Source of the DNA: Anaerolineae bacterium
GTDB taxonomy: Bacteria; Chloroflexota; Anaerolineae; Anaerolineales; Villigracilaceae
Direction: 5' to 3'
Assembly (NCBI GenBank): GCA_017303655.1
Contig: JAFLCE010000009.1
Span: 1 to 64,000, forward strand
DNA: 64,000 nucleotides
In this document: positions 1 through 64,000 of the stretch, piece by piece
Position numbering within the stretch: position 1 is the first letter of the stretch
How the letters are laid out: each line of letters begins with the position of its first letter
The notes under the pieces: model-generated
Databases searched by the model: none
What the model was told of the DNA's origin: nothing
Seen by the model: only the letters and a program-made list of their open reading frames with translations
Program-made: the position numbers and the translations under genes

Positions 1-131
1 AGGGTAAACTAAGCATAGCCGTATTGGGTAAAGCGGACTTCGCCTCCGACCGGCCGCATTCTTCGCGACGGCACCGCCGGCAGAGCCGGCGCGTCAGGTC
101 TGTCGAGATCATCACCGGAGCAGAATAGATA

Positions 132-662
132 ATGGAACGTATTACCGTTTATTGTGTGCTGGTGAGCTTTTGGGTGGCCTCTTTGACGCCCGGGTATGCC
201 GTAACGGTAGACCATTTGCCAACCAAGTTCGATCTCACCATTGAGCTCGGTCGCAACGACGAGAGTTGGCAAAAGGACTTTCCGATCATCGCTCGCAAGT
301 TGCAACGCTGGCTTGAAGGCCTAGAAGGGGCGGGACAGGTCCATAGCACCGTCGGACGCTTCAGAGATCTCGATTCTTTTCAAAGAGCCTACCTCGATCA
401 TGCCCTTTCTAAACTCGAAGCCGAAGGCCTAAAGCATCCGGCTAAAATAAAGTCCTCTACAGATCTGGAAGCGCGCGTCTTAAGCCTGAAAAGCGAGCGA
501 GGAGTGAGGCAATTTCGTTGGTATCGGCTGCGTGCGTTCTCTAGTTTCGTCAGTGGAAGAATGGAAGAGGCCAAAAGATTACGTCGGGCGGCTTGGGATT
601 TAGTGCCACCGGAAGCGGAGATCCCGGAGTGGGAAGGCGAAGATTTTTTTGAGTCACTTTAA
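132..662 (+). CDS. Hypothetical protein in the foreign block
   Basis: The frame encodes 176 residues. The first ~24 (hydrophobic run V-Y-C-V-L-V-S-F-W-V-A, then T-P-G-Y-A) could be a weak signal peptide. The rest is charged and probably helical, rich in Arg, Leu and Glu, ending in an acidic D-F-F-E-S-L tail. I do not recognise the family. The start is not certain: there is no convincing ribosome binding site before base 132. The TAA at 660-662 is followed at once by GGAG and an ATG at 676, an arrangement typical of a bacterial gene pair, so this part may be bacterial even if it comes from another genome. Confidence 0.35.
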   Translation: MERITVYCVLVSFWVASLTPGYAVTVDHLPTKFDLTIELGRNDESWQKDFPIIARKLQRWLEGLEGAGQVHSTVGRFRDLDSFQRAYLDHALSKLEAEGLKHPAKIKSSTDLEARVLSLKSERGVRQFRWYRLRAFSSFVSGRMEEAKRLRRAAWDLVPPEAEIPEWEGEDFFESL

Positions 663-675
663 GGAGCTTACAGGT

Positions 676-756
676 ATGGATCGCAAGGAATTTGGAAAAC
701 TTCTTTCAATGCTGCAGCAGACGCCGACACAGTGCTTCAGCAGCAGCAGCAAGTAG
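676..756 (+). CDS. Short ORF ending in a CAG repeat, possibly a broken gene start
   Basis: ATG at 676 sits ten bases after an AAGGAG motif and opens a 26-residue frame beginning M-D-R-K-E-F-G-K-L-L. It runs into CAGCAGCAG, reads serine there and stops at TAG 754-756. The beginning looks like a real bacterial gene start. The end looks like an accident of a frame change or a join inside the repeat, because the overlapping frame from 732 continues open for 238 codons. A one-base indel in the repeat, or a chimeric join, would explain it. Confidence 0.25.
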   Translation: MDRKEFGKLLSMLQQTPTQCFSSSSK

Positions 757-1448
757 CGCAGAGTGCGTTTCTCTACACAGAGGGTCACCAAGACAATACA
801 GATTTAACTCCCAACGCAGCGATGGCAGTGTGGAAGGGGATGGCGCTGGAGGCCGTCACAGAGGCACTGATGGGGCTGCAGGATCGGCACATGGCAGCCA
901 ACTTGGCGAAAGAATGGCAGCTAGACCACCACTTGCTACAATCCTTGTACCCATCTACAACACCAACAGCACAACAACAGCAATCACATGAATCTGTTGC
1001 AACAGACAAAAACGTGGCCTCAACGAATCAAGTCGTTCCACTCTTCAACAGTGAAAATGAATTGTCGAACGTGGAAGTTGGGTCCTCCTCGGTAACACTT
1101 CCGTTCGTTGCCAAGAAGGTCCCTACCTTGCTCTCGCCAGGCATCCTGTCCAACCTCCAAGGCCTAGAGCAATTGTTTTTGTTGCACTCGTCTTCTATTG
1201 AAAAAGATGTGACCAATTTGGTGACGGTGCTGCACCGTCTGCGGTCTGGGCGAGTGGGCCTGCTCGTGACGATGAGCACACTGCGACGATTGCAGCTCCG
1301 CGCTGCGACCACAGTCGACCCCGAATCCGACGAACGCTGTCGTCGTGCCTTGAAAATCCTCCGCTACGAACTCCAACGCGGTAGCGCCCAAAAAAAAAGG
1401 AAAAATATCAGCAGAAGCAACAAGAACAGCAATAACATCTCACCGTAG
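732..1448 (+). CDS. Glutamine-rich hypothetical protein, truncated at the join
   Basis: This 238-codon open frame has only a GTG to start it. The frame is open back to the TAA at 660, so the true start may lie upstream. It begins with L-Q-Q-Q-Q-Q, has a second Q-rich patch near residue 80, and a Ser/Thr-rich middle. A more ordered helical segment follows, and the end is rich in Lys and Asn. The last few codons lie beyond the join at 1438, so the natural C-terminus is missing. Poly-Q and N-rich tracts are more usual in eukaryotes or large viruses than in this bacterium. No family is recognised. Confidence 0.3.
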   Translation: MLQQQQQVAQSAFLYTEGHQDNTDLTPNAAMAVWKGMALEAVTEALMGLQDRHMAANLAKEWQLDHHLLQSLYPSTTPTAQQQQSHESVATDKNVASTNQVVPLFNSENELSNVEVGSSSVTLPFVAKKVPTLLSPGILSNLQGLEQLFLLHSSSIEKDVTNLVTVLHRLRSGRVGLLVTMSTLRRLQLRAATTVDPESDERCRRALKILRYELQRGSAQKKRKNISRSNKNSNNISP

Positions 1449-1684
1449 ATCTGAAAGGTAATAGGACGTTCCGGCTCATTAAAGTACATGCGCTTGGCAG
1501 GTTGCTTGGACTTGCTGAGGATCTTCTCCACCTTTATGAACTCGGTGTAGCTCATGGCAGAGCCTAGCTCACGGCATAACGAACGGAAGGGCCAGTCAGA
1601 ATACCCGTCCATGGGCGCGAGGATGGCGTCACCATAGATGGGCAGATCGCGAATGTAAAAGTTGGGTGTCTTGCTCTCAGTCAT
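1438..1684 (-). pseudogene. tRNA-dihydrouridine synthase, N-terminal fragment
   Basis: Read on the minus strand from ATG 1684, the first 82 residues are a clear Dus family N-terminus. They include the FMN-site motif A-P-M-D-G-Y-S-D, a following S-E-F-like strand (T-E-F-I-K-V), and R-P-I-T-F-Q-I-Y-G-E. Dus enzymes reduce uridine to dihydrouridine in tRNA and are normally 310-350 residues. Here homology ends after G-E, where the family expects Asp, and the frame runs on into unrelated sequence. The rest of the barrel and the catalytic Cys are therefore missing from this window. A TATACT box lies ten bases before the ATG. Confidence 0.8.
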
Positions 1685-1726
1685 AAGTGGGGAAAGTATA
1701 ACAAAATTTCCAAAGGTTCATTGAAG

Positions 1727-1747
1727 TATAATCTTGATATATGAGGA
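1727..1747 (+). promoter_or_regulatory. Probable -10 box and ribosome binding site
   Basis: TATAAT at 1727-1732 is followed by GAGGAGG at 1742-1748, correctly spaced before the ATG at 1757. No good -35 box is evident. This spacer also carries the divergent start of the dus fragment. Confidence 0.4.
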
Positions 1748-1756
1748 GGAACAAAC

Positions 1757-2737
1757 ATGTCTGGCAATAATGATCTTCTAAAAGCAGATCAACTAATCAA
1801 AGCGGGGAAATTCAAGGATGCCCGCCCAGTGCTGGAAAACTTCATCAAAGAACATCGTGATCATATGTTTGCATGGCAACTCTATGCAGAGACATGGCAA
1901 ACCACTGAAGATCGCAAACGGATATGGGGATATTGCCTGAAAGTTAATCCGCATAGTGTTGAAGCAAAGCATGCACTTGAAATTTTGAATACCCCACAAA
2001 AACAAATTACCCCAAAAATCATAGCTCGGCAAAAACCAAAAACTAATTGGTTCTTCATTATATTTGCCAGCATGGCTTTTATTTTTATCAGCGGGATTGT
2101 ATGGTTCATGATCTCTGTTGTATCCGCACAGCCTGCAAACCCGGCAGAACATCGTCATACCATCCCGGTGGAATATTATCTCTATGTTCCAAAATCGTAT
2201 TCAGATGACCGTATCTGGCCGCTCTTTGTAGGCATTCACGGTTCAGGCGGCTCAGGGCTGGATTGTTGGAACATGTGGCAGCCCTATGCAGAAGAAGAAG
2301 GTTTTGTGCTGCTCTGTCCATCCATTCCTGGCGATGCGGGCGGCTATTACCAGGATGTTGGAGAGCGGACCGTATGGAGCGCAGTCAATGCTGTGCAAAA
2401 AGACTATCTGGTCGGTTCGCGCATGTTCATGGCTGGTTTTTCTGCAGGTGCTTATTTCATTCAGGGATTTTCCCTTCATTATCCCAATGCAGTCAGCGGT
2501 TTGGCAATTCTCTCAAGTGGTTATTCTGTGAAAGGATTCCCACGTGTGCCAGTTTTACTGGTCATTGGCGGAGCAGATCATCCCGAATCACTACAAGTCA
2601 ATGCTAATCTAGCATCCTATTTGAGTCAGAGTGGTTATGATGTTCAGTATCATGTCCTGCCGGGAGTGGGTCATTGGGCAACGAACGAAACGAAACAGCT
2701 AACCATTGAGCTTTTCCGTAAAACAATTAAAAAATAA
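1757..2737 (+). CDS. TPR-anchored secreted alpha/beta hydrolase
   Basis: The 326-residue protein has three parts. Residues 1-75 form a TPR-like helical region (A-D-Q-L-I-K-A-G-K-F-K-D-A-R-P-V-L-E). One transmembrane helix follows at about 96-118 (W-F-F-I-I-F-A-S-M-A-F-I-F). An alpha/beta hydrolase domain then lies outside the membrane. The hydrolase shows an oxyanion-type H-G-S-G-G-S-G, the nucleophile elbow G-F-S-A-G, a G-G-A-D-H acid loop and the final G-V-G-H-W histidine, so the triad looks complete. It resembles the PHB-depolymerase/esterase and phospholipase/carboxylesterase group; the substrate is unknown. The N-terminal TPR-plus-TM layout is shared with the protein at 5544-6593. The start is set by GAGGAGG nine bases upstream. 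Confidence 0.75.
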   Translation: MSGNNDLLKADQLIKAGKFKDARPVLENFIKEHRDHMFAWQLYAETWQTTEDRKRIWGYCLKVNPHSVEAKHALEILNTPQKQITPKIIARQKPKTNWFFIIFASMAFIFISGIVWFMISVVSAQPANPAEHRHTIPVEYYLYVPKSYSDDRIWPLFVGIHGSGGSGLDCWNMWQPYAEEEGFVLLCPSIPGDAGGYYQDVGERTVWSAVNAVQKDYLVGSRMFMAGFSAGAYFIQGFSLHYPNAVSGLAILSSGYSVKGFPRVPVLLVIGGADHPESLQVNANLASYLSQSGYDVQYHVLPGVGHWATNETKQLTIELFRKTIKK

Positions 2738-2778
2738 AAAAAAGCGTAGGTCACAAAACCCGTGCCCTTTCTTTAAAT

Positions 2779-2840
2779 CGCCTGCTTCTTCACACAACTC
2801 CAAAAAGTGCTTGCGGAACTTACCAACTTTCGGCACGAAG
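2779..2840 (-). pseudogene. Duplicated msrA 3' end (remnant)
   Basis: The minus strand reads [14 protein letters not shown], almost the same as the C-terminus of the intact msrA at 4213-4764 ([14 protein letters not shown]). The similarity is also visible at the DNA level over about 60 bases compared with 4219-4279. The remnant begins directly next to the stop of the MFS gene at 2841. No other part of msrA is present. It looks like the scar of a duplication or recombination that placed the MFS gene between two msrA tails. Confidence 0.8.
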
Positions 2841-4082
2841 CTACTGTGAATTTTCAGCCGTGTGTGACTTAAACTGCGTACGCAGGGCTGCGCTCCACAC
2901 AGCCAGTGGGATAAGGCTGCCTGCCGCCAGAATTAAAACAATGGATCGCGGGGCAAACTGAAATTCATCAATGGCGAAACCGGTAATCCAGAGTGAAACC
3001 GAAACCGCCAGGGTGTACACACCAAAATCGAAGGCGAAAACACGACCGAGAAAATGATCAGGAACTGTCATTTGTAAAAGGACATCACTGTACGTCCAGT
3101 TGATCGAGCCGCCCATGCCGCGTATGACACACCCGATCAACACAATCGGGAAGGATGTTGCCGTGCCAATAATGAACCACGCAAGCGGCATGAATACAAA
3201 TCCGCCAAGAATGGCACGACGCAGCCAACTTGCGCTCGCGTCACCGAAACGATTTGCAATGAGCGGACCAATCACTGCGCCCAAACCAAAGGCTGTAAAC
3301 ATCAACCCTAATGTGGTCGCACCCTCCTGCCCGTAGGGAAAGAGGCGGGCGGCATATAAGGCAGCAATAATGTCAAAGCTGCCGACCTGTCCAAAGGCTT
3401 TCACAAGGGTCACGAACCCTACATCCAGATTTTTACGAACGTATTTCATGCCATCTATAAAGTTTTTCCAGCCGCTGTCTAATGCGTGCGCCATCTGTGA
3501 ACGGAATTCGCCTGTGATGCTGGCAACCAGCATTGCGGATACAAGAAAACTCGCCGCATCAACAACGAGTGAAACGGGCACACCAAAATAGGAGGCTGTC
3601 ACTCCTCCAATGGCGCCGCCAAATGTGAGCATCGCAGACCAGGTGATACTCGCCAAGGTATTGGCATTGAGAAGTTCATCCGTTTCGACCAATGACGGGG
3701 TGAGTGCTGCCCGAGCCGGTTCAAAAAAAGTAGAAACACTAAATTGCAAGACGGTTAGCACATACATGAGCCATAGCCGTTCAGGGCGGTCTACCAACAG
3801 AAAGCCAAGAACGATCACGGCTCGAAGGATGTCACTCGCAATAAGCACTTTGCGCCGATCAAAGCGATCAGCAACGACTCCTGCAACAGGTCCCAGCAAA
3901 AATGGCGGAAGCGCACGCGCAATGAACAATCCTCCGAGCGCAAGCCCGGATGTTGTATAGCGATTAATAATGATGACCGAAGCAATGGTGTTAAACCAAT
4001 CGCCTGCAAGGCTGATGACCTGTGCAAGCCATAGCAATTTATATTTTGGACGAAGTTGGAGGAGGGAGATATAAATTTTCAC
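2841..4082 (-). CDS. MFS transporter, EntS/MFS_3-like exporter
   Basis: A 413-residue integral membrane protein with about 12 hydrophobic segments. The motif A-like loop G-V-V-A-D-R-F-D-R-R-K-V after TM2 and the overall pattern match the MFS_3 group that includes the enterobactin exporter EntS and many drug or lipid exporters. The substrate cannot be told. The start is GTG 4082. A TATAAT box on the minus strand (4090-4095) lies only seven bases upstream and there is no Shine-Dalgarno, so a leaderless transcript is likely. The 3' end abuts the msrA remnant, suggesting the gene moved into this place. Confidence 0.85.
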   Translation of the reverse strand: MKIYISLLQLRPKYKLLWLAQVISLAGDWFNTIASVIIINRYTTSGLALGGLFIARALPPFLLGPVAGVVADRFDRRKVLIASDILRAVIVLGFLLVDRPERLWLMYVLTVLQFSVSTFFEPARAALTPSLVETDELLNANTLASITWSAMLTFGGAIGGVTASYFGVPVSLVVDAASFLVSAMLVASITGEFRSQMAHALDSGWKNFIDGMKYVRKNLDVGFVTLVKAFGQVGSFDIIAALYAARLFPYGQEGATTLGLMFTAFGLGAVIGPLIANRFGDASASWLRRAILGGFVFMPLAWFIIGTATSFPIVLIGCVIRGMGGSINWTYSDVLLQMTVPDHFLGRVFAFDFGVYTLAVSVSLWITGFAIDEFQFAPRSIVLILAAGSLIPLAVWSAALRTQFKSHTAENSQ

Positions 4083-4142
4083 TCAGGCAATTATAGCCGT
4101 GAGAACAATGATTTCCCGTCGATTTGAGTCCCCGAATAAATG

Positions 4143-4198
4143 CAAAAGGAACGCAGAATCCACACGGATTTTTCCGTATTCATCTGCGTCCCTTTTAA
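4143..4198. repeat. Palindromic spacer, GGACGCAGA type
   Basis: Inverted repeat with a left arm containing AAAAGGAACGCAGAAT...CACGGA and a right arm containing TCCGTATTCATCTGCGTCCCTTTT. It lies between msrA and the MFS gene. It could fold as a hairpin in the msrA transcript and act as a terminator, or be a dispersed palindromic element. Confidence 0.6.
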
Positions 4199-4212
4199 GT
4201 GATGTTTATAAA

Positions 4213-4764
4213 CTACGCCGCCTGTTTCTTCCATAAATCCAAAAAGTGCTTGCGGAACTTGCCAACTTTCGGCGCGACAACCGCCTGACAATAGGGTTGA
4301 TTCTGGTTGTTCACAAAATATTCCTGATGGTAATCTTCAGCGATATAGAAATCCTTGAGCAGTTCCACTTCGGTGACGATGGCTTGACCCCAAACTTTTT
4401 GCGCTTCCAACTCGCGGATGGTCTGCTCAGCGACTTCCTTTTGCTCAGGCGTGTGATAGTAAATACCCGAGCGATACTGCGTGCCTACATCCCCACCCTG
4501 GCGGTTGAGCGTGGTCGGGTCGTGGATGACAAAGAAAATATTCAACAAGTCACGGAAGGTAATTATAGAAGAGTCAAATTTGATCTGCACCACTTCGGCA
4601 TGACCTGTATCTCCATTGCAGACGGCGCGATAACTGGGGTTGGGGACATGTCCGTTAGAATACCCTGAATCCACAGACAAGACGCCTTTCACTTCATCAT
4701 AAACAGCTTCCAAACACCAGAAACAACCACCAGCCAGCGTAACGGTTTCAACATTTATGCTCAT
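4213..4764 (-). CDS. msrA: Peptide-methionine (S)-S-oxide reductase
   Basis: MsrA reduces the S-epimer of methionine sulfoxide in oxidised proteins in the cytoplasm, using thioredoxin. The 183-residue protein is full length. The catalytic motif G-C-F-W-C-L-E is at residues 13-19, followed by the usual [16 protein letters not shown] and P-Y-C-Q sequences. Here the N-terminal motif carries two cysteines (C-F-W-C) and there is a further Cys near residue 160. The start is ATG 4764 with GAGGAG eight bases before it. It stands upstream of the MFS gene and downstream of msrB in the same direction. Confidence 0.95.
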
Positions 4765-4806
4765 AATAAATTCTCCTCTTTACTTGTTCATCTTACAAGG
4801 TCTCAA

Positions 4807-4905
4807 CGTAGGGGCGACCCGCCAAAGTTGGATGTAGTATCGATCCACTAGAAAGGGTCACCCTCTTCGAAAGATTTTCACAGAATGTAGTTGGGGCGCC
4901 CCTAC
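4807..4905. repeat. GTAGGGGCG palindromic spacer with a long interior
   Basis: The msrB-msrA spacer starts with GTAGGGGCGACCC at 4808 and closes with GGGGCGCCCCTAC at 4893-4905, giving outer arms about 70 bases apart. The arms are the same as those of the tight palindromes at 6601, 15979 and 34154. Inside is unremarkable sequence. Confidence 0.6.
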
Positions 4906-4918
4906 TATGTCAGGTGAG

Positions 4919-5383
4919 TTACTTGCTCTTCTGAAGTTTGCTTTTGAATAAGGCGAGATACTCGCCATAGCCTTCTTTTTCCAAATCTTCCACTGGAACA
5001 AACCGCAGTGATGCCGAATTGATGCAATAGCGTAATCCGGTCGGCGCAGGTCCATCTTCAAAGACATGCCCCAAATGCGAATCGCCATGTTTGGAGCGAA
5101 CTTCTGTTCTCACCATAAAAAATTTCGTGTCAGTATGCTCAGTGACATTTTCTGAGGTAAGTGGTTGTGTAAAACTGGGCCAGCCGCAGCCAGAGTCGAA
5201 CTTTTCAAGCGAACTAAACAACGGCTCTCCAGAAACAATGTCCACATAAATGCCGTCCTGTTTATGATCCCAAAATTCATTCTTGAATGGTGGCTCTGTC
5301 CCTGCATGTTGTGTAATTTCATATTGTGCCGGGGTCAGCCGTTGGCGCAGTTCTTCATCCGACGGTTTGCGATACGTTTTCAT
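4919..5383 (-). CDS. msrB: Peptide-methionine (R)-S-oxide reductase
   Basis: MsrB repairs the R-epimer of methionine sulfoxide and so completes the work of the adjacent MsrA. The SelR domain fills the protein: C-G-W-P-S-F, H-L-G-H-V-F, and the catalytic strand [11 protein letters not shown] with the nucleophilic Cys. The two C-x-x-C pairs that bind structural zinc in many MsrB proteins are absent (G-D-S-H-L-G-H in place of C-x-x-C-x-x-H-L-G-H), so this is a zinc-free type. I place the start at ATG 5383, after AAGGAG and six bases; an upstream GTG would lie inside that binding site. Confidence 0.95.
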
Positions 5384-5472
5384 TTCAGTCTCCTTCACTA
5401 CGGATCGGTTTCAACATTTATTTGACAACGCGTGCGCTAAAAATTACCTTAAGAAAGCATGATAGTTAAATC

Positions 5473-5499
5473 AAAAGTCCGCCTCCACAGCGGACTTTT
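5473..5499 (-). terminator. Hairpin terminator after the TPR membrane protein
   Basis: AAAAGTCCGC and GCGGACTTTT flank a short loop, giving a U-run on either strand. It lies just beyond the stop of the minus-strand gene at 5544. Confidence 0.7.
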
Positions 5500-5543
5500 C
5501 ACGGTTCTTTCCAAGACTTGGGCTTGGTACATCGCCCAAACGT

Positions 5544-6593
5544 TTATCTCGTCCCAGACACGGTGATCAACCCGCTGGTGACTTTGAGACTCACCAACGA
5601 AAGTCCCGGTGCCTGTTGGTTGATTGCATCGCTCAGCGATTGATTCAGCCAGGCTTCCATTTGAGAAACGAACATCCCCGGCACCACTTGTTGCCCGATC
5701 TGCATCGACTCGATCTTGAAGTACGGGTATTTATTCGCACCCACCGTGAGTTCCCCGACAATCAAGGCAGAAGTAGACCCTTCACTGCCATTGACCATGC
5801 CCCAGATCTGTACGGTGTTATCACGCAAGTACACTTGAATCTCATTCAACGGCAGATCGGGGTTGTTCCTCAATTCCATGGCGATCCACGAGGTGATCTG
5901 CTGCTCGGTAATGGTGACCGTAGTCATCGTACCGGGCTGTGGCAGGCTTTTCTCAAGTATCGATTTGGCTTCCAAGCCCGTGGCATCAGAAGTAAGGATG
6001 CGGTCTCCGGGTCGTTCAGGAGCGCCTTCCATGCCACTCTCAGAGTTATCCATGGCGAAGCCCAACAGGGCATCCACGAGAGGCGCATATTGCGGGTACT
6101 CTGCGTTGACCTCGGCTCGGGTTTGCGGCGCAACATCATCAGCAAGAGTAGTACTGCCAACGGCTGTAGGCGTCACACCGGCAAGGACGAAGGCAAGCTG
6201 GGAGTTGGGATTATTGCGGGCGATCACAAACGTACCTGTACCAAAGAACAAGAACACCAACAATGCCGCCAAGCCAGAACGCAATACGGTTCGGTATGGA
6301 CTGTTTTCCTTGATGGGTTGAAGAGCGTGATGGGGACGGGTGTTTGGGTTGATCGCGGTACGGACACGCTCCAGCGCTAATTTGGCTTCAGCGTGATTGG
6401 GATTAATTTTGAGCACACGCTGATAACACTCCACCTTGCGCTCTTTTTCTTCCACTACACGCGCTAAGAGCATCCAGGCGGGCTCATCATTGGGGTAAGT
6501 CACCAGCAATTCGGCGAGATATTTTTTCGCCAATTCGCGGTTCCCGCGCTGGAAGGTGTAATCAGCTTGTTTGAAAAGTTCTTGTTTATTCAT
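5544..6593 (-). CDS. TPR protein with one TM helix and an unknown outer domain
   Basis: A 349-residue protein. Residues 1-80 are TPR-like (A-D-Y-T-F-Q-R-G-N-R-E-L-A-K-K-Y-L and Y-Q-R-V-L-K-I-N-P-N-H-A-E-A). A single TM helix follows at about 107-127 (L-A-A-L-L-V-F-L-F-F-G-T). The remaining 220 residues probably face outside. In them a region near 215-340 alternates beta strands and ends in L-I-T-V-S-G-T-R; I do not recognise it. The N-terminal module resembles that of the hydrolase at 1757-2737. The gene follows clpC in the same direction, separated only by a palindrome, so the two may be co-transcribed. Confidence 0.7.
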   Translation of the reverse strand: MNKQELFKQADYTFQRGNRELAKKYLAELLVTYPNDEPAWMLLARVVEEKERKVECYQRVLKINPNHAEAKLALERVRTAINPNTRPHHALQPIKENSPYRTVLRSGLAALLVFLFFGTGTFVIARNNPNSQLAFVLAGVTPTAVGSTTLADDVAPQTRAEVNAEYPQYAPLVDALLGFAMDNSESGMEGAPERPGDRILTSDATGLEAKSILEKSLPQPGTMTTVTITEQQITSWIAMELRNNPDLPLNEIQVYLRDNTVQIWGMVNGSEGSTSALIVGELTVGANKYPYFKIESMQIGQQVVPGMFVSQMEAWLNQSLSDAINQQAPGLSLVSLKVTSGLITVSGTR

Positions 6594-6600
6594 ATTGAAC

Positions 6601-6628
6601 GTAGGGGCGACTCGCGAGTCGCCCCTAC
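6601..6628. repeat. Perfect GTAGGGGCG palindrome
   Basis: A 28-base perfect palindrome: arm GTAGGGGCGACTCG and its exact complement. It fills most of the clpC to TPR-gene spacer. It is the tightest member of a family of similar spacers in this window. Confidence 0.85.
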
Positions 6629-6636
6629 AGTTTGAT

Positions 6637-9126
6637 TTATAAACTCGGCTCTGCTACAACCGGCTCGGGATTCTTCTCGAGCGTGATCTCGCCGTCCTCG
6701 TCTACTTTCACGGTGACGTTGTCACCGTCGACGAATTCACCGGAGAGCAGTTTGTCAGATAGCGGGTCTTCGACTCGTTGCTGAATGACACGGCGTAAAG
6801 GACGTGCGCCAAACTCGGAGTCGTAGCCCTGCTCTGCGAGCAAGTCCAAAGCGTCGTTTTGTGCGACCAGGCTCAGGTCATGGTCTTTGAGGCGTTCGGA
6901 AACTTTATCCAACTCGAGGCGGACGATCTTGCCGATATCCTCTTTATTGAGCGCACGGAAGATGACAACTGCATCCACGCGGTTGATGAACTCAGGGCGG
7001 AAGGCGCGCTTGAGCGATTCGCTCAACTTCTTGCGCATGTCTTCGTACGACAATTTCTCTTCTGTGACTTCATCGCGTTTGAGCGCGAAACCGAGATTCG
7101 ACTGACGCTTGATCACGTCCGCGCCGATGTTGGAGGTCATGACGATGATGGCGTTGCGGAAGTCAACCTTGTGTCCCTTCGCATCGCTGAGTTGACCTTC
7201 TTCCATGATCTGCAACAGCATGTTGTGGACTTCGGGATGTGCCTTTTCGATCTCATCAAAGACGATGATGGAATACGGACGGCGGCGCAAGGCTTCGGTC
7301 AGTTGACCGGCATCTTCGTAGCCGACGTATCCGGGAGGAGCGCCGACCAAACGAGAAGCCGTGTGACGTTCCATGAACTCGGACATGTCAAGTTGAATGG
7401 CAGCATCTTCACTGCCGAACATGAACTTGGCGAGTGCCTTGGTTAATTCAGTTTTACCAACGCCGGTGGGTCCGAGGAACATGAACGAACCGATCGGGCG
7501 TTTGGGATTCTTCAAACCAGCGCGGGCGCGGCGCACAGCGCGAGAGATCGCGATGATGGCATCTTCCTGCCCGATAATGGCTTTGCGGAGTTCATCTTCC
7601 ATCTTGAGCAGGCGCTGTGATTCAGCTTCGGTGAGTTGCATCAGCGGAACACCCGTCCACATGGAGACGACTTCGGCGATATCTTCCGCAGTCACGACCG
7701 GGCTGTTGGCGCGGTCCCAACCGGTGCGCAGGCGTTCGATCTGTGCAGAGAGGTCAGTTTCGCGTTCTTCCCACTCGCGCATATCTTCGGTATTGCCTTC
7801 TTCGTTTGCAAGCGAGCGGTTCTGACGAGCCTGACGTAACTGGCTGAACAGGTCTTTGGCTTGTTTCGCGGCGGGGCTTTTGTACATGCGCACACGCGAA
7901 GATGATTCATCGATCAGGTCGATGGCTTTGTCGGGTAAGAATCTTTCGGTGACGTAGCGCGTGGAAAGATGTGCAGCAGCTTTGAGCGCTTCATCGGAGA
8001 TTACCAAATGATGATGTTCTTCGTAAGCGTTGCGAATGCCCTTGAGAATTTCGATGGTCTCTTCTTCAGAGGGTTCATCCACCTGCACCGGTTGGAAGCG
8101 GCGTTCGAGCGCGGCATCGGATTCAATGTGCTTGCGATACTCGTCCAACGTGGTCGCGCCGATGACTTGTAATTCACCGCGGGATAACGCAGGCTTGAGA
8201 ATATTTGCCGCATCGACGGAAGAACCTGCGGCTCCTGCCCCGACCAGCATGTGGACTTCATCTATGAACAGAATCGCGCCTGATTGCTTTAACTCATCAA
8301 TAATGCGCTTGAGGCGTTCTTCGAATTGACCGCGGTACATGGTGCCCGCGACGAGCGAGCCTACATCCAATTGAAGCAGGCGTTTGTTCATGAGCGGAGC
8401 CGGCACATCGCCATCGACGATGCGTTGAGCGAGTCCTTCCACGATGGCGGTCTTGCCCACGCCGGGTTCACCGATGAGGGCGGGATTGTTCTTGGTGCGG
8501 CGCGCCAAAATTTGGATGACGCGTTCAATTTCCATTTGGCGACCGATGACCGGGTCGAGTTTCTTTTCCTCGGCTTTGGAGGTCAGGTCGGTGGCGAGTT
8601 GATCAACGAGCGGGGTTTTTGGGCTGTTGGCTCCAGCGGCGCTTCTGCCTGGTTGGGGTCCCGCAGGTGTGGCTGAGGAAGAAGAGGCGGATTCATTCAA
8701 CACGCGCCGGGTTTGGCGGCGGATCTGATCCGGGGTCACGCCGAGTCGCCTTAAAGCTTCGAGGGCAGTCGAATCCACCCGCACCAGCCCGAGCAAAATG
8801 TGTTCGGTGCCAATGTAGTGATGACCGAGGCGGCGTGCCTCATCCACGGCGAATTCGAGAACTTGTTGAGTTTCGGGTGCCAGCTCAATGCGATTTGGGT
8901 CAAAGTTTGCCGCACTGCTGGAGATACGTTGCACGACTTCGCGTACACGATCTGAGGACATGCCGAGTTCACGCAGTACACGGCCTGCGACGCCGCCTTC
9001 TTCGTCCATTAATCCGAGGAGAAGGTGCTCGGTACCAATACTATTTTGACGGGCGCGCTCTGCCTCTTGATGGGCGAGACTGAGTACACGCCTTGCTCGC
9101 TGTGTGAAACGTTCCATACCAGCCAT
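6637..9126 (-). CDS. clpC: ClpC-type AAA+ unfoldase
   Basis: A Hsp100 ATPase that unfolds proteins, usually for ClpP. Its 829 residues contain a double Clp-N domain (about 5-145, with S-I-G-T-E-H-L-L-L and Y-I-G-T-E-H-I-L-L), AAA-1 with Walker A G-E-P-G-V-G-K-T and Walker B L-F-I-D-E-V-H, a short middle coiled coil near 420-480, and AAA-2 with G-P-T-G-V-G-K-T and V-F-D-E-I-E-K-A-H, then the ClpB-D2-type C-terminus. The start ATG 9126 follows AGGAG. I see no CIRCE element upstream. A second paralogue is at 45913-48393. Confidence 0.93.
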
Positions 9127-9383
9127 AATTTTGTCTCCTAAATACCTTGTAAGAATTCTACCAAAAAGCAGAAATCCCGTTGTAGGAAAAAGGTTAGAGT
9201 TTCCTTACGGGTATATATTAATAAAGGAAAAAAGAGGGAATCATCTCAAAAACTGACTAGTTTGGGCGATGCCTAGTCAAATGGGTAGGTAAAACCAGCT
9301 ATTGCAATTTTCAAGATGTTGAAGAATTTAAGGGATGGAGAATTAAGAGACTATGATAAATTTCATTCGTAGACATACTTACC

Positions 9384-10133
9384 ATGCTAAACACAAAACA
9401 AAGCTATCTATTTTTACTATTGACCTTACTACTTTCCATCCCATTCTATGTTTGGGGAGCTATTGCCCCTGTGGATGGACTGCCTTTTGGCTTGCCCATC
9501 AGTGTTCTGATGATCTTCGTTCCGTTCACGCTCTCGCTCCTCTTTGCCTGGCGAAACGGAATCCGAATATCTTCCCTGTTCTCACGCATTTTCGACTTCA
9601 AGCAAGTGACGTTATGGGCTGGGCTGTTTGCGATCTTCTGTATGCCGGTTGTCGTGACCATTTCATTTTTCCTGATGAAGTTATTCTCCCTCCCACTGCC
9701 TGTGACGTTGACCTTCCCTGTGAACGAAATCCCGCTCATGATTGTGCTTTATTTTCTCGGCGCCATTCCCGAAGAAATCGGCTGGACGTTGATGCTCTCG
9801 AAAGGTTTCGCAAAAGCATATGGTGCAGTGATGGCGGGAATTATCATCGGCTCCGTTTGGGCGCTTTGGCATGTCATCCCTTGGAGTTGGGCGCACCCGA
9901 CAAGCTGGATCATTGGCATGTGTATCCTCAACATCCTGATGAGAATTGGTATGGTCTACGCCTTTGTAAATGGAGGAGAAAGCTTGTTTTACGCCTTGGT
10001 CTTTCACATGATGATCAATATCAGTTTTGGGCTTTTCCCGAATTATGGGTCACACGCTAATCCGCTGGTGATGAGTGTTGTGCTTCTCCCGATATTGTTA
10101 TTGCTGGGCAGGATAAGGAAAGCTTCTGTTTAA
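9384..10133 (+). CDS. CPBP-family intramembrane metalloprotease
   Basis: A 249-residue membrane protein with about eight TM helices. Motif 1, P-E-E-I-G-W, near residue 131, and motif 2, a conserved H in W-A-L-W-H-V-I-P-W about 36 residues later, are those of the Rce1/CPBP (type II CAAX-like) family. A third conserved position lies near F-H-M-M-I-N-I-S. In bacteria these proteins often serve bacteriocin immunity or membrane protein processing. The frame at 9353 in another phase is a shadow. No Shine-Dalgarno is clear. Confidence 0.85.
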   Translation: MLNTKQSYLFLLLTLLLSIPFYVWGAIAPVDGLPFGLPISVLMIFVPFTLSLLFAWRNGIRISSLFSRIFDFKQVTLWAGLFAIFCMPVVVTISFFLMKLFSLPLPVTLTFPVNEIPLMIVLYFLGAIPEEIGWTLMLSKGFAKAYGAVMAGIIIGSVWALWHVIPWSWAHPTSWIIGMCILNILMRIGMVYAFVNGGESLFYALVFHMMINISFGLFPNYGSHANPLVMSVVLLPILLLLGRIRKASV

Positions 10134-10304
10134 ACCGTCTGCAAATGGAGTCCGCCCGTATTCGTGGATGGGCATTCGGGGGGATGGATCAAGGGGAGGA
10201 TTGTTTGTTGTTGTGTTATTTTAAGGGTACCTCTATAATTTTTAAGATTTAGGGAATCTGCTAGTAATTTGGACATTAATTACAGACAATAATGGAGTGC
10301 CAAT

Positions 10305-10811
10305 TTGAACCTAATATTTGCTGGTCCATGTGGGGTTGGCAAAAGTACAATCGCCAAGATTTATTCTCAGCAATTTAATCTGGCTTATCTAGATTTTGAC
10401 GAACTTAGAAGAGTTCATGCAGAAAAAACATCTTTTTCTCTTAAATACCTAAATCTCAAAGATGTACTTCAAAATATTGCTCCGAATCTAAGCTCAACAA
10501 AATTCCTATTGGATATTGGTGGTGACACGGTTTTCCGAAGGAATACGAACAATGCTAAGAGGCTTGAGCAAATAGTTTGGATAAAAGAAACATACAGATC
10601 CAAAGTTGTAGTGTTATCAGCTAGAAAGGAAATATTATTTTTTAGATTTTTATCAACCAAAAAACGCCGTATCAAAGAATTTTCTAATGTATGGGAAGAA
10701 TGGGTGAATATTGCAGAGCCTAATTGGAAAGAGGCTGGAGATATTTTTATTGACACATCTTTTTTGTCTACCCAAAAAACTATTCAAGCATTAGAAGCTC
10801 AAAGGAAGTGA
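10305..10811 (+). CDS. P-loop kinase-like NTPase in an AT-rich island
   Basis: A 168-residue protein starting M-N-L-I-F-A-G-P-C-G-V-G-K-S-T, a Walker A loop in the position typical of shikimate kinase, gluconate kinase or AAA_18-type small kinases. L-D-F-D-E-L follows as the nucleotide/substrate-loop acid. A shikimate-kinase-like glycine pattern (D-I-G-G-D-T-V-F-R-R) is visible near residue 67. The C-terminal half is Lys-rich and unlike shikimate kinase. TTG 10305 is chosen because GGAG lies seven bases before it. Base composition is clearly more AT-rich than neighbours, suggesting transfer. Its stop overlaps the spacer of the next gene, so the two form a pair. Confidence 0.6.
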   Translation: MNLIFAGPCGVGKSTIAKIYSQQFNLAYLDFDELRRVHAEKTSFSLKYLNLKDVLQNIAPNLSSTKFLLDIGGDTVFRRNTNNAKRLEQIVWIKETYRSKVVVLSARKEILFFRFLSTKKRRIKEFSNVWEEWVNIAEPNWKEAGDIFIDTSFLSTQKTIQALEAQRK

Positions 10812-10813
10812 GC

Positions 10814-11413
10814 ATGAATAAGATTCAAGGATTAATTTCGTTTTACAGCCTTCAAGAATGGTGGTTTTCTACTTTCACCTCAGAAGAAAGAGAGTACATT
10901 GATAATGCTTATCAACCAATGGGCGCGCCGCCTCACACATTGACTCAAGGTGCAGAAACAAATCGTGAACACCCTGCTCCTGAATTTTTGAATGGACTTA
11001 ACACTTGGTTTAGAAGCAGTAAAGATTCGTCGATTGCAGAACGAATTCATAAAAAATTAATAGAGTTAGCCAAAGAAAATCCAATTAACAAACCTGGATA
11101 CTATATTGGCAGACATTTTACAACTTATGTTAGAGATTTTGAGATATTGAAGAGAACCGGGGAGTTTTCTAAATTAGAAGAGTTACTGCTCGAATTAGTC
11201 AACGCCACCGAAGAAGAAAGTTCAATAAACGGCATGGGGGTTGCACCAGCGTACTATAGCGAATTAGCGATACTTTATCGTAAACAGAAAGAGTATTCCA
11301 AAGAAGTCTCAATACTAGAAAGATTTGCAAAACAGAAACACGCAAATGGTGCTATGCCAGCAAAGCTATTAGAACGATTGAAAAAAGCAAAAGCACTTGC
11401 TGCAACAAAGTAA
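10814..11413 (+). CDS. Hypothetical helical-repeat protein, AT-rich
   Basis: A 199-residue soluble protein. The start ATG 10814 has AAGGAAG six bases upstream, two bases after the stop of the kinase-like gene. The second half is all helix with TPR-like spacing (Y-S-E-L-A-I-L-Y-R-K-Q-K-E-Y-S-K-E-V-S-I-L). The first part has many aromatic residues (S-L-Q-E-W-W-F-S-T-F). I do not recognise a family. Its codon use and AT content match the gene before it, so both probably arrived together. Confidence 0.55.
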   Translation: MNKIQGLISFYSLQEWWFSTFTSEEREYIDNAYQPMGAPPHTLTQGAETNREHPAPEFLNGLNTWFRSSKDSSIAERIHKKLIELAKENPINKPGYYIGRHFTTYVRDFEILKRTGEFSKLEELLLELVNATEEESSINGMGVAPAYYSELAILYRKQKEYSKEVSILERFAKQKHANGAMPAKLLERLKKAKALAATK

Positions 11414-11434
11414 TTCCCCAAATTCCCTCCATGC

Positions 11435-11470
11435 TATAATCCGCAATCGTTTGACCCAAATCACGGAGGA
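11435..11470 (+). promoter_or_regulatory. -10 box and ribosome binding site of the small lipoprotein
   Basis: TATAAT at 11435-11440, then GGAGGA at 11465-11470 before GTG 11475. The likely transcript could read on into the surface-acylation operon. Confidence 0.45.
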
Positions 11471-11474
11471 ACCT

Positions 11475-11861
11475 GTGCGCAATAAATTAACTATTCTCAT
11501 GCTCGCCCTGAGCATTCTTCTTTCCGCCTGCGGAGTAAACGCCTCCGGCTCAGCAACAACCGCCGTCGAAGGCTACATCACCGCCCTTGCGACCAAAGAC
11601 CAAGCCGCCCTCATCTCCAACTCCTGCGCCGACTGGGAAGATGACGCCCTGATCGAACTCGACTCCTTCGCCCTCGTCGAAGTCACCGTGGAAGGAATGT
11701 CCTGCACCGAAGCAGGCACCGACGGCGACAAGACCCTCGTCGACTGCACGGGCATGCTCAACATGAGCTACAACGGCGAACCCCAATCCCTCGACCTCGC
11801 CGACCGCACCTACGAAGTCATCGAGCAAGACGGCAACTGGCTCGTCTGTGGCGTTCGATAA
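11475..11861 (+). CDS. Small secreted lipoprotein
   Basis: A 128-residue protein with a short lipoprotein signal (hydrophobic run, lipobox L-L-S-A-C at residues 15-19). The mature domain of about 100 residues has the pattern of a small NTF2-like or DUF4878-type cone: a first helix T-A-V-E-G-Y-I-T-A-L-A-T-K-D-Q-A-A-L, and final strands Y-E-V-I-E-Q-D-G-N-W-L-V-C. Three further cysteines may form disulfides. The start is GTG 11475 after GGAGGA. It lies just upstream of the acylation operon but a palindromic spacer separates them, so a functional link is not shown. Confidence 0.65.
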   Translation: MRNKLTILMLALSILLSACGVNASGSATTAVEGYITALATKDQAALISNSCADWEDDALIELDSFALVEVTVEGMSCTEAGTDGDKTLVDCTGMLNMSYNGEPQSLDLADRTYEVIEQDGNWLVCGVR

Positions 11862-11867
11862 GAGCGA

Positions 11868-11941
11868 TTAAACACAAAGGACACGAAGTACACAAAGGTT
11901 TTAAGGTTTTCCCTTAGTGCCCTTGGTGTCCTTCGTGTTTA
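11868..11941. repeat. Palindromic spacer, AACACAAAGGACAC type
   Basis: Imperfect inverted repeat: left arm AAACACAAAGGACACGAAG near 11869 and right arm GGTGTCCTTCGTGTTT ending near 11940, with a third related piece TACACAAAGG between. Sequences of this kind are common as dispersed palindromic spacers. It sits immediately before the microprotein gene and could act as a terminator or regulator. Confidence 0.6.
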
Positions 11942-11946
11942 AAGAA

Positions 11947-12060
11947 ATGAAGTTTCTCACCCGCGAAAACCTCCTCGCCCTCCTGCTCTGCCTCATCCTC
12001 ATCGCCCTCGTCATCTTCACCGCAGACTCGAGCCCCACGTGGATCTATCAAGGCTTCTAA
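11947..12060 (+). CDS. DltX-like membrane microprotein (37 aa)
   Basis: A gene below usual size limits. It encodes 37 residues: a short charged N-terminus (M-K-F-L-T-R-E-N), one TM helix (L-L-A-L-L-L-C-L-I-L-I-A-L-V-I-F) and a 10-residue tail ending W-I-Y-Q-G-F. Its TAA (12058-12060) is followed without a gap by the ATG of the MBOAT gene. In Dlt systems the small protein DltX, encoded beside the MBOAT protein DltB, ends in a conserved F-x-Y-x-x-F whose Tyr is thought to carry the acyl group across; that is recalled knowledge, not checked here. The same spacing of aromatic, Tyr and terminal Phe here (W-x-Y-x-x-F) and the position in the operon support the call. There is no strong Shine-Dalgarno. 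Confidence 0.65.
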   Translation: MKFLTRENLLALLLCLILIALVIFTADSSPTWIYQGF

Positions 12061-13488
12061 ATGGCGCTTGAAAATATTCTGATTCTCGCCGCCGCCTCGC
12101 TCCTCTGGGCAACAACCTTCCGCAACCATGGCAGGACGTGGTTCATGCTCATCGCCAGCGTCGTTGTCATCTTCTGGCTGCAACCCGCCCTCCCCATCCG
12201 CGGCGCCGACTTCTTCACGCCTCTCGCCACGCTCGTGCTCGTCGTCCTCACCTGGTTCATCACCGCCGACGACGAAACCCGCAAGCAGCGCAAAAACATC
12301 ATCATCCTTGCCATCGTCACTGGCGTTGTCCTTTTACTCAACCTCACCCGCTTCGTTCCACAAATTCAACTCTTCACCGCCTCGCGCCCACCTCAACTCG
12401 AAACGACTCTCCTTATCTTTTTGATAACAGGACTGACACTGTTAGCGTTATCTCGTCTGACGCGTTTCAGCGCTTCTTTCTTAACGGTGGGCTTGGTTCT
12501 AACCATTGGGCTTTTTCTACTCATAAAGATTCCCACCCTATCTCTCTGGCTCAGTTCTTTCCTGCGCACACTCTCCGGTCAATCACTGACCAACGTCTCC
12601 ATCAACGACTTCCGCTGGTTGGGATTCTCCTACGTCGCCTTCCGTCTCATCCACACCATTCGCGATAAACAGTCTGGAAGATTTCCCTCCGTAGACGTGG
12701 GTGAGTTCATCACCTACGTCATCTTCTTCCCCGCCTTCACCGCCGGACCGATTGACCGCTTAGAACGATTCACGAAGGATTTACGCGCTCCATTTGCAGG
12801 TCTGAACCTTGAAACTTTATATTCCGCAGGTCAACGCCTGCTCCTCGGCTTGTTCAAAAAATTCGTCATCGCCGACGCTTTAGCTCTCATCGCTCTCAAC
12901 GATACTAACGCGGCTCAAGTCACTTCCACGTTTTGGATGTGGATCATCGTCTACGCCTACACCTTCCAGATCTACTTCGACTTCAGCGGCTACACCGACA
13001 TTGCTCTAGGTATCGCGCAACTGCTCGGAATCAAACTCCCCGAGAACTTCGCTTCTCCCTACCTCAAACCCAACCTGACCCAGTTCTGGAACAACTGGCA
13101 CATGACTCTCACCCAGTGGTTCCGCGCCTATTTCTTCAATCCCATCACCCGCTGGCTCCGGTCTTGGCAAAAACCGATGTCTATCCCGATGATGATTCTT
13201 TTCACCCAAGTCGCCACTATGTTACTGATTGGCTTCTGGCACGGCGTGACGTGGAACTTCACCCTATGGGGCTTATGGCACGGACTTGGTCTTTTCATTC
13301 ATAACCGCTGGAACGACATGACTAAAGCTAGAGCTGCCGCTTGGGCAACTTCGCCCACGAAACAAACCATCCTCAACATCAGCGGAATTTTGCTCACCTT
13401 CCATTTCGTCGCGATTGGCTGGATCTTTTTTGCATTATCATCACCCATCACCTCGTGGCAGGTGATTTTGAAATTGCTTGGCTCTTAA
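12061..13488 (+). CDS. MBOAT O-acyltransferase (DltB/AlgI-like)
   Basis: A 475-residue polytopic protein that would pass an acyl group from a cytoplasmic donor across the membrane. Family motifs are present: D-F-S-G-Y-T-D-I-A-L-G, F-A-S-P-Y-L-K-P-N-L-T-Q-F-W-N-N-W-H, and the two-histidine region G-F-W-H-G-V-T-W-N-F and L-W-H-G-L-G-L with the catalytic His. The first ~130 residues add extra TM helices. The gene starts directly after the microprotein stop and heads a run of acyl-transfer genes, so by analogy with Dlt it is the channel-forming acyltransferase. The acyl group is probably not D-alanine, since the ligase downstream looks like an acyl-AMP ligase. Confidence 0.92.
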   Translation: MALENILILAAASLLWATTFRNHGRTWFMLIASVVVIFWLQPALPIRGADFFTPLATLVLVVLTWFITADDETRKQRKNIIILAIVTGVVLLLNLTRFVPQIQLFTASRPPQLETTLLIFLITGLTLLALSRLTRFSASFLTVGLVLTIGLFLLIKIPTLSLWLSSFLRTLSGQSLTNVSINDFRWLGFSYVAFRLIHTIRDKQSGRFPSVDVGEFITYVIFFPAFTAGPIDRLERFTKDLRAPFAGLNLETLYSAGQRLLLGLFKKFVIADALALIALNDTNAAQVTSTFWMWIIVYAYTFQIYFDFSGYTDIALGIAQLLGIKLPENFASPYLKPNLTQFWNNWHMTLTQWFRAYFFNPITRWLRSWQKPMSIPMMILFTQVATMLLIGFWHGVTWNFTLWGLWHGLGLFIHNRWNDMTKARAAAWATSPTKQTILNISGILLTFHFVAIGWIFFALSSPITSWQVILKLLGS

Positions 13489-13490
13489 AT

Positions 13491-13555
13491 GTAGGTCAGG
13501 CTTTTAGCCTGACGCTCTTTGAAATTGGACTCATGGCGGGTTACAAACCCGCCAT
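13491..13555. repeat. Two adjacent small palindromes
   Basis: GTAGGTCAGGC...GCCTGACG at 13491-13514 and ATGGCGGGTT...AACCCGCCAT at 13533-13555. Both lie between the MBOAT and SGNH genes. They are of the same style as the GTAGG spacers elsewhere. Confidence 0.55.
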
Positions 13556-13565
13556 ACAAATAATC

Positions 13566-14669
13566 ATGAATCAAGAAATCAAACCCCTCAACGTCCTCAT
13601 CAAAGGACTGCTCTTATTCGTCCTCTTCAACCTCGTCATCGCCGCATGGCAGCCGAGTGTTGGACAGTTATCCCTATACAACATCCTCTACCCAGGGCGG
13701 GAGCGATTGCCCTTCGGTGAGAATCCCAAACAATCCTATAACCTCAGCCTCTTCGACCTTGATGCAATGTTCGCTTCGCATGTCATCGCTGATACACCGA
13801 AAGCGGATGATGAATTTCGTGTCATCATCGTGGGTGATTCGTCGGTATGGGGGACACTACTCAAACCAGAAGAAACATTGGCAGGACAACTTAATCAAGA
13901 TAATCTCAACGCCTGCGGAAAAAATGTCCGCGCGTACAACTTGGGCTATCCAACCATCTCGATCACTAAAGATGTTATGCTGCTCTCGTATGCCAAGCAA
14001 TACGACCCTGACCTCGTCATCTGGATGACCACGCTCGATGCGTTTCCGTTGGAAAAGCAAATGTCCACGCCGTTGGTAGCTAACAATGAAGAAAAGGTCC
14101 GGGAACTGGCGACCAGTTACGGCTTAAGAGTCGAGGCGGATGATCCCAATTTCGAAGTCAAATCGTTCTGGCAGAAAACGTTTGTCGGCGACCGTCGCGC
14201 ATGGGCGGACTTCTTCCGTTTGCAAACTTATGGCGTGATGTGGTCTGCCACGGGCATCGACCAGGTCTATCCCGCTGAGTATGAAAAAGCGCAAACCGAT
14301 TTCGAAGCGGACGATAGTTATCACGACCTGACTGCGCCGCTGACCGAAGATGAGCTTGCCATCAACGCCTTGGAGGCGGGTTTCAATGTGGTAGGTGAGA
14401 CACCGATGTTACTCGTAAATGAGCCGATGTTAATAAGTTCGGGCGCAAACAGCGACATCCGCTATAATTTTTTCTACCCCCGCTGGGCGTATGACGATTA
14501 CCGCGAGATCATGGCTTCGTTGAGCCAACAAAATGGCTGGATGTATGTGGACTTGTGGAATATCGTGCCTGCAAATGAATTCACCAACAGCGCAATTCAC
14601 TTGACGCATGCGGGAGAGAACATGCTGGCAGGAAATCTCGCGCCGTATATTCTCGAAACTTGTAAATAA
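13566..14669 (+). CDS. Membrane-anchored SGNH-like acyltransferase (DltD/AlgJ-like)
   Basis: A 367-residue protein with an N-terminal TM anchor at about 13-27 (L-L-L-F-V-L-F-N-L-V-I-A-A) and a large outer domain. The block I nucleophile motif is V-G-D-S-S-V-W-G near residue 85, and the C-terminal histidine is in I-H-L-T-H-A-G. The Asp usually found shortly before that His is not obvious (sequence N-S-A-I-H). Proteins of this shape next to an MBOAT (AlgJ, AlgX, DltD, PatB) move acyl groups onto surface polymers. The start at ATG 13566 is preferred over upstream codons because the anchor follows directly. It is followed by a lipoprotein of similar fold. Confidence 0.8.
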   Translation: MNQEIKPLNVLIKGLLLFVLFNLVIAAWQPSVGQLSLYNILYPGRERLPFGENPKQSYNLSLFDLDAMFASHVIADTPKADDEFRVIIVGDSSVWGTLLKPEETLAGQLNQDNLNACGKNVRAYNLGYPTISITKDVMLLSYAKQYDPDLVIWMTTLDAFPLEKQMSTPLVANNEEKVRELATSYGLRVEADDPNFEVKSFWQKTFVGDRRAWADFFRLQTYGVMWSATGIDQVYPAEYEKAQTDFEADDSYHDLTAPLTEDELAINALEAGFNVVGETPMLLVNEPMLISSGANSDIRYNFFYPRWAYDDYREIMASLSQQNGWMYVDLWNIVPANEFTNSAIHLTHAGENMLAGNLAPYILETCK

Positions 14670-14671
14670 TT

Positions 14672-14732
14672 GTAAGGGCGACACGTTTTGGTTGATCAAG
14701 TACATTCATCATCATGGGCGGGTCGCCCTTAC
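14672..14732. repeat. GTAAGGGCGAC palindromic spacer
   Basis: Left arm GTAAGGGCGAC at 14672 and right arm GTCGCCCTTAC ending 14732, with a loop of about 39 bases. A variant of the GTAGGGGCG family between the two SGNH-type genes. Confidence 0.7.
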
Positions 14733-14749
14733 TTGTAATAGGAGTGTAA

Positions 14750-15676
14750 ATGAAAGTACGACAATTTTTTCTTTTATCTATCGTGTTGCTTGCTGCTTGC
14801 ACCACAGCCCCAACAGCAACTTCCCAACCAGAAAGCCAACCCAGTTCCACGCCGGAAGCGACTGAGACCGAAACGGTCGTAGCCGCCACCGAAGAATCCG
14901 CGCCGACACCACGCCCTACTCTTGGACCTGATGAATGGATGACCCTGCCCATCGTTCCTGAAGTGACGGATACCGCTCGCGAAATTTATGCTCGTGGCTT
15001 GGCAATGGGACGCGACCCAAATCATTTTTCCAAAGTGGGCGATTGCCAAACGAATACCGGTTTCTATCTTGTAGACTTTGATAATGAAGGCGCATATAGT
15101 CTTGGCGAATATGCATCTTTGCAAGATACGATTGACTATTACGAAGGTTCATTCTCTCGTACAAGTTTGGCAATGCGAGATGGATACAACGTCGCTGCAA
15201 TTCTGACTCCACTGCGGGCTGACCCGAAGCAATGCGAAAAGAATGAAAATCCCATTGCATGTGAATTTAGACTTCACAACCCAAGCATTGCCATCATCAG
15301 CTTGGAGACCAATTTTAGCGACCGTCCCGCCGATGACTATGGCAAGTACATGCGTCAGATCATTGAATATTCCATTGAACAGGGTGTGGTACCGATCCTT
15401 GCTACTAAAGGCGATAACCTCGAAGGCGATCACAGCATTAATGCCGAAATCGCTGAAATTGCCGTAGAATACGACATCCCTCTGTGGAATCTTTGGGCAG
15501 CATTACAACCCCTGCCGAATCAAGGTCATTCCACTGAACTGAACGACGGCTTTCATCTCTCGTTCTCGCGCAACTTCTTTGATAAGCCGAAGAACATGCT
15601 CAGCGGCTGGCCTTGGCGCAATCTGACGGCTTTGCAAGCATTGGATGCGGTGAGAGTAGGATTGCAAGAGCAGTAA
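14750..15676 (+). CDS. Lipoprotein with SGNH-like domain, Cys in the nucleophile position
   Basis: A 308-residue lipoprotein (lipobox L-L-A-A-C at residues 13-17) with a Thr/Pro/Glu linker to about residue 60, then an SGNH/GDSL-like domain. Block I reads F-S-K-V-G-D-C-Q-T-N, where most relatives have G-D-S. The C-terminal block is D-G-F-H-L-S, giving Asp and His in the normal D-x-x-H arrangement. Either Cys is the nucleophile or this is a non-catalytic acceptor or recognition protein. The start ATG 14750 has AGGAG upstream. Position in the operon suggests it acts outside the membrane with the DltD-like protein. Confidence 0.75.
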   Translation: MKVRQFFLLSIVLLAACTTAPTATSQPESQPSSTPEATETETVVAATEESAPTPRPTLGPDEWMTLPIVPEVTDTAREIYARGLAMGRDPNHFSKVGDCQTNTGFYLVDFDNEGAYSLGEYASLQDTIDYYEGSFSRTSLAMRDGYNVAAILTPLRADPKQCEKNENPIACEFRLHNPSIAIISLETNFSDRPADDYGKYMRQIIEYSIEQGVVPILATKGDNLEGDHSINAEIAEIAVEYDIPLWNLWAALQPLPNQGHSTELNDGFHLSFSRNFFDKPKNMLSGWPWRNLTALQALDAVRVGLQEQ

Positions 15677-15723
15677 AAAAAGTAACAAGTAATGAGTAAA
15701 AAATATAGTAAAAGGAATCATTC

Positions 15724-15969
15724 ATGACAACTGAAATCATCACCCCCATTGCAAAATTCATTGCTGAAAAAATCCTCAAGCAACCGAGTAAGGTTATTTC
15801 CGCGGATGAGTCACTCATCTCCAGCGGGTTGATCGACTCATTCAGCTTGATGGACTTGGCACTCTTCATTGAAGATACCTTCGGCGTCCGCGTTGAAGAT
15901 ACCGAATTGAATGCAGAGACGTTTGATAATCTCAATCAATTGGCTGCATTCATTTCTTCAAGAAAATAA
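15724..15969 (+). CDS. Acyl carrier protein of the surface-acylation operon
   Basis: An 81-residue acidic four-helix carrier protein. The phosphopantetheine site is I-D-S-F-S-L with Ser near residue 40, preceded by L-I-S-S-G-L. The remainder (F-I-E-D-T-F-G-V and F-D-N-L-N-Q-L-A-A-F) is typical of stand-alone ACP/PCP proteins, including DltC. It needs a 4'-phosphopantetheinyl transferase, not seen in this window. The ligase that should load it is the next gene. It is separate from fatty acid synthesis genes, so it is likely dedicated to this pathway. Confidence 0.92.
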   Translation: MTTEIITPIAKFIAEKILKQPSKVISADESLISSGLIDSFSLMDLALFIEDTFGVRVEDTELNAETFDNLNQLAAFISSRK

Positions 15970-15978
15970 TCAATTCAC

Positions 15979-16007
15979 GTAGGGGCGCAGCAATGCTGCG
16001 CCCCTAC
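15979..16007. repeat. GTAGGGGCG palindrome
   Basis: Arms GTAGGGGCGCAGCA and TGCTGCGCCCCTAC enclose one base. It occupies the spacer between the carrier protein and ligase genes without breaking the run of genes. Confidence 0.85.
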
Positions 16008-16017
16008 TGCATCTTAA

Positions 16018-17694
16018 ATGACTCTCCCCAATCTCCTCCAACGCTCCTACCAAGAAGTCCCCAACAAGACCAGCATCATCCTGCAGCATGCTGGTCAAGC
16101 GGACAAGCCTCTCACCTATCGCGACCTGATCCACGGTGCGAATCGTTTTGCCCTGACCTACGCTCGCGAAGGCATCAAACCCGGTGAAGTAGTTATTTTG
16201 ATCCAACAGCACGGCGAGGATTTGGTCTATGCCTTTTGGGGCGCGATTCTCCATGGCGCGATTCCTTCCATTATGCCGTTCCTTACCGAGAAACTTGCGC
16301 CCGAAAAATACCGTGCCGACCTCTCTTCATTAATCTCCATCACCAAGCCAACCACCATCGTCACCTATCCAGAGTTTGAATCCGAAGTACGCAGCGCCCT
16401 TACCGAAGGCGATTCGGTTCAACATGTAATTCTGACAAACACCATCGAAGCAGAGACCGAACCGAACTTCGACAACCTACAAGGCATCAAATCTTCGCCT
16501 GAAGATATCGCCGTCCTTCAACATTCCTCGGGCACAACTGGCTTGCAAAAAGGCGTGGCGCTTTCGCATCGCGCCTTGCTCAACCAGCTCAACGCTTACA
16601 GTCAAACTCTGCGCATCGATCCCGCCAGTGACGTCATCGTTTCGTGGTTGCCGCTTTATCACGACATGGGCTTCATTGCCTGCTTCCTCATGCCTGTATT
16701 GCTGCGTATTCCACTCGTTAACATGTCGCCTTTCGACTGGGTACGCGCACCGTTTAAACTTCATCAAGCCGTTTCGCAATACAAAGGTACGCTCACCTGG
16801 CTGCCCAACTTCGCCTACAACTTCTGTGCTCACAAGATCCGCGAGCGCAACCTCGAAGGTGTGGACCTTTCCACGTGGCGCGCCATCATCAATTGCTCCG
16901 AGCCCGTCCACTTTGAAAGCCACGACCTCTTCCATGAAAAATTTTCAGCGTACGGATTGAAACAATCCGCGCTGCAAACGTGTTATGCCATGGCTGAGAA
17001 TGTCTTCGCTGTGACTCAAAGTCCATTGGATGGAATCCCAGCCGTGGATGAGATCGACCGCGAGACCTTCATGACTCAGCGCCTCGCGACTCCGCCGGTA
17101 GCTGGTCAGCCTTCGATGAAGATGACCTCGTCTGGGAATCCTCTGCCCAATACCAAAGTCCGCGTGGTGGATGCAGACTTCAACGACTTGCCCGAGCGCT
17201 CCGTCGGTGAGATCGCCGTCCAAAGCGACTGCATGCTGACCGAATACTTCAACCGCCCTGACGCGACCGAAACCGCTATCAAGAACGGCTGGTATCTGAC
17301 GGGGGATTACGGTTACATCGCAAATGGCGAGTTGTATGTTTCAGGACGCAAGAAAGACCTCATCATTGTCGGTGGCAAGAACGTGTACCCGCAAGATTTG
17401 GAGTCACTCGCCAGCGAAGTGCCTGGCGTCCATGCAGGAAGAACCGTCGCCTTCGGCATGTACGACGAAGAAGAAGGCACAGAGGAAGTCGTCATTATCG
17501 CCGAAGCAGATTCAACCGACCCGTCGGAGCAAGAGGCGATAGCGGACGCCATCCGCAAGCATGTCACGAAGAGTTCCGCTATCGCGCTGCGTCATGTCAA
17601 AGTAGTCGATGATAAATGGATCATCAAAACATCCAGCGGCAAGACGGCACGCTCCGCGAATAAAGAGAAATTTTTGAAAGAACTTGAAAAGTAA
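16018..17694 (+). CDS. Acyl-AMP ligase (FAAL-like), loads the carrier protein
   Basis: A 558-residue ANL-superfamily enzyme that would activate a carboxylic acid with ATP and transfer it to the upstream ACP. Visible motifs are A3 H-S-S-G-T-T-G-L-Q-K-G-V, A5-like region C-Y-A-M-A-E-N-V-F, A7 L-T-G-D-Y-G-Y, A8 S-G-R-K-K-D-L-I-I-V-G-G-K-N-V-Y-P-Q-D-L-E, and a C-terminal A10-like lysine in K-T-S-S-G-K-T. The A8 region followed by G-R-T-V-A-F-G-M and the N-terminal pattern are like long-chain fatty acyl-AMP ligases rather than DltA. It is the functional counterpart of DltA. The start at ATG 16018 overlaps no gene and has no strong ribosome binding site. Confidence 0.88.
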   Translation: MTLPNLLQRSYQEVPNKTSIILQHAGQADKPLTYRDLIHGANRFALTYAREGIKPGEVVILIQQHGEDLVYAFWGAILHGAIPSIMPFLTEKLAPEKYRADLSSLISITKPTTIVTYPEFESEVRSALTEGDSVQHVILTNTIEAETEPNFDNLQGIKSSPEDIAVLQHSSGTTGLQKGVALSHRALLNQLNAYSQTLRIDPASDVIVSWLPLYHDMGFIACFLMPVLLRIPLVNMSPFDWVRAPFKLHQAVSQYKGTLTWLPNFAYNFCAHKIRERNLEGVDLSTWRAIINCSEPVHFESHDLFHEKFSAYGLKQSALQTCYAMAENVFAVTQSPLDGIPAVDEIDRETFMTQRLATPPVAGQPSMKMTSSGNPLPNTKVRVVDADFNDLPERSVGEIAVQSDCMLTEYFNRPDATETAIKNGWYLTGDYGYIANGELYVSGRKKDLIIVGGKNVYPQDLESLASEVPGVHAGRTVAFGMYDEEEGTEEVVIIAEADSTDPSEQEAIADAIRKHVTKSSAIALRHVKVVDDKWIIKTSSGKTARSANKEKFLKELEK

Positions 17695-17728
17695 AAATAA
17701 ACTCGCCGGATGGCGAGTTTATTTTTAC
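17691..17728. terminator. Bidirectional terminator
   Basis: GTAAAAATAAACTCGCC and its complement around GGAT form a hairpin with U-runs on both strands. It ends the acylation operon and the convergent aminotransferase gene. Confidence 0.9.
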
Positions 17729-17732
17729 TAGT

Positions 17733-18992
17733 TTACCTTGCGATCTTTAGCAGGGCTTCTTTTAACTTTTGAACTTCATCTAATGTATTGTAGTGGACAG
17801 CTCCCACGCGCACCATGCCGCCTTTATCTTCCACGCCCAGGCGTTCGGAGACGTTGATGGCGTAGTAGTTACCGTCCCATACATAGATGTTCTCAGCGGC
17901 GAGTTTCTCCGCTACGGTGCGCGGATTCATGTCCCCAATGCGGAAGGAGAAGGTGGCGATGCGTTCGTCGAGGCGACGGGCGTCAGTGTTACCAAAGACA
18001 TGTAGCTTTGGAACAGCTTCGAGCGCGGAGAGAAGCGCACGGCTCAATTCAAATTCATAAGCATGGACGGCGGTCATCGCTTGTTTGAGAAGCAGCTTGC
18101 GTCCGCTGTAGCCTTGTTGACTCAACTCACTTGCATAGTCACCGCCGAACTCCTTGCCGAGCCATTCAAAATATTCGATAGCGCCGAGGATGCCCGCGAT
18201 GCCTTCGTGATTCTGTGTGCCGGTTTCGAACTTGCCGGGGAGTTTGTTGGTGGCAGGACGCACTTTGTACGCGACGAGTTTTTCAAGCAAGTCACGCTTC
18301 CCGTATAAAATGCCCGCATGCGGACCAAAATACTTATAAGAGGAAGAGACCAAAAAATCACAGCCGATTTTTTGCACATCCATCGGACCATGCACGGCGT
18401 ATTGAACGGCATCCACGTAGACGAGGGCACCAGCATCATGTGCCATTTTTGTGATCTTCTCGATGGGATTCAACGTTCCCAGCGAGTTGGAGGCATACCC
18501 AACAGCGACCAGCTTCGGCTTGCGTTCGAGCGCTTTCTGCATGCTTTCCATATTGAGCGTGCCGTCTTCCACATCAAAATCCACCCAGTTGACTTTCACA
18601 CCTTTGTCTAACGCGGCTAACACCCACGGCGTAACGTTGGCGTCATGGTCGAGGCGGGTGAGCACGATCTCATCGCCTTCCTTCCAATCACGAGAAATGG
18701 AGCGACTGATATGTAATGTGAGCGTGGTCATGTTATTGCCAAAGACGATTTCTTCGGCAGAGGCGGCATTGTAAAAATCTGCCATGGCTTGGTGGGCTTC
18801 ATCCAGCACGGCGTCTGAGGCAATGCTGGTGGCAAATGCGCCCTCGTGATTGGCGTTATTTTCAATGAGATACTTTGTGATGCGGTCGAGTGATTGTTTG
18901 GCGATCTGTGTGCCGCCAGGGTTATCGAAGAAAATGGCATTGCGATTTAAAGACGGGAATTGCTGACGAATGGTATCAAGATTCAGTGACAT
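17733..18992 (-). CDS. Cysteine desulfurase-like class V aminotransferase
   Basis: A 419-residue PLP enzyme. The PLP-lysine motif is S-S-S-Y-K-Y-F-G-P-H, with V-D-A-V-Q-Y-A-V-H earlier binding the cofactor. The whole pattern, with M-V-R-V-G-A-V-H-Y-N-T at the end, is that of the cysteine desulfurase-like (TIGR01976-type) group. The flexible loop with the catalytic Cys of true SufS/IscS is not recognisable, so a desulfurase role is uncertain. No suf or isc genes are nearby. The start ATG 18992 has GAGGAG upstream. Confidence 0.85.
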   Translation of the reverse strand: MSLNLDTIRQQFPSLNRNAIFFDNPGGTQIAKQSLDRITKYLIENNANHEGAFATSIASDAVLDEAHQAMADFYNAASAEEIVFGNNMTTLTLHISRSISRDWKEGDEIVLTRLDHDANVTPWVLAALDKGVKVNWVDFDVEDGTLNMESMQKALERKPKLVAVGYASNSLGTLNPIEKITKMAHDAGALVYVDAVQYAVHGPMDVQKIGCDFLVSSSYKYFGPHAGILYGKRDLLEKLVAYKVRPATNKLPGKFETGTQNHEGIAGILGAIEYFEWLGKEFGGDYASELSQQGYSGRKLLLKQAMTAVHAYEFELSRALLSALEAVPKLHVFGNTDARRLDERIATFSFRIGDMNPRTVAEKLAAENIYVWDGNYYAINVSERLGVEDKGGMVRVGAVHYNTLDEVQKLKEALLKIAR

Positions 18993-19067
18993 GCGGATGA
19001 GCTCCTCAAATGAATTTCAGACAAACGAGTACTATACTGAAATTGTACCCCACCGAAAGGAGCTTCT

Positions 19068-19490
19068 ATGTTTGAAAGAATCCTGCTCGCTGTGGACGGT
19101 TCAGAACACGCCCTCCACGCTACCCGCAAAGCCGCCGAACTGGCGCGCCTGATGAAACCCGTTGAGTTTCGAATCGTCGTCGCTTATGACCCCATTCCGC
19201 TGTATCTCGGCGAACCGAATATGCAGATCGTGATTACCAATCGCAAAGGGGAAGCCGAAGAAATTCTGGCTGCCGCTATCAAAGAAGTTGGCACGGTGCC
19301 TTGCGAGATCCACACCGAAATCCTTGAAGGCGACCCAGCCAGTGCTATTCTTGAAGTGGCGAATGTACGCAAAAGTGATGTGATCGTGATGGGCTCGCGC
19401 GGCTTGGGCAGGTTGGCAGGCTTGTTGCTCGGCAGTACGAGTCAGAAAGTCGTCTCGCACGCGCCTTGCCCGGTATTAATTGTTAGATAA
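19068..19490 (+). CDS. Universal stress protein, UspA family
   Basis: A 140-residue single Usp domain. It opens with I-L-L-A-V-D-G-S-E-H and carries the ATP-binding pattern G-S-R-G-L-G-R-L-A-G-L-L-L-G-S-T-S near the C-terminus, so it is probably an ATP-binding type. A-P-C-P-V-L-I-V-R ends the protein, as is usual. AAGGAG precedes the ATG. TATACT lies at about 19032. It stands alone, divergent from the aminotransferase gene. Confidence 0.93.
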   Translation: MFERILLAVDGSEHALHATRKAAELARLMKPVEFRIVVAYDPIPLYLGEPNMQIVITNRKGEAEEILAAAIKEVGTVPCEIHTEILEGDPASAILEVANVRKSDVIVMGSRGLGRLAGLLLGSTSQKVVSHAPCPVLIVR

Positions 19491-19494
19491 AAAA

Positions 19495-19521
19495 GTAGGT
19501 CACGCTTCAAGCGTGACCTAC
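19495..19521. repeat. GTAGGTCACGC palindrome, probable bidirectional terminator
   Basis: Arms GTAGGTCACGCTT and AAGCGTGACCTAC around one base. It lies between convergent genes and includes the last bases of mobA. Confidence 0.75.
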
Positions 19522-20108
19522 TTGGCTAATTGTTCAGCTTTCTCAAATTCTTCGGGGGTGTTCACGTTCCAGAAACATAACCCGGATGGGTCGAAGGCTT
19601 TCAATTCATCTGGCGATAATTCTCTCACTTTCGCCTGCGGGAACCAGGCGATGACTTTCCATTTATCTTCGTTGATCGCAGCTTCGATGGCGGGCAGACA
19701 AGTCTCACGGCGATACAAGGCATGGAAGGGTTCATAGCCTTCGTCTGTTTTGGCGATGACGGCATCCGCCTCTTCCTTAACGATGAGCCTGTATGCGCTT
19801 TCAAAGAAGCTTATACTGGCGAAGGGCATATCACAAGCCACAACGGCGACATACTCATGGCTGGCAGATGCGATGGCAGTGTAGAGTCCGCCTAAGGCGC
19901 CGCGCCCCGGCTTGAGGTCTGCTACGAGGCGGGTATTAAGAAAAATGTAGTCTTTGGGGCGATTCGTCGTTACAATCAACTCATCTGCAATTGGGCTCAG
20001 CCGTTCAACTACGCGTTGAATAAGCGGCTTGCCAAGGAATGGCTTAAGTGCCTTATCTTCGCCCATGCGGGAAGATTGTCCGCCTGCTTGTACGACTACG
20101 GTTAACAT
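19518..20108 (-). CDS. mobA: Molybdenum cofactor guanylyltransferase
   Basis: MobA adds GMP to molybdopterin to make the bis-MGD cofactor precursor. The 196-residue nucleotidyltransferase begins V-V-Q-A-G-G-Q-S-S-R-M-G-E-D-K, the signature of the family, and has the metal-binding A-C-D-M-P-F. I start it at ATG 20108, not at an earlier codon, because the Rossmann-like strand follows at once. A TATAAT box six bases upstream and no Shine-Dalgarno suggest a leaderless mRNA. Its presence implies that Mo/W enzymes exist elsewhere in the genome. Confidence 0.9.
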   Translation of the reverse strand: MLTVVVQAGGQSSRMGEDKALKPFLGKPLIQRVVERLSPIADELIVTTNRPKDYIFLNTRLVADLKPGRGALGGLYTAIASASHEYVAVVACDMPFASISFFESAYRLIVKEEADAVIAKTDEGYEPFHALYRRETCLPAIEAAINEDKWKVIAWFPQAKVRELSPDELKAFDPSGLCFWNVNTPEEFEKAEQLAK

Positions 20109-20114
20109 GAATAT

Positions 20115-20120
20115 ATTATA
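20115..20120 (-). promoter_or_regulatory. -10 box of mobA, leaderless start
   Basis: TATAAT on the minus strand, six bases before the mobA ATG. Confidence 0.6.
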
Positions 20121-20155
20121 TAGTAGGAAGTGGCGCGACTGGAGTGCGACATAGT

Positions 20156-21265
20156 ATGAATGCTCTGGCAAACCGACTTGACCGCTTAACCCTTGAAGGT
20201 GAGTTGTACGAAAAGCTCGCCGATGATGCTGTGCGTTGTTTTGCGTGTGGGCATCGCTGTCTCATTCGCGAGGGGAAGCGCGGAATTTGTCAGGTACGTT
20301 TTAATAAAGGTGGAAAGTTAATGGTGCCGCACGGTTATGTGGCGGCGTTGCAAAGTGACCCGATTGAGAAAAAACCATTTTCGCATGTGTTACCCGGTTC
20401 CACTGCGTTGACCTTCGGCATGCTTGGCTGTGATTATCACTGCGGGTATTGTCAGAACTGGCTGACCTCGCAAGCCATGCGCGACCCAGCTTCGGATGTG
20501 TCGGCGCAGTTCATCCGTGAGTTGACGCCAGAGGATATCCTATCCTATGCTCAGCAGACGAAGGCTGCGGTGGTGGTCTCTTCTTACAATGAGCCGCTCA
20601 TCACCAGCGAGTGGGCTGTGGAAATATTCAAAGTAGCCAAAGCGAACGGGCTGATGTGCGCCTACGTTTCCAACGGCAACAACACGCCCGAAGTGATGGA
20701 CTATATCGCTCCGTATCTATCTGCCTATAAAGTGGATTTGAAGTGTATGAGCGATAAGAACTACCGTCAACTCGGCGGGACATTGCAACATACGCTAGAT
20801 GGCATCAAACGCGCACGCGAACATGGCTTGTGGGTGGAAGTGGTCACCTTGGTGATTCCCGGTTTCAATGACTCAAATGAAGAGTTATGGGATGCGGCGC
20901 GTTTTCTGGCTGAAGTTTCAGAAGATATTCCCTGGCATGTGACCGCTTTCCATAAAGACTATAAAATGACCGAGCCAGATAACACAGATGCGAAGACTCT
21001 CATCCGTGCGGCAGAGATTGGGCGCGAGGCGGGACTCAAATTTGTGTATGCAGGCAATTTGCCGGGAACCGTCGGGGAGTATGAAGATACCCTTTGCCCG
21101 AAGTGCAACTATCGGCTGGTGCAGAGGCGGGGGTATGTCATCAAGGAGTACAACATCACGGGGGAGGGAAACTGCCCAAAATGCGGCGAATCCATCCCTG
21201 GAGTATGGCCAACAGACCCTTCTCAGGTAGGGTTAAATGGAAAAGGGCTTCCGAGTCCCTTGTGA
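20156..21265 (+). CDS. Radical SAM enzyme, AmmeMemoRadiSam/PflA-like
   Basis: A radical SAM protein of about 369 residues. The cluster motif is C-D-Y-H-C-G-Y-C-Q-N-W near residue 91. An N-terminal C-x-x-C-x(3)-C zinc-like set (C-F-A-C-G-H-R-C) and a C-terminal pair of C-x-x-C (C-P-K-C and C-P-K-C-G) flank the barrel. This layout matches the radical SAM component of the AmmeMemoRadiSam system, related to pyruvate formate-lyase activases. The AMMECR1 and Memo partners are not in this window. A GTG at 20144 is an alternative start. It diverges from mobA. Confidence 0.85.
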   Translation: MNALANRLDRLTLEGELYEKLADDAVRCFACGHRCLIREGKRGICQVRFNKGGKLMVPHGYVAALQSDPIEKKPFSHVLPGSTALTFGMLGCDYHCGYCQNWLTSQAMRDPASDVSAQFIRELTPEDILSYAQQTKAAVVVSSYNEPLITSEWAVEIFKVAKANGLMCAYVSNGNNTPEVMDYIAPYLSAYKVDLKCMSDKNYRQLGGTLQHTLDGIKRAREHGLWVEVVTLVIPGFNDSNEELWDAARFLAEVSEDIPWHVTAFHKDYKMTEPDNTDAKTLIRAAEIGREAGLKFVYAGNLPGTVGEYEDTLCPKCNYRLVQRRGYVIKEYNITGEGNCPKCGESIPGVWPTDPSQVGLNGKGLPSPL

Positions 21266-21272
21266 ATCGCGG

Positions 21273-21278
21273 TATAAT
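21273..21278 (+). promoter_or_regulatory. -10 box of the peptide ABC operon
   Basis: TATAAT at 21273-21278, before a leader of about 50 bases that ends in GGAGGAG ahead of ATG 21336. Confidence 0.5.
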
Positions 21279-21335
21279 CACAAATCATTTTGCGCGGCAA
21301 AATGAAAATACCTACTCTCTATTGGAGGAGAACCT

Positions 21336-23135
21336 ATGAAACGAAATCTATTCGCTTTGCTTTCGTTATTGGTGCTCGCGAGCATGTTGCTCGCAGCTTG
21401 CGGTGGCGCGCCTGAAGCCACTGAAGCCGCACCCGCCGAAACGGAAGCCCCTGCAGCCACTGAAGAAGCTGCTGCAACTGAAGAAGCCCCCATGGGCCCG
21501 GTCGGCACTGAGCCGATTGCGTTCCCCGATGGCGGCAAGTCTGTAACTGGTGCGTTTGACCAGGAACCCGATGCAGTTGTGCCCTACTTCACCCAGATGT
21601 CCTATGCGATTTGGACGACCCAGTTGACTCTCGCTGGCTTGGGCGAATGGGATGCCGAAGGCAATTTCATTCCTGAATTGGCTGCTGAACTTCCCTCCGC
21701 TGATAACGGCGGCGTTTCTGCTGATGGTCTTACCATCACCTGGAAACTCAAGGAAGGTCTGTACTGGTCTGATGGCGAACCTCTGACCTCTGCTGATGTC
21801 AAGTTCACCTGGGAATTCGTGATGGATCCCGGCAATGCCGTTTCCACTCGTTCCGGCTATGACAAAATCGAAAGCATTGAGACTCCTGATGACACCACCG
21901 TGATCATCAAGTTCGCGGAACTCTTCCCGCCTTGGCCCACCCTCTTCACCCAGGGTCCTAACAATACCGGTGCCATTGTGCCCATGCACATCCTCGAAGG
22001 CGTCACCGCTGCCGAGAGCGATCCGTTCACCCGCCACCCCACCGTGGGCTCCGGTCCGTTCGTGATCACTGAATGGGTGCCCGGCGACTACATGACCCTG
22101 CTCCCCAACCCGAACTTCTACAAGGGTCGTGCAGTACTTGATCGCATCCAGATCCGCTTCGTGGCTGACTCTGCCGCGGCTCTTGCTGCTCTCCAGACCG
22201 GCGATGTGGACTTCTACCCGAACTTCTCTGAAGGTGACATTGCCACCCTCGAGTCCCTCTCCCCGGATGTTGTGTTGACCGTAGATCCCGGTTCCAACTT
22301 CGAACATTACTTCTTCAACATGGGTCGCACCGAAGGTGTTGACGGCCGCGGTGCGGCTGACAACGAAGGCTTCTGCCCCTTCAAGGACGTCCGCGTCCGC
22401 AAGGCGATTGCCCTCGGCATCGACCGCCAGGCGATTGTTGAGAACCTGCTCGCTGGTAAGACCGACGTGTCTGTGAGCCAATGGCCGAACAGCAGCTGGA
22501 CCAACACCAACCTTACCGTGGATGCTTATGATCCCGAAGGTGCTGCTGCACTGCTCGATGAAGCTGGTTACACCCTTGGTGCCGATGGCATCCGCGCTGG
22601 CGAATGCAATGGCGAACAGGTGAAACTCTCCTTCAACTTCGAAACCACCACCGCCCCGATTCGCATCGACATTGCCACGGCAGCTCAGGCTGACCTCGCC
22701 AAGATCGGTGTTGAATTCACCCCGATCCACACCCCTGCCGGTACCTTCTTCGGTCAGTATGTGGATGGTGGTCCTCTCACCACCGGTAACTACGATATGG
22801 GTGGTTACACCACTGGTTTCTACCCCGATCCGTACTACGATGGTTACAAGTGCGAAAACATCCCGACCGCTGGTAACCCAAGCGGCACCAACTGGTACCA
22901 CTTGTGTGACCCTGCCCTGTCTGACCTGCTCGAGTCCTCACTCGCCACGGTTGACCCTGCAGCCCGCAAGGCGATCTATGACGAAGCCCAGGCGTACATT
23001 GCTGAGAACTACTATGTGATCATGATGTACTCCCGCGCGAACGTTATCGGTTCCACCCCTCGCTTCCAGTTCGGCGAATCCGGTGGTTACTCCCACATTT
23101 TCTGGCAAGCTGAAACCTGGGACATCACCGAGTAA
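21336..23135 (+). CDS. ABC transporter solute-binding lipoprotein, family 5 (peptide/nickel)
   Basis: A 599-residue lipoprotein: signal with lipobox L-L-A-A-C at residues 18-22, an Ala/Glu/Thr/Pro linker to about residue 55, then an SBP_bac_5 domain. Family marks include W-K-L-K-E-G-L-Y-W-S-D-G-E-P-L-T-S-A-D-V and V-R-K-A-I-A-L-G-I-D-R. It binds oligopeptides or similar ligands outside the membrane and hands them to the two permeases downstream. Third codon positions are strongly C/G-biased compared with neighbours, which suggests high expression and creates a long antisense shadow frame. Confidence 0.93.
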   Translation: MKRNLFALLSLLVLASMLLAACGGAPEATEAAPAETEAPAATEEAAATEEAPMGPVGTEPIAFPDGGKSVTGAFDQEPDAVVPYFTQMSYAIWTTQLTLAGLGEWDAEGNFIPELAAELPSADNGGVSADGLTITWKLKEGLYWSDGEPLTSADVKFTWEFVMDPGNAVSTRSGYDKIESIETPDDTTVIIKFAELFPPWPTLFTQGPNNTGAIVPMHILEGVTAAESDPFTRHPTVGSGPFVITEWVPGDYMTLLPNPNFYKGRAVLDRIQIRFVADSAAALAALQTGDVDFYPNFSEGDIATLESLSPDVVLTVDPGSNFEHYFFNMGRTEGVDGRGAADNEGFCPFKDVRVRKAIALGIDRQAIVENLLAGKTDVSVSQWPNSSWTNTNLTVDAYDPEGAAALLDEAGYTLGADGIRAGECNGEQVKLSFNFETTTAPIRIDIATAAQADLAKIGVEFTPIHTPAGTFFGQYVDGGPLTTGNYDMGGYTTGFYPDPYYDGYKCENIPTAGNPSGTNWYHLCDPALSDLLESSLATVDPAARKAIYDEAQAYIAENYYVIMMYSRANVIGSTPRFQFGESGGYSHIFWQAETWDITE

Positions 23136-23162
23136 TTTGCAAGTGTAATATTGATGTAAAAA

Positions 23163-23190
23163 CGAGAGGCAGGGTCCCCCCTGCCTCTCG
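23163..23190 (+). terminator. Hairpin between binding protein and permease genes
   Basis: CGAGAGGCAGGG and CCCTGCCTCTCG around TCCC. There is no U-run, so it may act as an mRNA stabiliser or partial terminator, keeping binding-protein mRNA more abundant than permease mRNA. Confidence 0.7.
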
Positions 23191-23249
23191 CCCAAGATAG
23201 TACATGCATTACAGCAACTCATTTTGTGTTTTATTGCTGGAGGCTCCCC

Positions 23250-24209
23250 ATGTGGACTTATATCTTACGGCGTTCGTTTCAAGCCCTTTTTACGCTTTTG
23301 ATCATTACTGTACTTTGTTTTCTTCTCACCCGTTTTTCGGGTGATCCTCTTGCGCAATACGCTGCCAACCCGCGCATGAGTGCCGAAGATAAAGAAGCCC
23401 TGAAAGAACGGCTCGGTCTGAATGACCCACTTTATGTTCAATACTTTAAGTGGCTCGGGCTTGCCATTCAGGGTGACTTGGGGAATTCCTTCTTTGCCCG
23501 TCAGCCTGTAAGTGAAATGATCGGGCAGCGGCTTCCCAATACCCTCATCTTGATGCTTAGTGCAGAGATAATCACCGTTTCATTTGCTTTGTTATTGGGC
23601 ATCATCTCCGCTGTGAAGCAATATTCTTTTTGGGATAATGCGATCACAACGTTTTCATTCATTGGTTTTTCAATCCCGATCTTCTTTAGTGCTCTGGGAC
23701 TTATGTTGATCTTCGCCGTTCAGTTCAAAGAATGGGGGCTGCCGTATCTGCCCACGGGGGCCGCAGTTTGGGATAAATCAGACCCGGTCGAATACATAAG
23801 GAATTTGATCCTGCCTGTAGCTGCCCTTGCTTTTGTGAACACAGCCGGTTATTCCCGCTTTGTTCGTACCAGCATCTTGGAAGTACTAGGCTTGGATTAC
23901 ATCCGCACTGCCCGCGCAAAAGGACTCACCAGCCGCGCCGTGCTCTTCAAACATGCGCTTCGCAACGCCGCTCTGCCATTGGTCACCATCGTCGGGCTGG
24001 ATATTCCCTTCTTGCTGGGAGGTGCCATCGTGACCGAATCGGTCTTCTCTTGGCCCGGCATGGGACGCTTGTTCTGGGAATATGCCCAACGCAGTGATTA
24101 CCCTGTCGTTCTCGGCATTTTGTTGATTATCTCTCTAGCTGTCGTGGTGTTGACGATCGTCACTGATGTCATCTACACCTTTGTCGACCCACGCATTCGC
24201 CTGGGTTAA
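23250..24209 (+). CDS. Peptide ABC transporter permease, DppB type
   Basis: A 319-residue membrane protein with six TM helices and the DppB-type N-terminus (Y-I-L-R-R-S-F-Q-A-L-F-T-L-L). The EAA loop reads Y-I-R-T-A-R-A-K-G-L with F-K-H-A-L-R-N-A after it, where the ATPase docks. I start it at ATG 23250, after GGAGG and spacing of six, rather than at an upstream codon. It follows its binding protein and precedes the DppC-type permease. Confidence 0.93.
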   Translation: MWTYILRRSFQALFTLLIITVLCFLLTRFSGDPLAQYAANPRMSAEDKEALKERLGLNDPLYVQYFKWLGLAIQGDLGNSFFARQPVSEMIGQRLPNTLILMLSAEIITVSFALLLGIISAVKQYSFWDNAITTFSFIGFSIPIFFSALGLMLIFAVQFKEWGLPYLPTGAAVWDKSDPVEYIRNLILPVAALAFVNTAGYSRFVRTSILEVLGLDYIRTARAKGLTSRAVLFKHALRNAALPLVTIVGLDIPFLLGGAIVTESVFSWPGMGRLFWEYAQRSDYPVVLGILLIISLAVVVLTIVTDVIYTFVDPRIRLG

Positions 24210-24223
24210 TAGGAGAAGTATAA

Positions 24224-25183
24224 ATGGCATCTGATATCGCTTCCCTTGATTCATCCCCCCTTGGTCGTGAAAAAGTTGCAGGCAAGGTTCTAACACCCGG
24301 TCAACTGATTTGGCGTCGCTTCCTGAAACATCGCATGGCTGTTTTTGGAATGATCGGTTTTACCCTGCTCCTGCTTTTCATCATCATCGGCTCTCTTTTT
24401 ATTACTGAAGAGCGAGCTAATGCAGTTGACCTTCAGGCACGCCTGAGCCCTCCTACAAGTCAATACATCATGGGCACAGACAGCACCGGGCGCGATATTT
24501 TTTCGCGTATTATCTATGGCGGGCAGATCTCGCTGATCGTTGGCATCACAGCGGTTACTATTTCTGTAACCCTCGGTACACTCGTTGGCGGGTTAGCAGG
24601 CTTCTTTGGCGGCTGGGTGGATACCATCCTGATGCGCATCACCGAAGCTATGCTCTCCATCCCGCAGTTGTTTCTCTTGATCGTGCTTGGCAAGTTCATT
24701 GGTAGAGATATAGAAACGGTCAACATTCTCGGCAAGCAGATCAGCGGCAGTGTCATGATCGTTATCTTCGTGATCGGTCTGACTTCATGGATGGGACTTT
24801 CCCGCATCGTGCGCGCCAATGTGCTCTCGCTCAAAGAAATGGATTACGTCTCCGTATCCAAATCACTTGGTTCGAGCCAGATTCGTACGTTCTTCAAACA
24901 TCTCATTCCGAACACAATTGGTGTGATCATCGTCTCCTCGACTTTGGGGCTTGCGGGTGCGATCCTCTCTGAGGCGTACGTCTCCTTCCTCGGGCTGGGA
25001 ATTCAACCTCCGACCGCTTCGTGGGGCAATATGCTCACTGCGGCACAGACCTTCGTCCAAAAAGGCTCATGGTGGATGTGGGTCTTCCCCAGCACATTCA
25101 TCGTTTTAACCATTCTGTGCGTCAACCTGATCGGGGACGGCTTGCGTGATGCCTTTGACCCGCGCAGCAACCGCCATTTGTAA
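24224..25183 (+). CDS. Peptide ABC transporter permease, DppC type
   Basis: A 319-residue permease with an N-terminal cytoplasmic segment and R-R-F-L-K-H-R-M-A before TM1, typical of DppC/OppC. G-T-D-S-T-G-R-D-I-F-S-R is the outer loop signature. The EAA loop reads Y-V-S-V-S-K-S-L-G-S. An AGGAG site precedes ATG 24224. No ATP-binding subunits follow: the operon ends at a terminator, so the ATPases must be encoded elsewhere. Confidence 0.93.
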   Translation: MASDIASLDSSPLGREKVAGKVLTPGQLIWRRFLKHRMAVFGMIGFTLLLLFIIIGSLFITEERANAVDLQARLSPPTSQYIMGTDSTGRDIFSRIIYGGQISLIVGITAVTISVTLGTLVGGLAGFFGGWVDTILMRITEAMLSIPQLFLLIVLGKFIGRDIETVNILGKQISGSVMIVIFVIGLTSWMGLSRIVRANVLSLKEMDYVSVSKSLGSSQIRTFFKHLIPNTIGVIIVSSTLGLAGAILSEAYVSFLGLGIQPPTASWGNMLTAAQTFVQKGSWWMWVFPSTFIVLTILCVNLIGDGLRDAFDPRSNRHL

Positions 25184-25198
25184 AAATCACACAAACAA

Positions 25199-25231
25199 TA
25201 AAAGCCCATCCTTATAAGGATGGGCTTTTTG
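25199..25231. terminator. Bidirectional terminator
   Basis: AAAAGCCCATCCTTA and its complement, then a T-run; between convergent permease and rhomboid genes. Confidence 0.9.
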
Positions 25232-25248
25232 TATTCATACTTCTCTAC

Positions 25249-26043
25249 TTACCAGAAGAAAAATCGCCAGGCAGCCAACCCGCCAAAGATAAGCAGGACA
25301 AGCAAAATGCCTGTGATAACCTCTCGTGATTCGCGTTCATCGTGCAGGGAAAATTCAGGCGGGATGCCCACTGCCAACCATTTAGGCCCAGCAAACCAGG
25401 CAAACATCGCGCCGCCCAATAAACCGCCCACATGCCCCCAATTGTCGATCATGGGGGCGAGCCCAATGAAGAGGTTGATGACAATGATGAAGACCGCATT
25501 GCTGATCGCCTGACGGGCATACGAGCCAAATAGATCCTTGTTTTGATAGAAGAAGACCGCCTCTGCAGCCACCAGCCCAAAGACAGCCGTAGATGCCCCC
25601 ACCGAATAGCCTTCACTGAAGAGATACGAAAGCACGTTTCCTGAAAACGCCCCTAAAAAGTATAAAAGAAGAAAACGCTTATGCCCAAAATGTTTTTCCA
25701 ACAATGAGCCGATGGAAAACAAAGCGTACATGTTGAAGAAGATGTGACTGAGTGACCCATGCAGAAAGACCGGAGTGATCAGCCGCCAGAGCTGACCGGC
25801 ATCGATCGCATCACTAATGCGTGCGCCGTAGAGAGTAACAAAGTCAATGCCATAGTTTGAGTCGCCTAACAGCGCAGAGCCAAGCATTTGCAGGATGTAA
25901 ATGAAAACAGTGAATCCGATCAATACATAGGTGACGGTTGGCGGCAGGGATGGCATTCGCACGTAGCTAGGCTGACGGGTAGGAGTCGGTTCGGGTGGCA
26001 GACCCGCTTGCGGGTCCGGTTGGGAGGCGGAGGGTTGCATCAT
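25249..26043 (-). CDS. Rhomboid-family intramembrane serine protease
   Basis: A 264-residue membrane protein. A Pro-rich cytoplasmic tail of about 30 residues precedes the six or seven TM helices. The H-x-x-x-N region is H-I-F-F-N-M-Y-A-L, the catalytic Ser is in G-A-S-T-A-V-F-G, and the catalytic His is in N-W-G-H-V-G-G. Bacterial rhomboids cleave TM segments of membrane proteins. The start codon overlaps the stop of gmk (A-T-G-A arrangement), so the two are co-transcribed. Confidence 0.92.
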   Translation of the reverse strand: MMQPSASQPDPQAGLPPEPTPTRQPSYVRMPSLPPTVTYVLIGFTVFIYILQMLGSALLGDSNYGIDFVTLYGARISDAIDAGQLWRLITPVFLHGSLSHIFFNMYALFSIGSLLEKHFGHKRFLLLYFLGAFSGNVLSYLFSEGYSVGASTAVFGLVAAEAVFFYQNKDLFGSYARQAISNAVFIIVINLFIGLAPMIDNWGHVGGLLGGAMFAWFAGPKWLAVGIPPEFSLHDERESREVITGILLVLLIFGGLAAWRFFFW

Positions 26044-26654
26044 AAGGTCACCTTGCGGTGGTGAACCTTTAAATGTTCAGCGGCAATAATGGCGCGTACT
26101 TTTTCCACAGTGTCATCGAGGTGAAAATCCTGGTTGACAATGACATAATCAAAAGCTTCGAGGCGCTGGAGTTCCTTGCGAGCTGTGGCAATGCGCAGCG
26201 AAAGCGAATCAGCCGACTCGGTCTTGCGTTTGCGCAGGCGATCTTCCAGTTCTTCTTCGTTTTCGCAGGTGATAAAAATAAGCAAGGCTTCGGGGGCAAG
26301 CTTGCGCACCGTTTCTGCACCCTGCACATCGATGCGCATGACCACATCCTGCCCGCTGGCAAAGGCATCACGCACCTGTGCCTTGGGGATGCCTTTGTAA
26401 TCGCCATAGACGATGGCATATTCGATCAACTCGTTCGCTTCGATCATTTGTGCAAAATCATCCTTCGAAAGGAAGAAATAATCCCGTCCGTTCACTTCGC
26501 TTGGGCGCTTCTCGCGGGTAGTGGCAGTCACCACAAAGTGGAACGGGAACTCACGTTCCTTCATGCGCTGAACCACAGAATCTTTCCCTACACCAGATGG
26601 GCCAGAGATGACAATCAGCAATGGATTGGGCTTGCGAAGGTTAAATTCAGACAT
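26040..26654 (-). CDS. gmk: Guanylate kinase
   Basis: Gmk phosphorylates GMP to GDP with ATP. It is 204 residues, full length. P-loop I-S-G-P-S-G-V-G-K-D-S-V and the GMP-binding T-T-R-E-K-R-P-S-E-V-N-G-R-D-Y-F-F are intact, as is I-D-V-Q-G-A. A TACAAT box on the minus strand (26662-26667) lies seven bases before the ATG and there is no Shine-Dalgarno, so translation is probably leaderless. It overlaps the rhomboid gene downstream by four bases. Confidence 0.96.
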   Translation of the reverse strand: MSEFNLRKPNPLLIVISGPSGVGKDSVVQRMKEREFPFHFVVTATTREKRPSEVNGRDYFFLSKDDFAQMIEANELIEYAIVYGDYKGIPKAQVRDAFASGQDVVMRIDVQGAETVRKLAPEALLIFITCENEEELEDRLRKRKTESADSLSLRIATARKELQRLEAFDYVIVNQDFHLDDTVEKVRAIIAAEHLKVHHRKVTL

Positions 26655-26661
26655 GCGGGCA

Positions 26662-26709
26662 ATTGTACCAAACGCCTCTTACTAGAACTCGGTCTGATTC
26701 CAGTACAAT
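26662..26709. promoter_or_regulatory. Divergent leaderless promoters for gmk and the FmdB-type gene
   Basis: TACAAT on the minus strand at 26662-26667 is seven bases before the gmk ATG. TACAAT on the plus strand at 26704-26709 is six bases before ATG 26716. Confidence 0.6.
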
Positions 26710-26715
26710 AGCCTT

Positions 26716-27096
26716 ATGCCCACCTATGACTTTATCTGCAACACCTGCCAGCAGCGTTTTGACATCTTCCTTACCTATAGCGAATACGGCAACAAAGCCG
26801 TGCATTGTGTACATTGCAACAGTACCAATGTGCGCCGTCGCATGACAAAAGTGCGTATTGCCAAAACCGAAGAAGGCAGGCTGGAAGCGCTCTCTGAAAA
26901 CTTCAGCGGGTTTGAAGGCTTGGAGGACGACCCAGCCACATTTGGAAAGATGATGAAAAAGATGGGGAAAGAAATGGGCGAGGAATTGCCAGCCGAATTC
27001 GACGAGGTGGTAGACCGGCTTGAGGCTGGTCAAAGCCCAGGTGAGATCGAATCGGCGCTGCCAGATCTGGGCGGGGGTGAGGATTCTCAGGAATAA
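26716..27096 (+). CDS. FmdB-family zinc ribbon protein
   Basis: A 126-residue protein starting M-P-T-Y-D-F-I-C-N-T-C, with the second pair C-V-H-C about 20 residues later; together they make the FmdB zinc ribbon. The C-terminal two thirds are helical and acidic with a Met/Lys-rich amphipathic stretch (M-M-K-K-M-G-K-E-M-G). FmdB proteins are regarded as putative regulators, with little direct evidence. The gene diverges from gmk and appears leaderless. Confidence 0.85.
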   Translation: MPTYDFICNTCQQRFDIFLTYSEYGNKAVHCVHCNSTNVRRRMTKVRIAKTEEGRLEALSENFSGFEGLEDDPATFGKMMKKMGKEMGEELPAEFDEVVDRLEAGQSPGEIESALPDLGGGEDSQE

Positions 27097-27140
27097 ACCT
27101 CTTTATAGACGTATAATGCAAGTAAGTTTATCCAAATTGT

Positions 27141-27156
27141 TGTGACTTTCGTCACA
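27141..27156. promoter_or_regulatory. CRP/FNR-type operator
   Basis: TGTGA at 27141-27145, six bases, TCACA at 27152-27156: an exact match to the E. coli CRP half-sites. It lies about 165 bases before the hexahaem lipoprotein gene, in a spacer of 226 bases that otherwise shows only AT-rich sequence and a GGAG site near 27310. A regulator of the CRP/FNR family is expected to bind; no such gene is in the window. Confidence 0.5.
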
Positions 27157-27322
27157 TGAAGGTGAGCGCATATTAACTAGGCATTAATCCTGCACTTAAG
27201 TAGAATCCTACATATCTGCTGAAAATTGTCGATGCAGTCAGAACTTTATTAAGGAGGCATCCAACTTCAGATACTACGAATAGAAAATTTGTCTTTTCAA
27301 AAACAAAAGGAGAATAACTTCA

Positions 27323-28357
27323 ATGAAACTTAATAAAATGCTCGTTTTTGTAGGCGTTTTGATCATTGCCACGGCATTTATCGCTGCCTGTGGCGCGCCA
27401 GGTCCTCAAGGTCCTGAAGGTCCCGCTGGCCCTGCGGGTCCGCAAGGCGAGGCTGGTCCGGCTATTACAGCCGCCGACCTGACCTGTACCGAATGCCATA
27501 ATGACACTTCCATCATCAGCGGTAAGAAGGCGAATTGGGAAGAGTCACTGCACGGCTCTGGTGTCGCGTTCATCGAAGAAGGCGGAAACAAGAGTTGTGC
27601 TGGCTGTCACTCTGGCGCCGCGTTCAGTGAAATGGTCGCTGCTGGTGGAAACTTCAGCACCCTCGAATCCGGCGATGCCGACCCGACTCACCAAGATTGC
27701 CGCACCTGCCATCAGATCCACGTGACCTACACGGGTGACGACTGGGCTCTCGAGACCAATGCACCTGTTGCTCTCGTTACCAGTGGCGCTACCTTCGATG
27801 GCGGCTCGGGTAACCTGTGCGCCAACTGCCACCAGGCACGCCGCTACATGGCGAATTTCGTCGCCAAGGATGCTGCTGGAGCCCCGATCCCCGGACAATA
27901 TGCCGCTACCGCTCGCTTCAACACGCACTACAGCGTTCAGGTGGATGTGCTTATGGGTCTTGGCGATTTCGGTGTAACTGGCGAACCCAGTGGACATTAC
28001 ACAAAGGTTGAAAACACCTGTGCTGGCTGCCACATGGGCGACGGCGCTTCTCACAGCTTCGAACCTCAGTTGGCTACCTGCCAAGGATGCCATGAAGGCG
28101 TTGAAGACTTCAATGTCAACGGTTTCTTGACCGGGTTCGAAGAAAAGTATGCTGAACTCGAAGCTGCTTTGCTCGCCAAGGGTATGCTTTCCAAGGCTGC
28201 CGACGGCACGATCTCCACAGTTCCTGGTACATATGAAGAAGGTCCTGCCCAAGCTCTATTCTTCTATAACCTAGTTCATGAAGACGGCAGTGAAGGCATC
28301 CACAACCCTGTGTACTTCACAGCGTTGATGGACAATGCTCTTGCTGCTCTGAAGTAA
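27323..28357 (+). CDS. Hexahaem c-type cytochrome lipoprotein with collagen-like stalk
   Basis: A 344-residue lipoprotein: TM-like signal with lipobox F-I-A-A-C near residues 19-23, then eight collagen-type G-x-y triplets (start G-A-P-G-P-Q-G-P-E-G-P-A) to about residue 47, then a haem domain. Six C-x-x-C-H sites are visible: C-T-E-C-H, C-A-G-C-H, C-R-T-C-H, C-A-N-C-H, C-A-G-C-H and C-Q-G-C-H. Many extra His residues could be distal ligands. It should carry electrons outside the membrane. A strong hairpin follows, so it is its own transcription unit just ahead of the NrfD-type operon. Confidence 0.9.
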   Translation: MKLNKMLVFVGVLIIATAFIAACGAPGPQGPEGPAGPAGPQGEAGPAITAADLTCTECHNDTSIISGKKANWEESLHGSGVAFIEEGGNKSCAGCHSGAAFSEMVAAGGNFSTLESGDADPTHQDCRTCHQIHVTYTGDDWALETNAPVALVTSGATFDGGSGNLCANCHQARRYMANFVAKDAAGAPIPGQYAATARFNTHYSVQVDVLMGLGDFGVTGEPSGHYTKVENTCAGCHMGDGASHSFEPQLATCQGCHEGVEDFNVNGFLTGFEEKYAELEAALLAKGMLSKAADGTISTVPGTYEEGPAQALFFYNLVHEDGSEGIHNPVYFTALMDNALAALK

Positions 28358-28377
28358 GAAAAAAAGTTCTTTGTTCA

Positions 28378-28413
28378 AAAATCCCTATCCTGCCCACAGG
28401 GTAGGGATTTTTC
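28378..28413 (+). terminator. Terminator of the hexahaem gene
   Basis: AAATCCCTATCCTG and CAGGGTAGGGATTTTT form a strong hairpin with a T-run. Confidence 0.9.
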
Positions 28414-28578
28414 ATAAAAAACAGTGTTAGAACTCTTAATTTGAAATCCCACAAAATGTGTCATAATTTGAGTGACATTAAACGTCCATTAAAATGACAC
28501 GTTGCACTTGTTGACAAATTGACTTATGTTTACCATATTCAACGATATCAAAAAAGTATTAATCTTGGAGGCTGCAAT
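28414..28578 (+). promoter_or_regulatory. AT-rich leader of the cytochrome-FeS-NrfD operon
   Basis: The spacer holds an inverted repeat TGTCATAATTTGAGTGACA near 28458-28477, a further ATGACAC near 28494, and a TTGACA near 28510 that could serve as a -35 box. GGAGG (28567-28571) sets the ATG at 28579. The repeats may be operator half-sites; I cannot name the regulator. Confidence 0.4.
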
Positions 28579-29436
28579 ATGAGTGGGCAGTTTGTTACTA
28601 AAAAACTCGGTTTGTTTTTCTTTATGGCGGGTTTTTTCATGTTGTTTTTCGGTTTAATGGCTTTCCTGCCGCATGATGAGGTTCAAGCGTTGCATGTTGA
28701 CGCTCAGTTTACGGATGATTGTTCACAGTGCCATAAACAGGCAGTGGATTTGCTGGCAGGCAGCAAACATGCGGGTGTACCGCTCAGCTGCGATAACTGC
28801 CATAAGCTCATACCCGGGGAAGAGGGAGCACAACACCCCGATCTGTATTTTTCAACCGAAAGTGAAGAAAGCACCTGCGGGACTTGTCATATTGACGTTT
28901 ATACTCAATGGACCGAGAGTCAGCATGGTTTCCTCAACATGACCTGTTCATCATGTCATGAATCTCACTCCTTGCAGCAGAAATTAACTGAAGATAATAC
29001 GTTGATCTGTGAATCGTGCCATAAAGAACAGGTTGCTGTCGGACATGACTCCACACATACAGCGGCAGGTGCCACCTGTGCCACATGCCATATTGGCAAT
29101 GAGACGGGACACAGCTTCGGTGCAACCCTGGCAACTTGTAGTTCCTGCCATGAGGATCTGCATGAAGCAAATCAACTGGTTGTGAGCGGTTTTGAATTTG
29201 CGCCCATTCCAGCGGCGGAAGGATCCGAAGAAGCAGCCTCCACTGAGGAATCTGCTGAAGTGGAAGAAACAACTGTCCCGGTGGATGAGGCGGAAGAATC
29301 CACTGATTCTGAACCTGCCAGAGGTGGGGTTAATCTTCCATCCTGGTTATTATTGTTTGCCGGTCTTTTAGTTGGCGGTGGTGTGGTGTGGGTGGTGATT
29401 GGCAAAGACCCCGGCACTCCGACCGATGAGAACTAA
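28579..29436 (+). CDS. Membrane-anchored heptahaem c-type cytochrome
   Basis: A 285-residue protein with an N-terminal TM/signal (L-F-F-F-M-A-G-F-F-M-L-F-F-G), seven C-x-x-C-H haem sites (C-S-Q, C-D-N, C-G-T, C-S-S, C-E-S, C-A-T, C-S-S) within residues 45-195, an acidic Glu/Ser/Thr stretch, and a C-terminal TM helix near 255-275 (L-L-L-F-A-G-L-L-V-G-G-G-V-V-W-V-V). The pattern is like the NapC/NrfB/DmsE-type decahaem and pentahaem electron carriers but I cannot place it precisely. I start it at ATG 28579 because of the GGAGG eight bases upstream. First gene of a three-gene operon. Confidence 0.9.
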   Translation: MSGQFVTKKLGLFFFMAGFFMLFFGLMAFLPHDEVQALHVDAQFTDDCSQCHKQAVDLLAGSKHAGVPLSCDNCHKLIPGEEGAQHPDLYFSTESEESTCGTCHIDVYTQWTESQHGFLNMTCSSCHESHSLQQKLTEDNTLICESCHKEQVAVGHDSTHTAAGATCATCHIGNETGHSFGATLATCSSCHEDLHEANQLVVSGFEFAPIPAAEGSEEAASTEESAEVEETTVPVDEAEESTDSEPARGGVNLPSWLLLFAGLLVGGGVVWVVIGKDPGTPTDEN

Positions 29437-29460
29437 CTTTAGCGAACTTGGAGGTCTATA

Positions 29461-30288
29461 ATGCAGGCAGACTCTGAAAACAAAGCTGGTGAGAAAAACA
29501 TATCCCGACGCGATCTATTAAAAGTAGGCGCTGCGATCCTTGGCGCCACCGGGTTGACCCAGTTTTTCAGTTTGAACTCGCTTCCAGTACATAGCAAGGA
29601 AACCCATGACGAAGGTGGGCGCAAATGGGGCATGTTGATCGATATTAATAAGTGCATCGGCTGTAATTACTGCACCTATGCCTGTCAGGCGATCAATAAC
29701 CTTGCTGATGATATGCTTTACAACGTGGTCACTGCGGAAGAGACCCAATCTGGCGAAGAATATTTTCTCTCGCGCCCCTGTATGCAATGTGCTGAAGCGC
29801 CTTGTGTGCACGTTTGCCCGGTGCAGGCGACGTACTACCGCCCAGATGGCATCGTTGCGATGGATTATGACCGCTGTATTGGCTGTCGGTATTGTCAGGT
29901 GGCGTGCCCTTATGGTGCGCGCGTGTTCAATTGGAAAGATCCCATCGAACTCAGCCCGAAATCGCCTGATTTTGGAATGCAGGAAGTGGCAAACCGTCCG
30001 CGCGGCGTTGTAGAGAAATGTCATTTTTGCTCACATCGTATCGATAAAGGTTTGGAACACGGACTCACACCCGGTGTGGACCGCGATGCAACCCCTGCAT
30101 GTGTAGTGGTTTGCCCGACTGGCGCACGTGTTTTTGGCGATCTGAACGACTCTGAAAGCCCTATTTCGATAGCCCGCCAGGAAGCCATTGTCACTCTGCG
30201 CCTGCGTGAGGAATTAAGCACCGAGCCGCGTGTTTACTATATTCCACCCAATCCAAAACCTGAAACCGATCAGGAGGCAGGATCATGA
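29461..30288 (+). CDS. Tat-exported four-cluster ferredoxin subunit (PsrB/HybA-like)
   Basis: A 275-residue iron-sulfur subunit. It begins with a Tat-type signal, S-R-R-D-L-L-K-V-G-A-A-I-L-G-A. Sixteen cysteines make four cubane sites: C-I-G-C-N-Y-C-T-Y-A-C, C-M-Q-C-A-E-A-P-C-V-H-V-C-P, C-I-G-C-R-Y-C-Q-V-A-C-P, and C-H-F-C plus A-C-V-V-V-C-P-T-G-A. It passes electrons between the NrfD-like quinol site and a partner outside the membrane. In known complexes (PsrABC, NrfBCD, HybOABC, QrcABCD) it pairs with NrfD, as here. GGAGG precedes ATG 29461; its stop overlaps the next start. Confidence 0.94.
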   Translation: MQADSENKAGEKNISRRDLLKVGAAILGATGLTQFFSLNSLPVHSKETHDEGGRKWGMLIDINKCIGCNYCTYACQAINNLADDMLYNVVTAEETQSGEEYFLSRPCMQCAEAPCVHVCPVQATYYRPDGIVAMDYDRCIGCRYCQVACPYGARVFNWKDPIELSPKSPDFGMQEVANRPRGVVEKCHFCSHRIDKGLEHGLTPGVDRDATPACVVVCPTGARVFGDLNDSESPISIARQEAIVTLRLREELSTEPRVYYIPPNPKPETDQEAGS

Positions 30289-31547
30289 TCAATAATATTC
30301 GTTACCCCAGCCTGCGCCTTGGCAAAGTTTCGATTGACCTATTCCCCTATTGGATCGGACTTCTGGTTCTAGGTATTCTCTTTGGTCTGGTAGGTGCTTT
30401 TGTTGTGTTGCGTGATGGCTTGCAAGTCACGGGTCTTAGCAATGCTGTTCCTTGGGGCTTGTGGATCTCTATTGATCTTTCATCTATTTCCATGGGCGGC
30501 AGCGCCTTTGTATTTGGTGTGATCGTTTACCTCTTGCGCATCAAACGTTTTGAGGTGATCGGCAAGTTGGCTGTTCTGCTCGGCTTTTTGGGTTACTCTA
30601 CTGCAGGAATGGTCTTGCTCTTTGACCTTGGTCAGCCGCTACGTTTTTGGCACCCAGCCGTATTTTGGCAGCCGCACTCCCTTTTATGGGAAGTGACCAT
30701 GTGCGTAATACTGTATCTAAATGTGCTGCTTGCCGAAGTTCTACCGATCGTACTTGAACATCCCATCTTCAAGACCCACCCGTGGCTCACCCGATATAAA
30801 GTTCTCGGTTCTCTCATGCAACGGGTATATGCCTTTTCCAATTGGCTTCACAAGGCTGGTCCTGTGTTGGCAATCGCCGGGCTGTCACTTTCGCTTTTGC
30901 ATCAAGCCTCCTTGGGTGCAACCTATTCCGTCCTTGCCGGGCGTGGCATTTGGTTCAATCAAAGCGCGCCAGTGCAATTCGTCTTCTCTGCCATGAGTGG
31001 CGGCATTGCCCTGTTGTTCATCACCGGTGTATTCGTCTTTCGCGTCATGCGCCCCGGTTTGGTTAGCGACTCGGTGCTTTATGATGTGGCGCGGCTTGCA
31101 GGTGGCATCACTCTGCTTCTCACCTATCTGCGTGTGTGGGATTGGGCAGTCACGAACTACTATAGCTTTGACCGCGAAATCGCTACTCAAACCCAATTGT
31201 TAGATACCATTGCACCCTATTCGCTCACGTTCTGGTTGGGGCAGGCGCTTCTTCCCGTCATTGCCGGTTCGGTACTGTTGGCAGCCAAAAGCATCAAGAA
31301 CTTCCGCTACTTAATGGCTGCAGCCGTCATTCCGATCATTGCCGCCATCATCACCCGCTGGAACTATAACTTTGCCGGTCTGATCGCCTCCATCACATAC
31401 GACCCCTTCACTCCAAACGTCGTCCTAAATTCCTACACACCCACCTGGGTCGAATTCGCCGTCGGAACCATGGTCATCTGCTATTGGATGTTGGCTTTCA
31501 GCCTTGCCGCTCGTTTCCTGCCCTTCAAAAAAGACGAGCACCACTAA
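30285..31547 (+). CDS. NrfD/PsrC/HybB-like quinol-interacting membrane subunit
   Basis: A 420-residue protein with about ten TM helices. It is the NrfD family member that exchanges electrons with menaquinol at the outer face. Recognisable pieces are V-P-W-G-L-W-I-S-I-D-L-S-S-I near residue 50, L-L-F-D-L-G-Q-P-L-R-F-W-H-P near residue 110 and L-L-H-Q-A-S-L-G-A-T near 205, the last being characteristic of HybB-like members. A-T-G-A overlap with the ferredoxin gene shows tight coupling. No Mo- or Ni-containing catalytic subunit follows. Confidence 0.93.
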   Translation: MINNIRYPSLRLGKVSIDLFPYWIGLLVLGILFGLVGAFVVLRDGLQVTGLSNAVPWGLWISIDLSSISMGGSAFVFGVIVYLLRIKRFEVIGKLAVLLGFLGYSTAGMVLLFDLGQPLRFWHPAVFWQPHSLLWEVTMCVILYLNVLLAEVLPIVLEHPIFKTHPWLTRYKVLGSLMQRVYAFSNWLHKAGPVLAIAGLSLSLLHQASLGATYSVLAGRGIWFNQSAPVQFVFSAMSGGIALLFITGVFVFRVMRPGLVSDSVLYDVARLAGGITLLLTYLRVWDWAVTNYYSFDREIATQTQLLDTIAPYSLTFWLGQALLPVIAGSVLLAAKSIKNFRYLMAAAVIPIIAAIITRWNYNFAGLIASITYDPFTPNVVLNSYTPTWVEFAVGTMVICYWMLAFSLAARFLPFKKDEHH

Positions 31548-31564
31548 AGAACAAACAATAAACC

Positions 31565-31595
31565 GACCGCCCAAAGTTCATGCTTTGGGCGGTTT
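31565..31595 (+). terminator. Terminator of the redox operon
   Basis: ACCGCCCAAAG and CTTTGGGCGGTTTT around a short loop. Confidence 0.88.
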
Positions 31596-31674
31596 TGATT
31601 CATGGACACTTCCCGCTTCCTTCTTCGCTCGAAACTGCTTCTCCTCTATTGGCTTTTCTCAACCCGAACGCTTG

Positions 31675-31703
31675 TTGAATTCCCCGCCTACTGAGCCTAT
31701 AAT
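31675..31703 (+). promoter_or_regulatory. Promoter of the LysR gene, leaderless
   Basis: TTGAAT at 31675-31680, a 17-base spacer, TATAAT at 31698-31703, then six bases to ATG 31710 and no Shine-Dalgarno. Confidence 0.65.
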
Positions 31704-31709
31704 AGAGTC

Positions 31710-32630
31710 ATGGACATTCGCAAGGTCGAAACTTTTTTATGCGCCGCGCAGGCATCCAGTCTGTCTGAAGCGGCAAAGCAGATGCATCTCAGCCAGCCAG
31801 CAGTCAGTCACCAAATTAAGATGTTGGAGCAAGAGCTATCCGTCACTCTATTCACCCGAACCAACAGTGGATTAAAGCTCACCGAAGCCGGGCACCTATT
31901 GTTGCCCATGGCACGACATCTCGTGAAAGATACGAATGAAATAAAGGAAATGATGTCTTCCCTAAAGAAAAAGGGATTGGGCGAACTGCGCATTGCCTGC
32001 AGTTCCACCAGTGGGCGCTTTGTACTGCCTCATTTTGTTGCCCGGTTTTGTATAACCTATCCTGATTCTCGGGTGAAAATTCTGGCATGCCAACCCAAAC
32101 GCATGGTCATGGAACTTCTCAACGAAGAGGCGCACATTGGCATTGTCAGTTCCGAACCAACAGACCCAGAGCTGCAGACACAAGAATTCTTCCGCGATCC
32201 CATCAGCCTTGTGGTGCCAGTCAACCATCGCTGGGCTGGAAGCAGTGCCATTGACCCGGCTGATCTCCTAAGCGAGCGAATCATTATGCGGGAAGAGACT
32301 TCCGGTACACGGAAGGTAATGCTGGAAGAACTTGCCAAGTTCGATATCAGCATTGAAGATTTGAATATTTTTTTAGAGATCGGAAATGTGGAAGCGGTTC
32401 TGGAGTTGGTGGCTGGCGGATATGGTGTTTCATTTGTATCCGGGCTTGCCAGCCGTTACCTATGTCAGTTGAAACGCATCGTCACTGTGCCGGTAAACGG
32501 TATGAACATGATCCGCATCAACTACATGGCTCGAAAGAATATCTCAACGCCCAATCGCACACGAGATGTATTTTGGGGATTCATCCATGCGCCCGAGAAC
32601 AAAGACTTAACTCAGCTCATCTGGTCCTGA
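31710..32630 (+). CDS. LysR-family transcriptional regulator
   Basis: A 306-residue regulator. The winged helix-turn-helix covers residues 1-60 (F-L-C-A-A-Q-A-S-S-L-S-E-A-A-K-Q-M-H-L-S-Q-P-A-V-S-H-Q-I), followed by the linker helix and a LysR substrate-binding domain (G-E-L-R-I-A-C-S-S-T-S-G-R-F-V-L-P-H). The sequence is of the CysB/CysL-type group that senses sulfur or carbon metabolites, but the ligand is unknown. It lies in the same direction after the redox operon, with its own promoter. It could control the redox operon or the small YeeE-like gene that converges on it. Confidence 0.9.
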   Translation: MDIRKVETFLCAAQASSLSEAAKQMHLSQPAVSHQIKMLEQELSVTLFTRTNSGLKLTEAGHLLLPMARHLVKDTNEIKEMMSSLKKKGLGELRIACSSTSGRFVLPHFVARFCITYPDSRVKILACQPKRMVMELLNEEAHIGIVSSEPTDPELQTQEFFRDPISLVVPVNHRWAGSSAIDPADLLSERIIMREETSGTRKVMLEELAKFDISIEDLNIFLEIGNVEAVLELVAGGYGVSFVSGLASRYLCQLKRIVTVPVNGMNMIRINYMARKNISTPNRTRDVFWGFIHAPENKDLTQLIWS

Positions 32631-32646
32631 TATCCAGATGGTTTCA

Positions 32647-32937
32647 TTAAACTTCCTGCCACTTCTGCATGATTTCACAGCGCGTTACGAAGAAACCGAT
32701 GATGAAGTTGAGCGCCAAACAACCTCCCCAGAAAAACGAGGTCAGGTCAATGGTGACCACGCCGATAAGACTCAGTGTAGGCAGTATCACGGCTGCCAGA
32801 AGTAAAAGCAACCCGATCGACCTGAATAGAACAGGGTACCGCACACGGACGAACTCGCAGAGACGGGAACGCCCGTTTTGCGTCGCAAATCCCAAAATAG
32901 CCCCTCCTAACAATCCCATGAAGAGTGAAACTGCCAT
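32647..32937 (-). CDS. Small YeeE/YedE-like membrane protein
   Basis: A 96-residue membrane protein with three hydrophobic segments. The first, G-L-L-G-G-A-I-L-G-F-A-T-Q-N-G-R-S-R-L-C-E-F, resembles the repeat of YeeE/YedE (thiosulfate/selenium transport) proteins, which have G-F-x-x-Q-R-x-x-F-C; the last, F-F-W-G-G-C-L-A-L-N, is a weaker echo. Normal members are about 350-400 residues or come as two half-size parts, so this may be a degenerate half. The start ATG 32937 has AAGGAGG upstream. It converges on the LysR gene. Confidence 0.5.
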   Translation of the reverse strand: MAVSLFMGLLGGAILGFATQNGRSRLCEFVRVRYPVLFRSIGLLLLLAAVILPTLSLIGVVTIDLTSFFWGGCLALNFIIGFFVTRCEIMQKWQEV

Positions 32938-33102
32938 GACGTCCTCCTTAAACCTGACTGGTAAAACGCGGGCATAATTTGACTTTACCCGCATTTTCAG
33001 CATAGTACATGCTAGCTTTATCCACAAGTATTGAATCTCACTATGGCTATAAAAAAAACAAATAGCGCATCATACAAAGTCTTTATGCCCTTAATTGAAA
33101 TA

Positions 33103-33136
33103 CGAAAAGACCCCGTCCATGGACGGGGTCTTTTCG
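33103..33136. terminator. Terminator, perfect palindrome
   Basis: CGAAAAGACCCCGTCCA and its exact complement, giving a T-run in both directions. It terminates the minus-strand gene at 33146. Confidence 0.9.
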
Positions 33137-33145
33137 TACCTTGTT

Positions 33146-34048
33146 TTAGTTTTCGTCGTGGCGTAGCCTTGCTCCACATGTACGACAGAACCTGTCGCTG
33201 GTTTTAGCGCGTGCCCCACATTGCGGACAATATACGCTGGTTGCGTTACTATCTGCATTTGCGTGTGTGCGCCGGCGTGACTTGCCACTGCCCGCTGAGC
33301 GGCGACCCCATTGGAAGTAATACATCAAGCCACCTGCAATCATGATCACACCCAGCCCGCCAATAATATAAGGCAGACTGTTCGCAAGTGAAACGCGCCC
33401 GGGCGTATCTTCATTCACAGGTTCAGCGATCTGCACAGCTTGCGTCTGTGAGACCAGTGTATCGGTCGTCTTTTCATAACTCAAATTGAGCGTGTATTGT
33501 TCTCCCGCCGCAAGCTGCACAGCGGGACCTTCGTAGTAATTGAGTCCGCTGAATGCTTCCTGCGCGGTAAAGTTCGGGTCGAGAGAAGAACTGGTCACAT
33601 CCAATGGCTCTAGAAAAAGATACTTGAAGTTCTCCACTGTATAGCCGTTATCCCATAGATAGGAAAATGTACGTTCGTCGCTATTGAAAGACAGTGGTTG
33701 ATAATACTCAAAGCGATGCGGCAGGTTATCTTCGATGACCATATTGAATGTTTGATATTCGCCTGCTATGGTCGGCTCGTCATAGGGTGAATTCACAAAT
33801 TGCCCACCGCCTGTATCCGCTGCAACAGCGATCAGGTTTGCGTCCAACGGGATGCGAAAGTTCAAGGTAACGGGCAGGGATGTGCTCGCTGCAACTTGAA
33901 AATCGACGATCACCAGCATACTGGGCTGGTCATATTCGGGCCACAATTGCACAATGACAGATGAAAGGGTTGCGCTGCTCTGTGCAGACGCAGGAAATGG
34001 GAACGATACAAATATCCCCAACATAAGGATCAATATCAGTTTGCGCAT
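33146..34048 (-). CDS. Secreted beta-rich protein with TM helix and C-terminal zinc ribbon
   Basis: A 300-residue protein in three parts: a signal peptide ending A-S-A-Q (about residue 23); an outer domain of about 190 residues, beta-rich, which I do not recognise; and a TM helix (I-I-G-G-L-G-V-I-M-I-A-G-G-L-M-Y) followed by a basic R-R segment and a double C-x-x-C ribbon (C-P-Q-C-G, C-R-T-C-G). The ribbon would lie in the cytoplasm. The start ATG 34048 has GGAGG upstream; an earlier codon at 34087 is less likely. Proteins of this form are common in Anaerolineae and uncharacterised as far as I know. Confidence 0.7.
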   Translation of the reverse strand: MRKLILILMLGIFVSFPFPASAQSSATLSSVIVQLWPEYDQPSMLVIVDFQVAASTSLPVTLNFRIPLDANLIAVAADTGGGQFVNSPYDEPTIAGEYQTFNMVIEDNLPHRFEYYQPLSFNSDERTFSYLWDNGYTVENFKYLFLEPLDVTSSSLDPNFTAQEAFSGLNYYEGPAVQLAAGEQYTLNLSYEKTTDTLVSQTQAVQIAEPVNEDTPGRVSLANSLPYIIGGLGVIMIAGGLMYYFQWGRRSAGSGKSRRRTHANADSNATSVYCPQCGARAKTSDRFCRTCGARLRHDEN

Positions 34049-34153
34049 GAACGCCTCCAACGATAAAGTTTTCTTGTATCTTACCATGCGCCATTTTTCG
34101 GGGACAGAAACGAAGTCATGAAGGAATGTGGATAAATGTCACCCATTTTATGC

Positions 34154-34180
34154 GTAGGGGCGCGGTTTCCGCGCCCCTAC
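34154..34180. repeat. GTAGGGGCG palindrome
   Basis: GTAGGGGCGCGG and CCGCGCCCCTAC around three T/C bases, just downstream of the panE-like gene. It may also end the pan transcript. Confidence 0.85.
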
Positions 34181-34186
34181 AAAAAA

Positions 34187-35083
34187 TTACATTGCCTTCA
34201 CCAACTGCCAGCACGAACGGTTGTATGGTGTCGCGATACCGTGCGCCTCGCCTCGCTTCGTCACTGCGCCGCAGATGGCATCAATTTCGGTCGGTGCGCC
34301 CCGTCGCACATCCTGAAACATCGAAGAAAGATTCTTCGCCGTCTTGCGCGCCACTTCTTCCACGGCTTCAATCGGGTTGCTAAACGGCAGACTGATTTGC
34401 TCAGCTTGTGCTACCGCCGCTGCTTCACGTGCCAACGCACTCATCGCCTTACGAGTCCATGAATGCGATAGTAATTCACCATTCGGCACTTGCAGTAATG
34501 CTGTCAGCGGGTTGATCGCAGCATTGATGATGAGCTTACCCCACATCAACGAACGCGCATCATTCACAATTTGCAAATTAAAGTTGGATGACCGCAGAGC
34601 CGCCTCAAGCGGACCGAGAGCCTGATTCTGTTCCAGTGAGATGACTCCTTCGCCGCCAACTTTTACAAGACCAGGTCCGAGCAGTGTGGCTCCAGTGGTG
34701 GTCACGCCTAGGGCAACGCGCCCAGCCCCAAGGTCCCGTGCGAGCGTTTCACGGTTGCCGAGTCCGTTTTGAAGGGTGAGCACCATTCCATCCGGAGCAA
34801 GGATCCCCTTAAGTTTTTCTGCCACACGTTTGGTCTGCCACGATTTGACCAGCACAATGGCATGTTTGACATCCTGTACTTCGCCAGGGTCATCTGTCGC
34901 GCGGACTTGAAAGGCGCGTTCTTTTCCGTCTAATTCTGAAACACGCGCGCCATTTTGATTGAGAGCGTGAATGCCGTCTTTCCATGTGCCCAGCATCGAC
35001 ACGTGATGACCAGACTCACTCAAACGCGCCGCGAATAAGGTAGAGAGCGCCCCTGTCCCTATTACTAAGATGTTCTCTTTCAT
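34187..35083 (-). CDS. panE: 2-dehydropantoate 2-reductase
   Basis: PanE reduces ketopantoate to pantoate with NADPH in the cytoplasm. The 298-residue protein opens I-L-V-I-G-T-G-A-L-S-T-L-F-A-A-R-L, the Rossmann dinucleotide loop, and has the family's K-S-W-Q-T, N-A-A-I-N-P-L-T-A-L and C-terminal S-S-M-F-Q-D-V-R-R-G-A-P-T-E-I-D-A-I pieces. The start ATG 35083 makes an A-T-G-A overlap with panB and follows AAGGAAG, so it is preferred over one 27 bases further out. It catalyses the step after PanB. Confidence 0.92.
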   Translation of the reverse strand: MKENILVIGTGALSTLFAARLSESGHHVSMLGTWKDGIHALNQNGARVSELDGKERAFQVRATDDPGEVQDVKHAIVLVKSWQTKRVAEKLKGILAPDGMVLTLQNGLGNRETLARDLGAGRVALGVTTTGATLLGPGLVKVGGEGVISLEQNQALGPLEAALRSSNFNLQIVNDARSLMWGKLIINAAINPLTALLQVPNGELLSHSWTRKAMSALAREAAAVAQAEQISLPFSNPIEAVEEVARKTAKNLSSMFQDVRRGAPTEIDAICGAVTKRGEAHGIATPYNRSCWQLVKAM

Positions 35084-35958
35084 TTCACTTCCTTTTGAAA
35101 AGCAGCCCACTCTTCATCAGTCATTTCAACGGTATGTTCCGCGGCAGGGAATTGTTTAGTATTCACATCATTGAGATATTCTGTAAATGCCTTGTTCATC
35201 GTTTCATGCAGGTTCGCATACTGACGGACGAATTTTGGTGTGAAGCGTTCGAACAAACCGAGCAAGTCATGCGTAACGAGCACTTGCCCGTCACAGCCTG
35301 CACCCGCGCCGATGCCAATAGTTGGAATGGAAATGTGTTTGGAAATGTATTCTGCCAGCCGCGCCGGAACCGCCTCAAGTACGAGACTGAACGCACCCGC
35401 TTCTTCAAGAATTTGCGCATCTTCAAGCAGGCGTTTCGCCGCAGATGCTGTTTTGCCTTGTGCGCGAAACCCGCCTAGTTGATGCACCGATTGTGGCGTC
35501 AGCCCGAGATGCCCCATGACGGGGATGCCCGCGCCTGTAATCGCACGTACAGCATCTGCCCGTTCGCGCCCGCCTTCGAGTTTGACCGCATCCATGCCGC
35601 CTTGTTGTAGAAAGCGTCCAGCGTTGCGCAGAGCCTCTTCCACCGAAACTTGATACGACATGAACGGCATATCGCCAACGAGCAGTGGTGCCTTGGCTCC
35701 GCGTGCTACAGCGCGCGCGTGGTGAAGCATTTCGTCCATGGTGACGGGCAGGGTGTTTTCATAACCAAGCACCACCATCGCAAGTGAATCACCCACGAGG
35801 ATGGAATCAATACCAGCTTTGTCTATCGCCATCGCGGTGGGATAGTCGTAGGCTGTAAGCATCGTGATCGGCTCGCCGCGTTCCTTCTTTTGTCGGAACG
35901 TAAGAGTCGTCACTTTTTTGCGTTGTGACGAAGTGGTAGAAACAGTTGTGGTAGACAA
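35080..35958 (-). CDS. panB: 3-methyl-2-oxobutanoate hydroxymethyltransferase
   Basis: PanB makes ketopantoate from ketoisovalerate and methylene-THF, the first step of pantothenate (and so coenzyme A) synthesis. TIM-barrel signatures are present: M-L-T-A-Y-D-Y-P-T-A, L-V-G-D-S-L-A-M-V-V-L-G-Y, M-G-H-L-G-L-T-P-Q-S-V and G-I-G-A-G-A-G-C-D-G-Q-V-L-V. I place the start at TTG 35958, four bases after GGAGGG; a longer frame from 36051 would add an unconserved tail. PanB and panE supply the pantetheine arm needed by the carrier protein of the acylation operon, though this link is general. Confidence 0.92.
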   Translation of the reverse strand: MSTTTVSTTSSQRKKVTTLTFRQKKERGEPITMLTAYDYPTAMAIDKAGIDSILVGDSLAMVVLGYENTLPVTMDEMLHHARAVARGAKAPLLVGDMPFMSYQVSVEEALRNAGRFLQQGGMDAVKLEGGRERADAVRAITGAGIPVMGHLGLTPQSVHQLGGFRAQGKTASAAKRLLEDAQILEEAGAFSLVLEAVPARLAEYISKHISIPTIGIGAGAGCDGQVLVTHDLLGLFERFTPKFVRQYANLHETMNKAFTEYLNDVNTKQFPAAEHTVEMTDEEWAAFQKEVK

Positions 35959-36163
35959 GGTACCCTCCGTAAAGGTAGAGTCCGCATTAGTGTGCTGACA
36001 CCCTGATATGCACACAATTTCGGTTGGTTTGGATTTTGCCGTCGCGTTCAATTCGATACACGCGGCAAGACTATTATTCCATATTTCTATTTTTTCGCCT
36101 ATAATAAAAATATCAGAAGTTTATTTCAAAAGCTATCAAGTTTCTGTATAAGGAGAAACGATC

Positions 36164-36385
36164 ATGCGAAGAATGTTTGGCTTTTTAATAGGGATTTTTG
36201 TCGGCGGGCTGGTGGGTGGCGTGCTGGCGTTGCTGCTTGCCCCCGAATCAGGTGAAAACTTGCGCGGGCAGCTCCGTGACCGGGGTCAGAACTTCCTCAA
36301 CGACGTTCGACACTCGGCAGATGCACGCCGCATCGAACTGCGCGGACGATTGGAATCACTCAGGTCTCCGCGAAACGAGTTCTAG
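36164..36385 (+). CDS. Small YtxH-like membrane protein
   Basis: A 73-residue protein with one glycine-rich hydrophobic helix (G-F-L-I-G-I-F-V-G-G-L-V-G-G-V-L-A-L-L-L-A-P-E-S-G) followed by a basic/acidic amphipathic helix. The A-P-x-S-G turn after the membrane segment is the mark of YtxH domain proteins, sometimes linked to stress. AAGGAG precedes the ATG. TATAAT near 36100 may be its promoter. Confidence 0.8.
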   Translation: MRRMFGFLIGIFVGGLVGGVLALLLAPESGENLRGQLRDRGQNFLNDVRHSADARRIELRGRLESLRSPRNEF

Positions 36386-36408
36386 TTGGTAATTGGTAAT
36401 TGGTAATT
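36386..36408. repeat. Three-copy 7-base tandem repeat
   Basis: TTGGTAA repeated three times, followed by a partly complementary TTTACCAA. It lies between the convergent YtxH-like and glycosyltransferase genes, with no other function evident. Confidence 0.7.
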
Positions 36409-36409
36409 A

Positions 36410-37570
36410 CTATTTACCAACTACTGAATTATAGAACTCTTCCACTCGTTTCATATTCGCCCCAAACTCTGCACGCGCGGAGATTATCTTGGCATTCAGA
36501 CCTGCGGCTTCAGCCCGCAGGTCTTCTCTTTCCAGCCCTAAAAGAATCGCGTCGGCAATTGCCTGGGCATCATTGGCATCGAAGAGCAAGCCATTTTGCC
36601 CATGCGTGATCCACTCGCGAATGGATTCAAGATCGCCCGCCACGGGGAAACATCCGCACGCCATGGCTTCCAGCAATGAATTCGGCGTCCCATCATGAAT
36701 GCTGGGCGAAACCACGATCTGCGCACCGCGAAACACCTCGCCCATTTTTTCATGCGGGAAGGCTGGCAATAACTCCACTGCATTTTCAATTCCAAATTCT
36801 TTCACCCAACTCATTGCCTGCGGCTCATTCTGCATGCCTGTGCAAATAAATTTCGCATCCGGTCGTTTTGCCAATACAAGCGGAATGGCTTTAAAGAAAT
36901 TGTCATTGCGCACATACGGGCGCACCCCGCGTGGGTTGATGATGATTGGGTTCTTCACCAACTCTGCAGGCGGATAAAAAACCTCGCCTCGGATTCCGCC
37001 GTTACCGGGTGCCACCAAGGTGGGCTTTTCCTCGCTCAAGCCCCACTCGTGAGCAAGCCGCACATCACGTTCCACATCCGCATGCAAACCATCTACAACT
37101 CGCATCACCTTGCGGGTGTAATACCTCATCAACGGCGTGGACGGCGCATGCAAAGTGAAGTCATTACCCCAAATGGAAACAAGAAATGAGGGACGAGAAG
37201 CGAGACCATCAAGAGCCGAAGCAGCCAGCATCCCTTCATAGGGAATGCGCATGGCATGGACAATATCCGGTTGAACCTCTTGAATAAATGCACGTAATTT
37301 TCGCGCGGCAGCGGGAACGGTTACAGGGCCTAGCCACTGTCTGATTTTGGTGCGCAGGCTCAAGGTCCGGGAGGAGGCGCTGGAGGGGGCGGCAGAGCGC
37401 TTCTTGGCGCCACTAAACGCTACAGGGGTGAATTCCATCCGCATGGTCGCGAGGTCTGAATCACAATCAAACGTGGTGGCAATAAAGACTTCATCGCCCC
37501 GTTCGATAAAGAAACGCATCCAATTTTTAGAGATGGGTGAGCGGGCATCTGTGACAAAAAGCAGGCGCAT
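36410..37570 (-). CDS. Glycosyltransferase, family 4 (GT-B fold)
   Basis: A 386-residue transferase. The first domain begins M-R-L-L-F-V-T-D-A-R-S-P-I-S; the second has the donor-site pattern S-I-H-D-G-T-P-N-S-L-L-E-A-M-A-C-G-C-F-P, the E-x(7)-E region of group 1 transferases. It would add a sugar from a nucleotide donor to a lipid or polymer. I start it at ATG 37570, since TATAAT on the minus strand lies seven bases before it and longer versions have no such support. It diverges from a response regulator gene. Confidence 0.88.
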   Translation of the reverse strand: MRLLFVTDARSPISKNWMRFFIERGDEVFIATTFDCDSDLATMRMEFTPVAFSGAKKRSAAPSSASSRTLSLRTKIRQWLGPVTVPAAARKLRAFIQEVQPDIVHAMRIPYEGMLAASALDGLASRPSFLVSIWGNDFTLHAPSTPLMRYYTRKVMRVVDGLHADVERDVRLAHEWGLSEEKPTLVAPGNGGIRGEVFYPPAELVKNPIIINPRGVRPYVRNDNFFKAIPLVLAKRPDAKFICTGMQNEPQAMSWVKEFGIENAVELLPAFPHEKMGEVFRGAQIVVSPSIHDGTPNSLLEAMACGCFPVAGDLESIREWITHGQNGLLFDANDAQAIADAILLGLEREDLRAEAAGLNAKIISARAEFGANMKRVEEFYNSVVGK

Positions 37571-37577
37571 ACATGTG

Positions 37578-37615
37578 ATTATACAGCCCAACTTGAGCCC
37601 ACTTTGTAGTATATT
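37578..37615. promoter_or_regulatory. Divergent leaderless promoters
   Basis: TATAAT on the minus strand at 37578-37583, seven bases before the glycosyltransferase ATG, and TATATT on the plus strand at 37610-37615, seven bases before ATG 37623. Confidence 0.6.
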
Positions 37616-37622
37616 TAAGCCC

Positions 37623-38012
37623 ATGAGCGCAGGACGTATTCTGATCGTTGAAGATAATATGGATACTTATGAACTTGTTCGGTTCATTTTAGAAAAGAAC
37701 GGGTTCGAAACCATGCTCGCCATGAATGGGCGGGATGGTGTTAACGCCGCCGCCAAACAAATGCCAGATCTGATCATTATGGATCTTTCAATGCCAGAGA
37801 TGGACGGCTGGACAGCCACCCGTCTGATCAAGGGCGACACCTCCACTTCTTCCATTCCATTGATCGCGCTCACCGCTCATGCCCTGCCCAGCGACCGCAA
37901 ACGTGCGTTCGATGCAGGTTGTGACGAATACATCACCAAACCAATGGATCTGCTTGACCTGCTTGAAACTGTGCATGGTTGGATGCAAAAGGGTAACCGT
38001 TCTATTGGGTGA
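37623..38012 (+). CDS. Single-domain response regulator (CheY-like)
   Basis: A 129-residue receiver domain without output domain. Acidic pocket E-D-N, phosphorylation site I-M-D-L-S-M-P-E-M-D-G-W, conserved Thr/Ser at L-T-A-H-A, and the Lys in I-T-K-P-M-D. Such regulators act by binding partner proteins or as phosphorelay steps. No histidine kinase is directly adjacent. ATG 37623 is chosen because the receiver domain begins there and the frame upstream overlaps the divergent gene. Confidence 0.92.
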   Translation: MSAGRILIVEDNMDTYELVRFILEKNGFETMLAMNGRDGVNAAAKQMPDLIIMDLSMPEMDGWTATRLIKGDTSTSSIPLIALTAHALPSDRKRAFDAGCDEYITKPMDLLDLLETVHGWMQKGNRSIG

Positions 38013-38087
38013 TATTTCACTGGCTCTTTTGGCGTGTTTGCAAAGCCAAACCCTGCGAGCCAAATATTTCAATTAAGAGGAAATACT

Positions 38088-39383
38088 ATGAAACAAATTT
38101 GTGTTGTCGGCGTGGGCTACGTCGGTCTCGTGACCGCTGCCTGCTTTGCTGATCTTGGAAATCGCGTGACTGCGTTGGATGTGAACGAGGAACGCGTTGC
38201 TAATCTCAAAAAGGGCATCATGCCCATTTACGAGCCTGGGCTGGATGAGCTGGTAAAGCGCAATGTAAAGGCTGGTCGCATCACCTTTACCACTTCCTAC
38301 ACCGAAGCGTTGAAGGGTGCAGAATATGCCTTCATTGCCGTGGGTACGCCCTCTGGCTCAGATGGCTCCGCGGACTTGCAATATGTTGCAGCGGCTGCGA
38401 CTTCCATTGCGAAGAATATGACTGCGCCGCTGGTTCTGATCAACAAATCCACGGTTCCGATCGGAACCGGTGACTGGGTTGCCGACATTGTGAAGGGTGC
38501 CCAGCCCAAGCCGATCGATTTTGCCGTGGTCTCGTGTCCTGAATTTTTGCGTGAAGGTTCCGCCATCGGCGACTTCATGAGTCCGCATCGCACTGTGATC
38601 GGGTCATTGGACCGTGAGGCCGCGAACAAGGTCGCACATTTGCATTTACCCTTGCGCGCGCCCATTGTCATCACAGACCTGCGCACTGCAGAAATGATCA
38701 AATACGCCAGCAATGCCTTCCTAGCTACCAAGATCTCCTTCATCAACGAACTCGCCGACCTGTGTGAACGCGTCGGCGCGGATGTGAAAGAAGTGGCAGC
38801 GGGCATGGGCTACGATGCCCGCATCGGACGTCACTTTTTGGATGCCGGTCTCGGTTGGGGCGGTTCCTGCTTCCCCAAAGATGTGGAAGCGCTGGCTTTC
38901 ATGGCAAAAGAGAAAGGGCTTGACCCGAAGATTCTCAACAGCGTGATGGAAGTCAACTATGACCGCCGCAAGGAAGCGGTGAAAAGCGTTGAGACCATGC
39001 TGGGCGGAACCCTCAAAGGCAAGACCATTGGCTTGCTCGGCTTGGCATTCAAACCCAACACCGACGATATGCGCGACGCTCCCGCCATTGATATTTCAGC
39101 AGAGCTGATCGAAGCAGGCGCTAAAGTCCGCGCCTATGACCCGGTTGCAATGCATGTGGCACGTCCGATCCTCCCGGCGGTGGAAATGTTCGATGAACCG
39201 TATAAATTAGCGGACGGGTGCGATGCGTTGATGGTCATCACCGAATGGAATGAGTTCAAACAGCTCGACCTCGAAAAGGTCAAGGGGTTGCTCAAGTCAC
39301 CGGTCATTTATGATGGGCGCAATATTTACGAACCCGGTCGCATGAAGGACATGGGCTTTACCTACCGCGCAATCGGTAGATAG
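38088..39383 (+). CDS. UDP-glucose/GDP-mannose 6-dehydrogenase
   Basis: Oxidises a nucleotide sugar, most likely UDP-glucose, to the uronic acid, a donor for surface polysaccharides. A 431-residue protein. The N-terminal NAD loop is G-V-G-Y-V-G-L-V-T; the catalytic Cys is in [27 protein letters not shown] begins the UDP-binding domain. AAGAGG lies before ATG 38088. It sits with the glycosyltransferase and a methyltransferase, a small envelope-sugar neighbourhood. Confidence 0.94.
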
Positions 39384-39474
39384 TTTAATAGTCTATTAGT
39401 TTGGTAGTCGAGTCGTCGGGTACAATCTGGCTGCTCGGCTACCAAATGATTTAACGACAAAACTAGTAAACGAT

Positions 39475-40377
39475 ATGACTAATACTCCTCCCGTTTGTAA
39501 TTACGAAGGTTCCGACTACCAGCAATCCTTTTGGGAGCAAGGTGGGCGCGCCTATGAAGATCAAGCAGAAGCGATCGCATTGAAGCGCATGCTGCCCAAG
39601 AGCGGCAAGCTGATGTTGGAACTTGGAGCAGGCGCTGGGCGCAACACGCCGCGCTATGCCGGGTTTGAGCGGATCGTGGTTTTGGATTATTCCACCACGC
39701 AGTTGGCTCAGGCACAGGATAGGCTCGGTCGCAATGACAAATATATTTACGTCGCTGCGGATGTGTACCGCCTACCATTTCAAAATGGATTGTTCGACGC
39801 CGCGACGATGATCCGTGTGCTACATCATATGGCAGATGCGCCCAAGGCGCTCGCTCAAATTCAAGCGACATTGCAGCCCGGTGCGACCTTCATCCTTGAG
39901 TTCGCAAATAAGTTAAACCTCAAAGCGATCTTGCGTTATTGGCTTGGCAAGCAATCATGGAGTCCATTCACGTTGGAGCCGGTGGAATTCGTGAAATTAA
40001 ATTTTGACTTTCACCCGCAAGCCATCCGCACTTGGTTGGGCACGCTGGGTTTCAGCATTGAGAAAATTCTAACGGTCTCGCATTTCCGTCTTGGGCTGTT
40101 GAAGCGACTGATCCCAGCCAAGCTTCTCGCCGCTGTGGACGGTCTCTTTCAGCCGACGGGCGCATTCTTTCAAGTGACACCCAGTGTCTTCGTGAAGGCA
40201 GTTCTGCCGGGCGCCTCCAATGCAGACATTCCTATGAAAGTGATCGAGCTCTTCAAATGCCCTGAGTGCAACAGTGGAAATTTGCAAGAGAAGGCAGACT
40301 ATGTTGCCTGTCCCTCTTGTGGCGCGAAATGGTCTGTGCAAGATGGGATCTATGATTTCAGAGAAAAGATGAAGTAG
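39475..40377 (+). CDS. SAM-dependent methyltransferase with Trm112-like zinc domain
   Basis: A 300-residue protein. Residues 1-150 form a class I methyltransferase core with motif I L-E-L-G-A-G-A-G-R-N-T and a following acidic V-L-D-Y-S. The C-terminal 45 residues are a Trm112-like zinc ribbon: L-F-K-C-P-E-C-N-S-G-N-L then C-P-S-C-G-A-K-W-S-V-Q-D-G-I. The acceptor is unknown; position after the sugar dehydrogenase hints at a polyprenyl, quinone or sugar substrate. There is no Shine-Dalgarno. Confidence 0.82.
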   Translation: MTNTPPVCNYEGSDYQQSFWEQGGRAYEDQAEAIALKRMLPKSGKLMLELGAGAGRNTPRYAGFERIVVLDYSTTQLAQAQDRLGRNDKYIYVAADVYRLPFQNGLFDAATMIRVLHHMADAPKALAQIQATLQPGATFILEFANKLNLKAILRYWLGKQSWSPFTLEPVEFVKLNFDFHPQAIRTWLGTLGFSIEKILTVSHFRLGLLKRLIPAKLLAAVDGLFQPTGAFFQVTPSVFVKAVLPGASNADIPMKVIELFKCPECNSGNLQEKADYVACPSCGAKWSVQDGIYDFREKMK

Positions 40378-40382
40378 AAAAT

Positions 40383-40410
40383 AAAACACGCTCTGTATAG
40401 AGCGTGTTTT
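40383..40410. terminator. Bidirectional terminator
   Basis: AAAACACGCTCT and AGAGCGTGTTTT around GTAT, between convergent genes. Confidence 0.9.
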
Positions 40411-40434
40411 GGTTTACAGTCCTTACACTATTTA

Positions 40435-43400
40435 CTAATCTTTCACCAACGGCAAGCGGATGAAGAAGGTGCTGCCATGGAATTTCTCTTCGTCCTTGCC
40501 TGTGCTTTCCACCCAAATACTACCTTGCAAGGCTTTGACAATGCCTGAGGCAATCGCCAGCCCCAGCCCGGCGCCGCCGCCTTTATAGTTCGTGCGGCTG
40601 GAAGAGTGCAACTGCACTTCGCCGAGTTGATATAGCTTCTCAAAGATCACCGTGTGATGTTCCGCGTCAATACCGATGCCGGAGTCTTTGATGGCGATCT
40701 CCGCCATTCTGCCACGCTTGGCATCTTCCACCACACGGGCAGAGATGAGGATGGTTCCGCCATCGGGCGTGAACTTGATGGCATTCACGATCACCTGATC
40801 CAAGGCTTTCTTCAGCAGTTCAGGGTCGGCTAACAGCGGCGGAGTCGTTTTGATGGCTTCATCCATGATAAAGGTCAGGTTGCGAGCCGCGAGGTCTTCC
40901 ACATAATCCTTGTGGATGAGTCTTAGGATGAGTCCCAAACTGACCGCTTCGATATGTGGGGCAATGACCTGATTATCCAACCGTACCACATCGAGCATGC
41001 TATTCACGATCTGATGCAATCGGTTCGTGCCGCGCACTACACCACTGAGCGCCTCCAGGATGGCTGGGTTGTTTTGCACGTTAACATCCGCCTGAAGCAT
41101 ACCCAGAAAGCCTTTGATGACGGTCAGCGGAGTGCGCAGTTCATGCGCCGCCACTTGAATGAACGCGGATTTATTCTTGTCATGTTTTTCCAGAGTCATA
41201 TAGGCTTTGTTCGACTCTGCCACACGCTCAGACACCATGCGTTCCATCACCTGATTGATGCCAGTCACTTCATGATACAAACGAGCATTCTCCAATGCCA
41301 CGGTCGCTTGCAAGGCAAAGGTTGTGGCAAGTAGCCCATCATCTTCGGTAAAAGAACTTTCAGCGCGACTGGCGAATAGAACCCCCACCACATTATCCTT
41401 CAAATACAACGGCACACCCATCCAGGACTGATCGCGCGGCAGCCAATCAGGTTGTTTCCAACTTTCAACCACAGAGACATTGCCGATCAACAAGGTTTCC
41501 CCTTTGCGTGCCACCGTGGTGTACAGGTCGGCGCCTTTGTAACCGAGCTTGAAGGTCGCAACATCAGCATTCAAAGGCATGCCACGATGCGCCTGAATAA
41601 CCGGCTCACCGTTCACATCTTCCATATAAAGCACGCCGCGGTCATATGGCAAGGTCTGACTTAATTGCTCAAGGATCTGCTCGGGCAGTTTTTCAACGGT
41701 CTTAAGCGAAGATAACTGGCGTAGCCCTCGTACCAGCGCCTCGGTACCGCGACGCCGTTCCTGTTCCGCCCCAAAGAGCTGTGCATTTTCGCTGGCGGTT
41801 TTTTCTGCCACATCCTTTGCACGGCTGAGTTCCTCGGCACGTTCACGGGCTTCACCCAGCAAACGTTCCACTTCGCTTTGGGCTAGCTCGCGTTGTTGTA
41901 CGAGCATGGTACGTAATAACGCACTGGAGAGCAGGTTGCGTACCCGCACATAGACATCCCAATCATCGGGACCCATCTCCGCCCACATAAAGCCGAAGCG
42001 ATTGCTTGCCAGTGAAAGCGGCATGACAACCGCATCGTAACGATGATTCTCGGGGGTCTTGCCGCGTGGAACCAGCCGCCCCGTGGCAAGGCTCGAGCGT
42101 TCATTCGGCATCTTGAATTGCCGGTCATCGTATTGCATCAACAGGCGGTAATCTTGTGGAGGCGGCGAAGAAACAGACCCAGGGGCATCCGTCTCGCCGT
42201 AATACATCACATACCAACGCTCAATGCCCAGGGTAGGGAAATGTTTCGCAATCGCATCGCCAATGGCATCAAAAGAAACTGCTGAAGCCATCGAGAAGCT
42301 ATAGTTGTTAAGTAATTCTTCCTGCTTGACGAATTCCAAACGCCGATACGCCTGTGCTCGCTGTGAAAGTTCACCCAGCAGCATGCGTGCCTGCTGAAAA
42401 AGATTCTCTGCTCGCAGTGTGGTTGTATTGCTGGATATGCCCCCCAACGCATATTTACGGAAGGTGGAGATCACGTTCTGCCAAACATTGAAATCATAGC
42501 CTTCGCGCTGAAGCGTATCTGCCATGGTTTGGATCATCTTCAGGAAGGCATCGCTTTTATCGGTCTCGCGCAAACTGGCAAGGAAAACATCCCAAACGCG
42601 CCCGAATACATCCTTGTATTGTTCCATTAATGGGGCATTTGCCGGAATATGCGCAGCATTCAACAATGCCTGCACGGCGGCGGCACGTTTGTTTTCAAGC
42701 CTGCCAGTATGTGCCACTTCTTTCGGCAAAACAATGGCGCGTTCAATGCTTTCAGGTAAACAACCGCAAGACCAGCGCACCACTAATTCCGTGGGGAGGG
42801 GCTGAATATCGACAACCGCTTCACCATCGATCCGTTTCATCAGAGCAGCGAATGCCGTCAAGCCCATATCATAAAAGGACTGCCGCACGGTGGTCAGTGG
42901 CACGCCCATGGATTGCGACTCAGCTACATCGTCAAAACCAGTAACAGCGATCTTATCTGGGACTTGAATGCCGCGTTGTTGCAAAGCTTCCAACACCCCA
43001 AATGCCATGCGGTCATTCGCAGCCACGATCGCTTGAATCGCCATGCCGCGTTCATCCAAAAGCGTACGTACGGCGGTGCGCCCGCTTTCCGTGGAATAAT
43101 CACCCTCCGCTACTAGATGCTCATCAAAGCGGATGTGATGTTCCTTCAATTCGGCGAGAAAAGCGTTGTAACGTTGGTCTGCTTCGATCTGTCCCACAGG
43201 TCCACGCACAAAAGCAATGCGTTCATATTTATGTGTTTCGATCAAATGTCGCACCACGGCACGCATACCCGCTTCATTATCCGCTATGATCGAAGTGACA
43301 CCTTCCACCGGCACCGCAAAAGATGCGACCGGCAAAGGTGCAAAGAAATTACAAAAGGTTTGGATCTCTTTTTGAGAAAGTCCGTGCGCAACATCTGCCG

Positions 43401-43644
43401 AAAGCAGAATGCCATCGAACTGTTCGGTCTTGATCAGGTCGTACAAACCATAAGAAGCTTTTTGATGTTGAGGCTCACCAATGACAATTGGTTTCCCTCC
43501 CACAAAACTTACGATGTTAACATCCCCTGCCCGTGCAGCCGCCAACACGCCAGACATAAACTCACCACCCCAGACGCGATTCAACTGCGCGCCCAGAACG
43601 GCGATGGTTTTTCGTCTCCCTGAAAGGTTGGCTGGTCTGCCCAT
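40435..43644 (-). CDS. LacI-type sensor, GAF and histidine kinase fusion
   Basis: A protein of about 1069 residues. The N-terminal ~300 are a LacI/periplasmic-binding-type sensor (T-I-A-V-L-G-A-Q-L-N and V-A-A-N-D-R-M-A-F-G) without a DNA-binding domain and without a signal peptide, so it acts in the cytoplasm. A helical middle region, a coiled coil (about 600-650) and a GAF domain follow. The kinase has H-box A-A-H-E-L-R-T-P-L, N-box N-A-I-K-F-T-P-D-G-G, D-S-G-I-G-I and G-A-G-L-G-L-A. No receiver is attached and no regulator is adjacent; the nearest is at 37623. A TATAAT on the minus strand lies 13 bases before ATG 43644. Confidence 0.9.
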   Translation of the reverse strand: MGRPANLSGRRKTIAVLGAQLNRVWGGEFMSGVLAAARAGDVNIVSFVGGKPIVIGEPQHQKASYGLYDLIKTEQFDGILLSADVAHGLSQKEIQTFCNFFAPLPVASFAVPVEGVTSIIADNEAGMRAVVRHLIETHKYERIAFVRGPVGQIEADQRYNAFLAELKEHHIRFDEHLVAEGDYSTESGRTAVRTLLDERGMAIQAIVAANDRMAFGVLEALQQRGIQVPDKIAVTGFDDVAESQSMGVPLTTVRQSFYDMGLTAFAALMKRIDGEAVVDIQPLPTELVVRWSCGCLPESIERAIVLPKEVAHTGRLENKRAAAVQALLNAAHIPANAPLMEQYKDVFGRVWDVFLASLRETDKSDAFLKMIQTMADTLQREGYDFNVWQNVISTFRKYALGGISSNTTTLRAENLFQQARMLLGELSQRAQAYRRLEFVKQEELLNNYSFSMASAVSFDAIGDAIAKHFPTLGIERWYVMYYGETDAPGSVSSPPPQDYRLLMQYDDRQFKMPNERSSLATGRLVPRGKTPENHRYDAVVMPLSLASNRFGFMWAEMGPDDWDVYVRVRNLLSSALLRTMLVQQRELAQSEVERLLGEARERAEELSRAKDVAEKTASENAQLFGAEQERRRGTEALVRGLRQLSSLKTVEKLPEQILEQLSQTLPYDRGVLYMEDVNGEPVIQAHRGMPLNADVATFKLGYKGADLYTTVARKGETLLIGNVSVVESWKQPDWLPRDQSWMGVPLYLKDNVVGVLFASRAESSFTEDDGLLATTFALQATVALENARLYHEVTGINQVMERMVSERVAESNKAYMTLEKHDKNKSAFIQVAAHELRTPLTVIKGFLGMLQADVNVQNNPAILEALSGVVRGTNRLHQIVNSMLDVVRLDNQVIAPHIEAVSLGLILRLIHKDYVEDLAARNLTFIMDEAIKTTPPLLADPELLKKALDQVIVNAIKFTPDGGTILISARVVEDAKRGRMAEIAIKDSGIGIDAEHHTVIFEKLYQLGEVQLHSSSRTNYKGGGAGLGLAIASGIVKALQGSIWVESTGKDEEKFHGSTFFIRLPLVKD

Positions 43645-43702
43645 AATGATGGACAAAATTATAAGTCAGGTTAATAGGATGGAAAATTGCAGTTTTGAAA
43701 GA

Positions 43703-43730
43703 AACCGCGCCCGTTGCAGCGGGCGCGGTT
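43703..43730. terminator. Terminator of the metalloprotease gene
   Basis: AACCGCGCCCGTT and GGGCGCGGTT arms with T-rich flank, downstream of the stop at 43754. Confidence 0.85.
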
Positions 43731-43753
43731 TGGTTTGATCAGTTTGAAACTTT

Positions 43754-45790
43754 CTACTTGATCTCGATCTGATACGATGCGGTTTCGCGGGTAAAGCGCG
43801 TAGTGCCAGAGACAACCAGATACGCCGTCTCACCAGATTCCAGCGAGATCGGGATCTCAGCTGTCTGGTCTGGGTTGAGCGGGATCATCGTCACACTGGA
43901 ATCACTTGTGAGGATGAGAGCCAGCCCAAAGGTCTGTGGAAGCGCGTTTTGGATTCGCACAAAACCTTCCGCCGCCCAGCCGCCTTCATCCGCCTCAAAA
44001 TCGGAACTGTAGCCGGCTGCATCCACCCGAATATCATCGACCATGAAGCCTTCGCCATTGACCGCGGCATCGGTGATGTATTCAAAACGAATGGAGACGA
44101 CCTTGCCTGCATACGCCGAGAGATCAACCTTTTCTTCGATCCAGTCACGGGTCACGCCGGTGTAGCCCCAGCCATAGGAATTACCGCTTGGGTCGGTGCC
44201 GGTGCCGGATGGCGTGGTGAGGATCTCCCAGGTTTCGCCATTCTCAGATGCTTCGACGTAGACATAATCCCAATCGGTTTCGATGTCGTACCAGGTGCGG
44301 AAGGACAACTCGATCGGTCCGCTCACGTTCGTGAAATCGAACTCGCGCGTGAGGGTCATATCGGATTCATCGCCCTTGTTCGACCAAAAGGCGTAGTCAC
44401 CAGAATAAGGGTCAGCAGGCAACAACCCAGTGACGGTGGAGCCGGTGAATTGAATTGTGTAATCACCAGGACATTCGATGGCAATATAGTCCACGCCGTA
44501 TTGGTGGACTGTGTAAGAGGCAGGCAGTTGCGGACAAGTGAAGATGGATTCAGTAGCAGACGCACGATTGGCGGCGGAGTAGTTATTGTAAACATACCGT
44601 CCATCACTAATGGATTTATCGAGCAGGAAGTTTGTCACGACCCAATCCATAAAGAAGGCATCTGCTGTAATGGGCTGCCCGGTTAGTGCATCCGTTGCGC
44701 CAACCTCAGTGAGAACATCGTCCACACTATCCAAGCCGTTGGCGGGGTCTTTCACCAGTAATTGAGTCGCCTCTTCACCGAAACGATCCAGGAAGTAGGT
44801 CATAAACAAGAAGCCAGCACCATAATGCGGTGACGTGGCGTTCTGGTCATTGGGCCAATCGTTCAATTGCAAATCGGGATCGCTGATGTACATCCAATCG
44901 AAGCCGCCGGTCTGATAGCCATTGATATGCACCGCCAGTTCAGCCGAGCCTTCGTTCAACCAGGAGGTTTCGTTCAGGTCATTGTTCCAGTGGATCATGT
45001 GTTGAAATTCATGCGCTAACACCGAGTAGGCATAGTCGCCACCCAGCGGTGTGTTATCCGCATTGAAGAGGAACATCTCATGTCCGTTGGAAAATTCCTG
45101 GATCAGCGGATGCGTGGAGTCAGAGGAGGAGAAGTAGCCTGCCACCGAAGACCCCAACCCACGCGAGTAGAGGATGTAGATGTGTTCATCTCCATCGATA
45201 CCCGGCGACCATTCACTGCCGAAGAATTCGCGATTGGTGGGATACATTTTATTTTCGAACGTATCCACCAATGCCTTCATTTCGCTTTCTTTGAAGTCCA
45301 CATCATCTGCCACCCAGAAGTACACATGCGGCGTGACATATTGCAAAGTTGCCGGTACTTCGTCATTGATGTTCGTATCGAGGTTGTGAACCCAGAAATT
45401 CTGTTTCGCACCCACCGAAAGCGGCGCGGCTGATTCTGTGATGACCTCAGGCACATTGCATTTGCCATCCAGGCGGCAAGCCAATTCACGCGGAATGTTA
45501 TCTGGAACGATAGTATTTTCCAATACTTCGATCGTTTCGTTGGAAACCGACTCTACCGGCGGGCGGACGATCTCCGGCTCTGCTGTGGCTGTGCCCGGTT
45601 CAAAGTCACCAATCTCAACGGGCAGATCCACAGCCGGGATCTCTTGAGCGAACAGATAAATTGCGTATCCAAACGCGCCCAAGGCTCCCAAACAAAGACA
45701 GCAAAGTAGAACGGCAATGCCAATGGCAACACCCGTCACACCGCCGGAAGATTTCTTTACATTATTTTCAGCATTTTCATTGTTTTCCAT
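43754..45790 (-). CDS. Membrane-anchored zinc metalloprotease with M6-like domains
   Basis: A 678-residue protein with an N-terminal TM anchor (G-V-A-I-G-I-A-V-L-L-C-C-L-C-L-G) and a large outer part. The zinc site is V-L-A-H-E-F-Q-H-M-I-H-W with the third ligand in N-E-G-S-A-E-L about 18 residues later. The C-terminal half has a beta-sandwich resembling the immune-inhibitor-A region (F-R-T-W-Y-D-I-E-T-D-W-D-Y-V-Y-V-E and V-D-D-I-R-V-D). It is probably a surface protease. I start it at ATG 45790, after GAGGAA; an earlier codon at 45835 adds residues before that site. Confidence 0.85.
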   Translation of the reverse strand: MENNENAENNVKKSSGGVTGVAIGIAVLLCCLCLGALGAFGYAIYLFAQEIPAVDLPVEIGDFEPGTATAEPEIVRPPVESVSNETIEVLENTIVPDNIPRELACRLDGKCNVPEVITESAAPLSVGAKQNFWVHNLDTNINDEVPATLQYVTPHVYFWVADDVDFKESEMKALVDTFENKMYPTNREFFGSEWSPGIDGDEHIYILYSRGLGSSVAGYFSSSDSTHPLIQEFSNGHEMFLFNADNTPLGGDYAYSVLAHEFQHMIHWNNDLNETSWLNEGSAELAVHINGYQTGGFDWMYISDPDLQLNDWPNDQNATSPHYGAGFLFMTYFLDRFGEEATQLLVKDPANGLDSVDDVLTEVGATDALTGQPITADAFFMDWVVTNFLLDKSISDGRYVYNNYSAANRASATESIFTCPQLPASYTVHQYGVDYIAIECPGDYTIQFTGSTVTGLLPADPYSGDYAFWSNKGDESDMTLTREFDFTNVSGPIELSFRTWYDIETDWDYVYVEASENGETWEILTTPSGTGTDPSGNSYGWGYTGVTRDWIEEKVDLSAYAGKVVSIRFEYITDAAVNGEGFMVDDIRVDAAGYSSDFEADEGGWAAEGFVRIQNALPQTFGLALILTSDSSVTMIPLNPDQTAEIPISLESGETAYLVVSGTTRFTRETASYQIEIK

Positions 45791-45876
45791 AAAAGTTCCT
45801 CTTTCTTCTAAATAAAGGATTGCCCGATGATACACCGAACAAGTAAAAAGTGGATTAGTACATTCGGGCGAAACAT

Positions 45877-45910
45877 AAAACAGCGCGGGGCTTTCGCCTC
45901 GCGCTGTTTT
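45877..45910 (-). terminator. Terminator of the second clpC gene
   Basis: AAAACAGCGCGGGG and CCTCGCGCTGTTTT around CTTTCG; follows the minus-strand stop at 45913. Confidence 0.9.
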
Positions 45911-45912
45911 GC

Positions 45913-48393
45913 TTATACTTCTACTTCTTGCTTGGAATTCTTTTTCTTCTTTGCCGGAGCAGATGAACTGAAGATGATCTTGTTCTCTTTTTCATCCACA
46001 TCGACGATCACTTCGGCGCCGTCTTTGAATTTACCGCCGAGCAACTCCATCGAAAGCGGACTCTCGACATATTTCTGGATCGCCCTGCGTAACGGACGTG
46101 CCCCAAATGCAGGGTCGTAACCTTCCTTTGCCAGCCAGGAACGCGCGGCATCGGTGATCTGCACGGCGATGTTGTGGTCGTTGAGCCGGTCTTGCAGTTC
46201 CTTCATTTGCAAGATGACGATGGATTCCATCTCTTCAAGCGAGAGCGGCGAGAACATGATAATCTCGTCGATGCGGTTGATGAACTCAGGGCGGAAGGCG
46301 GCTTTGAGTGCCTTGTCGATCTTGTCGTGTGCTTCGCGGTCGGAGGCTTCAGCTTTGCCCGATAAAAAGCCCAGAGTGCCGCCTTTTCTCACGTATTCAG
46401 TACCCAGGTTCGAGGTCATGATCAGAACCGTGTTACGGAAGTCAACCACGTTGCCTTGACCATCAGTCATGCGTCCATCATCCAGAATTTGCAACAGAGA
46501 ATTCCACACTTCGGGATGAGCTTTTTCGATCTCATCGAAAAGCAACACGCGATACGGACGGCGGCGCACGGCTTCAGTGAGTTGACCGCCTTCTTCGTAA
46601 CCGACATATCCGGGAGGCGCGCCGAAGAGACGCGAGACGGTGTGCTGTTCGCGATACTCAGACATATCCACGCGCACCATGGCGTCTTCGTCATCGAACA
46701 TGAACCAAGCGAGGGCTTTTGCCAATTCCGTTTTACCCACACCGGAAGGACCGATGAAGATGAACGAACCGATGGGGCGAGCCGGGTCTTTCAAACCAGA
46801 GCGCGCGCGGCGGATGGCATCAGAGATGGCGTGAATGGCTTCTTCCTGACCGATGATGCGCTCGTGCAAACGCGCTTCCATATGCAGGAGTTTTTCAGAT
46901 TCAGTTTCGAGCATCTGCGTAACGGGAATGCCCGTCCACTGATGCACAACGGCGGCGATGTCGTTCACGTCCACCACTTCATCGAGGTGATGTTCGGCTT
47001 CCCATTGGTCGCGCTTGGTGGTGTATTCGAGGTCAATGCGTAGACGTTCGGCTTTCTTTTGTGCCGCGCGTTCATAGTCACGTTCCAAACCAGCTTGCTC
47101 TTCTTCAGCAGCAAGTTTGTCAATTTCAGTTTTCAACACCTTAAGATCAGGCGGCATGGAATATAAAGCCACGCGCAACTTCGCCGCAGACTCATCCATC
47201 AGGTCGATAGCTTTGTCGGGCATGTGGCGATCCGTCACATAGCGATCTGCCAAATGGGCAGCGGCAGATAAGGCTTCGTCAGAGAAGCGCACTTTGTGAT
47301 GTGCCTCGTAACGGTCACGCAATCCGTGCAGCATCTTGATCGTATCTTCCACGCTGGGTTCATCCACATAGATGGGCGCGAAGCGGCGTTCGAGCGCAGC
47401 ATCTTTTTCGATGTGCTTATGGAACTCATCGAGAGTCGTCGCGCCGATGCATTGCAGTTCACCGCGAGCCAGCGCAGGCTTGAGCATATTGCTCGCATCC
47501 ATCGCGCCTTGAGCGGCTCCTGCACCAACGACGGTATGCAACTCGTCAATCATCAGGATGACATCACCCTTCGCGCGTTGGACTTCTTCCATCACAGCCT
47601 TGAGACGTTCTTCGAACTCGCCTCGGAATCTGGACCCGGCGATCATCGCGCCCAAGTCGAGCGCCACCACGCGTTTGCCTGAGAGGATCTCCGGCACATC
47701 GTTGGTCGCGATCTTTTGTGCAAGCCCTTCGGCGATAGCGGTCTTACCCACACCCGCTTCACCGATGAGAACAGGATTGTTCTTGGTACGGCGGGACAGA
47801 ATCTGGATCAGGCGCATGATCTCTTTATCACGCCCGATGACAGGGTCGAGCTTGCCTTCACGTGCAAGTTGAGTGAGGTCACGCGAATATTTTTCGAGGG
47901 TGCGGTATTTCGTCTCGGCTTGCGGATCGGTGACGCGCTGTCCGCCGCGCAGGTCTTGAATGGCATCATAGACGCGGTCACGCGTAAGCCCGGCAGATTC
48001 CAAAATTCTCGCGGCAGGCGTATTACGTTCGGTCAGGATCGCTAAAAAGATATGTTCGGTGGAAATATATTCGTCCTTGAGACGATTGGCTTCTTCGTTG
48101 GCAAGATCAATGATCCGCTTGACACGCGGCGTGATGAATATCTGCCCCGCTCCGCCGCCGAAGATATTCGCCTTCGGGCTGGCACGTAGGGTGGCATCGA
48201 GTCGTTCCGTGAGCGCCTGTGCGCTGACATTCAGTTTTTCTAAAATTTGGGGAATCACTCCGCCGGGCTGTTCAATGAGCGCCAGCAGGATGTGTTCAGT
48301 ATCAATTTGGTTATGCCCATAGCGTTGGATGATCTCCGCCGCGCGTTGGGCTGCCTCTTGGGCTCTCTCTGTAAAACGGTCAAATCGCATCAT
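45913..48393 (-). CDS. Second ClpC-type AAA+ unfoldase
   Basis: An 826-residue Hsp100 ATPase, paralogue of the one at 6637-9126. It has a double Clp-N domain ([10 protein letters not shown] and Y-I-S-T-E-H-I-F-L), AAA-1 ([16 protein letters not shown]), a middle coiled coil with many Glu and Arg ([12 protein letters not shown]), and AAA-2 ([17 protein letters not shown]). The C-terminus ends in a Lys-rich tail (K-K-K-K-N-S-K-Q). Two ATG codons overlap at the start. An inverted repeat lies 25 bases upstream. Confidence 0.92.
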
Positions 48394-48689
48394 GGGAATT
48401 TTCCTCTTTCTAACAAAAGACCCTAAAGGTCTTTGAGACCTTTAAGGTCTGGACTGACAAAGGCGATTATAACAAAGGCCGCATCGGCGTTTTGTCAATA
48501 CGGCGTAAGAGGAGTGTTAATTCCTGGGTCAAGCAAGGGCAGAGACCACGGTCAAAACCATCACTAAAGTAAGTATCGCTCCTCTCACCTTTAGGAGTGC
48601 AAGCTTTGAGCCGTTCGAATTATTATCCTATTCGTAAATTTATTTCCTGAGTTCGCCAGTCAGGAATCCGCTTAAAACTAGGAGAAATC
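48394..48689. other. Spacer between clpC and lipoprotein genes
   Basis: About 296 bases between divergent genes. It holds the inverted repeat at 48418-48450 and a GGAG before ATG 48690. I find no tRNA, no other open frame and no CIRCE element. The stretch 48510-48640 is plain sequence. Confidence 0.6.
48418..48450. promoter_or_regulatory. Inverted repeat upstream of the second clpC
   Basis: Arms AGACCCTAAAGGTCT and AGACCTTTAAGGTCT, each itself nearly palindromic, three bases apart. It is only 25 bases from the start codon on the minus strand, where a repressor could act; it may also be a dispersed palindromic element. Confidence 0.5.
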
Positions 48690-49769
48690 ATGAAACGTCT
48701 TACCCCATTCTTTTTTATCGTCATGCTTGTTCTGCAAGCCTGCGGCGGCAGCGCTGCAACAGAGGCGCCCCAGCCATCCGAAGCCCCAGCCACAGAGTCC
48801 GCGCCTGCTGCAACGGAAGCCTCAGCCGCCGAAGCCACTTCAGAACCGATCGTGCATGTCACCATCCCAACCGAAGGGTTGGAAGCGCGCGCAACCGCTC
48901 ACGATAACGAAGTGAGTTCCTCCGCTGAAGATAAAGATGTCACCTTCGGCGATGACTTTTCCAACAATCGCTTCGAACGTCCTTTCACAGCCAATGACAT
49001 GACCTATCTGCCGGATCTCGACATTGTGGATTTCTCGATCAGCAGCGATGACTCTTTCTTTTACATTCGCATCGATCTCGTCGACGTGGACCTTGCCAGC
49101 CAAACCTTGACCGGTTTCTACGGTGTGGAATTTGACAAAAATTCAGACGGACGCGCCGAGATATTCCTCGTCACGCACCCGCCTTACAGTGCCGAATTTA
49201 CTGCTGATAATGTATACCTCTTTATTGACTCGAATGGCGATATCGGTGCTGACCAAGCCGCCAGATCCGATGCCGCCAATGGAAATGGCTTCGACTCCAT
49301 CCTCTTCGATCTGAGCAACAACATTCACCCGGAAGATGTAGACCTCGCCTGGGTGCGCTTTATCAATGACGGCAAACCCGCTGTGGAGATCGCCTACAAG
49401 AAATGGCTCTTCAAAGATGGGAATGAGAACTTCATGTGGAGCGTGACCGCCAATGATGCCTTGATCGACCCTGCGCAATATAACTTTCACGATGCATTGA
49501 CGGAAGCCGATGCCGGTTCGCCCACAAAATCCAACCCGAACTATCCCGTCAAACTCCTCGCCGCCATGGACAATACCTGCCGGGTTCCATTTGGCTTTCA
49601 AGCCACTGGCAACGAACCCCTGGGCTGTGACGTGAGTAACCTTGCCCCTGAACCCGAAGAAGCAGAAGAAATCGATTTTTGCGCCCAGTTCCCCTCCGCC
49701 TGTGATCGCCTGCCAAGCCCGCCGCCTATCATACAGTTCTTTGACGAAGAATTTGAAGTCTTGAAATAG
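48690..49769 (+). CDS. Secreted lipoprotein of unknown function
   Basis: A 359-residue lipoprotein with lipobox V-L-Q-A-C near residue 17, an Ala/Glu/Ser/Pro linker, and a domain of about 250 residues. The domain is acidic and rich in Asp and Phe (G-D-D-F-S-N-N-R-F-E-R-P and F-D-K-N-S-D-G-R-A-E-I-F). Calcium-binding-like turns D-K-N-S-D-G-R and D-S-N-G-D-I-G are visible. The C-terminus has C-A-Q-F-P-S-A-C and ends E-F-E-V-L-K. Parts resemble the beta-sandwich modules in which secreted proteins sense or bind carbohydrates, but I cannot name a family. AGGAG precedes the ATG. Confidence 0.6.
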   Translation: MKRLTPFFFIVMLVLQACGGSAATEAPQPSEAPATESAPAATEASAAEATSEPIVHVTIPTEGLEARATAHDNEVSSSAEDKDVTFGDDFSNNRFERPFTANDMTYLPDLDIVDFSISSDDSFFYIRIDLVDVDLASQTLTGFYGVEFDKNSDGRAEIFLVTHPPYSAEFTADNVYLFIDSNGDIGADQAARSDAANGNGFDSILFDLSNNIHPEDVDLAWVRFINDGKPAVEIAYKKWLFKDGNENFMWSVTANDALIDPAQYNFHDALTEADAGSPTKSNPNYPVKLLAAMDNTCRVPFGFQATGNEPLGCDVSNLAPEPEEAEEIDFCAQFPSACDRLPSPPPIIQFFDEEFEVLK

Positions 49770-49782
49770 GTATCGTGGTAAT

Positions 49783-49815
49783 AAAAACGCAGTAGCCTAG
49801 GCTACTGCGTTTTTT
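49783..49815. terminator. Terminator, perfect palindrome
   Basis: AAAAACGCAGTAGCCT and its complement with a T-run, after the lipoprotein gene. Confidence 0.92.
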
Positions 49816-49908
49816 GTCTATTGTAAGGAAATCACCAATGGTATTATCCCAGTGACATTTGTTGGATGTTTTCTTTATATAAATTGACCATAATAAATGG
49901 ATTTGCCC

Positions 49909-50745
49909 TTAACTCTTCCTTTGTAGCGGTTGTTGAAGTAACCAGATTCCTCTATTCAAATCAATCATAAGAACTATAAATTCTTTCGAAGGATTGTATT
50001 CTTGGACTATTTGCAATGCAGCAGTCTGATACTTGGTGTCCCGTTCAAAGTAAGTATTTACAACGGAAGATGGTTCATACTTTATGGAAATACCCTTAGA
50101 GAAATGCGCAGCAAATTCAGCTAAATTTAGAACAGCAATACCTCGTCCATATTTTCTAAATTCTGATGCCACATACTCACCAATGTCAGAAATATTGTTG
50201 CTTATTAATTGGATTGCTACCTGCTTAATAACGTATCTACCAATAATGAGAATAGTATTTGCGGCAAGTGTATCATCAGCAATCATTACCGATTTGGTTG
50301 TATTTAGAGTGGGGTTGTAATCTTCATCCGAGTGAGCAGCCTCTTTATCTGCTATGGAACGAATTAACTCTCTAATGGTTATTGTTGTGTTAAATAGCTT
50401 CTGTTGCAACCATGTATCCAAAGAGATAAAAGGAGCTGATTCATCAAAAAGCTCACTCAAACCGCCGCCACCTTTGGCGCCGAATTGGATTCGACCAGGA
50501 ATATAGAGTGTTGTGTGTTCATCGATATTTTCTTGTTTCCCTAATAATGGTCGAAAATATAGATCTGGAAAGATCCGCTTGATTAAGGAAATATCTTTTC
50601 CTCGTTGCGTATCACAAAGCAACTTTCTAAGTTCTACCGCTACCGGAAGATACGCAGACTTAACGCCAGAGTGATATGACTTCATATTCGTTTCGATGAT
50701 CGCCAAACTTGCATCGAAGTCATGCAACGATTTGTTATTTATCAT
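49909..50745 (-). CDS. AT-rich orphan protein
   Basis: A 278-residue soluble protein. It is clearly more AT-rich than its surroundings and stands alone. It has no signal or TM segment. A loop near residue 88 is glycine-rich (G-A-K-G-G-G-G-L), and helix-like regions dominate after it (I-R-E-L-I-R-S-I-A-D-K-E-A-A-H-S). I do not recognise it. The low GC and isolation suggest horizontal transfer, perhaps a defence or regulatory protein, but no motif shows that. Confidence 0.6.
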   Translation of the reverse strand: MINNKSLHDFDASLAIIETNMKSYHSGVKSAYLPVAVELRKLLCDTQRGKDISLIKRIFPDLYFRPLLGKQENIDEHTTLYIPGRIQFGAKGGGGLSELFDESAPFISLDTWLQQKLFNTTITIRELIRSIADKEAAHSDEDYNPTLNTTKSVMIADDTLAANTILIIGRYVIKQVAIQLISNNISDIGEYVASEFRKYGRGIAVLNLAEFAAHFSKGISIKYEPSSVVNTYFERDTKYQTAALQIVQEYNPSKEFIVLMIDLNRGIWLLQQPLQRKS

Positions 50746-50930
50746 TTAATTACCCTGAATTTAGAAGTGCTCAGAATATGTGGACCGCCCCAACCCGCGG
50801 ACTTGGCGAAGCCGTCCCACCAGAAAACTACTTTGTTAGCTGCATTTTCCCTAAGATGAATTCATACCTCAGAATAACACCCATACATCTTTCACTCCCA
50901 TCCACCCATCCTTCCAAACAACGTCCCACC

Positions 50931-51851
50931 CTAGTTTTTCGGGCGCCAATATTTGAGATCGTCAAATTGCTTCTTAATCTGTTCAAGCTGGGCAAGCAGC
51001 TCGGTCTTTTCCATGCCGCGATTCACATACTCAATAATATTCAACAAAGTAAACCGGAAGAACTCATTCACATCCCCCTCGCGTTCATATGCTTTTTGGA
51101 TCTCTTCCTCTGCCTGCTGTTGCTCAATAAATTGAGTTTTGATCAGTCTGTCGGCCCGGCTGATAAGCAGGAAAAGCAGAAGATACAAAAGCACCAGGAT
51201 CACCGTCACCCCAATGGCAATATTCCGCTGGGCGATCGAGATCGTTTCCAGCAATGGCGTCACATCATCATAAACTTCAAAGACACCTTTCACATCCGAG
51301 CCACCCTGCCGAATGGGCACATAGCTCGAGATCACATCACGGTCTTCAATTTCACCCTCAAAGGCGCTGAAGGTATCCCGATGCGTAAGCTCGCTGGCTA
51401 AGCCGCCATTAAGTGCAGTGATAAAACCAGCATTGCCGCTTTTATCTTCACCGATCTGGCTCTCTTGTGTCGAGAAGACCGTCTGCCCACTGAGGTTATA
51501 GATTTTGACCTTAATGACCGAAAGCCCCTGCATCTGCTCAAGCACAGCCTCACGGAGCCGGGCAGTTTCGGGGTGGGCACGGATCTCGTCCGCGCTCAGA
51601 TCGGCAGACGAAAGAATGAAGGCTTCAAACTCGGGCCAGATGACGTTGGAAAACGTTTGGGTCAATGCCGCATTCTTCGATTCCCCGATTTCAAGTAGTT
51701 CATTCTCAGCGATCTGACGATAAAATGTGACCAGGGAAACCGCAACCAACACAAAAGCTGTCAGACTCGTCACAGTAAAGTAACGCAAGAGCGGAAAAGG
51801 TTTCTTTCCCACCACCTTTTGTTTTCCTTCTGACTTTCTGTCCATACTCAC
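50931..51851 (-). CDS. Two-TM extracytoplasmic sensor without output domain
   Basis: A membrane protein of 306 residues: a basic N-terminus, TM1 (about 25-45, F-V-L-V-A-V-S-L-V-T-F), an outer domain of about 155 residues, TM2 (I-A-I-G-V-T-V-I-L-V-L-L-Y-L-L-L-F-L-L) and a cytoplasmic coiled coil. The outer domain looks like a Cache-type sensor (V-K-I-Y-N-L-S-G-Q-T-V-F-S-T). Usually such sensors end in a histidine kinase or GGDEF domain; here only about 75 helical residues follow. I take GTG 51851, after GGAGG and six bases, as start. It could work with a separate kinase. Confidence 0.72.
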   Translation of the reverse strand: MSMDRKSEGKQKVVGKKPFPLLRYFTVTSLTAFVLVAVSLVTFYRQIAENELLEIGESKNAALTQTFSNVIWPEFEAFILSSADLSADEIRAHPETARLREAVLEQMQGLSVIKVKIYNLSGQTVFSTQESQIGEDKSGNAGFITALNGGLASELTHRDTFSAFEGEIEDRDVISSYVPIRQGGSDVKGVFEVYDDVTPLLETISIAQRNIAIGVTVILVLLYLLLFLLISRADRLIKTQFIEQQQAEEEIQKAYEREGDVNEFFRFTLLNIIEYVNRGMEKTELLAQLEQIKKQFDDLKYWRPKN

Positions 51852-51982
51852 GTTCAGCCTCCAAAATAATAAAACAAGAAACGTATTATACAACTTCCCT
51901 CATCGAAAGCCAAAATCTGTTATGCCCTGTTAATTCTCCATATTTTCTCAATCTCCCTATTCCCCATTCCCCCATCCGCATC

Positions 51983-51988
51983 TATAAT
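51983..51988 (+). promoter_or_regulatory. -10 box of the GNAT gene, leaderless
   Basis: TATAAT six bases before ATG 51995 with no Shine-Dalgarno. Confidence 0.6.
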
Positions 51989-51994
51989 CCCAGC

Positions 51995-52969
51995 ATGGCA
52001 AGCATCACCGTCCCAGCACGAGAAGAGCATCATCCGCACCTGCGTCCACTTAGCATATTGCGAGACCTGCCCGCCGTGGCGGACTTGATCGAACAATGCT
52101 TCGCCAGCACCATGGACAATGACGGCAGGCGCTATGTGCAAGACATGCGCCGCGCAGGCAAAGACAACTCCTTTATACAATGGGCGAACCGCGTGGCAGA
52201 TAGCACCTCGCTGCCGCTCACCGGCTACATCTGGGAAGAATCCGATCACATCATCGGCAACGTCAGCCTCGTACCCTTCAAACAGGGCAACCATCGCCTC
52301 TACCTCATCGCCAACGTCGCCACTCACCCCGACCATCGCCGTCGCGGCATTGCTCGTGCACTCACTCAACGCGCTATGCAACACGCCCACGAAAAGAATG
52401 TCCACAACATCTGGCTGCAAGTCCGCGCCGACAACCCCGAAGCCTTTCACCTGTACGAATCGCTGGGCTTCAAAGAACAAGCCCGCCGCACCTCGTGGCA
52501 AGCCCCAACCGCCTCAACCGTTGAGACGTTAAATTCGGATATCACCATCACACACCGACACCCAAACTTCTGGCAGACTCAACTCAACTGGCTTTCGCGC
52601 CTCTATCCCCGCCCTCTAAGCTGGCACGCCAACTGGAACTTTTCTCCGCTCAAGCCGGGTTTCCTCAACTGGCTGTATCTCATGTTTATCGACTTGAACG
52701 TGCGACAATGGGCAGCCATAAAAAACGACACCCTGCTCGCCACGCTCTCGTGGATGCCGACCGGGCGTGGTGAAAGCCTCTTTGCCGCAGCAGGCGAGAG
52801 GTCCGACCCTGAGGCGCTGACAGCCCTGCTTCTATATGCCCGGCGTGACCTGTATCGCTTCCACCCAAGCATCTCCCTCGAATTCCCAGCCGGTTCGTTT
52901 GACGATGCCATTCACGCCGCAGGCTTCAAAGCTCAGCGCACATTGATCTGGATGCAGGCAACTTCGTAA
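51995..52969 (+). CDS. GNAT-family N-acetyltransferase
   Basis: A 324-residue protein. The acetyl-CoA motif A is V-A-T-H-P-D-H-R-R-R-G-I-A-R-A-L near residue 108, with V-R-A-D-N-P-E-A-F-H-L-Y-E-S-L-G-F after it. The first ~175 residues hold the GNAT fold; the rest may be a second, degenerate one. The acceptor is unknown. The start follows TATAAT at six bases. The holin-like gene follows in the same direction. Confidence 0.85.
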   Translation: MASITVPAREEHHPHLRPLSILRDLPAVADLIEQCFASTMDNDGRRYVQDMRRAGKDNSFIQWANRVADSTSLPLTGYIWEESDHIIGNVSLVPFKQGNHRLYLIANVATHPDHRRRGIARALTQRAMQHAHEKNVHNIWLQVRADNPEAFHLYESLGFKEQARRTSWQAPTASTVETLNSDITITHRHPNFWQTQLNWLSRLYPRPLSWHANWNFSPLKPGFLNWLYLMFIDLNVRQWAAIKNDTLLATLSWMPTGRGESLFAAAGERSDPEALTALLLYARRDLYRFHPSISLEFPAGSFDDAIHAAGFKAQRTLIWMQATS

Positions 52970-53003
52970 AACGTTTTGCGTAGTTATAAGCAAGGAGTTT
53001 CTT

Positions 53004-53381
53004 ATGACAAAATTTTTCATTCGTTGGCTTATCAACGCCGTGGCATTATATGCCGCCGTGTGGATCGTACCCGGCATCGATTACCTTGGCGATTGGATGG
53101 GCATTCTGTGGCTGGCACTCATCATCGGCTTGTTGAACTCGCTGGTGCGTCCGTTGCTCAAGTTCCTGACGTGCCCGCTCATCATCCTCACCCTGGGCTT
53201 GTTCACGCTCGTCATCAATACCGGCATGCTCCTGCTCACCCGCACCATCGGGCAATCGCTTGGCATCGGTCTCGCCGTGGACGGCTTCTGGTCTGCCTTG
53301 CTCGGCAGTTTGGTGATGAGTCTTGTCAGCATCGTCATGAGCGTCATCTTCCGCGATGAGCTCAAAGGCAAACGCGACTAG
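53004..53381 (+). CDS. Phage-holin-family (superfamily IV) small membrane protein
   Basis: A 125-residue protein with four TM helices (W-L-I-N-A-V-A-L-Y-A-A-V-W-I-V-P-G-I, then L-W-L-A-L-I-I-G-L-L-N-S-L-V-R-P-L-L). The L-N-x-x-V-R-P motif is typical of the YvlD/4-TMS holin-like group found in many chromosomes without phages. Its role is unclear. AAGGAG precedes the ATG. Confidence 0.88.
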   Translation: MTKFFIRWLINAVALYAAVWIVPGIDYLGDWMGILWLALIIGLLNSLVRPLLKFLTCPLIILTLGLFTLVINTGMLLLTRTIGQSLGIGLAVDGFWSALLGSLVMSLVSIVMSVIFRDELKGKRD

Positions 53382-53393
53382 GTTTGTATACAG

Positions 53394-53425
53394 AAAACGG
53401 ACTCGCCAGTTGGCGAGTCCGTTTT
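53394..53425. terminator. Bidirectional terminator
   Basis: AAAACGGACTCGCCA and TGGCGAGTCCGTTTT arms, between convergent genes. Confidence 0.92.
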
Positions 53426-53448
53426 GATTCGTGAAAGTATCGCGAAAT

Positions 53449-54327
53449 TTATTTCGCGGGCTGCTTTATCAATCTTTCTATCGTTTTCAGATACGACCTC
53501 GGCTGCACCCCAAACACCCGCAAAACATCCCCTGGCTCCCAGCGGATGTTTTGCTTTAAGCCCAGCAAATTCTCTTTACTCACTGGTAATGGAATGCGCA
53601 AGGCTTCAGTCAGTGTAAAGCCAAAATTTACCAAGCCATACGGCAACGAAAGAAAGAACATCTTTCGTTTCAACCGCTTGCGAATCAGCTCTGCCATATC
53701 ACGTAGAGTGAAATCATTATCGGCGATCAAGGTGTGGATGCCAGAAATATCCTTATGGATCCCAACCTCCACACACTTTGCGAGGTCTTCGATATCAACG
53801 GCTTGCAAAGGTTGAGAGCCGCCATCCACCAAAGGCAAGATAGGCAAACTGCGGATCATACTCAAGATACTGCCGAACAAGCCGCCATGTCCCAGCACCA
53901 GACCGGGTTTGAGGATGAGGTCCTTGTGCGGGTCGAGTAGTTTTTCGATGGCAAGTTTTGTTTTGCCATATTCAGAAACAGCTTGTGCATGCGCGGATAA
54001 GCTGGAGAAAAATATAAATTTCTTAACTCCAGCACCTTTGGCAAGTTCATATAAATGACGCGTGCTATCGAGGTTGATATTGCCTGCATGGTCATCACTT
54101 TGTTTTTTGACGTAAGCACAATGGATGAGCGCATCACAACCGGTGAGGTCGGGGAAAAGTTTCGGGGAGGCGAGGTCGAAGGATTCAACGCTCAAGCCCG
54201 GGCGGGGTTCGAGGCGCGGAGTCCGCATCAGGGCACGGACCTGCCAGCCTCTCGTTAAGAAATAATCCACAAGATATGAGCCGATGAATCCATTCGCGCC
54301 GGTGATGACGACAGTTAGTTTATCCAT
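53449..54327 (-). CDS. NAD-dependent epimerase/dehydratase (SDR)
   Basis: A 292-residue extended SDR. The NAD loop is V-I-T-G-A-N-G-F-I-G-S-Y-L; the active-site strand shows F-F-S-S-L-S-A-H-A and Y-G-K-T-K (Y-x-x-x-K). The substrate is not known; nucleotide sugars are usual. The start ATG 54327 overlaps the end of the GMC oxidoreductase gene by eight bases, so it is translationally coupled and the last gene of a five-gene operon. Confidence 0.88.
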   Translation of the reverse strand: MDKLTVVITGANGFIGSYLVDYFLTRGWQVRALMRTPRLEPRPGLSVESFDLASPKLFPDLTGCDALIHCAYVKKQSDDHAGNINLDSTRHLYELAKGAGVKKFIFFSSLSAHAQAVSEYGKTKLAIEKLLDPHKDLILKPGLVLGHGGLFGSILSMIRSLPILPLVDGGSQPLQAVDIEDLAKCVEVGIHKDISGIHTLIADNDFTLRDMAELIRKRLKRKMFFLSLPYGLVNFGFTLTEALRIPLPVSKENLLGLKQNIRWEPGDVLRVFGVQPRSYLKTIERLIKQPAK

Positions 54328-55927
54328 CCAAAGCCGCCTTGGCGGTGCGATGTGCATTCGCCATGAGAGTCAGCGTAATGCCTTTGGCAGGCAAGTAGGT
54401 GAAGCCGGAGCCATCCGCGACGAAGACGCTGCGTCTGCCATGCAGCCTGCCGCTCGGGTGAGTCGAGCCGGGCATTTCATCTGCACTAAAAGGCAGTGAG
54501 CCAGCATAGTGAATGCTGCCGCCATGCCCCGGCTGAATGCGCCGTAATGGATAGCATCCGATCTTCATAAATGCAGCACGGACTGCCTTCTCGCGTTCTT
54601 TAATGGTTTGAGTTTCAGCATTGCTCAACTCGTAATGGGCAAAGAGTGCATCGCCTGTGAATGAATCAGGTTTATCAACAAGGCTGAGATATTTATTAGG
54701 CGAAAAAGAATCGGGATGATGAATGCCCACGATCATCAACGCCGATTGCAAAGCGCGAAAAACTCCGAGACCATCCGCAAAGTTGAGCGGCGCTTCTTTG
54801 ATGAGCTTATACAATAACAAGGAACGATAAGTATAGATCGCCATCGAGACAAGTTCATTCCCGTCGCGGTTCACATCGTAGATCATGAACGCCTGTGCCA
54901 TGCTGGTCTTCTCTTCTGAAAGCGGCGAGCCGAACATGCGCAGATGCAGAGCTGGCATATACACATATGGGTTGCACAAAATCGGCAGGCGCGTGATCTG
55001 CCCCTTGAATGAACGCAGGACAATGCGAGCTGATCCCAACACGCCTGCGGCAAGGATCAACTTTCGGCAGGTGATGCTTTTATATTCTGATGTTTGCACG
55101 TTCTTCACATGCAAAGTGGTTTCATTTTCATGCTCAACAAAATGCAGTACGAGCAGGTTGCCAAGATAGGTAAAGTTTGGACGTTCTTTTAGCGCATTCA
55201 CAGTGATCCACGGGCGGTATGCCGCTTCACCACGGTCACTATAAAAATCCATGTCTTGATACTTCGTTGCCTGACGGTTCCCCAGCGAGTTCGACAACAA
55301 CGCCATGGATGGGTTGCCCATGTAGATTCCGCGCCGGTTGAGTTCACGTTTCTTTTGTGTATAGGCTGCCAAGAGCTTCGCCGCGGAATTATCCATTTTC
55401 AAGGGTGGCTGAATGTTTTCAAGCCCACCAGTAATATAGGTTGAAAGATCATCACGGCCTGTTGCAATGCCGATACGATCAGACACAACCTGATAACTTT
55501 CATGCATCGCCTGCGGATTTAATCCCGCACGCGTCAACTCCGCATCCGAATACACATATGTGCCCAAGCCCCAACCGCTGCCAAGCCCACCATATGCCAT
55601 GCTCTCCATCGGGAAGAACGTATCCGAGATCATTGGGATCAGCTTGCTTACATCTTTCACCAAATGTTTGCGGGCAGGTGTCAATTGCGCACCTACTTTT
55701 ACTCCATCCCAGTCCACCGACTCAAAGGCACCGCCCAATAAATAACGATGTTGATTCTCATCTCTATGGCGCAATTTCTCAAAGCCTTCATCTGGCAAAA
55801 ACGATTCGTAATCTACCCCCGTCACGCCCACATCCACCAGCGCAACCTGCTTGCCCGCCTCCACCAAGGTCTGCGCCGCCATTGCGCCACTGGGTCCCGA
55901 ACCCACCACGATATATTCATAATCCAT
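54320..55927 (-). CDS. GMC-family FAD oxidoreductase
   Basis: A 535-residue FAD enzyme. The Rossmann loop Y-I-V-V-G-S-G-P-S-G-A-M-A-A-Q-T-L begins at residue 4. The C-terminal GMC-type region has G-S-I-H-Y-A-G-S-L-P-F and F-V-A-D-G-S-G-F-T-Y-L-P-A-K-G-I-T-L-T-L-M-A-N-A. Such enzymes oxidise alcohols. The start ATG 55927 overlaps the stop of the previous gene by one base (T-G-A-T-G). Its neighbours suggest a role in a lipid or sugar surface pathway. Confidence 0.9.
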   Translation of the reverse strand: MDYEYIVVGSGPSGAMAAQTLVEAGKQVALVDVGVTGVDYESFLPDEGFEKLRHRDENQHRYLLGGAFESVDWDGVKVGAQLTPARKHLVKDVSKLIPMISDTFFPMESMAYGGLGSGWGLGTYVYSDAELTRAGLNPQAMHESYQVVSDRIGIATGRDDLSTYITGGLENIQPPLKMDNSAAKLLAAYTQKKRELNRRGIYMGNPSMALLSNSLGNRQATKYQDMDFYSDRGEAAYRPWITVNALKERPNFTYLGNLLVLHFVEHENETTLHVKNVQTSEYKSITCRKLILAAGVLGSARIVLRSFKGQITRLPILCNPYVYMPALHLRMFGSPLSEEKTSMAQAFMIYDVNRDGNELVSMAIYTYRSLLLYKLIKEAPLNFADGLGVFRALQSALMIVGIHHPDSFSPNKYLSLVDKPDSFTGDALFAHYELSNAETQTIKEREKAVRAAFMKIGCYPLRRIQPGHGGSIHYAGSLPFSADEMPGSTHPSGRLHGRRSVFVADGSGFTYLPAKGITLTLMANAHRTAKAALDG

Positions 55928-56328
55928 CACAGCACCCCGCACAAAAGATAACCAACGACCATGCGCATCACACCGCGCGTGCCGAAGAAAAATAATCGCA
56001 GTGCATTTGTGAGCGGCGTGCCGTCAAACAAAAAATACTTCGCATATTCCGGCATGGCTTCCAGAATGGAGAGCATGTAATACAGCTTCTTCCGCACACA
56101 AGATTTATTTTTACGAATCGCCAAGCCCGCATCGATGACTCCGATCAGAGAGGGATACCGCAACATGAATTTGAGAATACGCTGATCCTGCGCATCCGAC
56201 TCAAATTGGGTCTGGTCATGCGCTGCCAGGTAAAGAGTCACCGCCCGGGCGTTGACCTCCTCACCAAGCAAATACCTTCCAAAGGCTTTGGCTTCAGCAG
56301 TTAATTCAGCTTGTAATTCAGGAGACAT
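55927..56328 (-). CDS. Small helical protein coupled to the GMC oxidoreductase
   Basis: A 133-residue all-helical protein without a signal peptide, rich in Ala, Leu and Tyr, with L-G-R-Y-L-L-G-E-E near the start. It overlaps the GMC gene by one base. Many GMC dehydrogenases are encoded with a small partner protein (gluconate 2-dehydrogenase subunit 3 type) that is helical and of similar size. This may be the equivalent, but I cannot match the sequence. ATG 56328 is chosen; a TTG start at 56343 would overlap the upstream gene. Confidence 0.5.
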   Translation of the reverse strand: MSPELQAELTAEAKAFGRYLLGEEVNARAVTLYLAAHDQTQFESDAQDQRILKFMLRYPSLIGVIDAGLAIRKNKSCVRKKLYYMLSILEAMPEYAKYFLFDGTPLTNALRLFFFGTRGVMRMVVGYLLCGVL

Positions 56329-56333
56329 GGAAT

Positions 56334-57998
56334 TTATCGCCAAATGGGAAACGGCACAGACTCAGAAGAGATCGTCAGCATGGTGCGATACATCTCTGCA
56401 TTGTTGACCAGCAGCAATAGGATGAAGACCAACAGCAAGCCTTGGAACCAACGCTTGTCTGCCAGTTCACGCCATGCCAATGCCATGAACAACGTGATGG
56501 CATAGGTCCAGTTCGTGGCGTAGAGGAAGACGTCCTTGCCGTATTGCAGATGCAGCGCAAAATAAAAGAGCAGGGTCACGATAAAGGCAATGAAATAACC
56601 GTTATCCTGTTTGCGAATATTCTTCAGGAACAAGATGCCGCCCAGGAACATCAACCCGACCCACGCGAGGGCGAGTCCGTCACCGAGCGGAGTCTCAAAG
56701 TTTGCCAACTGCATTGGCGCTTTTCGGATGGAAGCACGGAACATCCATACCTTTGGGAAGGGCCAGCCATCACGGATGACCAACGGTTCCGGCGCGACGA
56801 AGCTTGTCAACACCATTGTGCGCGCAAGATATTCAGCCCGTTGGACTGTGGCTGGGAATCGATTGGTCCCCTCGCCCTGCAATGAGGACAGGTCCCAAAA
56901 ATAAGGTTGTGAATTCGGATAAATAAAATTATTCAAGAGGGAAAGCGGCACGACCAGAGCTGTGACAATCACCCCGTAAATGATGATCTGTTTGAGATTG
57001 CGTTTGACGAAGAAATGCGCAATGAACGTCTGCCCGACGTTGGAGATGGTAATGCCAAACGCGAGTAGCCCGGTCACGACCTGCATCCATAGCGGGCTGT
57101 CACGCTGGAGCAGGATGAGGAAGATCAGCGCAACCGCTGAAAGGTAAATATAGCTTTCGATAATAGAACCAAACGCCAGTTGAGTCGCTGAGGCGCCGAA
57201 GAGGGCGGCAATCAACAGCGCATAGAGTTGATTCCCGATTCCGCGTTTTACAAAATCCCAAATGAGGTAGACGCACAAAGCCGCCACTAAAGCATTGAGC
57301 GTAAACGCCGCAAAGAGCGTATCACCTTTGAAAAGCAAAGCGAGTATGCCCACCAATGGGCGGATGATAATAAGAATGAACGGATGTGCCGGACGCCAAT
57401 AATAGTCACGATAGTTTTCAGTGGCATAACGCCAGCGATAAAGATTGCCATCAGCATCGAAGAAGATATCATCGGCATCATACGAAGGACGATTAAAAAT
57501 GGAAGCAAAGATGAGATAAACCGCGAAGAACAACAAGGCGAGCATCAAGCCGCCCAGGTTATCATCCACAAATTGATAGAAGCGAGACTGAGTCCAGTGG
57601 CGCTGTCTGCCGACATACACCAAAACCGCCGCTATAAAAAAAGAGGGAATCAACCCATTCAAGAACGTAACGCGCACTTCTTCAGCAAGATGAAAGGCGG
57701 AACTATCGAGCAGGTTCGGGAATTGTGCCGCGATGCTATACACGTATGGGATGAAGACCAACAAGGCAATAAATAATAAAGCTACAATGCCAGAATTTAA
57801 AAGACTGACACGATATTCACGCTGGGCTCTGCCCAAGAGGTAAAAGAAAAACAAGATAACGCCGGTGTGAACCAGAATGGCAAACAAAGACACTTCAATA
57901 GGCGTCTTGTAAAAGTTCTCCAGATAAGCAACGATGAAATAGGAAAGCGGAAGGCCTAACAACCAGGCAAGAGGAAGACGTTTGTCGAGAATTTGCAC
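56334..57998 (-). CDS. GT-C-like polytopic membrane protein 2
   Basis: A 554-residue protein with 12-14 TM helices. Shared with its upstream neighbour are Y-D-A-D-D-I-F-F-D-A-D-G-N-L-Y-R-W, Y-Y-W-R-P-A-H-P-F, G-S-I-I-E-S-Y-I-Y-L and Y-P-N-S-Q-P-Y-F. The acidic D-A-D-D pattern in an outer loop is like the catalytic site of GT-C polyprenyl-phosphate glycosyltransferases (PMT/ArnT-like). This is inferred from layout, not from a firm family match. The frames are adjacent and in the same direction. Confidence 0.65.
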   Translation of the reverse strand: MQILDKRLPLAWLLGLPLSYFIVAYLENFYKTPIEVSLFAILVHTGVILFFFYLLGRAQREYRVSLLNSGIVALLFIALLVFIPYVYSIAAQFPNLLDSSAFHLAEEVRVTFLNGLIPSFFIAAVLVYVGRQRHWTQSRFYQFVDDNLGGLMLALLFFAVYLIFASIFNRPSYDADDIFFDADGNLYRWRYATENYRDYYWRPAHPFILIIIRPLVGILALLFKGDTLFAAFTLNALVAALCVYLIWDFVKRGIGNQLYALLIAALFGASATQLAFGSIIESYIYLSAVALIFLILLQRDSPLWMQVVTGLLAFGITISNVGQTFIAHFFVKRNLKQIIIYGVIVTALVVPLSLLNNFIYPNSQPYFWDLSSLQGEGTNRFPATVQRAEYLARTMVLTSFVAPEPLVIRDGWPFPKVWMFRASIRKAPMQLANFETPLGDGLALAWVGLMFLGGILFLKNIRKQDNGYFIAFIVTLLFYFALHLQYGKDVFLYATNWTYAITLFMALAWRELADKRWFQGLLLVFILLLLVNNAEMYRTMLTISSESVPFPIWR

Positions 57999-58048
57999 GT
58001 GATCAATTTCCTTTTGAGCGGTCTAGTCTACCATATGGGCTTACACGG

Positions 58049-60061
58049 TCACTGCACCTGCAAAGCAAGCACATCCACGATGGTTAACAACAATTGCGCG
58101 TTGTTAAAAGCCAGCAGAAAAAGAAAGGTCAGCAAGATCGCCTGAAACCATCGTCGCTGTGAAATGCCCTGCCAAGCCAGACCCATCAGCAAGATCAAGG
58201 CATAGGTCCAATTCGGAGAGTAGAGAAATAATTCCTTGCCATAACGAAGATGCAACCCTACGTTAAAGAGCATACACATCAGCAGTGCCGGGTATAGGCG
58301 CAGATGTTTCTGCTCGCGAAGAGTCCATAGGAAAGTCAGCCCGCCCAGAATTAAAAATCCCAGCCAAGCCCAGGCTGTCACCGTTTGGATCGGCAGCGTG
58401 TATTGACTCAACGCATCGATCTCTGGCTTGAAAAAACGGAATTGAATAAACGGGATCTCACCCGTATGCAGGATCGGCGTGGGTGCCAACACATTGTGGA
58501 AGAGGAAAGCCCGCATCAATGCCTGGACCCGCAGCTGATTCAGCGGAAAGATATTTGGTCCCTCCGCCTGAAGCGTGGATGGCACAAAGAAGAATGGTTG
58601 AGCATCGGGATAAAACAGGTTATTGGCCAACGTTAACAACACCAAAAAGACCAGCACCGTCGCTACAAAGCGGATCATCTGTTTGATGTTCGGCTTGACC
58701 ATGAACAACGCGATTACATTTTGGGCAAAATTGGAATGAGTAATACCAACAGTGAGTAAACTTGCAGAAATAAGAGCTGGCAAAGGTCTGTCTTTAAGCA
58801 ATAACAAAAAGAACAATATCAAACTTGCCGCCAGAAAAATATAAGACTCAAGCAGCGAGCCAAAGATCAAGTGGGAAGTTGTGAAACCTAACAGGGTTGC
58901 TGTCAATGAAGCATAGACCGAGTTACCCGAAGCCGACTTGATGAACATCCATGCAAGGTACACACAGGCAGCACCACCCAATGCCACAAAGACCAATGCA
59001 CCCCAAAAGCGATTCCCTTTCAAGAACAGGGCGAGCAGGTCTATGGGCGGTCTAAACAGCAAAATCATGAACGGGTGGACCGAACGCCAGTAGTAATCTT
59101 GCCAGTTGTCGGTGGTGAGGCGGATGCGGTAGTTGAAGGGGTCGGCGTCGAAGAAGACATCGTCCACATCGAAGCGTGGTTCATTGAGGATGGCAGCGAA
59201 AAGCAGATACACCACAAAGAAAGCAAGCGCCAGTGAGATGCCCGCTAGATTCTCACTCACATAGGAATAGACCTTTGTTTGTTTCAGCTTATTGTAAAAA
59301 CCACTGAACTTCAAACGCAGATGCAACCATGCCTGCCACGGCAACGCCAGGAGACTTGTGAAGAGAAAGACTCCGCGTGAGTTTGAGTTTAGGGTAAAGT
59401 ACTCCGCCGGGAAAAGCGGCATGCGTTGATTCGCTTGGAACAACCAGAGAATAAAGCCAATCAATAAGACAAACAGACCTACGTGAATAAAAGCATCAAA
59501 CCAGCGTTCAAGTGCCACGCGGCGAATGCGCCCCATAAAGAAATATCCGCCCGCGCCGAGAGCTGCCTGAAAAAGCAAGGTGAGTAGAATGACTTCACTT
59601 AAGCTGGTATAAAAATCATCTAGAAAACTGAGCAGCAAAAAACTAAGAGCAGTGGCAAAGACCCACGCACCGGTCACACGACGAATGCCACCAGCCTCTA
59701 TCAATGCTTGCACAGATGGCACGGCGGGAATGGTCAATAAAAGAAAGCTACTGAAAAGCAGGAAGGGAATAAAAACGTTACGAACAATGAGAAAAGAAAG
59801 TAGAGCAGGGATGAGCGCCCAAATAAAAATAGATATTCGTCCTGTTATGGACATCCCCATCAGAAATCGTTCCATGAACGGCAAAACGTACAAAAAGCAA
59901 ATGAAAAGTGCGCCCGCTGGTACGAGCAGGAGGAATATCTGGTCGATGAATGCGCGGGAGTTAAGGTCGAAAAAAGTCTGCGCGAGGCTGAATGAAATGA
60001 ATATCCCTGCGAAGATACTGACAAGGACACGCCAGACTGTGGTGTTGCGTTGAGGCTTCAT
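58049..60061 (-). CDS. GT-C-like polytopic membrane protein 1
   Basis: A 670-residue protein with an extra N-terminal block of four TM helices compared with its neighbour, then the same core (F-D-V-D-D-V-F-F-D-A-D-P, Y-Y-W-R-S-V-H-P-F, G-S-L-L-E-S-Y-I-F-L, Y-P-D-A-Q-P-F-F). The two are tandem paralogues, probably from an old duplication. It is the first gene of an operon that continues with protein 2, the small helical protein, GMC oxidoreductase and epimerase. No strong ribosome binding site is seen. Confidence 0.65.
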   Translation of the reverse strand: MKPQRNTTVWRVLVSIFAGIFISFSLAQTFFDLNSRAFIDQIFLLLVPAGALFICFLYVLPFMERFLMGMSITGRISIFIWALIPALLSFLIVRNVFIPFLLFSSFLLLTIPAVPSVQALIEAGGIRRVTGAWVFATALSFLLLSFLDDFYTSLSEVILLTLLFQAALGAGGYFFMGRIRRVALERWFDAFIHVGLFVLLIGFILWLFQANQRMPLFPAEYFTLNSNSRGVFLFTSLLALPWQAWLHLRLKFSGFYNKLKQTKVYSYVSENLAGISLALAFFVVYLLFAAILNEPRFDVDDVFFDADPFNYRIRLTTDNWQDYYWRSVHPFMILLFRPPIDLLALFLKGNRFWGALVFVALGGAACVYLAWMFIKSASGNSVYASLTATLLGFTTSHLIFGSLLESYIFLAASLILFFLLLLKDRPLPALISASLLTVGITHSNFAQNVIALFMVKPNIKQMIRFVATVLVFLVLLTLANNLFYPDAQPFFFVPSTLQAEGPNIFPLNQLRVQALMRAFLFHNVLAPTPILHTGEIPFIQFRFFKPEIDALSQYTLPIQTVTAWAWLGFLILGGLTFLWTLREQKHLRLYPALLMCMLFNVGLHLRYGKELFLYSPNWTYALILLMGLAWQGISQRRWFQAILLTFLFLLAFNNAQLLLTIVDVLALQVQ

Positions 60062-60078
60062 GCTTGATGCAAGAGAGA

Positions 60079-60109
60079 ACGGTCACCTGTAATTTGCGCA
60101 AGTGACCGT
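60079..60109 (-). terminator. Weak hairpin after the small acidic gene
   Basis: ACGGTCAC and GTGACCGT around a 15-base loop, between 60120 and the next operon on the minus strand. Confidence 0.55.
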
Positions 60110-60119
60110 CCTCTGCTGG

Positions 60120-60413
60120 TTATTTTTCCAGATCACGCAGGAGTTGCAGGAATTCTGTCCAGTCTTCGTTATCCATCCAGACATCGACGTTATCAAATGA
60201 GACAGCGAACATACCTTCTTCGTTGGCTTTGGCTTGCTTCAGCTCTGCAATGGAGGCGAGCAGTTCATCCCATTCTTCCATGAAGAAGTTGATGGTGGCG
60301 CGTCCTAATTGCAGGTAATAGGTGGTCTCACCGTCGGGTTCGTTGGCGCGCCAGGCCATGAAGTTATCGGTCTCGGCGAGGGTCTCAGTTTCGGGGTCTT
60401 GATGGTTATTCAT
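60120..60413 (-). CDS. Small acidic hypothetical protein
   Basis: A 97-residue soluble protein rich in Asp, Glu and Trp (M-D-N-E-D-W-T-E-F-L-Q-L-L-R-D-L-E-K at the end). Its start overlaps the stop of the transporter gene by four bases (A-T-G-A), so the two are co-expressed. It resembles no family I know. It may modify or stabilise the transporter. Confidence 0.65.
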   Translation of the reverse strand: MNNHQDPETETLAETDNFMAWRANEPDGETTYYLQLGRATINFFMEEWDELLASIAELKQAKANEEGMFAVSFDNVDVWMDNEDWTEFLQLLRDLEK

Positions 60414-61669
60414 TCGTTCTCCTTATGGTTGGGTGGGTAAAGCTCGGGTGAAGGCAAAGGCTCTTTTTTGGCGTTCAATTTCCGGTTTCGAAAGAAGCGT
60501 CGGAATGCCACCAAGATCCGTGAGCCGGGCGGAGGCGGCGGCTGGGTCACTTCCTTTTCGGGGAAGGGGTCAAGATCCAGCATTTTGTACATAACGTAGT
60601 TCCAAAGCAGGGCACAGGTTGCCAGGATGGGAGCAGCGACAACCACGCCGAGAATGCCGAACAAATTGGCTGCGATGATGGCTGCCACCAATACGGCAGC
60701 AGGATGGACTTTGAGCGCGTTGGACATGATGCGCGGGTTGATGATGTTATCGAAGACTTGGTCGATGACCAATGCAACAACGAGGACGATGATTGTGTAA
60801 GTGAGGTCTGGCAGATTAAAGAGGGAATATTCCTGAAAGTATGCCACGATGACCAACAACGCCCAATTGACTGCCGGACCCACATAGGGAACAAAGCGCG
60901 CCAGCCCGGCTAGGAACGCAAGGCTGATGGCATAATGCACGCCCAACACGCTGAGCACGATGGAGTAGACGATCACAGCCATAAAGAAGATGATGATCTG
61001 CCCGCGCAGGAAGGCATTCCAAATGCGTCCGAGGTCACGGCTGAGGCGGGCAAAATCATGGCTGTACCCTGGGATCTCCACGGTGATGATGCGGTCGCGC
61101 AAGCCTTTGCTTTCGATTAGTGTAAAGTAGGAAACCAGCAGGACGAATAAGGTCCAACCGAGGAAGTTTGCTGCACTTCCGGCGACTGTTCCGAGCAGGG
61201 TGCCTGTGCGGCTAAGCAATGGTTGCACCATGCCTAGCACTTCCTGGCTGAGGTCATTGAGATCCAAGGCGCTGAAATCGAGTTTAAACGGACCGAATTG
61301 AAATGTTTGCCCGGAGATATTATCGATCAATTGTGGCAGGGTCAACAAGGCATCTTGCACGATAATGACCAGACTTTGCACCTGTTGTACCAATCCCACT
61401 CCGCCAAGCGTGAGCAACCCCACCAACAAAATCACGATGATCAAAAAGATCACACTGACGGATGCATTCCACGAGAAGTGCAGTCTGCGCAATAAAAAAT
61501 CGGCAATGGGGTGAAATAGGTAGGAGAGCAGGAAGGCCATCACCAACGGGGTAATGATGAACTGAAATTTGACTAGCAGTGCGCCGATCACCACGACTGT
61601 GGTAAGCGCAACCACCAGTTTTGTATTGGTGCCCCAGCCGGGAGAAGAGGGTTTGGAGGTCTTATCCAT
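60410..61669 (-). CDS. AI-2E family transporter (PerM-like)
   Basis: A 419-residue membrane protein with eight TM helices. The family pattern L-S-Y-L-F-H-P-I-A-D-F-L, the long loop, and F-V-P-Y-V-G-P-A-V-N-W at the characteristic position are present. The group exports or exchanges solutes (TqsA for AI-2; others Na+/H+), and the substrate cannot be told from sequence. I start it at ATG 61669, which has AGGAAAG upstream; a longer frame from 61732 has none. Confidence 0.9.
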   Translation of the reverse strand: MDKTSKPSSPGWGTNTKLVVALTTVVVIGALLVKFQFIITPLVMAFLLSYLFHPIADFLLRRLHFSWNASVSVIFLIIVILLVGLLTLGGVGLVQQVQSLVIIVQDALLTLPQLIDNISGQTFQFGPFKLDFSALDLNDLSQEVLGMVQPLLSRTGTLLGTVAGSAANFLGWTLFVLLVSYFTLIESKGLRDRIITVEIPGYSHDFARLSRDLGRIWNAFLRGQIIIFFMAVIVYSIVLSVLGVHYAISLAFLAGLARFVPYVGPAVNWALLVIVAYFQEYSLFNLPDLTYTIIVLVVALVIDQVFDNIINPRIMSNALKVHPAAVLVAAIIAANLFGILGVVVAAPILATCALLWNYVMYKMLDLDPFPEKEVTQPPPPPGSRILVAFRRFFRNRKLNAKKEPLPSPELYPPNHKENE

Positions 61670-61773
61670 TAAAGTTGCTTTCCTATCTACGGGGAGATTA
61701 TGAAGCCTCAGTGACTGATTCGATTTTATCAAAGATGAGTGATTTTACAATACAACACCCCGGCAAAACAAAA

Positions 61774-61798
61774 ACCCCGCGGGGGTATCCCGCGGGGT
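61774..61798 (-). terminator. Terminator of the FHA gene
   Basis: ACCCCGCGGG and CCCGCGGGGT arms around GGTAT with A/T-rich flanks, after the stop at 61816. Confidence 0.85.
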
Positions 61799-61815
61799 AA
61801 AACAGGTATGTTCAA

Positions 61816-62379
61816 CTAACAGCCGGAAATGAACGGGAAGAAGGTACACCAACGGAAGGTTGCATCGACCCACCAGAAGAAGCCACCACAGACACAGATG
61901 AAGAGCAACAATCCAACCCCAATGAAAATCGGCACCATATTGGTCTTTTTGGCAGCGGGCGGAGGGGCATAAGCAGGTTGCTGTGAATAAACAGGAGCGG
62001 CAGGCGGCGGAGAGTAGGAGGGCGCAGGAGCAGAAGGCACCGACTTGCGAGATACCGCCATGGTCGCCCCGGCATCGGATGAGATCGCATCATACATGAG
62101 GACGATCTGTTCACCGAGCGAGACTACATCGCCAGACTTAAGAACCACAGGACCGGCAAGGCGCTGCCCGTTCACAAAGGTTCCATTGGTAGAGCCGAGG
62201 TCTTCAAGTACATACTTACCGCCCTGGAACATCAGGCGGGCATGCTTGCGGGATACTTCCGCATCGTTGATCGCGACACCGTTGGTCGCATCACGCCCAA
62301 TCGTAAGCTGATCCCCATCAAGGGGAAACGTCACGCCTGGGGTGGGACCCGATCTCATAACAAATTGAAACTGTGCCAT
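61816..62379 (-). CDS. FHA-domain membrane protein
   Basis: A 187-residue protein. The FHA domain covers about residues 5-100: I-G-R-D, then S-R-K-H-A-R, then L-G-S-T-N-G-T-F-V-N-G, all the phosphothreonine-binding marks. A Pro/Ala linker and one C-terminal TM helix (I-F-I-G-V-G-L-L-L-F-I-C-V-C-G-G-F-F) follow. It would tether phosphorylated partners at the membrane; no Ser/Thr kinase is in this window. GGAGGAAG precedes the ATG. Confidence 0.92.
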   Translation of the reverse strand: MAQFQFVMRSGPTPGVTFPLDGDQLTIGRDATNGVAINDAEVSRKHARLMFQGGKYVLEDLGSTNGTFVNGQRLAGPVVLKSGDVVSLGEQIVLMYDAISSDAGATMAVSRKSVPSAPAPSYSPPPAAPVYSQQPAYAPPPAAKKTNMVPIFIGVGLLLFICVCGGFFWWVDATFRWCTFFPFISGC

Positions 62380-62474
62380 CTTCTTCCTCCGAATAATTTC
62401 TTAATTGTAAAACCAAGTTTACAGTTTTCAATCTAAAAAGTCAAACCGTACTTCTTTCCCACTGGTTCAACCTT

Positions 62475-63716
62475 TTATTTCTTTGTCTTTTTGGCGGGTG
62501 GCGGCGGTTCAATATCACGTGGCACAGTTTTGTTGGTGCGCGGGAGGTAGATCATGAACACCGTTCCAACGCCGATCTTGCTTTTTACTTCGATACGCCC
62601 GCCATGTCCCTGCACGATCTGTTTAGAGATCGACAATCCCAACCCGGTGCCCGAGGCGCGGGTTTCATGTTCGCGCACACGATAGAACTTTTGGAAGAGA
62701 TGTGGAAGCGCCTCATCAGGGATGCCGATGCCAGTATCTTGAAGAATGACCATGATCTCATTCTCGTGCACTTCGGCACGCAGTAACACACTACCATTGG
62801 GTCGGTTGTACTTAATCGAATTACTCAAGAGATTTAAGAACACCTGTTTAATCTTGTCACGATCCGCTTCAACGAGGGGCAGCCCTTCCGGTGATTCGAC
62901 CCGCAGGTGAATATTATCTTCAACGGCTTTGGTAGACATGATGTCTTTGCATTCATACATCAAATCTGCCAGGCTGAAGATGGTTTTTCGATATTGCACG
63001 CGACCCGACTCAAGGCGAGCCAGATCCAGGAAGGAGGATGCCAACGCATTCAAGCGCATGGTCTCGCTATGAATGTTATTAATGATCTGGTCGCGCTGAT
63101 CTTGCGACATTTCGGGGCGCAGTAAGAGATAGGTAGCCGTGCTTAAAGAAGATAAGGGCGTACGAAGCTCATGCACGAATTCAGAAATTAAGTCTGATTG
63201 TTGGAAGAGGCGCGTGTTCTCGATCGCCACAGCCGCCTGTGCGCCCAACACCAGCAACAGCGACTCGTCGATCTCTGTGAATTTTCCCCTGTGCTTGTTC
63301 AGCGCTTCCAACACGCCGACGATCTTGTTCTTGGTAATGAGTGGAATTCCCAACAGTGACTGAGTGGAAAGCCCGGTAACAGCCTCAACATTGGAATAGA
63401 AGCGGGTGTCTTCGTGGGCATTGGTAATGCGTACCGGTTTGCGGTTGGTAACGATCCACCCGGCAATACTACCATCCAGTGGAACCGTGATGCCGCGTCT
63501 GGTTGATTCGTCCATGTTGGTGGAAACCTGAAAGTACAACTGACGCGAGGCATCGTCATATAACAGGATCGATGCCGCCTCCGCTCCACTGATCTCTGCC
63601 GCCGCATGTACAATGCGGGAAAGCAAAATATCGAGATCCAGGGTCGAGGCGAGATCGCGTGAAATGTCGATCAGACGGCGATAACTGTCAAGTCGTTCTG
63701 TTTTAATTTCAGCCAT
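62475..63716 (-). CDS. GAF-domain histidine kinase
   Basis: A 413-residue soluble sensor kinase. A GAF domain (about 20-170) precedes the HisKA helix with F-V-H-E-L-R-T-P-L, the N-box L-S-N-S-I-K-Y-N-R-P-N-G, G1 D-T-G-I-G-I-P and G2 G-T-G-L-G-L-S-I. It lacks TM segments, so the signal is cytoplasmic. Its start overlaps the sirtuin stop by eight bases. No response regulator gene lies nearby. Confidence 0.92.
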   Translation of the reverse strand: MAEIKTERLDSYRRLIDISRDLASTLDLDILLSRIVHAAAEISGAEAASILLYDDASRQLYFQVSTNMDESTRRGITVPLDGSIAGWIVTNRKPVRITNAHEDTRFYSNVEAVTGLSTQSLLGIPLITKNKIVGVLEALNKHRGKFTEIDESLLLVLGAQAAVAIENTRLFQQSDLISEFVHELRTPLSSLSTATYLLLRPEMSQDQRDQIINNIHSETMRLNALASSFLDLARLESGRVQYRKTIFSLADLMYECKDIMSTKAVEDNIHLRVESPEGLPLVEADRDKIKQVFLNLLSNSIKYNRPNGSVLLRAEVHENEIMVILQDTGIGIPDEALPHLFQKFYRVREHETRASGTGLGLSISKQIVQGHGGRIEVKSKIGVGTVFMIYLPRTNKTVPRDIEPPPPAKKTKK

Positions 63717-64000
63717 GAATCACTCTCTCTGCGATCGCGGGCAGGACGGCAGCTACATCATCCAGGATCGCTACATCCGCGCGAACATTCAAATAAGTGG
63801 GGTTGTTATTGATAATAATAAGATGCGCGCCCCGGTCGAGCGCTTGCATTGGCAGCCCAGCCACTGGCAGAACTTCAAGCGAAGAACCTGCAATCAACAT
63901 TAAGTCGCAGGTGCGGGCTGCTTTTTGAGCTTTGAACCAGGCAGCCTGGGGCAATTGCTCTCCAAATAAGATCACATCTGGCTTGAGTACCTGGGCACAC
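63709..64000 (-). CDS. Sirtuin (Sir2/CobB-type NAD-dependent deacetylase), partial
   Basis: The C-terminal part of a Sir2 family protein that removes acyl groups from lysine using NAD. Read to the window edge, it contains K-P-D-V-I-L-F-G-E, L-M-L-I-A-G-S-S-L-E-V-L-P-V-A-G-L and I-I-I-N-N-N-P-T. The N-terminal catalytic part and zinc cysteines are beyond base 64000, and no start is in the window. It is coupled with the histidine kinase gene. Confidence 0.9.
   Translation of the reverse strand, partial: CAQVLKPDVILFGEQLPQAAWFKAQKAARTCDLMLIAGSSLEVLPVAGLPMQALDRGAHLIIINNNPTYLNVRADVAILDDVAAVLPAIAERVIHG

Follow-up and report, generated by a model that had tools for sequence, protein, structure and literature searches.

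The window analysed here is a stretch of 64,000 nucleotides from an Anaerolineae bacterium of the Chloroflexota (contig JAFLCE010000009.1, positions 1 to 64,000). Between positions 11947 and 17694, six genes lie head to tail on the + strand with no gene interposed; this is what the first-pass annotation had stated in describing a Dlt-like surface-acylation operon, and both coordinates and strand are confirmed. The border of the set had to be moved. Because 35 of the 43 homologues of a small lipoprotein encoded at 11397-11861 sit at most 250 bases upstream of the microprotein gene (of the remainder, 4 are farther off and 4 have no listed microprotein), that gene belongs to the set, which starts one gene earlier. 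The features are as follows:

11397..11861, + strand, small lipoprotein with a lipobox-like Cys45 (longest-ORF numbering) and four further invariant Cys
11947-12060, + strand, membrane microprotein of 37 aa, whose stop abuts the MBOAT start
12061-13488, + strand, MBOAT of 475 aa with DltB-type architecture and no fused C-terminal motif
13566-14669, + strand, SGNH protein of 367 aa with an N-terminal hydrophobic helix
14750-15676, + strand, SGNH-like lipoprotein of 308 aa with Cys99 (GDC), Asp266, and His269
15724-15969, + strand, acyl carrier protein (ACP) of 81 aa with Ser39 as the phosphopantetheine site
16018-17694, + strand, ANL ligase of 558 aa, fatty acyl-AMP ligase (FAAL) type
17690-17729, + strand, terminator-like hairpin with an 18-bp perfect stem and a 4-nt loop

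The hairpin precedes a convergent gene, and its stem is the longest among the 10 terminator-like sites found, against a mean of 7.7 in shuffled sequences. The homologues of the small lipoprotein come from 42 of 95 scanned loci and keep all five Cys columns at 100%, and no Pfam family matched the protein above its cut-off. Its start codon is uncertain and probably lies near 11475-11499. The gene neighbours were considered as a pointer to the acid that is handled, and this was given up: when the set genes and presumed shadow frames were excluded, no family was more frequent than an ABC transporter protein, which occurred at only 11 of 82 loci (ORFs of at least 90 aa were counted, so that the ACP and the microprotein fall outside this count).

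The microprotein ends in WIYQGF, which is similar to the acyl-shuttle hexapeptide of DltX, FXYXXF, with W replacing F, and we propose its Tyr34 (codon 12046-12048) as a candidate acyl carrier. We gathered 64 copies by the C-terminal pattern [WFM][IVL]YQ[GN]F, so that the presence of Tyr34 in 64/64 is demanded by the pattern; all 64 also have Pro at position -8 and Ile at position -5. The first hexapeptide position is W in 62 copies and F in two, and the strict FXYXXF is thus seldom seen. The first 30 kb of the window together with 60 related loci contain 19,799 complete ORF ends (25-150 aa), of which 57 match [FWYLIMV].Y..F; the ending is not due to chance, because 53 of these 57 are YQ[GN]F and only 4 are background. 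When a profile of the microprotein was compared with four DltX-type sequences, the last 14 columns were aligned with an hhalign probability of 91.9%, and a BLASTP comparison of P0001 with one DltX gave no alignment. The Pfam DltX model (PF12459) matched 0 of 30 members of the family at E<=1 and matched 3 of 3 controls in dlt-type operons (L196, L198, and L254). Synonymous and nonsynonymous counts are few and mixed (e.g., 12 and 3; also 1 and 3), and the coding status of the microprotein therefore rests on conservation at the protein level.

The MBOAT matches the Pfam MBOAT family (E=2e-19), and the two PDB sequences that it matched are both DltB. Against TIGR04091, the DltB equivalog, it scores 225.7 bits, under the cut-off of 375; in the controls, the MBOATs of two dlt operons scored 412.4 (L254) and 446.3 bits (L268), and an MBOAT with a fused motif scored 158.8 bits (L047). 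Its His394 (codon 13240-13242) is invariant in 19/19 sequences. In the tree, the MBOATs of this system join DltB, apart from the fused-motif MBOATs (100/99). The fused C-terminal motif is present in 0 of 76 system MBOAT frames versus 68 of 77 other complete MBOATs, and the median number of residues after WHG is 71 versus 153. By this phylogenetic placement, the MBOAT is a sister of DltB.

The ACP scores 35 bits with PF00550 (cut-off 20.8), and its Ser39 (codon 15838-15840) is present in 46/46 homologues. With the DltC model PRK05087 it reaches 25.2 bits, where the cut-off is 68 and the control at L254 scores 81.6. The genome has nine PP-binding places, eight of them above the cut-off, and the carrier of the set is one of the nine, which rules it out as the sole ACP of the genome. 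Another of the PP-binding places lies in a short frame of contig C154.

For the ligase, the best NCBIfam model is a FAAL (PRK09192; 366.2 bits, below the cut-off of 600), followed by a long-chain-fatty-acid--CoA ligase (PRK07768; 361.3 bits, cut-off 572), and no DltA model appears among the best 25 of 107. Among its 14 best PDB rows, only four carry a fatty-acyl-AMP (adenylate) ligase name, and two are called amino acid adenylation domain proteins. In the tree, 34 of 34 system ligases form one clade (100/99) separate from five DltA; it is joined by the FAAL-like PKS/NRPS domains of the same genome (100/99) and lies apart from that genome's other ANL enzymes. Residues 343-364 (~17044-17109) form a 22-residue block that resembles the FAAL-specific insertion, the meaning of which is treated in the excerpted text of PMC11837247; the block is common to the genome's own FAAL-like domains and is a gap in 5/5 DltA. 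Judged by sequence, the ligase belongs to the FAAL type and not to DltA. The FDLS Asp of DltA was dropped as an argument against an amino acid substrate, because it aligns with the YHDMG Asp of FAAL.

We propose the SGNH protein as the candidate final acyltransferase. Its Ser92 (GDS; codon 13839-13841) and His345 (codon 14598-14600) are found in 52/52 homologues, and an Asp three residues ahead of His345 occurs in only 2/52, so that the usual triad is not seen in these proteins. In Foldseek, its AlphaFold2 model (pLDDT 76.7, pTM 0.79) gave best rows that are mostly SGNH/GDSL hydrolases, with nothing at E<=0.001; esterases, a lipopolysaccharide acetyltransferase domain (E=0.023), and unrelated folds are among the rows. 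No DltD family in Pfam and NCBIfam matched the protein at E<=1 (the DltD control at L268 scored 170.7 bits, cut-off 150), and a phmmer comparison with three loci with a Chloroflexota DltD gave no match at E<=0.01. The SGNH-like lipoprotein has 69 homologues at 39 loci. The nucleophile position, 99, is Ser in 37 of them and Cys in 32, as here; Asp or Glu is found at 266 in 68/69, and His at 269 in 65/69. Its model (pLDDT 79.7, pTM 0.77) gave mainly SGNH esterases as best Foldseek rows, none at E<=0.001.

Among 298 genomes of the class, the MBOAT is present in 70, the FAAL in 73, the microprotein in 72 (profile A2), and the SGNH protein in 69, and 63 genomes hold all four. The 70 genomes with the MBOAT all have the microprotein, and 66 of them have the ligase and 66 the SGNH protein. 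A restriction of the system to one class was seen in a separate sample and holds for that sample. The first-pass reading of a Dlt-like gene set with a non-DltA ligase stands, since none of the three observations that it had named against itself was made: the core genes are conserved together, the ligase falls in the FAAL clade away from DltA and the genome's other ANL enzymes, and the carrier is not the only general ACP. The resemblance to fatty acyl-AMP ligases that it had reported is borne out by the best NCBIfam model and the tree.

Like the Dlt system, this set combines a ligase, a carrier, an unfused MBOAT sister to that of Dlt, a membrane-anchored SGNH protein, and a separate membrane microprotein ending in aromatic-x-Y-x-x-F. 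It differs in that a FAAL-type ligase takes the place of DltA, the SGNH protein and the microprotein are unmatched by DltD models and Pfam DltX, respectively, the carrier and the MBOAT score below the DltC and DltB cut-offs, and two extra lipoproteins are present. The features of MBOAT-SGNH acyl-tyrosine-shuttle systems in the broad sense are all found here, namely the MBOAT His, the SGNH Ser, and the hexapeptide Tyr (the last demanded by the search pattern). Alginate AlgI is counted among the PatA/PatB-like systems of this kind. According to the excerpted text of PMC12148441, PatA-type systems carry the motif fused to the MBOAT and use an acyl-CoA donor; the present set shares with PatA/PatB the MBOAT, the SGNH partner, and the acyl-Tyr hexapeptide, whereas its motif is on the microprotein and a carrier and a ligase are present. 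The ligase shares its clade, the insertion block, and the YHDMG motif with the FAALs of PKS/NRPS pathways (e.g., FadD32); in contrast, it falls short of the curated FAAL cut-offs, and it is paired with a free-standing ACP inside an MBOAT-SGNH set rather than with a PKS or NRPS.

The sequences directly establish the gene set, the fact that it is conserved and inherited together, the families of its members, and the conserved residues of catalytic type. We consider it likely that these genes represent a carrier-dependent, trans-membrane MBOAT/SGNH acyl-tyrosine-shuttle system, a sister of Dlt with a different acyl input. Judging from its family, the ligase would convert a carboxylic acid, probably a fatty one, to acyl-AMP and load it onto the Ser39-phosphopantetheine of the dedicated ACP. 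On the inner face, the MBOAT (His394) would then accept the acyl group of acyl-ACP and hand it over to Tyr34, within the outward-facing WIYQGF at the C-terminus of the microprotein, a step modelled on the acyl-tyrosine chemistry of DltX and PatA as given in the PMC12148441 excerpt. From Tyr34, the acyl group may move to the membrane-anchored SGNH protein, at its Ser92, and on to an envelope acceptor, most likely a glycan hydroxyl of the cell wall or surface; the two lipoproteins of the set, one SGNH-like and one Cys-rich, perhaps assist this final transfer. Because the ligase is of the fatty-acid-activating type, the acid put on the cell surface probably differs from D-alanine and is perhaps fatty. 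More tentatively, and with somewhat more doubt than belief, we suggest a second carrier-dependent pathway of envelope acylation, in which long-chain fatty acids would travel as acyl-tyrosine on a 37-residue protein and be esterified to a surface polymer, giving a covalently lipidated wall. These Chloroflexota reportedly have no lipopolysaccharide synthesis genes.

Other explanations must be weighed against this shuttle. The set might be a true Dlt system with a swapped ligase, in which D-alanine or some other amino acid would be loaded by the FAAL-type enzyme and end up on a polymer resembling teichoic acid. The kinship of the MBOAT with DltB and the DltX-like end of the microprotein fit this view, an amino acid is compatible with the ligase at the shared Asp position, and the two amino acid adenylation domain proteins among the best PDB rows point the same way. 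We nevertheless find it improbable, because the ligase clusters with FAALs and away from DltA (whose models are missing from its best matches, as given above), and because one genome of the same family (G089) holds both systems on one contig, ~34 kb apart, where a second D-alanine system would be redundant. The dlt operon of that genome has DltA, DltB, and DltD above the curated cut-offs, with DltC-like and DltX-like genes alongside; across the 298 genomes, a DltA above the cut-off is found in three, the source genome not among them.

It is also conceivable, though we give it little credence, that the MBOAT, the microprotein, and the SGNH protein form a PatA-like, acyl-CoA-fed system and that the ACP-FAAL pair is merely co-inherited, serving lipid or polyketide synthesis. 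The FAAL is not within 12 kb of the MBOAT in 32 of the 66 genomes that hold both (on different contigs in 29, perhaps partly from assembly breaks); four genomes listed as 97, 90, 97, and 99% complete (G035, G085, G130, and G253) have the MBOAT and no FAAL at E<=1e-90, seven have the FAAL without the MBOAT, and an ACP-FAAL pair occurs in a genome without an MBOAT (L257, G280). Against this, the two genes are at most 12 kb apart in the other 34 genomes, which span 18 genera and 9 families, and at the genus level the MBOAT and the FAAL, in 35 and 38 of 186 genera, share 34 (Fisher p=1e-31, with no correction for descent). Moreover, in G232 the microprotein directly follows the FAAL while the MBOAT is on another contig, and the MBOAT joins DltB, a carrier user, rather than the fused kind. 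A variant that keeps the same relay and makes a protein or lipid the acceptor, for example the set's own lipoproteins, is unlikely in our view. Two lipoproteins belong to the set, the small one conserved beside the microprotein, and HHAT and PORCN are protein-acylating MBOATs (excerpt of PMC11035591); on the other hand, the excerpted PMC12148441 describes a bacterial MBOAT with an SGNH partner for polymer acylation, and the esterases and the lipopolysaccharide acetyltransferase domain among the Foldseek rows of the SGNH protein argue in the same direction.

In the text excerpted from PMC12148441, MBOAT/SGNH pathways other than Dlt have neither a carrier protein nor a DltX-like microprotein. 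By contrast, 70 of the 298 sampled genomes of one class show the layout with a separate carrier and microprotein, here combined with a ligase of the FAAL type (present in 66 of these 70) and a different microprotein family. If the acyl-tyrosine shuttle proposed above is correct, the relay would be modular in its acyl input, and it would offer a concrete handle on the poorly known envelope chemistry of the Chloroflexota. Our search of the open-licence literature found no paper on this gene set in the phylum. The finding also gives a name to a conserved small-protein family that has no Pfam model; in one annotated record, both the microprotein and the MBOAT are labelled hypothetical.

All six genes that the first-pass annotation had grouped together, encoding a microprotein, an MBOAT, an SGNH protein, an SGNH-like lipoprotein, an acyl carrier protein (ACP) and an ANL ligase, were found as claimed in the window, with intergenic spacings of 0 to 80 bases and 13566 as the best start of the SGNH gene. 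Two features accompany them:

11397-11861, + strand: small lipoprotein gene, a further member beside the six, with homologues and five invariant Cys
17690-17729: hairpin with an 18-bp perfect stem, preceding a convergent aminotransferase gene

The small lipoprotein has 43 homologues, spread over 42 of the 95 loci scanned, and 35 of them lie at most 250 bases upstream of the microprotein; the five Cys are invariant. Short inverted repeats occupy three gaps of the set (13533-13555, 14672-14732 and 15979-16007), and the two 14-base arms of the last are 100% complementary.

According to PMC12148441, DltB moves D-alanine from DltC onto DltX, to the invariant Tyr of its terminal FXYXXF, PatA carries an FXYXXF motif at its own C-terminus, and other MBOAT/SGNH pathways are without a similar carrier and without a DltX-like microprotein. 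The present set is probably a new version of this acyl-Tyr relay between an MBOAT and an SGNH protein, one that includes both a carrier and a ligase of the FAAL type. It probably works like Dlt and is its sister by the MBOAT, but it departs from Dlt in five tested features of membership, namely the DltA ligase, the DltB cut-off, the DltC carrier, DltD and DltX (PF12459).

The microprotein of the window has 37 residues, a single hydrophobic stretch and the C-terminus PTWIYQGF. We surveyed 76 loci (the window, 60 fetched loci, 14 from a contig scan and one plasmid record), and a copy ending in [WFM][IVL]YQ[GN]F is present in 64; one more, in L065, ends WMYQGF, and the copies in L091 and L114 are incomplete, the former at a contig end and the latter at a run of N. 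No microprotein lies nearby in six loci (L053, L054, L067, L087, L117 and L125), and L073, L088 and L120 are cut at or close to a contig end. A genome-wide profile search, which covered six of these nine loci, located the microprotein elsewhere in the genomes of L053, L054, L067, L073 and L088, and in that of L087 it adjoins the other MBOAT copy. The Y, Q and last F are invariant in the 64 copies by construction, because the collecting pattern required them; among positions not fully fixed in this way, Pro -8 and Ile -5 occur in 64/64 and Trp -6 in 62/64. Relaxing the pattern to [FWYLIMV].Y..F gained 4 more ends out of 19,799, all of them background.

Our microprotein profile (A2) matched 72 of the 298 class genomes, of which two are doubtful and may not count (G021, with an internal stop, and G090, E=9e-4). 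In a phylum sample of 350 genomes, many of them of the class, strong matches were confined to 31 genomes, all within the class, and four genomes outside it gave weak matches only (E 0.002-0.006). Two of these four, G425 and G439, represent dlt-type loci. Three G425 products clear the thresholds of the Dlt models (the microprotein that of Pfam DltX, the MBOAT that of TIGR04091 and the carrier that of DltC), and the ligases of both genomes score above the PRK04813 DltA cut-off and below that of TIGR01734. Pfam DltX matched none of 30 microproteins of the new family and all three controls. With hhalign, the two families align over their last 14 columns, the DltX side consisting of four sequences only. 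In dlt-type operons of Chloroflexota (L254, L255 and L268-L270), the microproteins end F[VI]YQGF, near the WIYQGF of the new family. The fused MBOAT ends of L128, L148 and L190, from Melainabacteria and an uncultured bacterium (PDSSPRFIYFQF and similar), weakly match the microprotein profile. Judged by this weak match, the microprotein looks as if the last helix of a fused MBOAT of this kind had been set free.

Only two PDB sequences matched the MBOAT of the window, both of them DltB. It stops shortly past its core, in contrast to the second MBOAT of this genome (contig C98), which ends RPGIYGGF and is followed by another large open frame. In the fetched loci, the fused motif occurs in 0/76 system MBOAT frames versus 68/77 other complete MBOATs, a count that overlooks RPGIYGGF, wrongly includes an annotated DltB (L194) and contains broken frames such as L089. 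The MBOAT tree comprised 66 sequences: 23 of the system, seven taken as DltB (three by annotation, the rest on the strength of operon, model or architecture) and 36 labelled fused, in two of which (L142 and L144) the motif was not seen. It joins the 23 and the seven opposite the 36, with support of 100/99. The system group forms one side of an 88/58 branch, with L092 as a long outlier and the other 22 at 99/95. His394 (WHG) is invariant (19/19). In two close relatives (L047 of G027, 3522-7367, and L114, 5817-7208), fused MBOATs ending FIYFQF lie a few kb upstream of the set, and in L060 (G208) a tandem array holds MBOAT and SGNH genes, two of each, with a single microprotein between them, a second being on another contig.

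That the ligase is not of the DltA kind, as suggested at first, was borne out. Its top NCBIfam model is the FAAL PRK09192, with a score under the cut-off, and its top PDB row is 3kxw, a Legionella FAAL that bears the name Saframycin Mx1 synthetase B. Among the best 14 of 187 PDB rows, four are named fatty-acyl-AMP or acyl-adenylate ligase, and the rest bear saframycin synthetase, polyketide synthase, McyG, acyl-CoA synthase or amino acid adenylation names; DltA is absent by name from the best 60 of the 187. In a 50-row tree, which drew a long-branch warning for the other enzymes of this genome, 34 ligases of this family, two of them (L257 and L267) from genomes without the MBOAT, form one clade (100/99) apart from five DltA, and three FAAL-like domains from PKS/NRPS-type frames of the window's genome join this clade (100/99). 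The ligase has a block at residues 343-364 that it shares with the FAAL-like domains of this genome and that is mostly missing in eight of its other ANL enzymes and a gap in 5/5 DltA. PMC11837247 presents an insertion of this kind as a feature peculiar to FAALs, enzymes that load ACP. Ser39 of the ACP is kept in 46/46 homologues. The possibility that this carrier is the only general ACP of the genome was dismissed: PF00550 matches nine places, eight above the cut-off; two long PKS/NRPS-type frames account for six of the eight, a short frame on contig C154 for one and the ACP itself for one. On contigs C1, C23 and C75 (L103-L105 and L110), very long PKS/NRPS-type frames of 2985 and 3217 aa include FAAL-like domains.

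In the SGNH protein, the GDS Ser92 and His345 are each kept in 52/52 homologues, and the position three before His345 is Ser/Thr in 48/52 and Asp in 2/52. Its predicted model (pLDDT 76.7, pTM 0.79) retrieved GDSL hydrolases on top (E 0.0019 and above, query TM-scores <0.4). The rows also include unrelated folds and, at E 0.023, a lipopolysaccharide acetyltransferase domain (6se1). The nucleophile motif of the SGNH-like lipoprotein is GDS in 37/69 and GDC in 32/69 homologues, with Cys in the window; further conserved positions hold Asp/Glu in 68/69 and His in 65/69. Most matches of its model were SGNH esterases, and no match reached E<=0.001. At some loci this lipoprotein occurs in several copies around the set.

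Among the 298 class genomes, the window's own included, the MBOAT (best match >=200 bits, our choice) is present in 70, the FAAL (E<=1e-90) in 73, the microprotein (E<=1e-3) in 72 and the SGNH gene (E<=1e-15) in 69. The expected joint conservation is evident, with all four in 63 genomes and any of them in 80. Four genomes have the MBOAT without the FAAL and seven the FAAL without the MBOAT; at the genus level, 34 are shared, of 35 (MBOAT) and 38 (FAAL) among 186, with p-values that ignore shared descent. The FAAL and MBOAT starts are at most 12 kb apart in 34 of 66 genomes, further apart on the same contig in three and on different contigs in 29. Around FAALs not near an MBOAT, an ACP adjoins the FAAL in seven fetched loci (L253, L256, L260, L261 and L264-L266) and was not found beside it in six (L248, L250, L251, L258, L262 and L263); in L248 the microprotein adjoins the FAAL. 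All of the best 14 loci of the contig scan carry titles of Chloroflexota lineages, mostly Anaerolineales/Anaerolineae MAGs, and Leptolinea tardivitalis YMTK-2 is a named strain among them; past these, among the matches listed, identity drops to <=39% in other phyla. A 212-kb plasmid of Leptolinea sp. HRD-7 carries the microprotein and the MBOAT, both annotated as hypothetical, and the SGNH, ACP and FAAL genes were not found within 10 kb in either Leptolinea record.

Chloroflexota are said in PMC13319060 to be without lipopolysaccharide synthesis genes, which makes covalent acyl decoration of their wall by this set plausible, and no more than plausible. DltA scores above its cut-off in 3/298 class genomes. 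One of these three, G089, is of the same family as the window and carries two systems on a single contig (C50). At about 17-21 kb lie DltA, DltB and DltD, each scoring above its curated cut-off, together with genes resembling DltC and DltX; at about 53-57 kb lie the FAAL, ACP, MBOAT and microprotein of the set, its SGNH gene being on another contig. The dlt operon and the set are not alternatives, at least in this genome.
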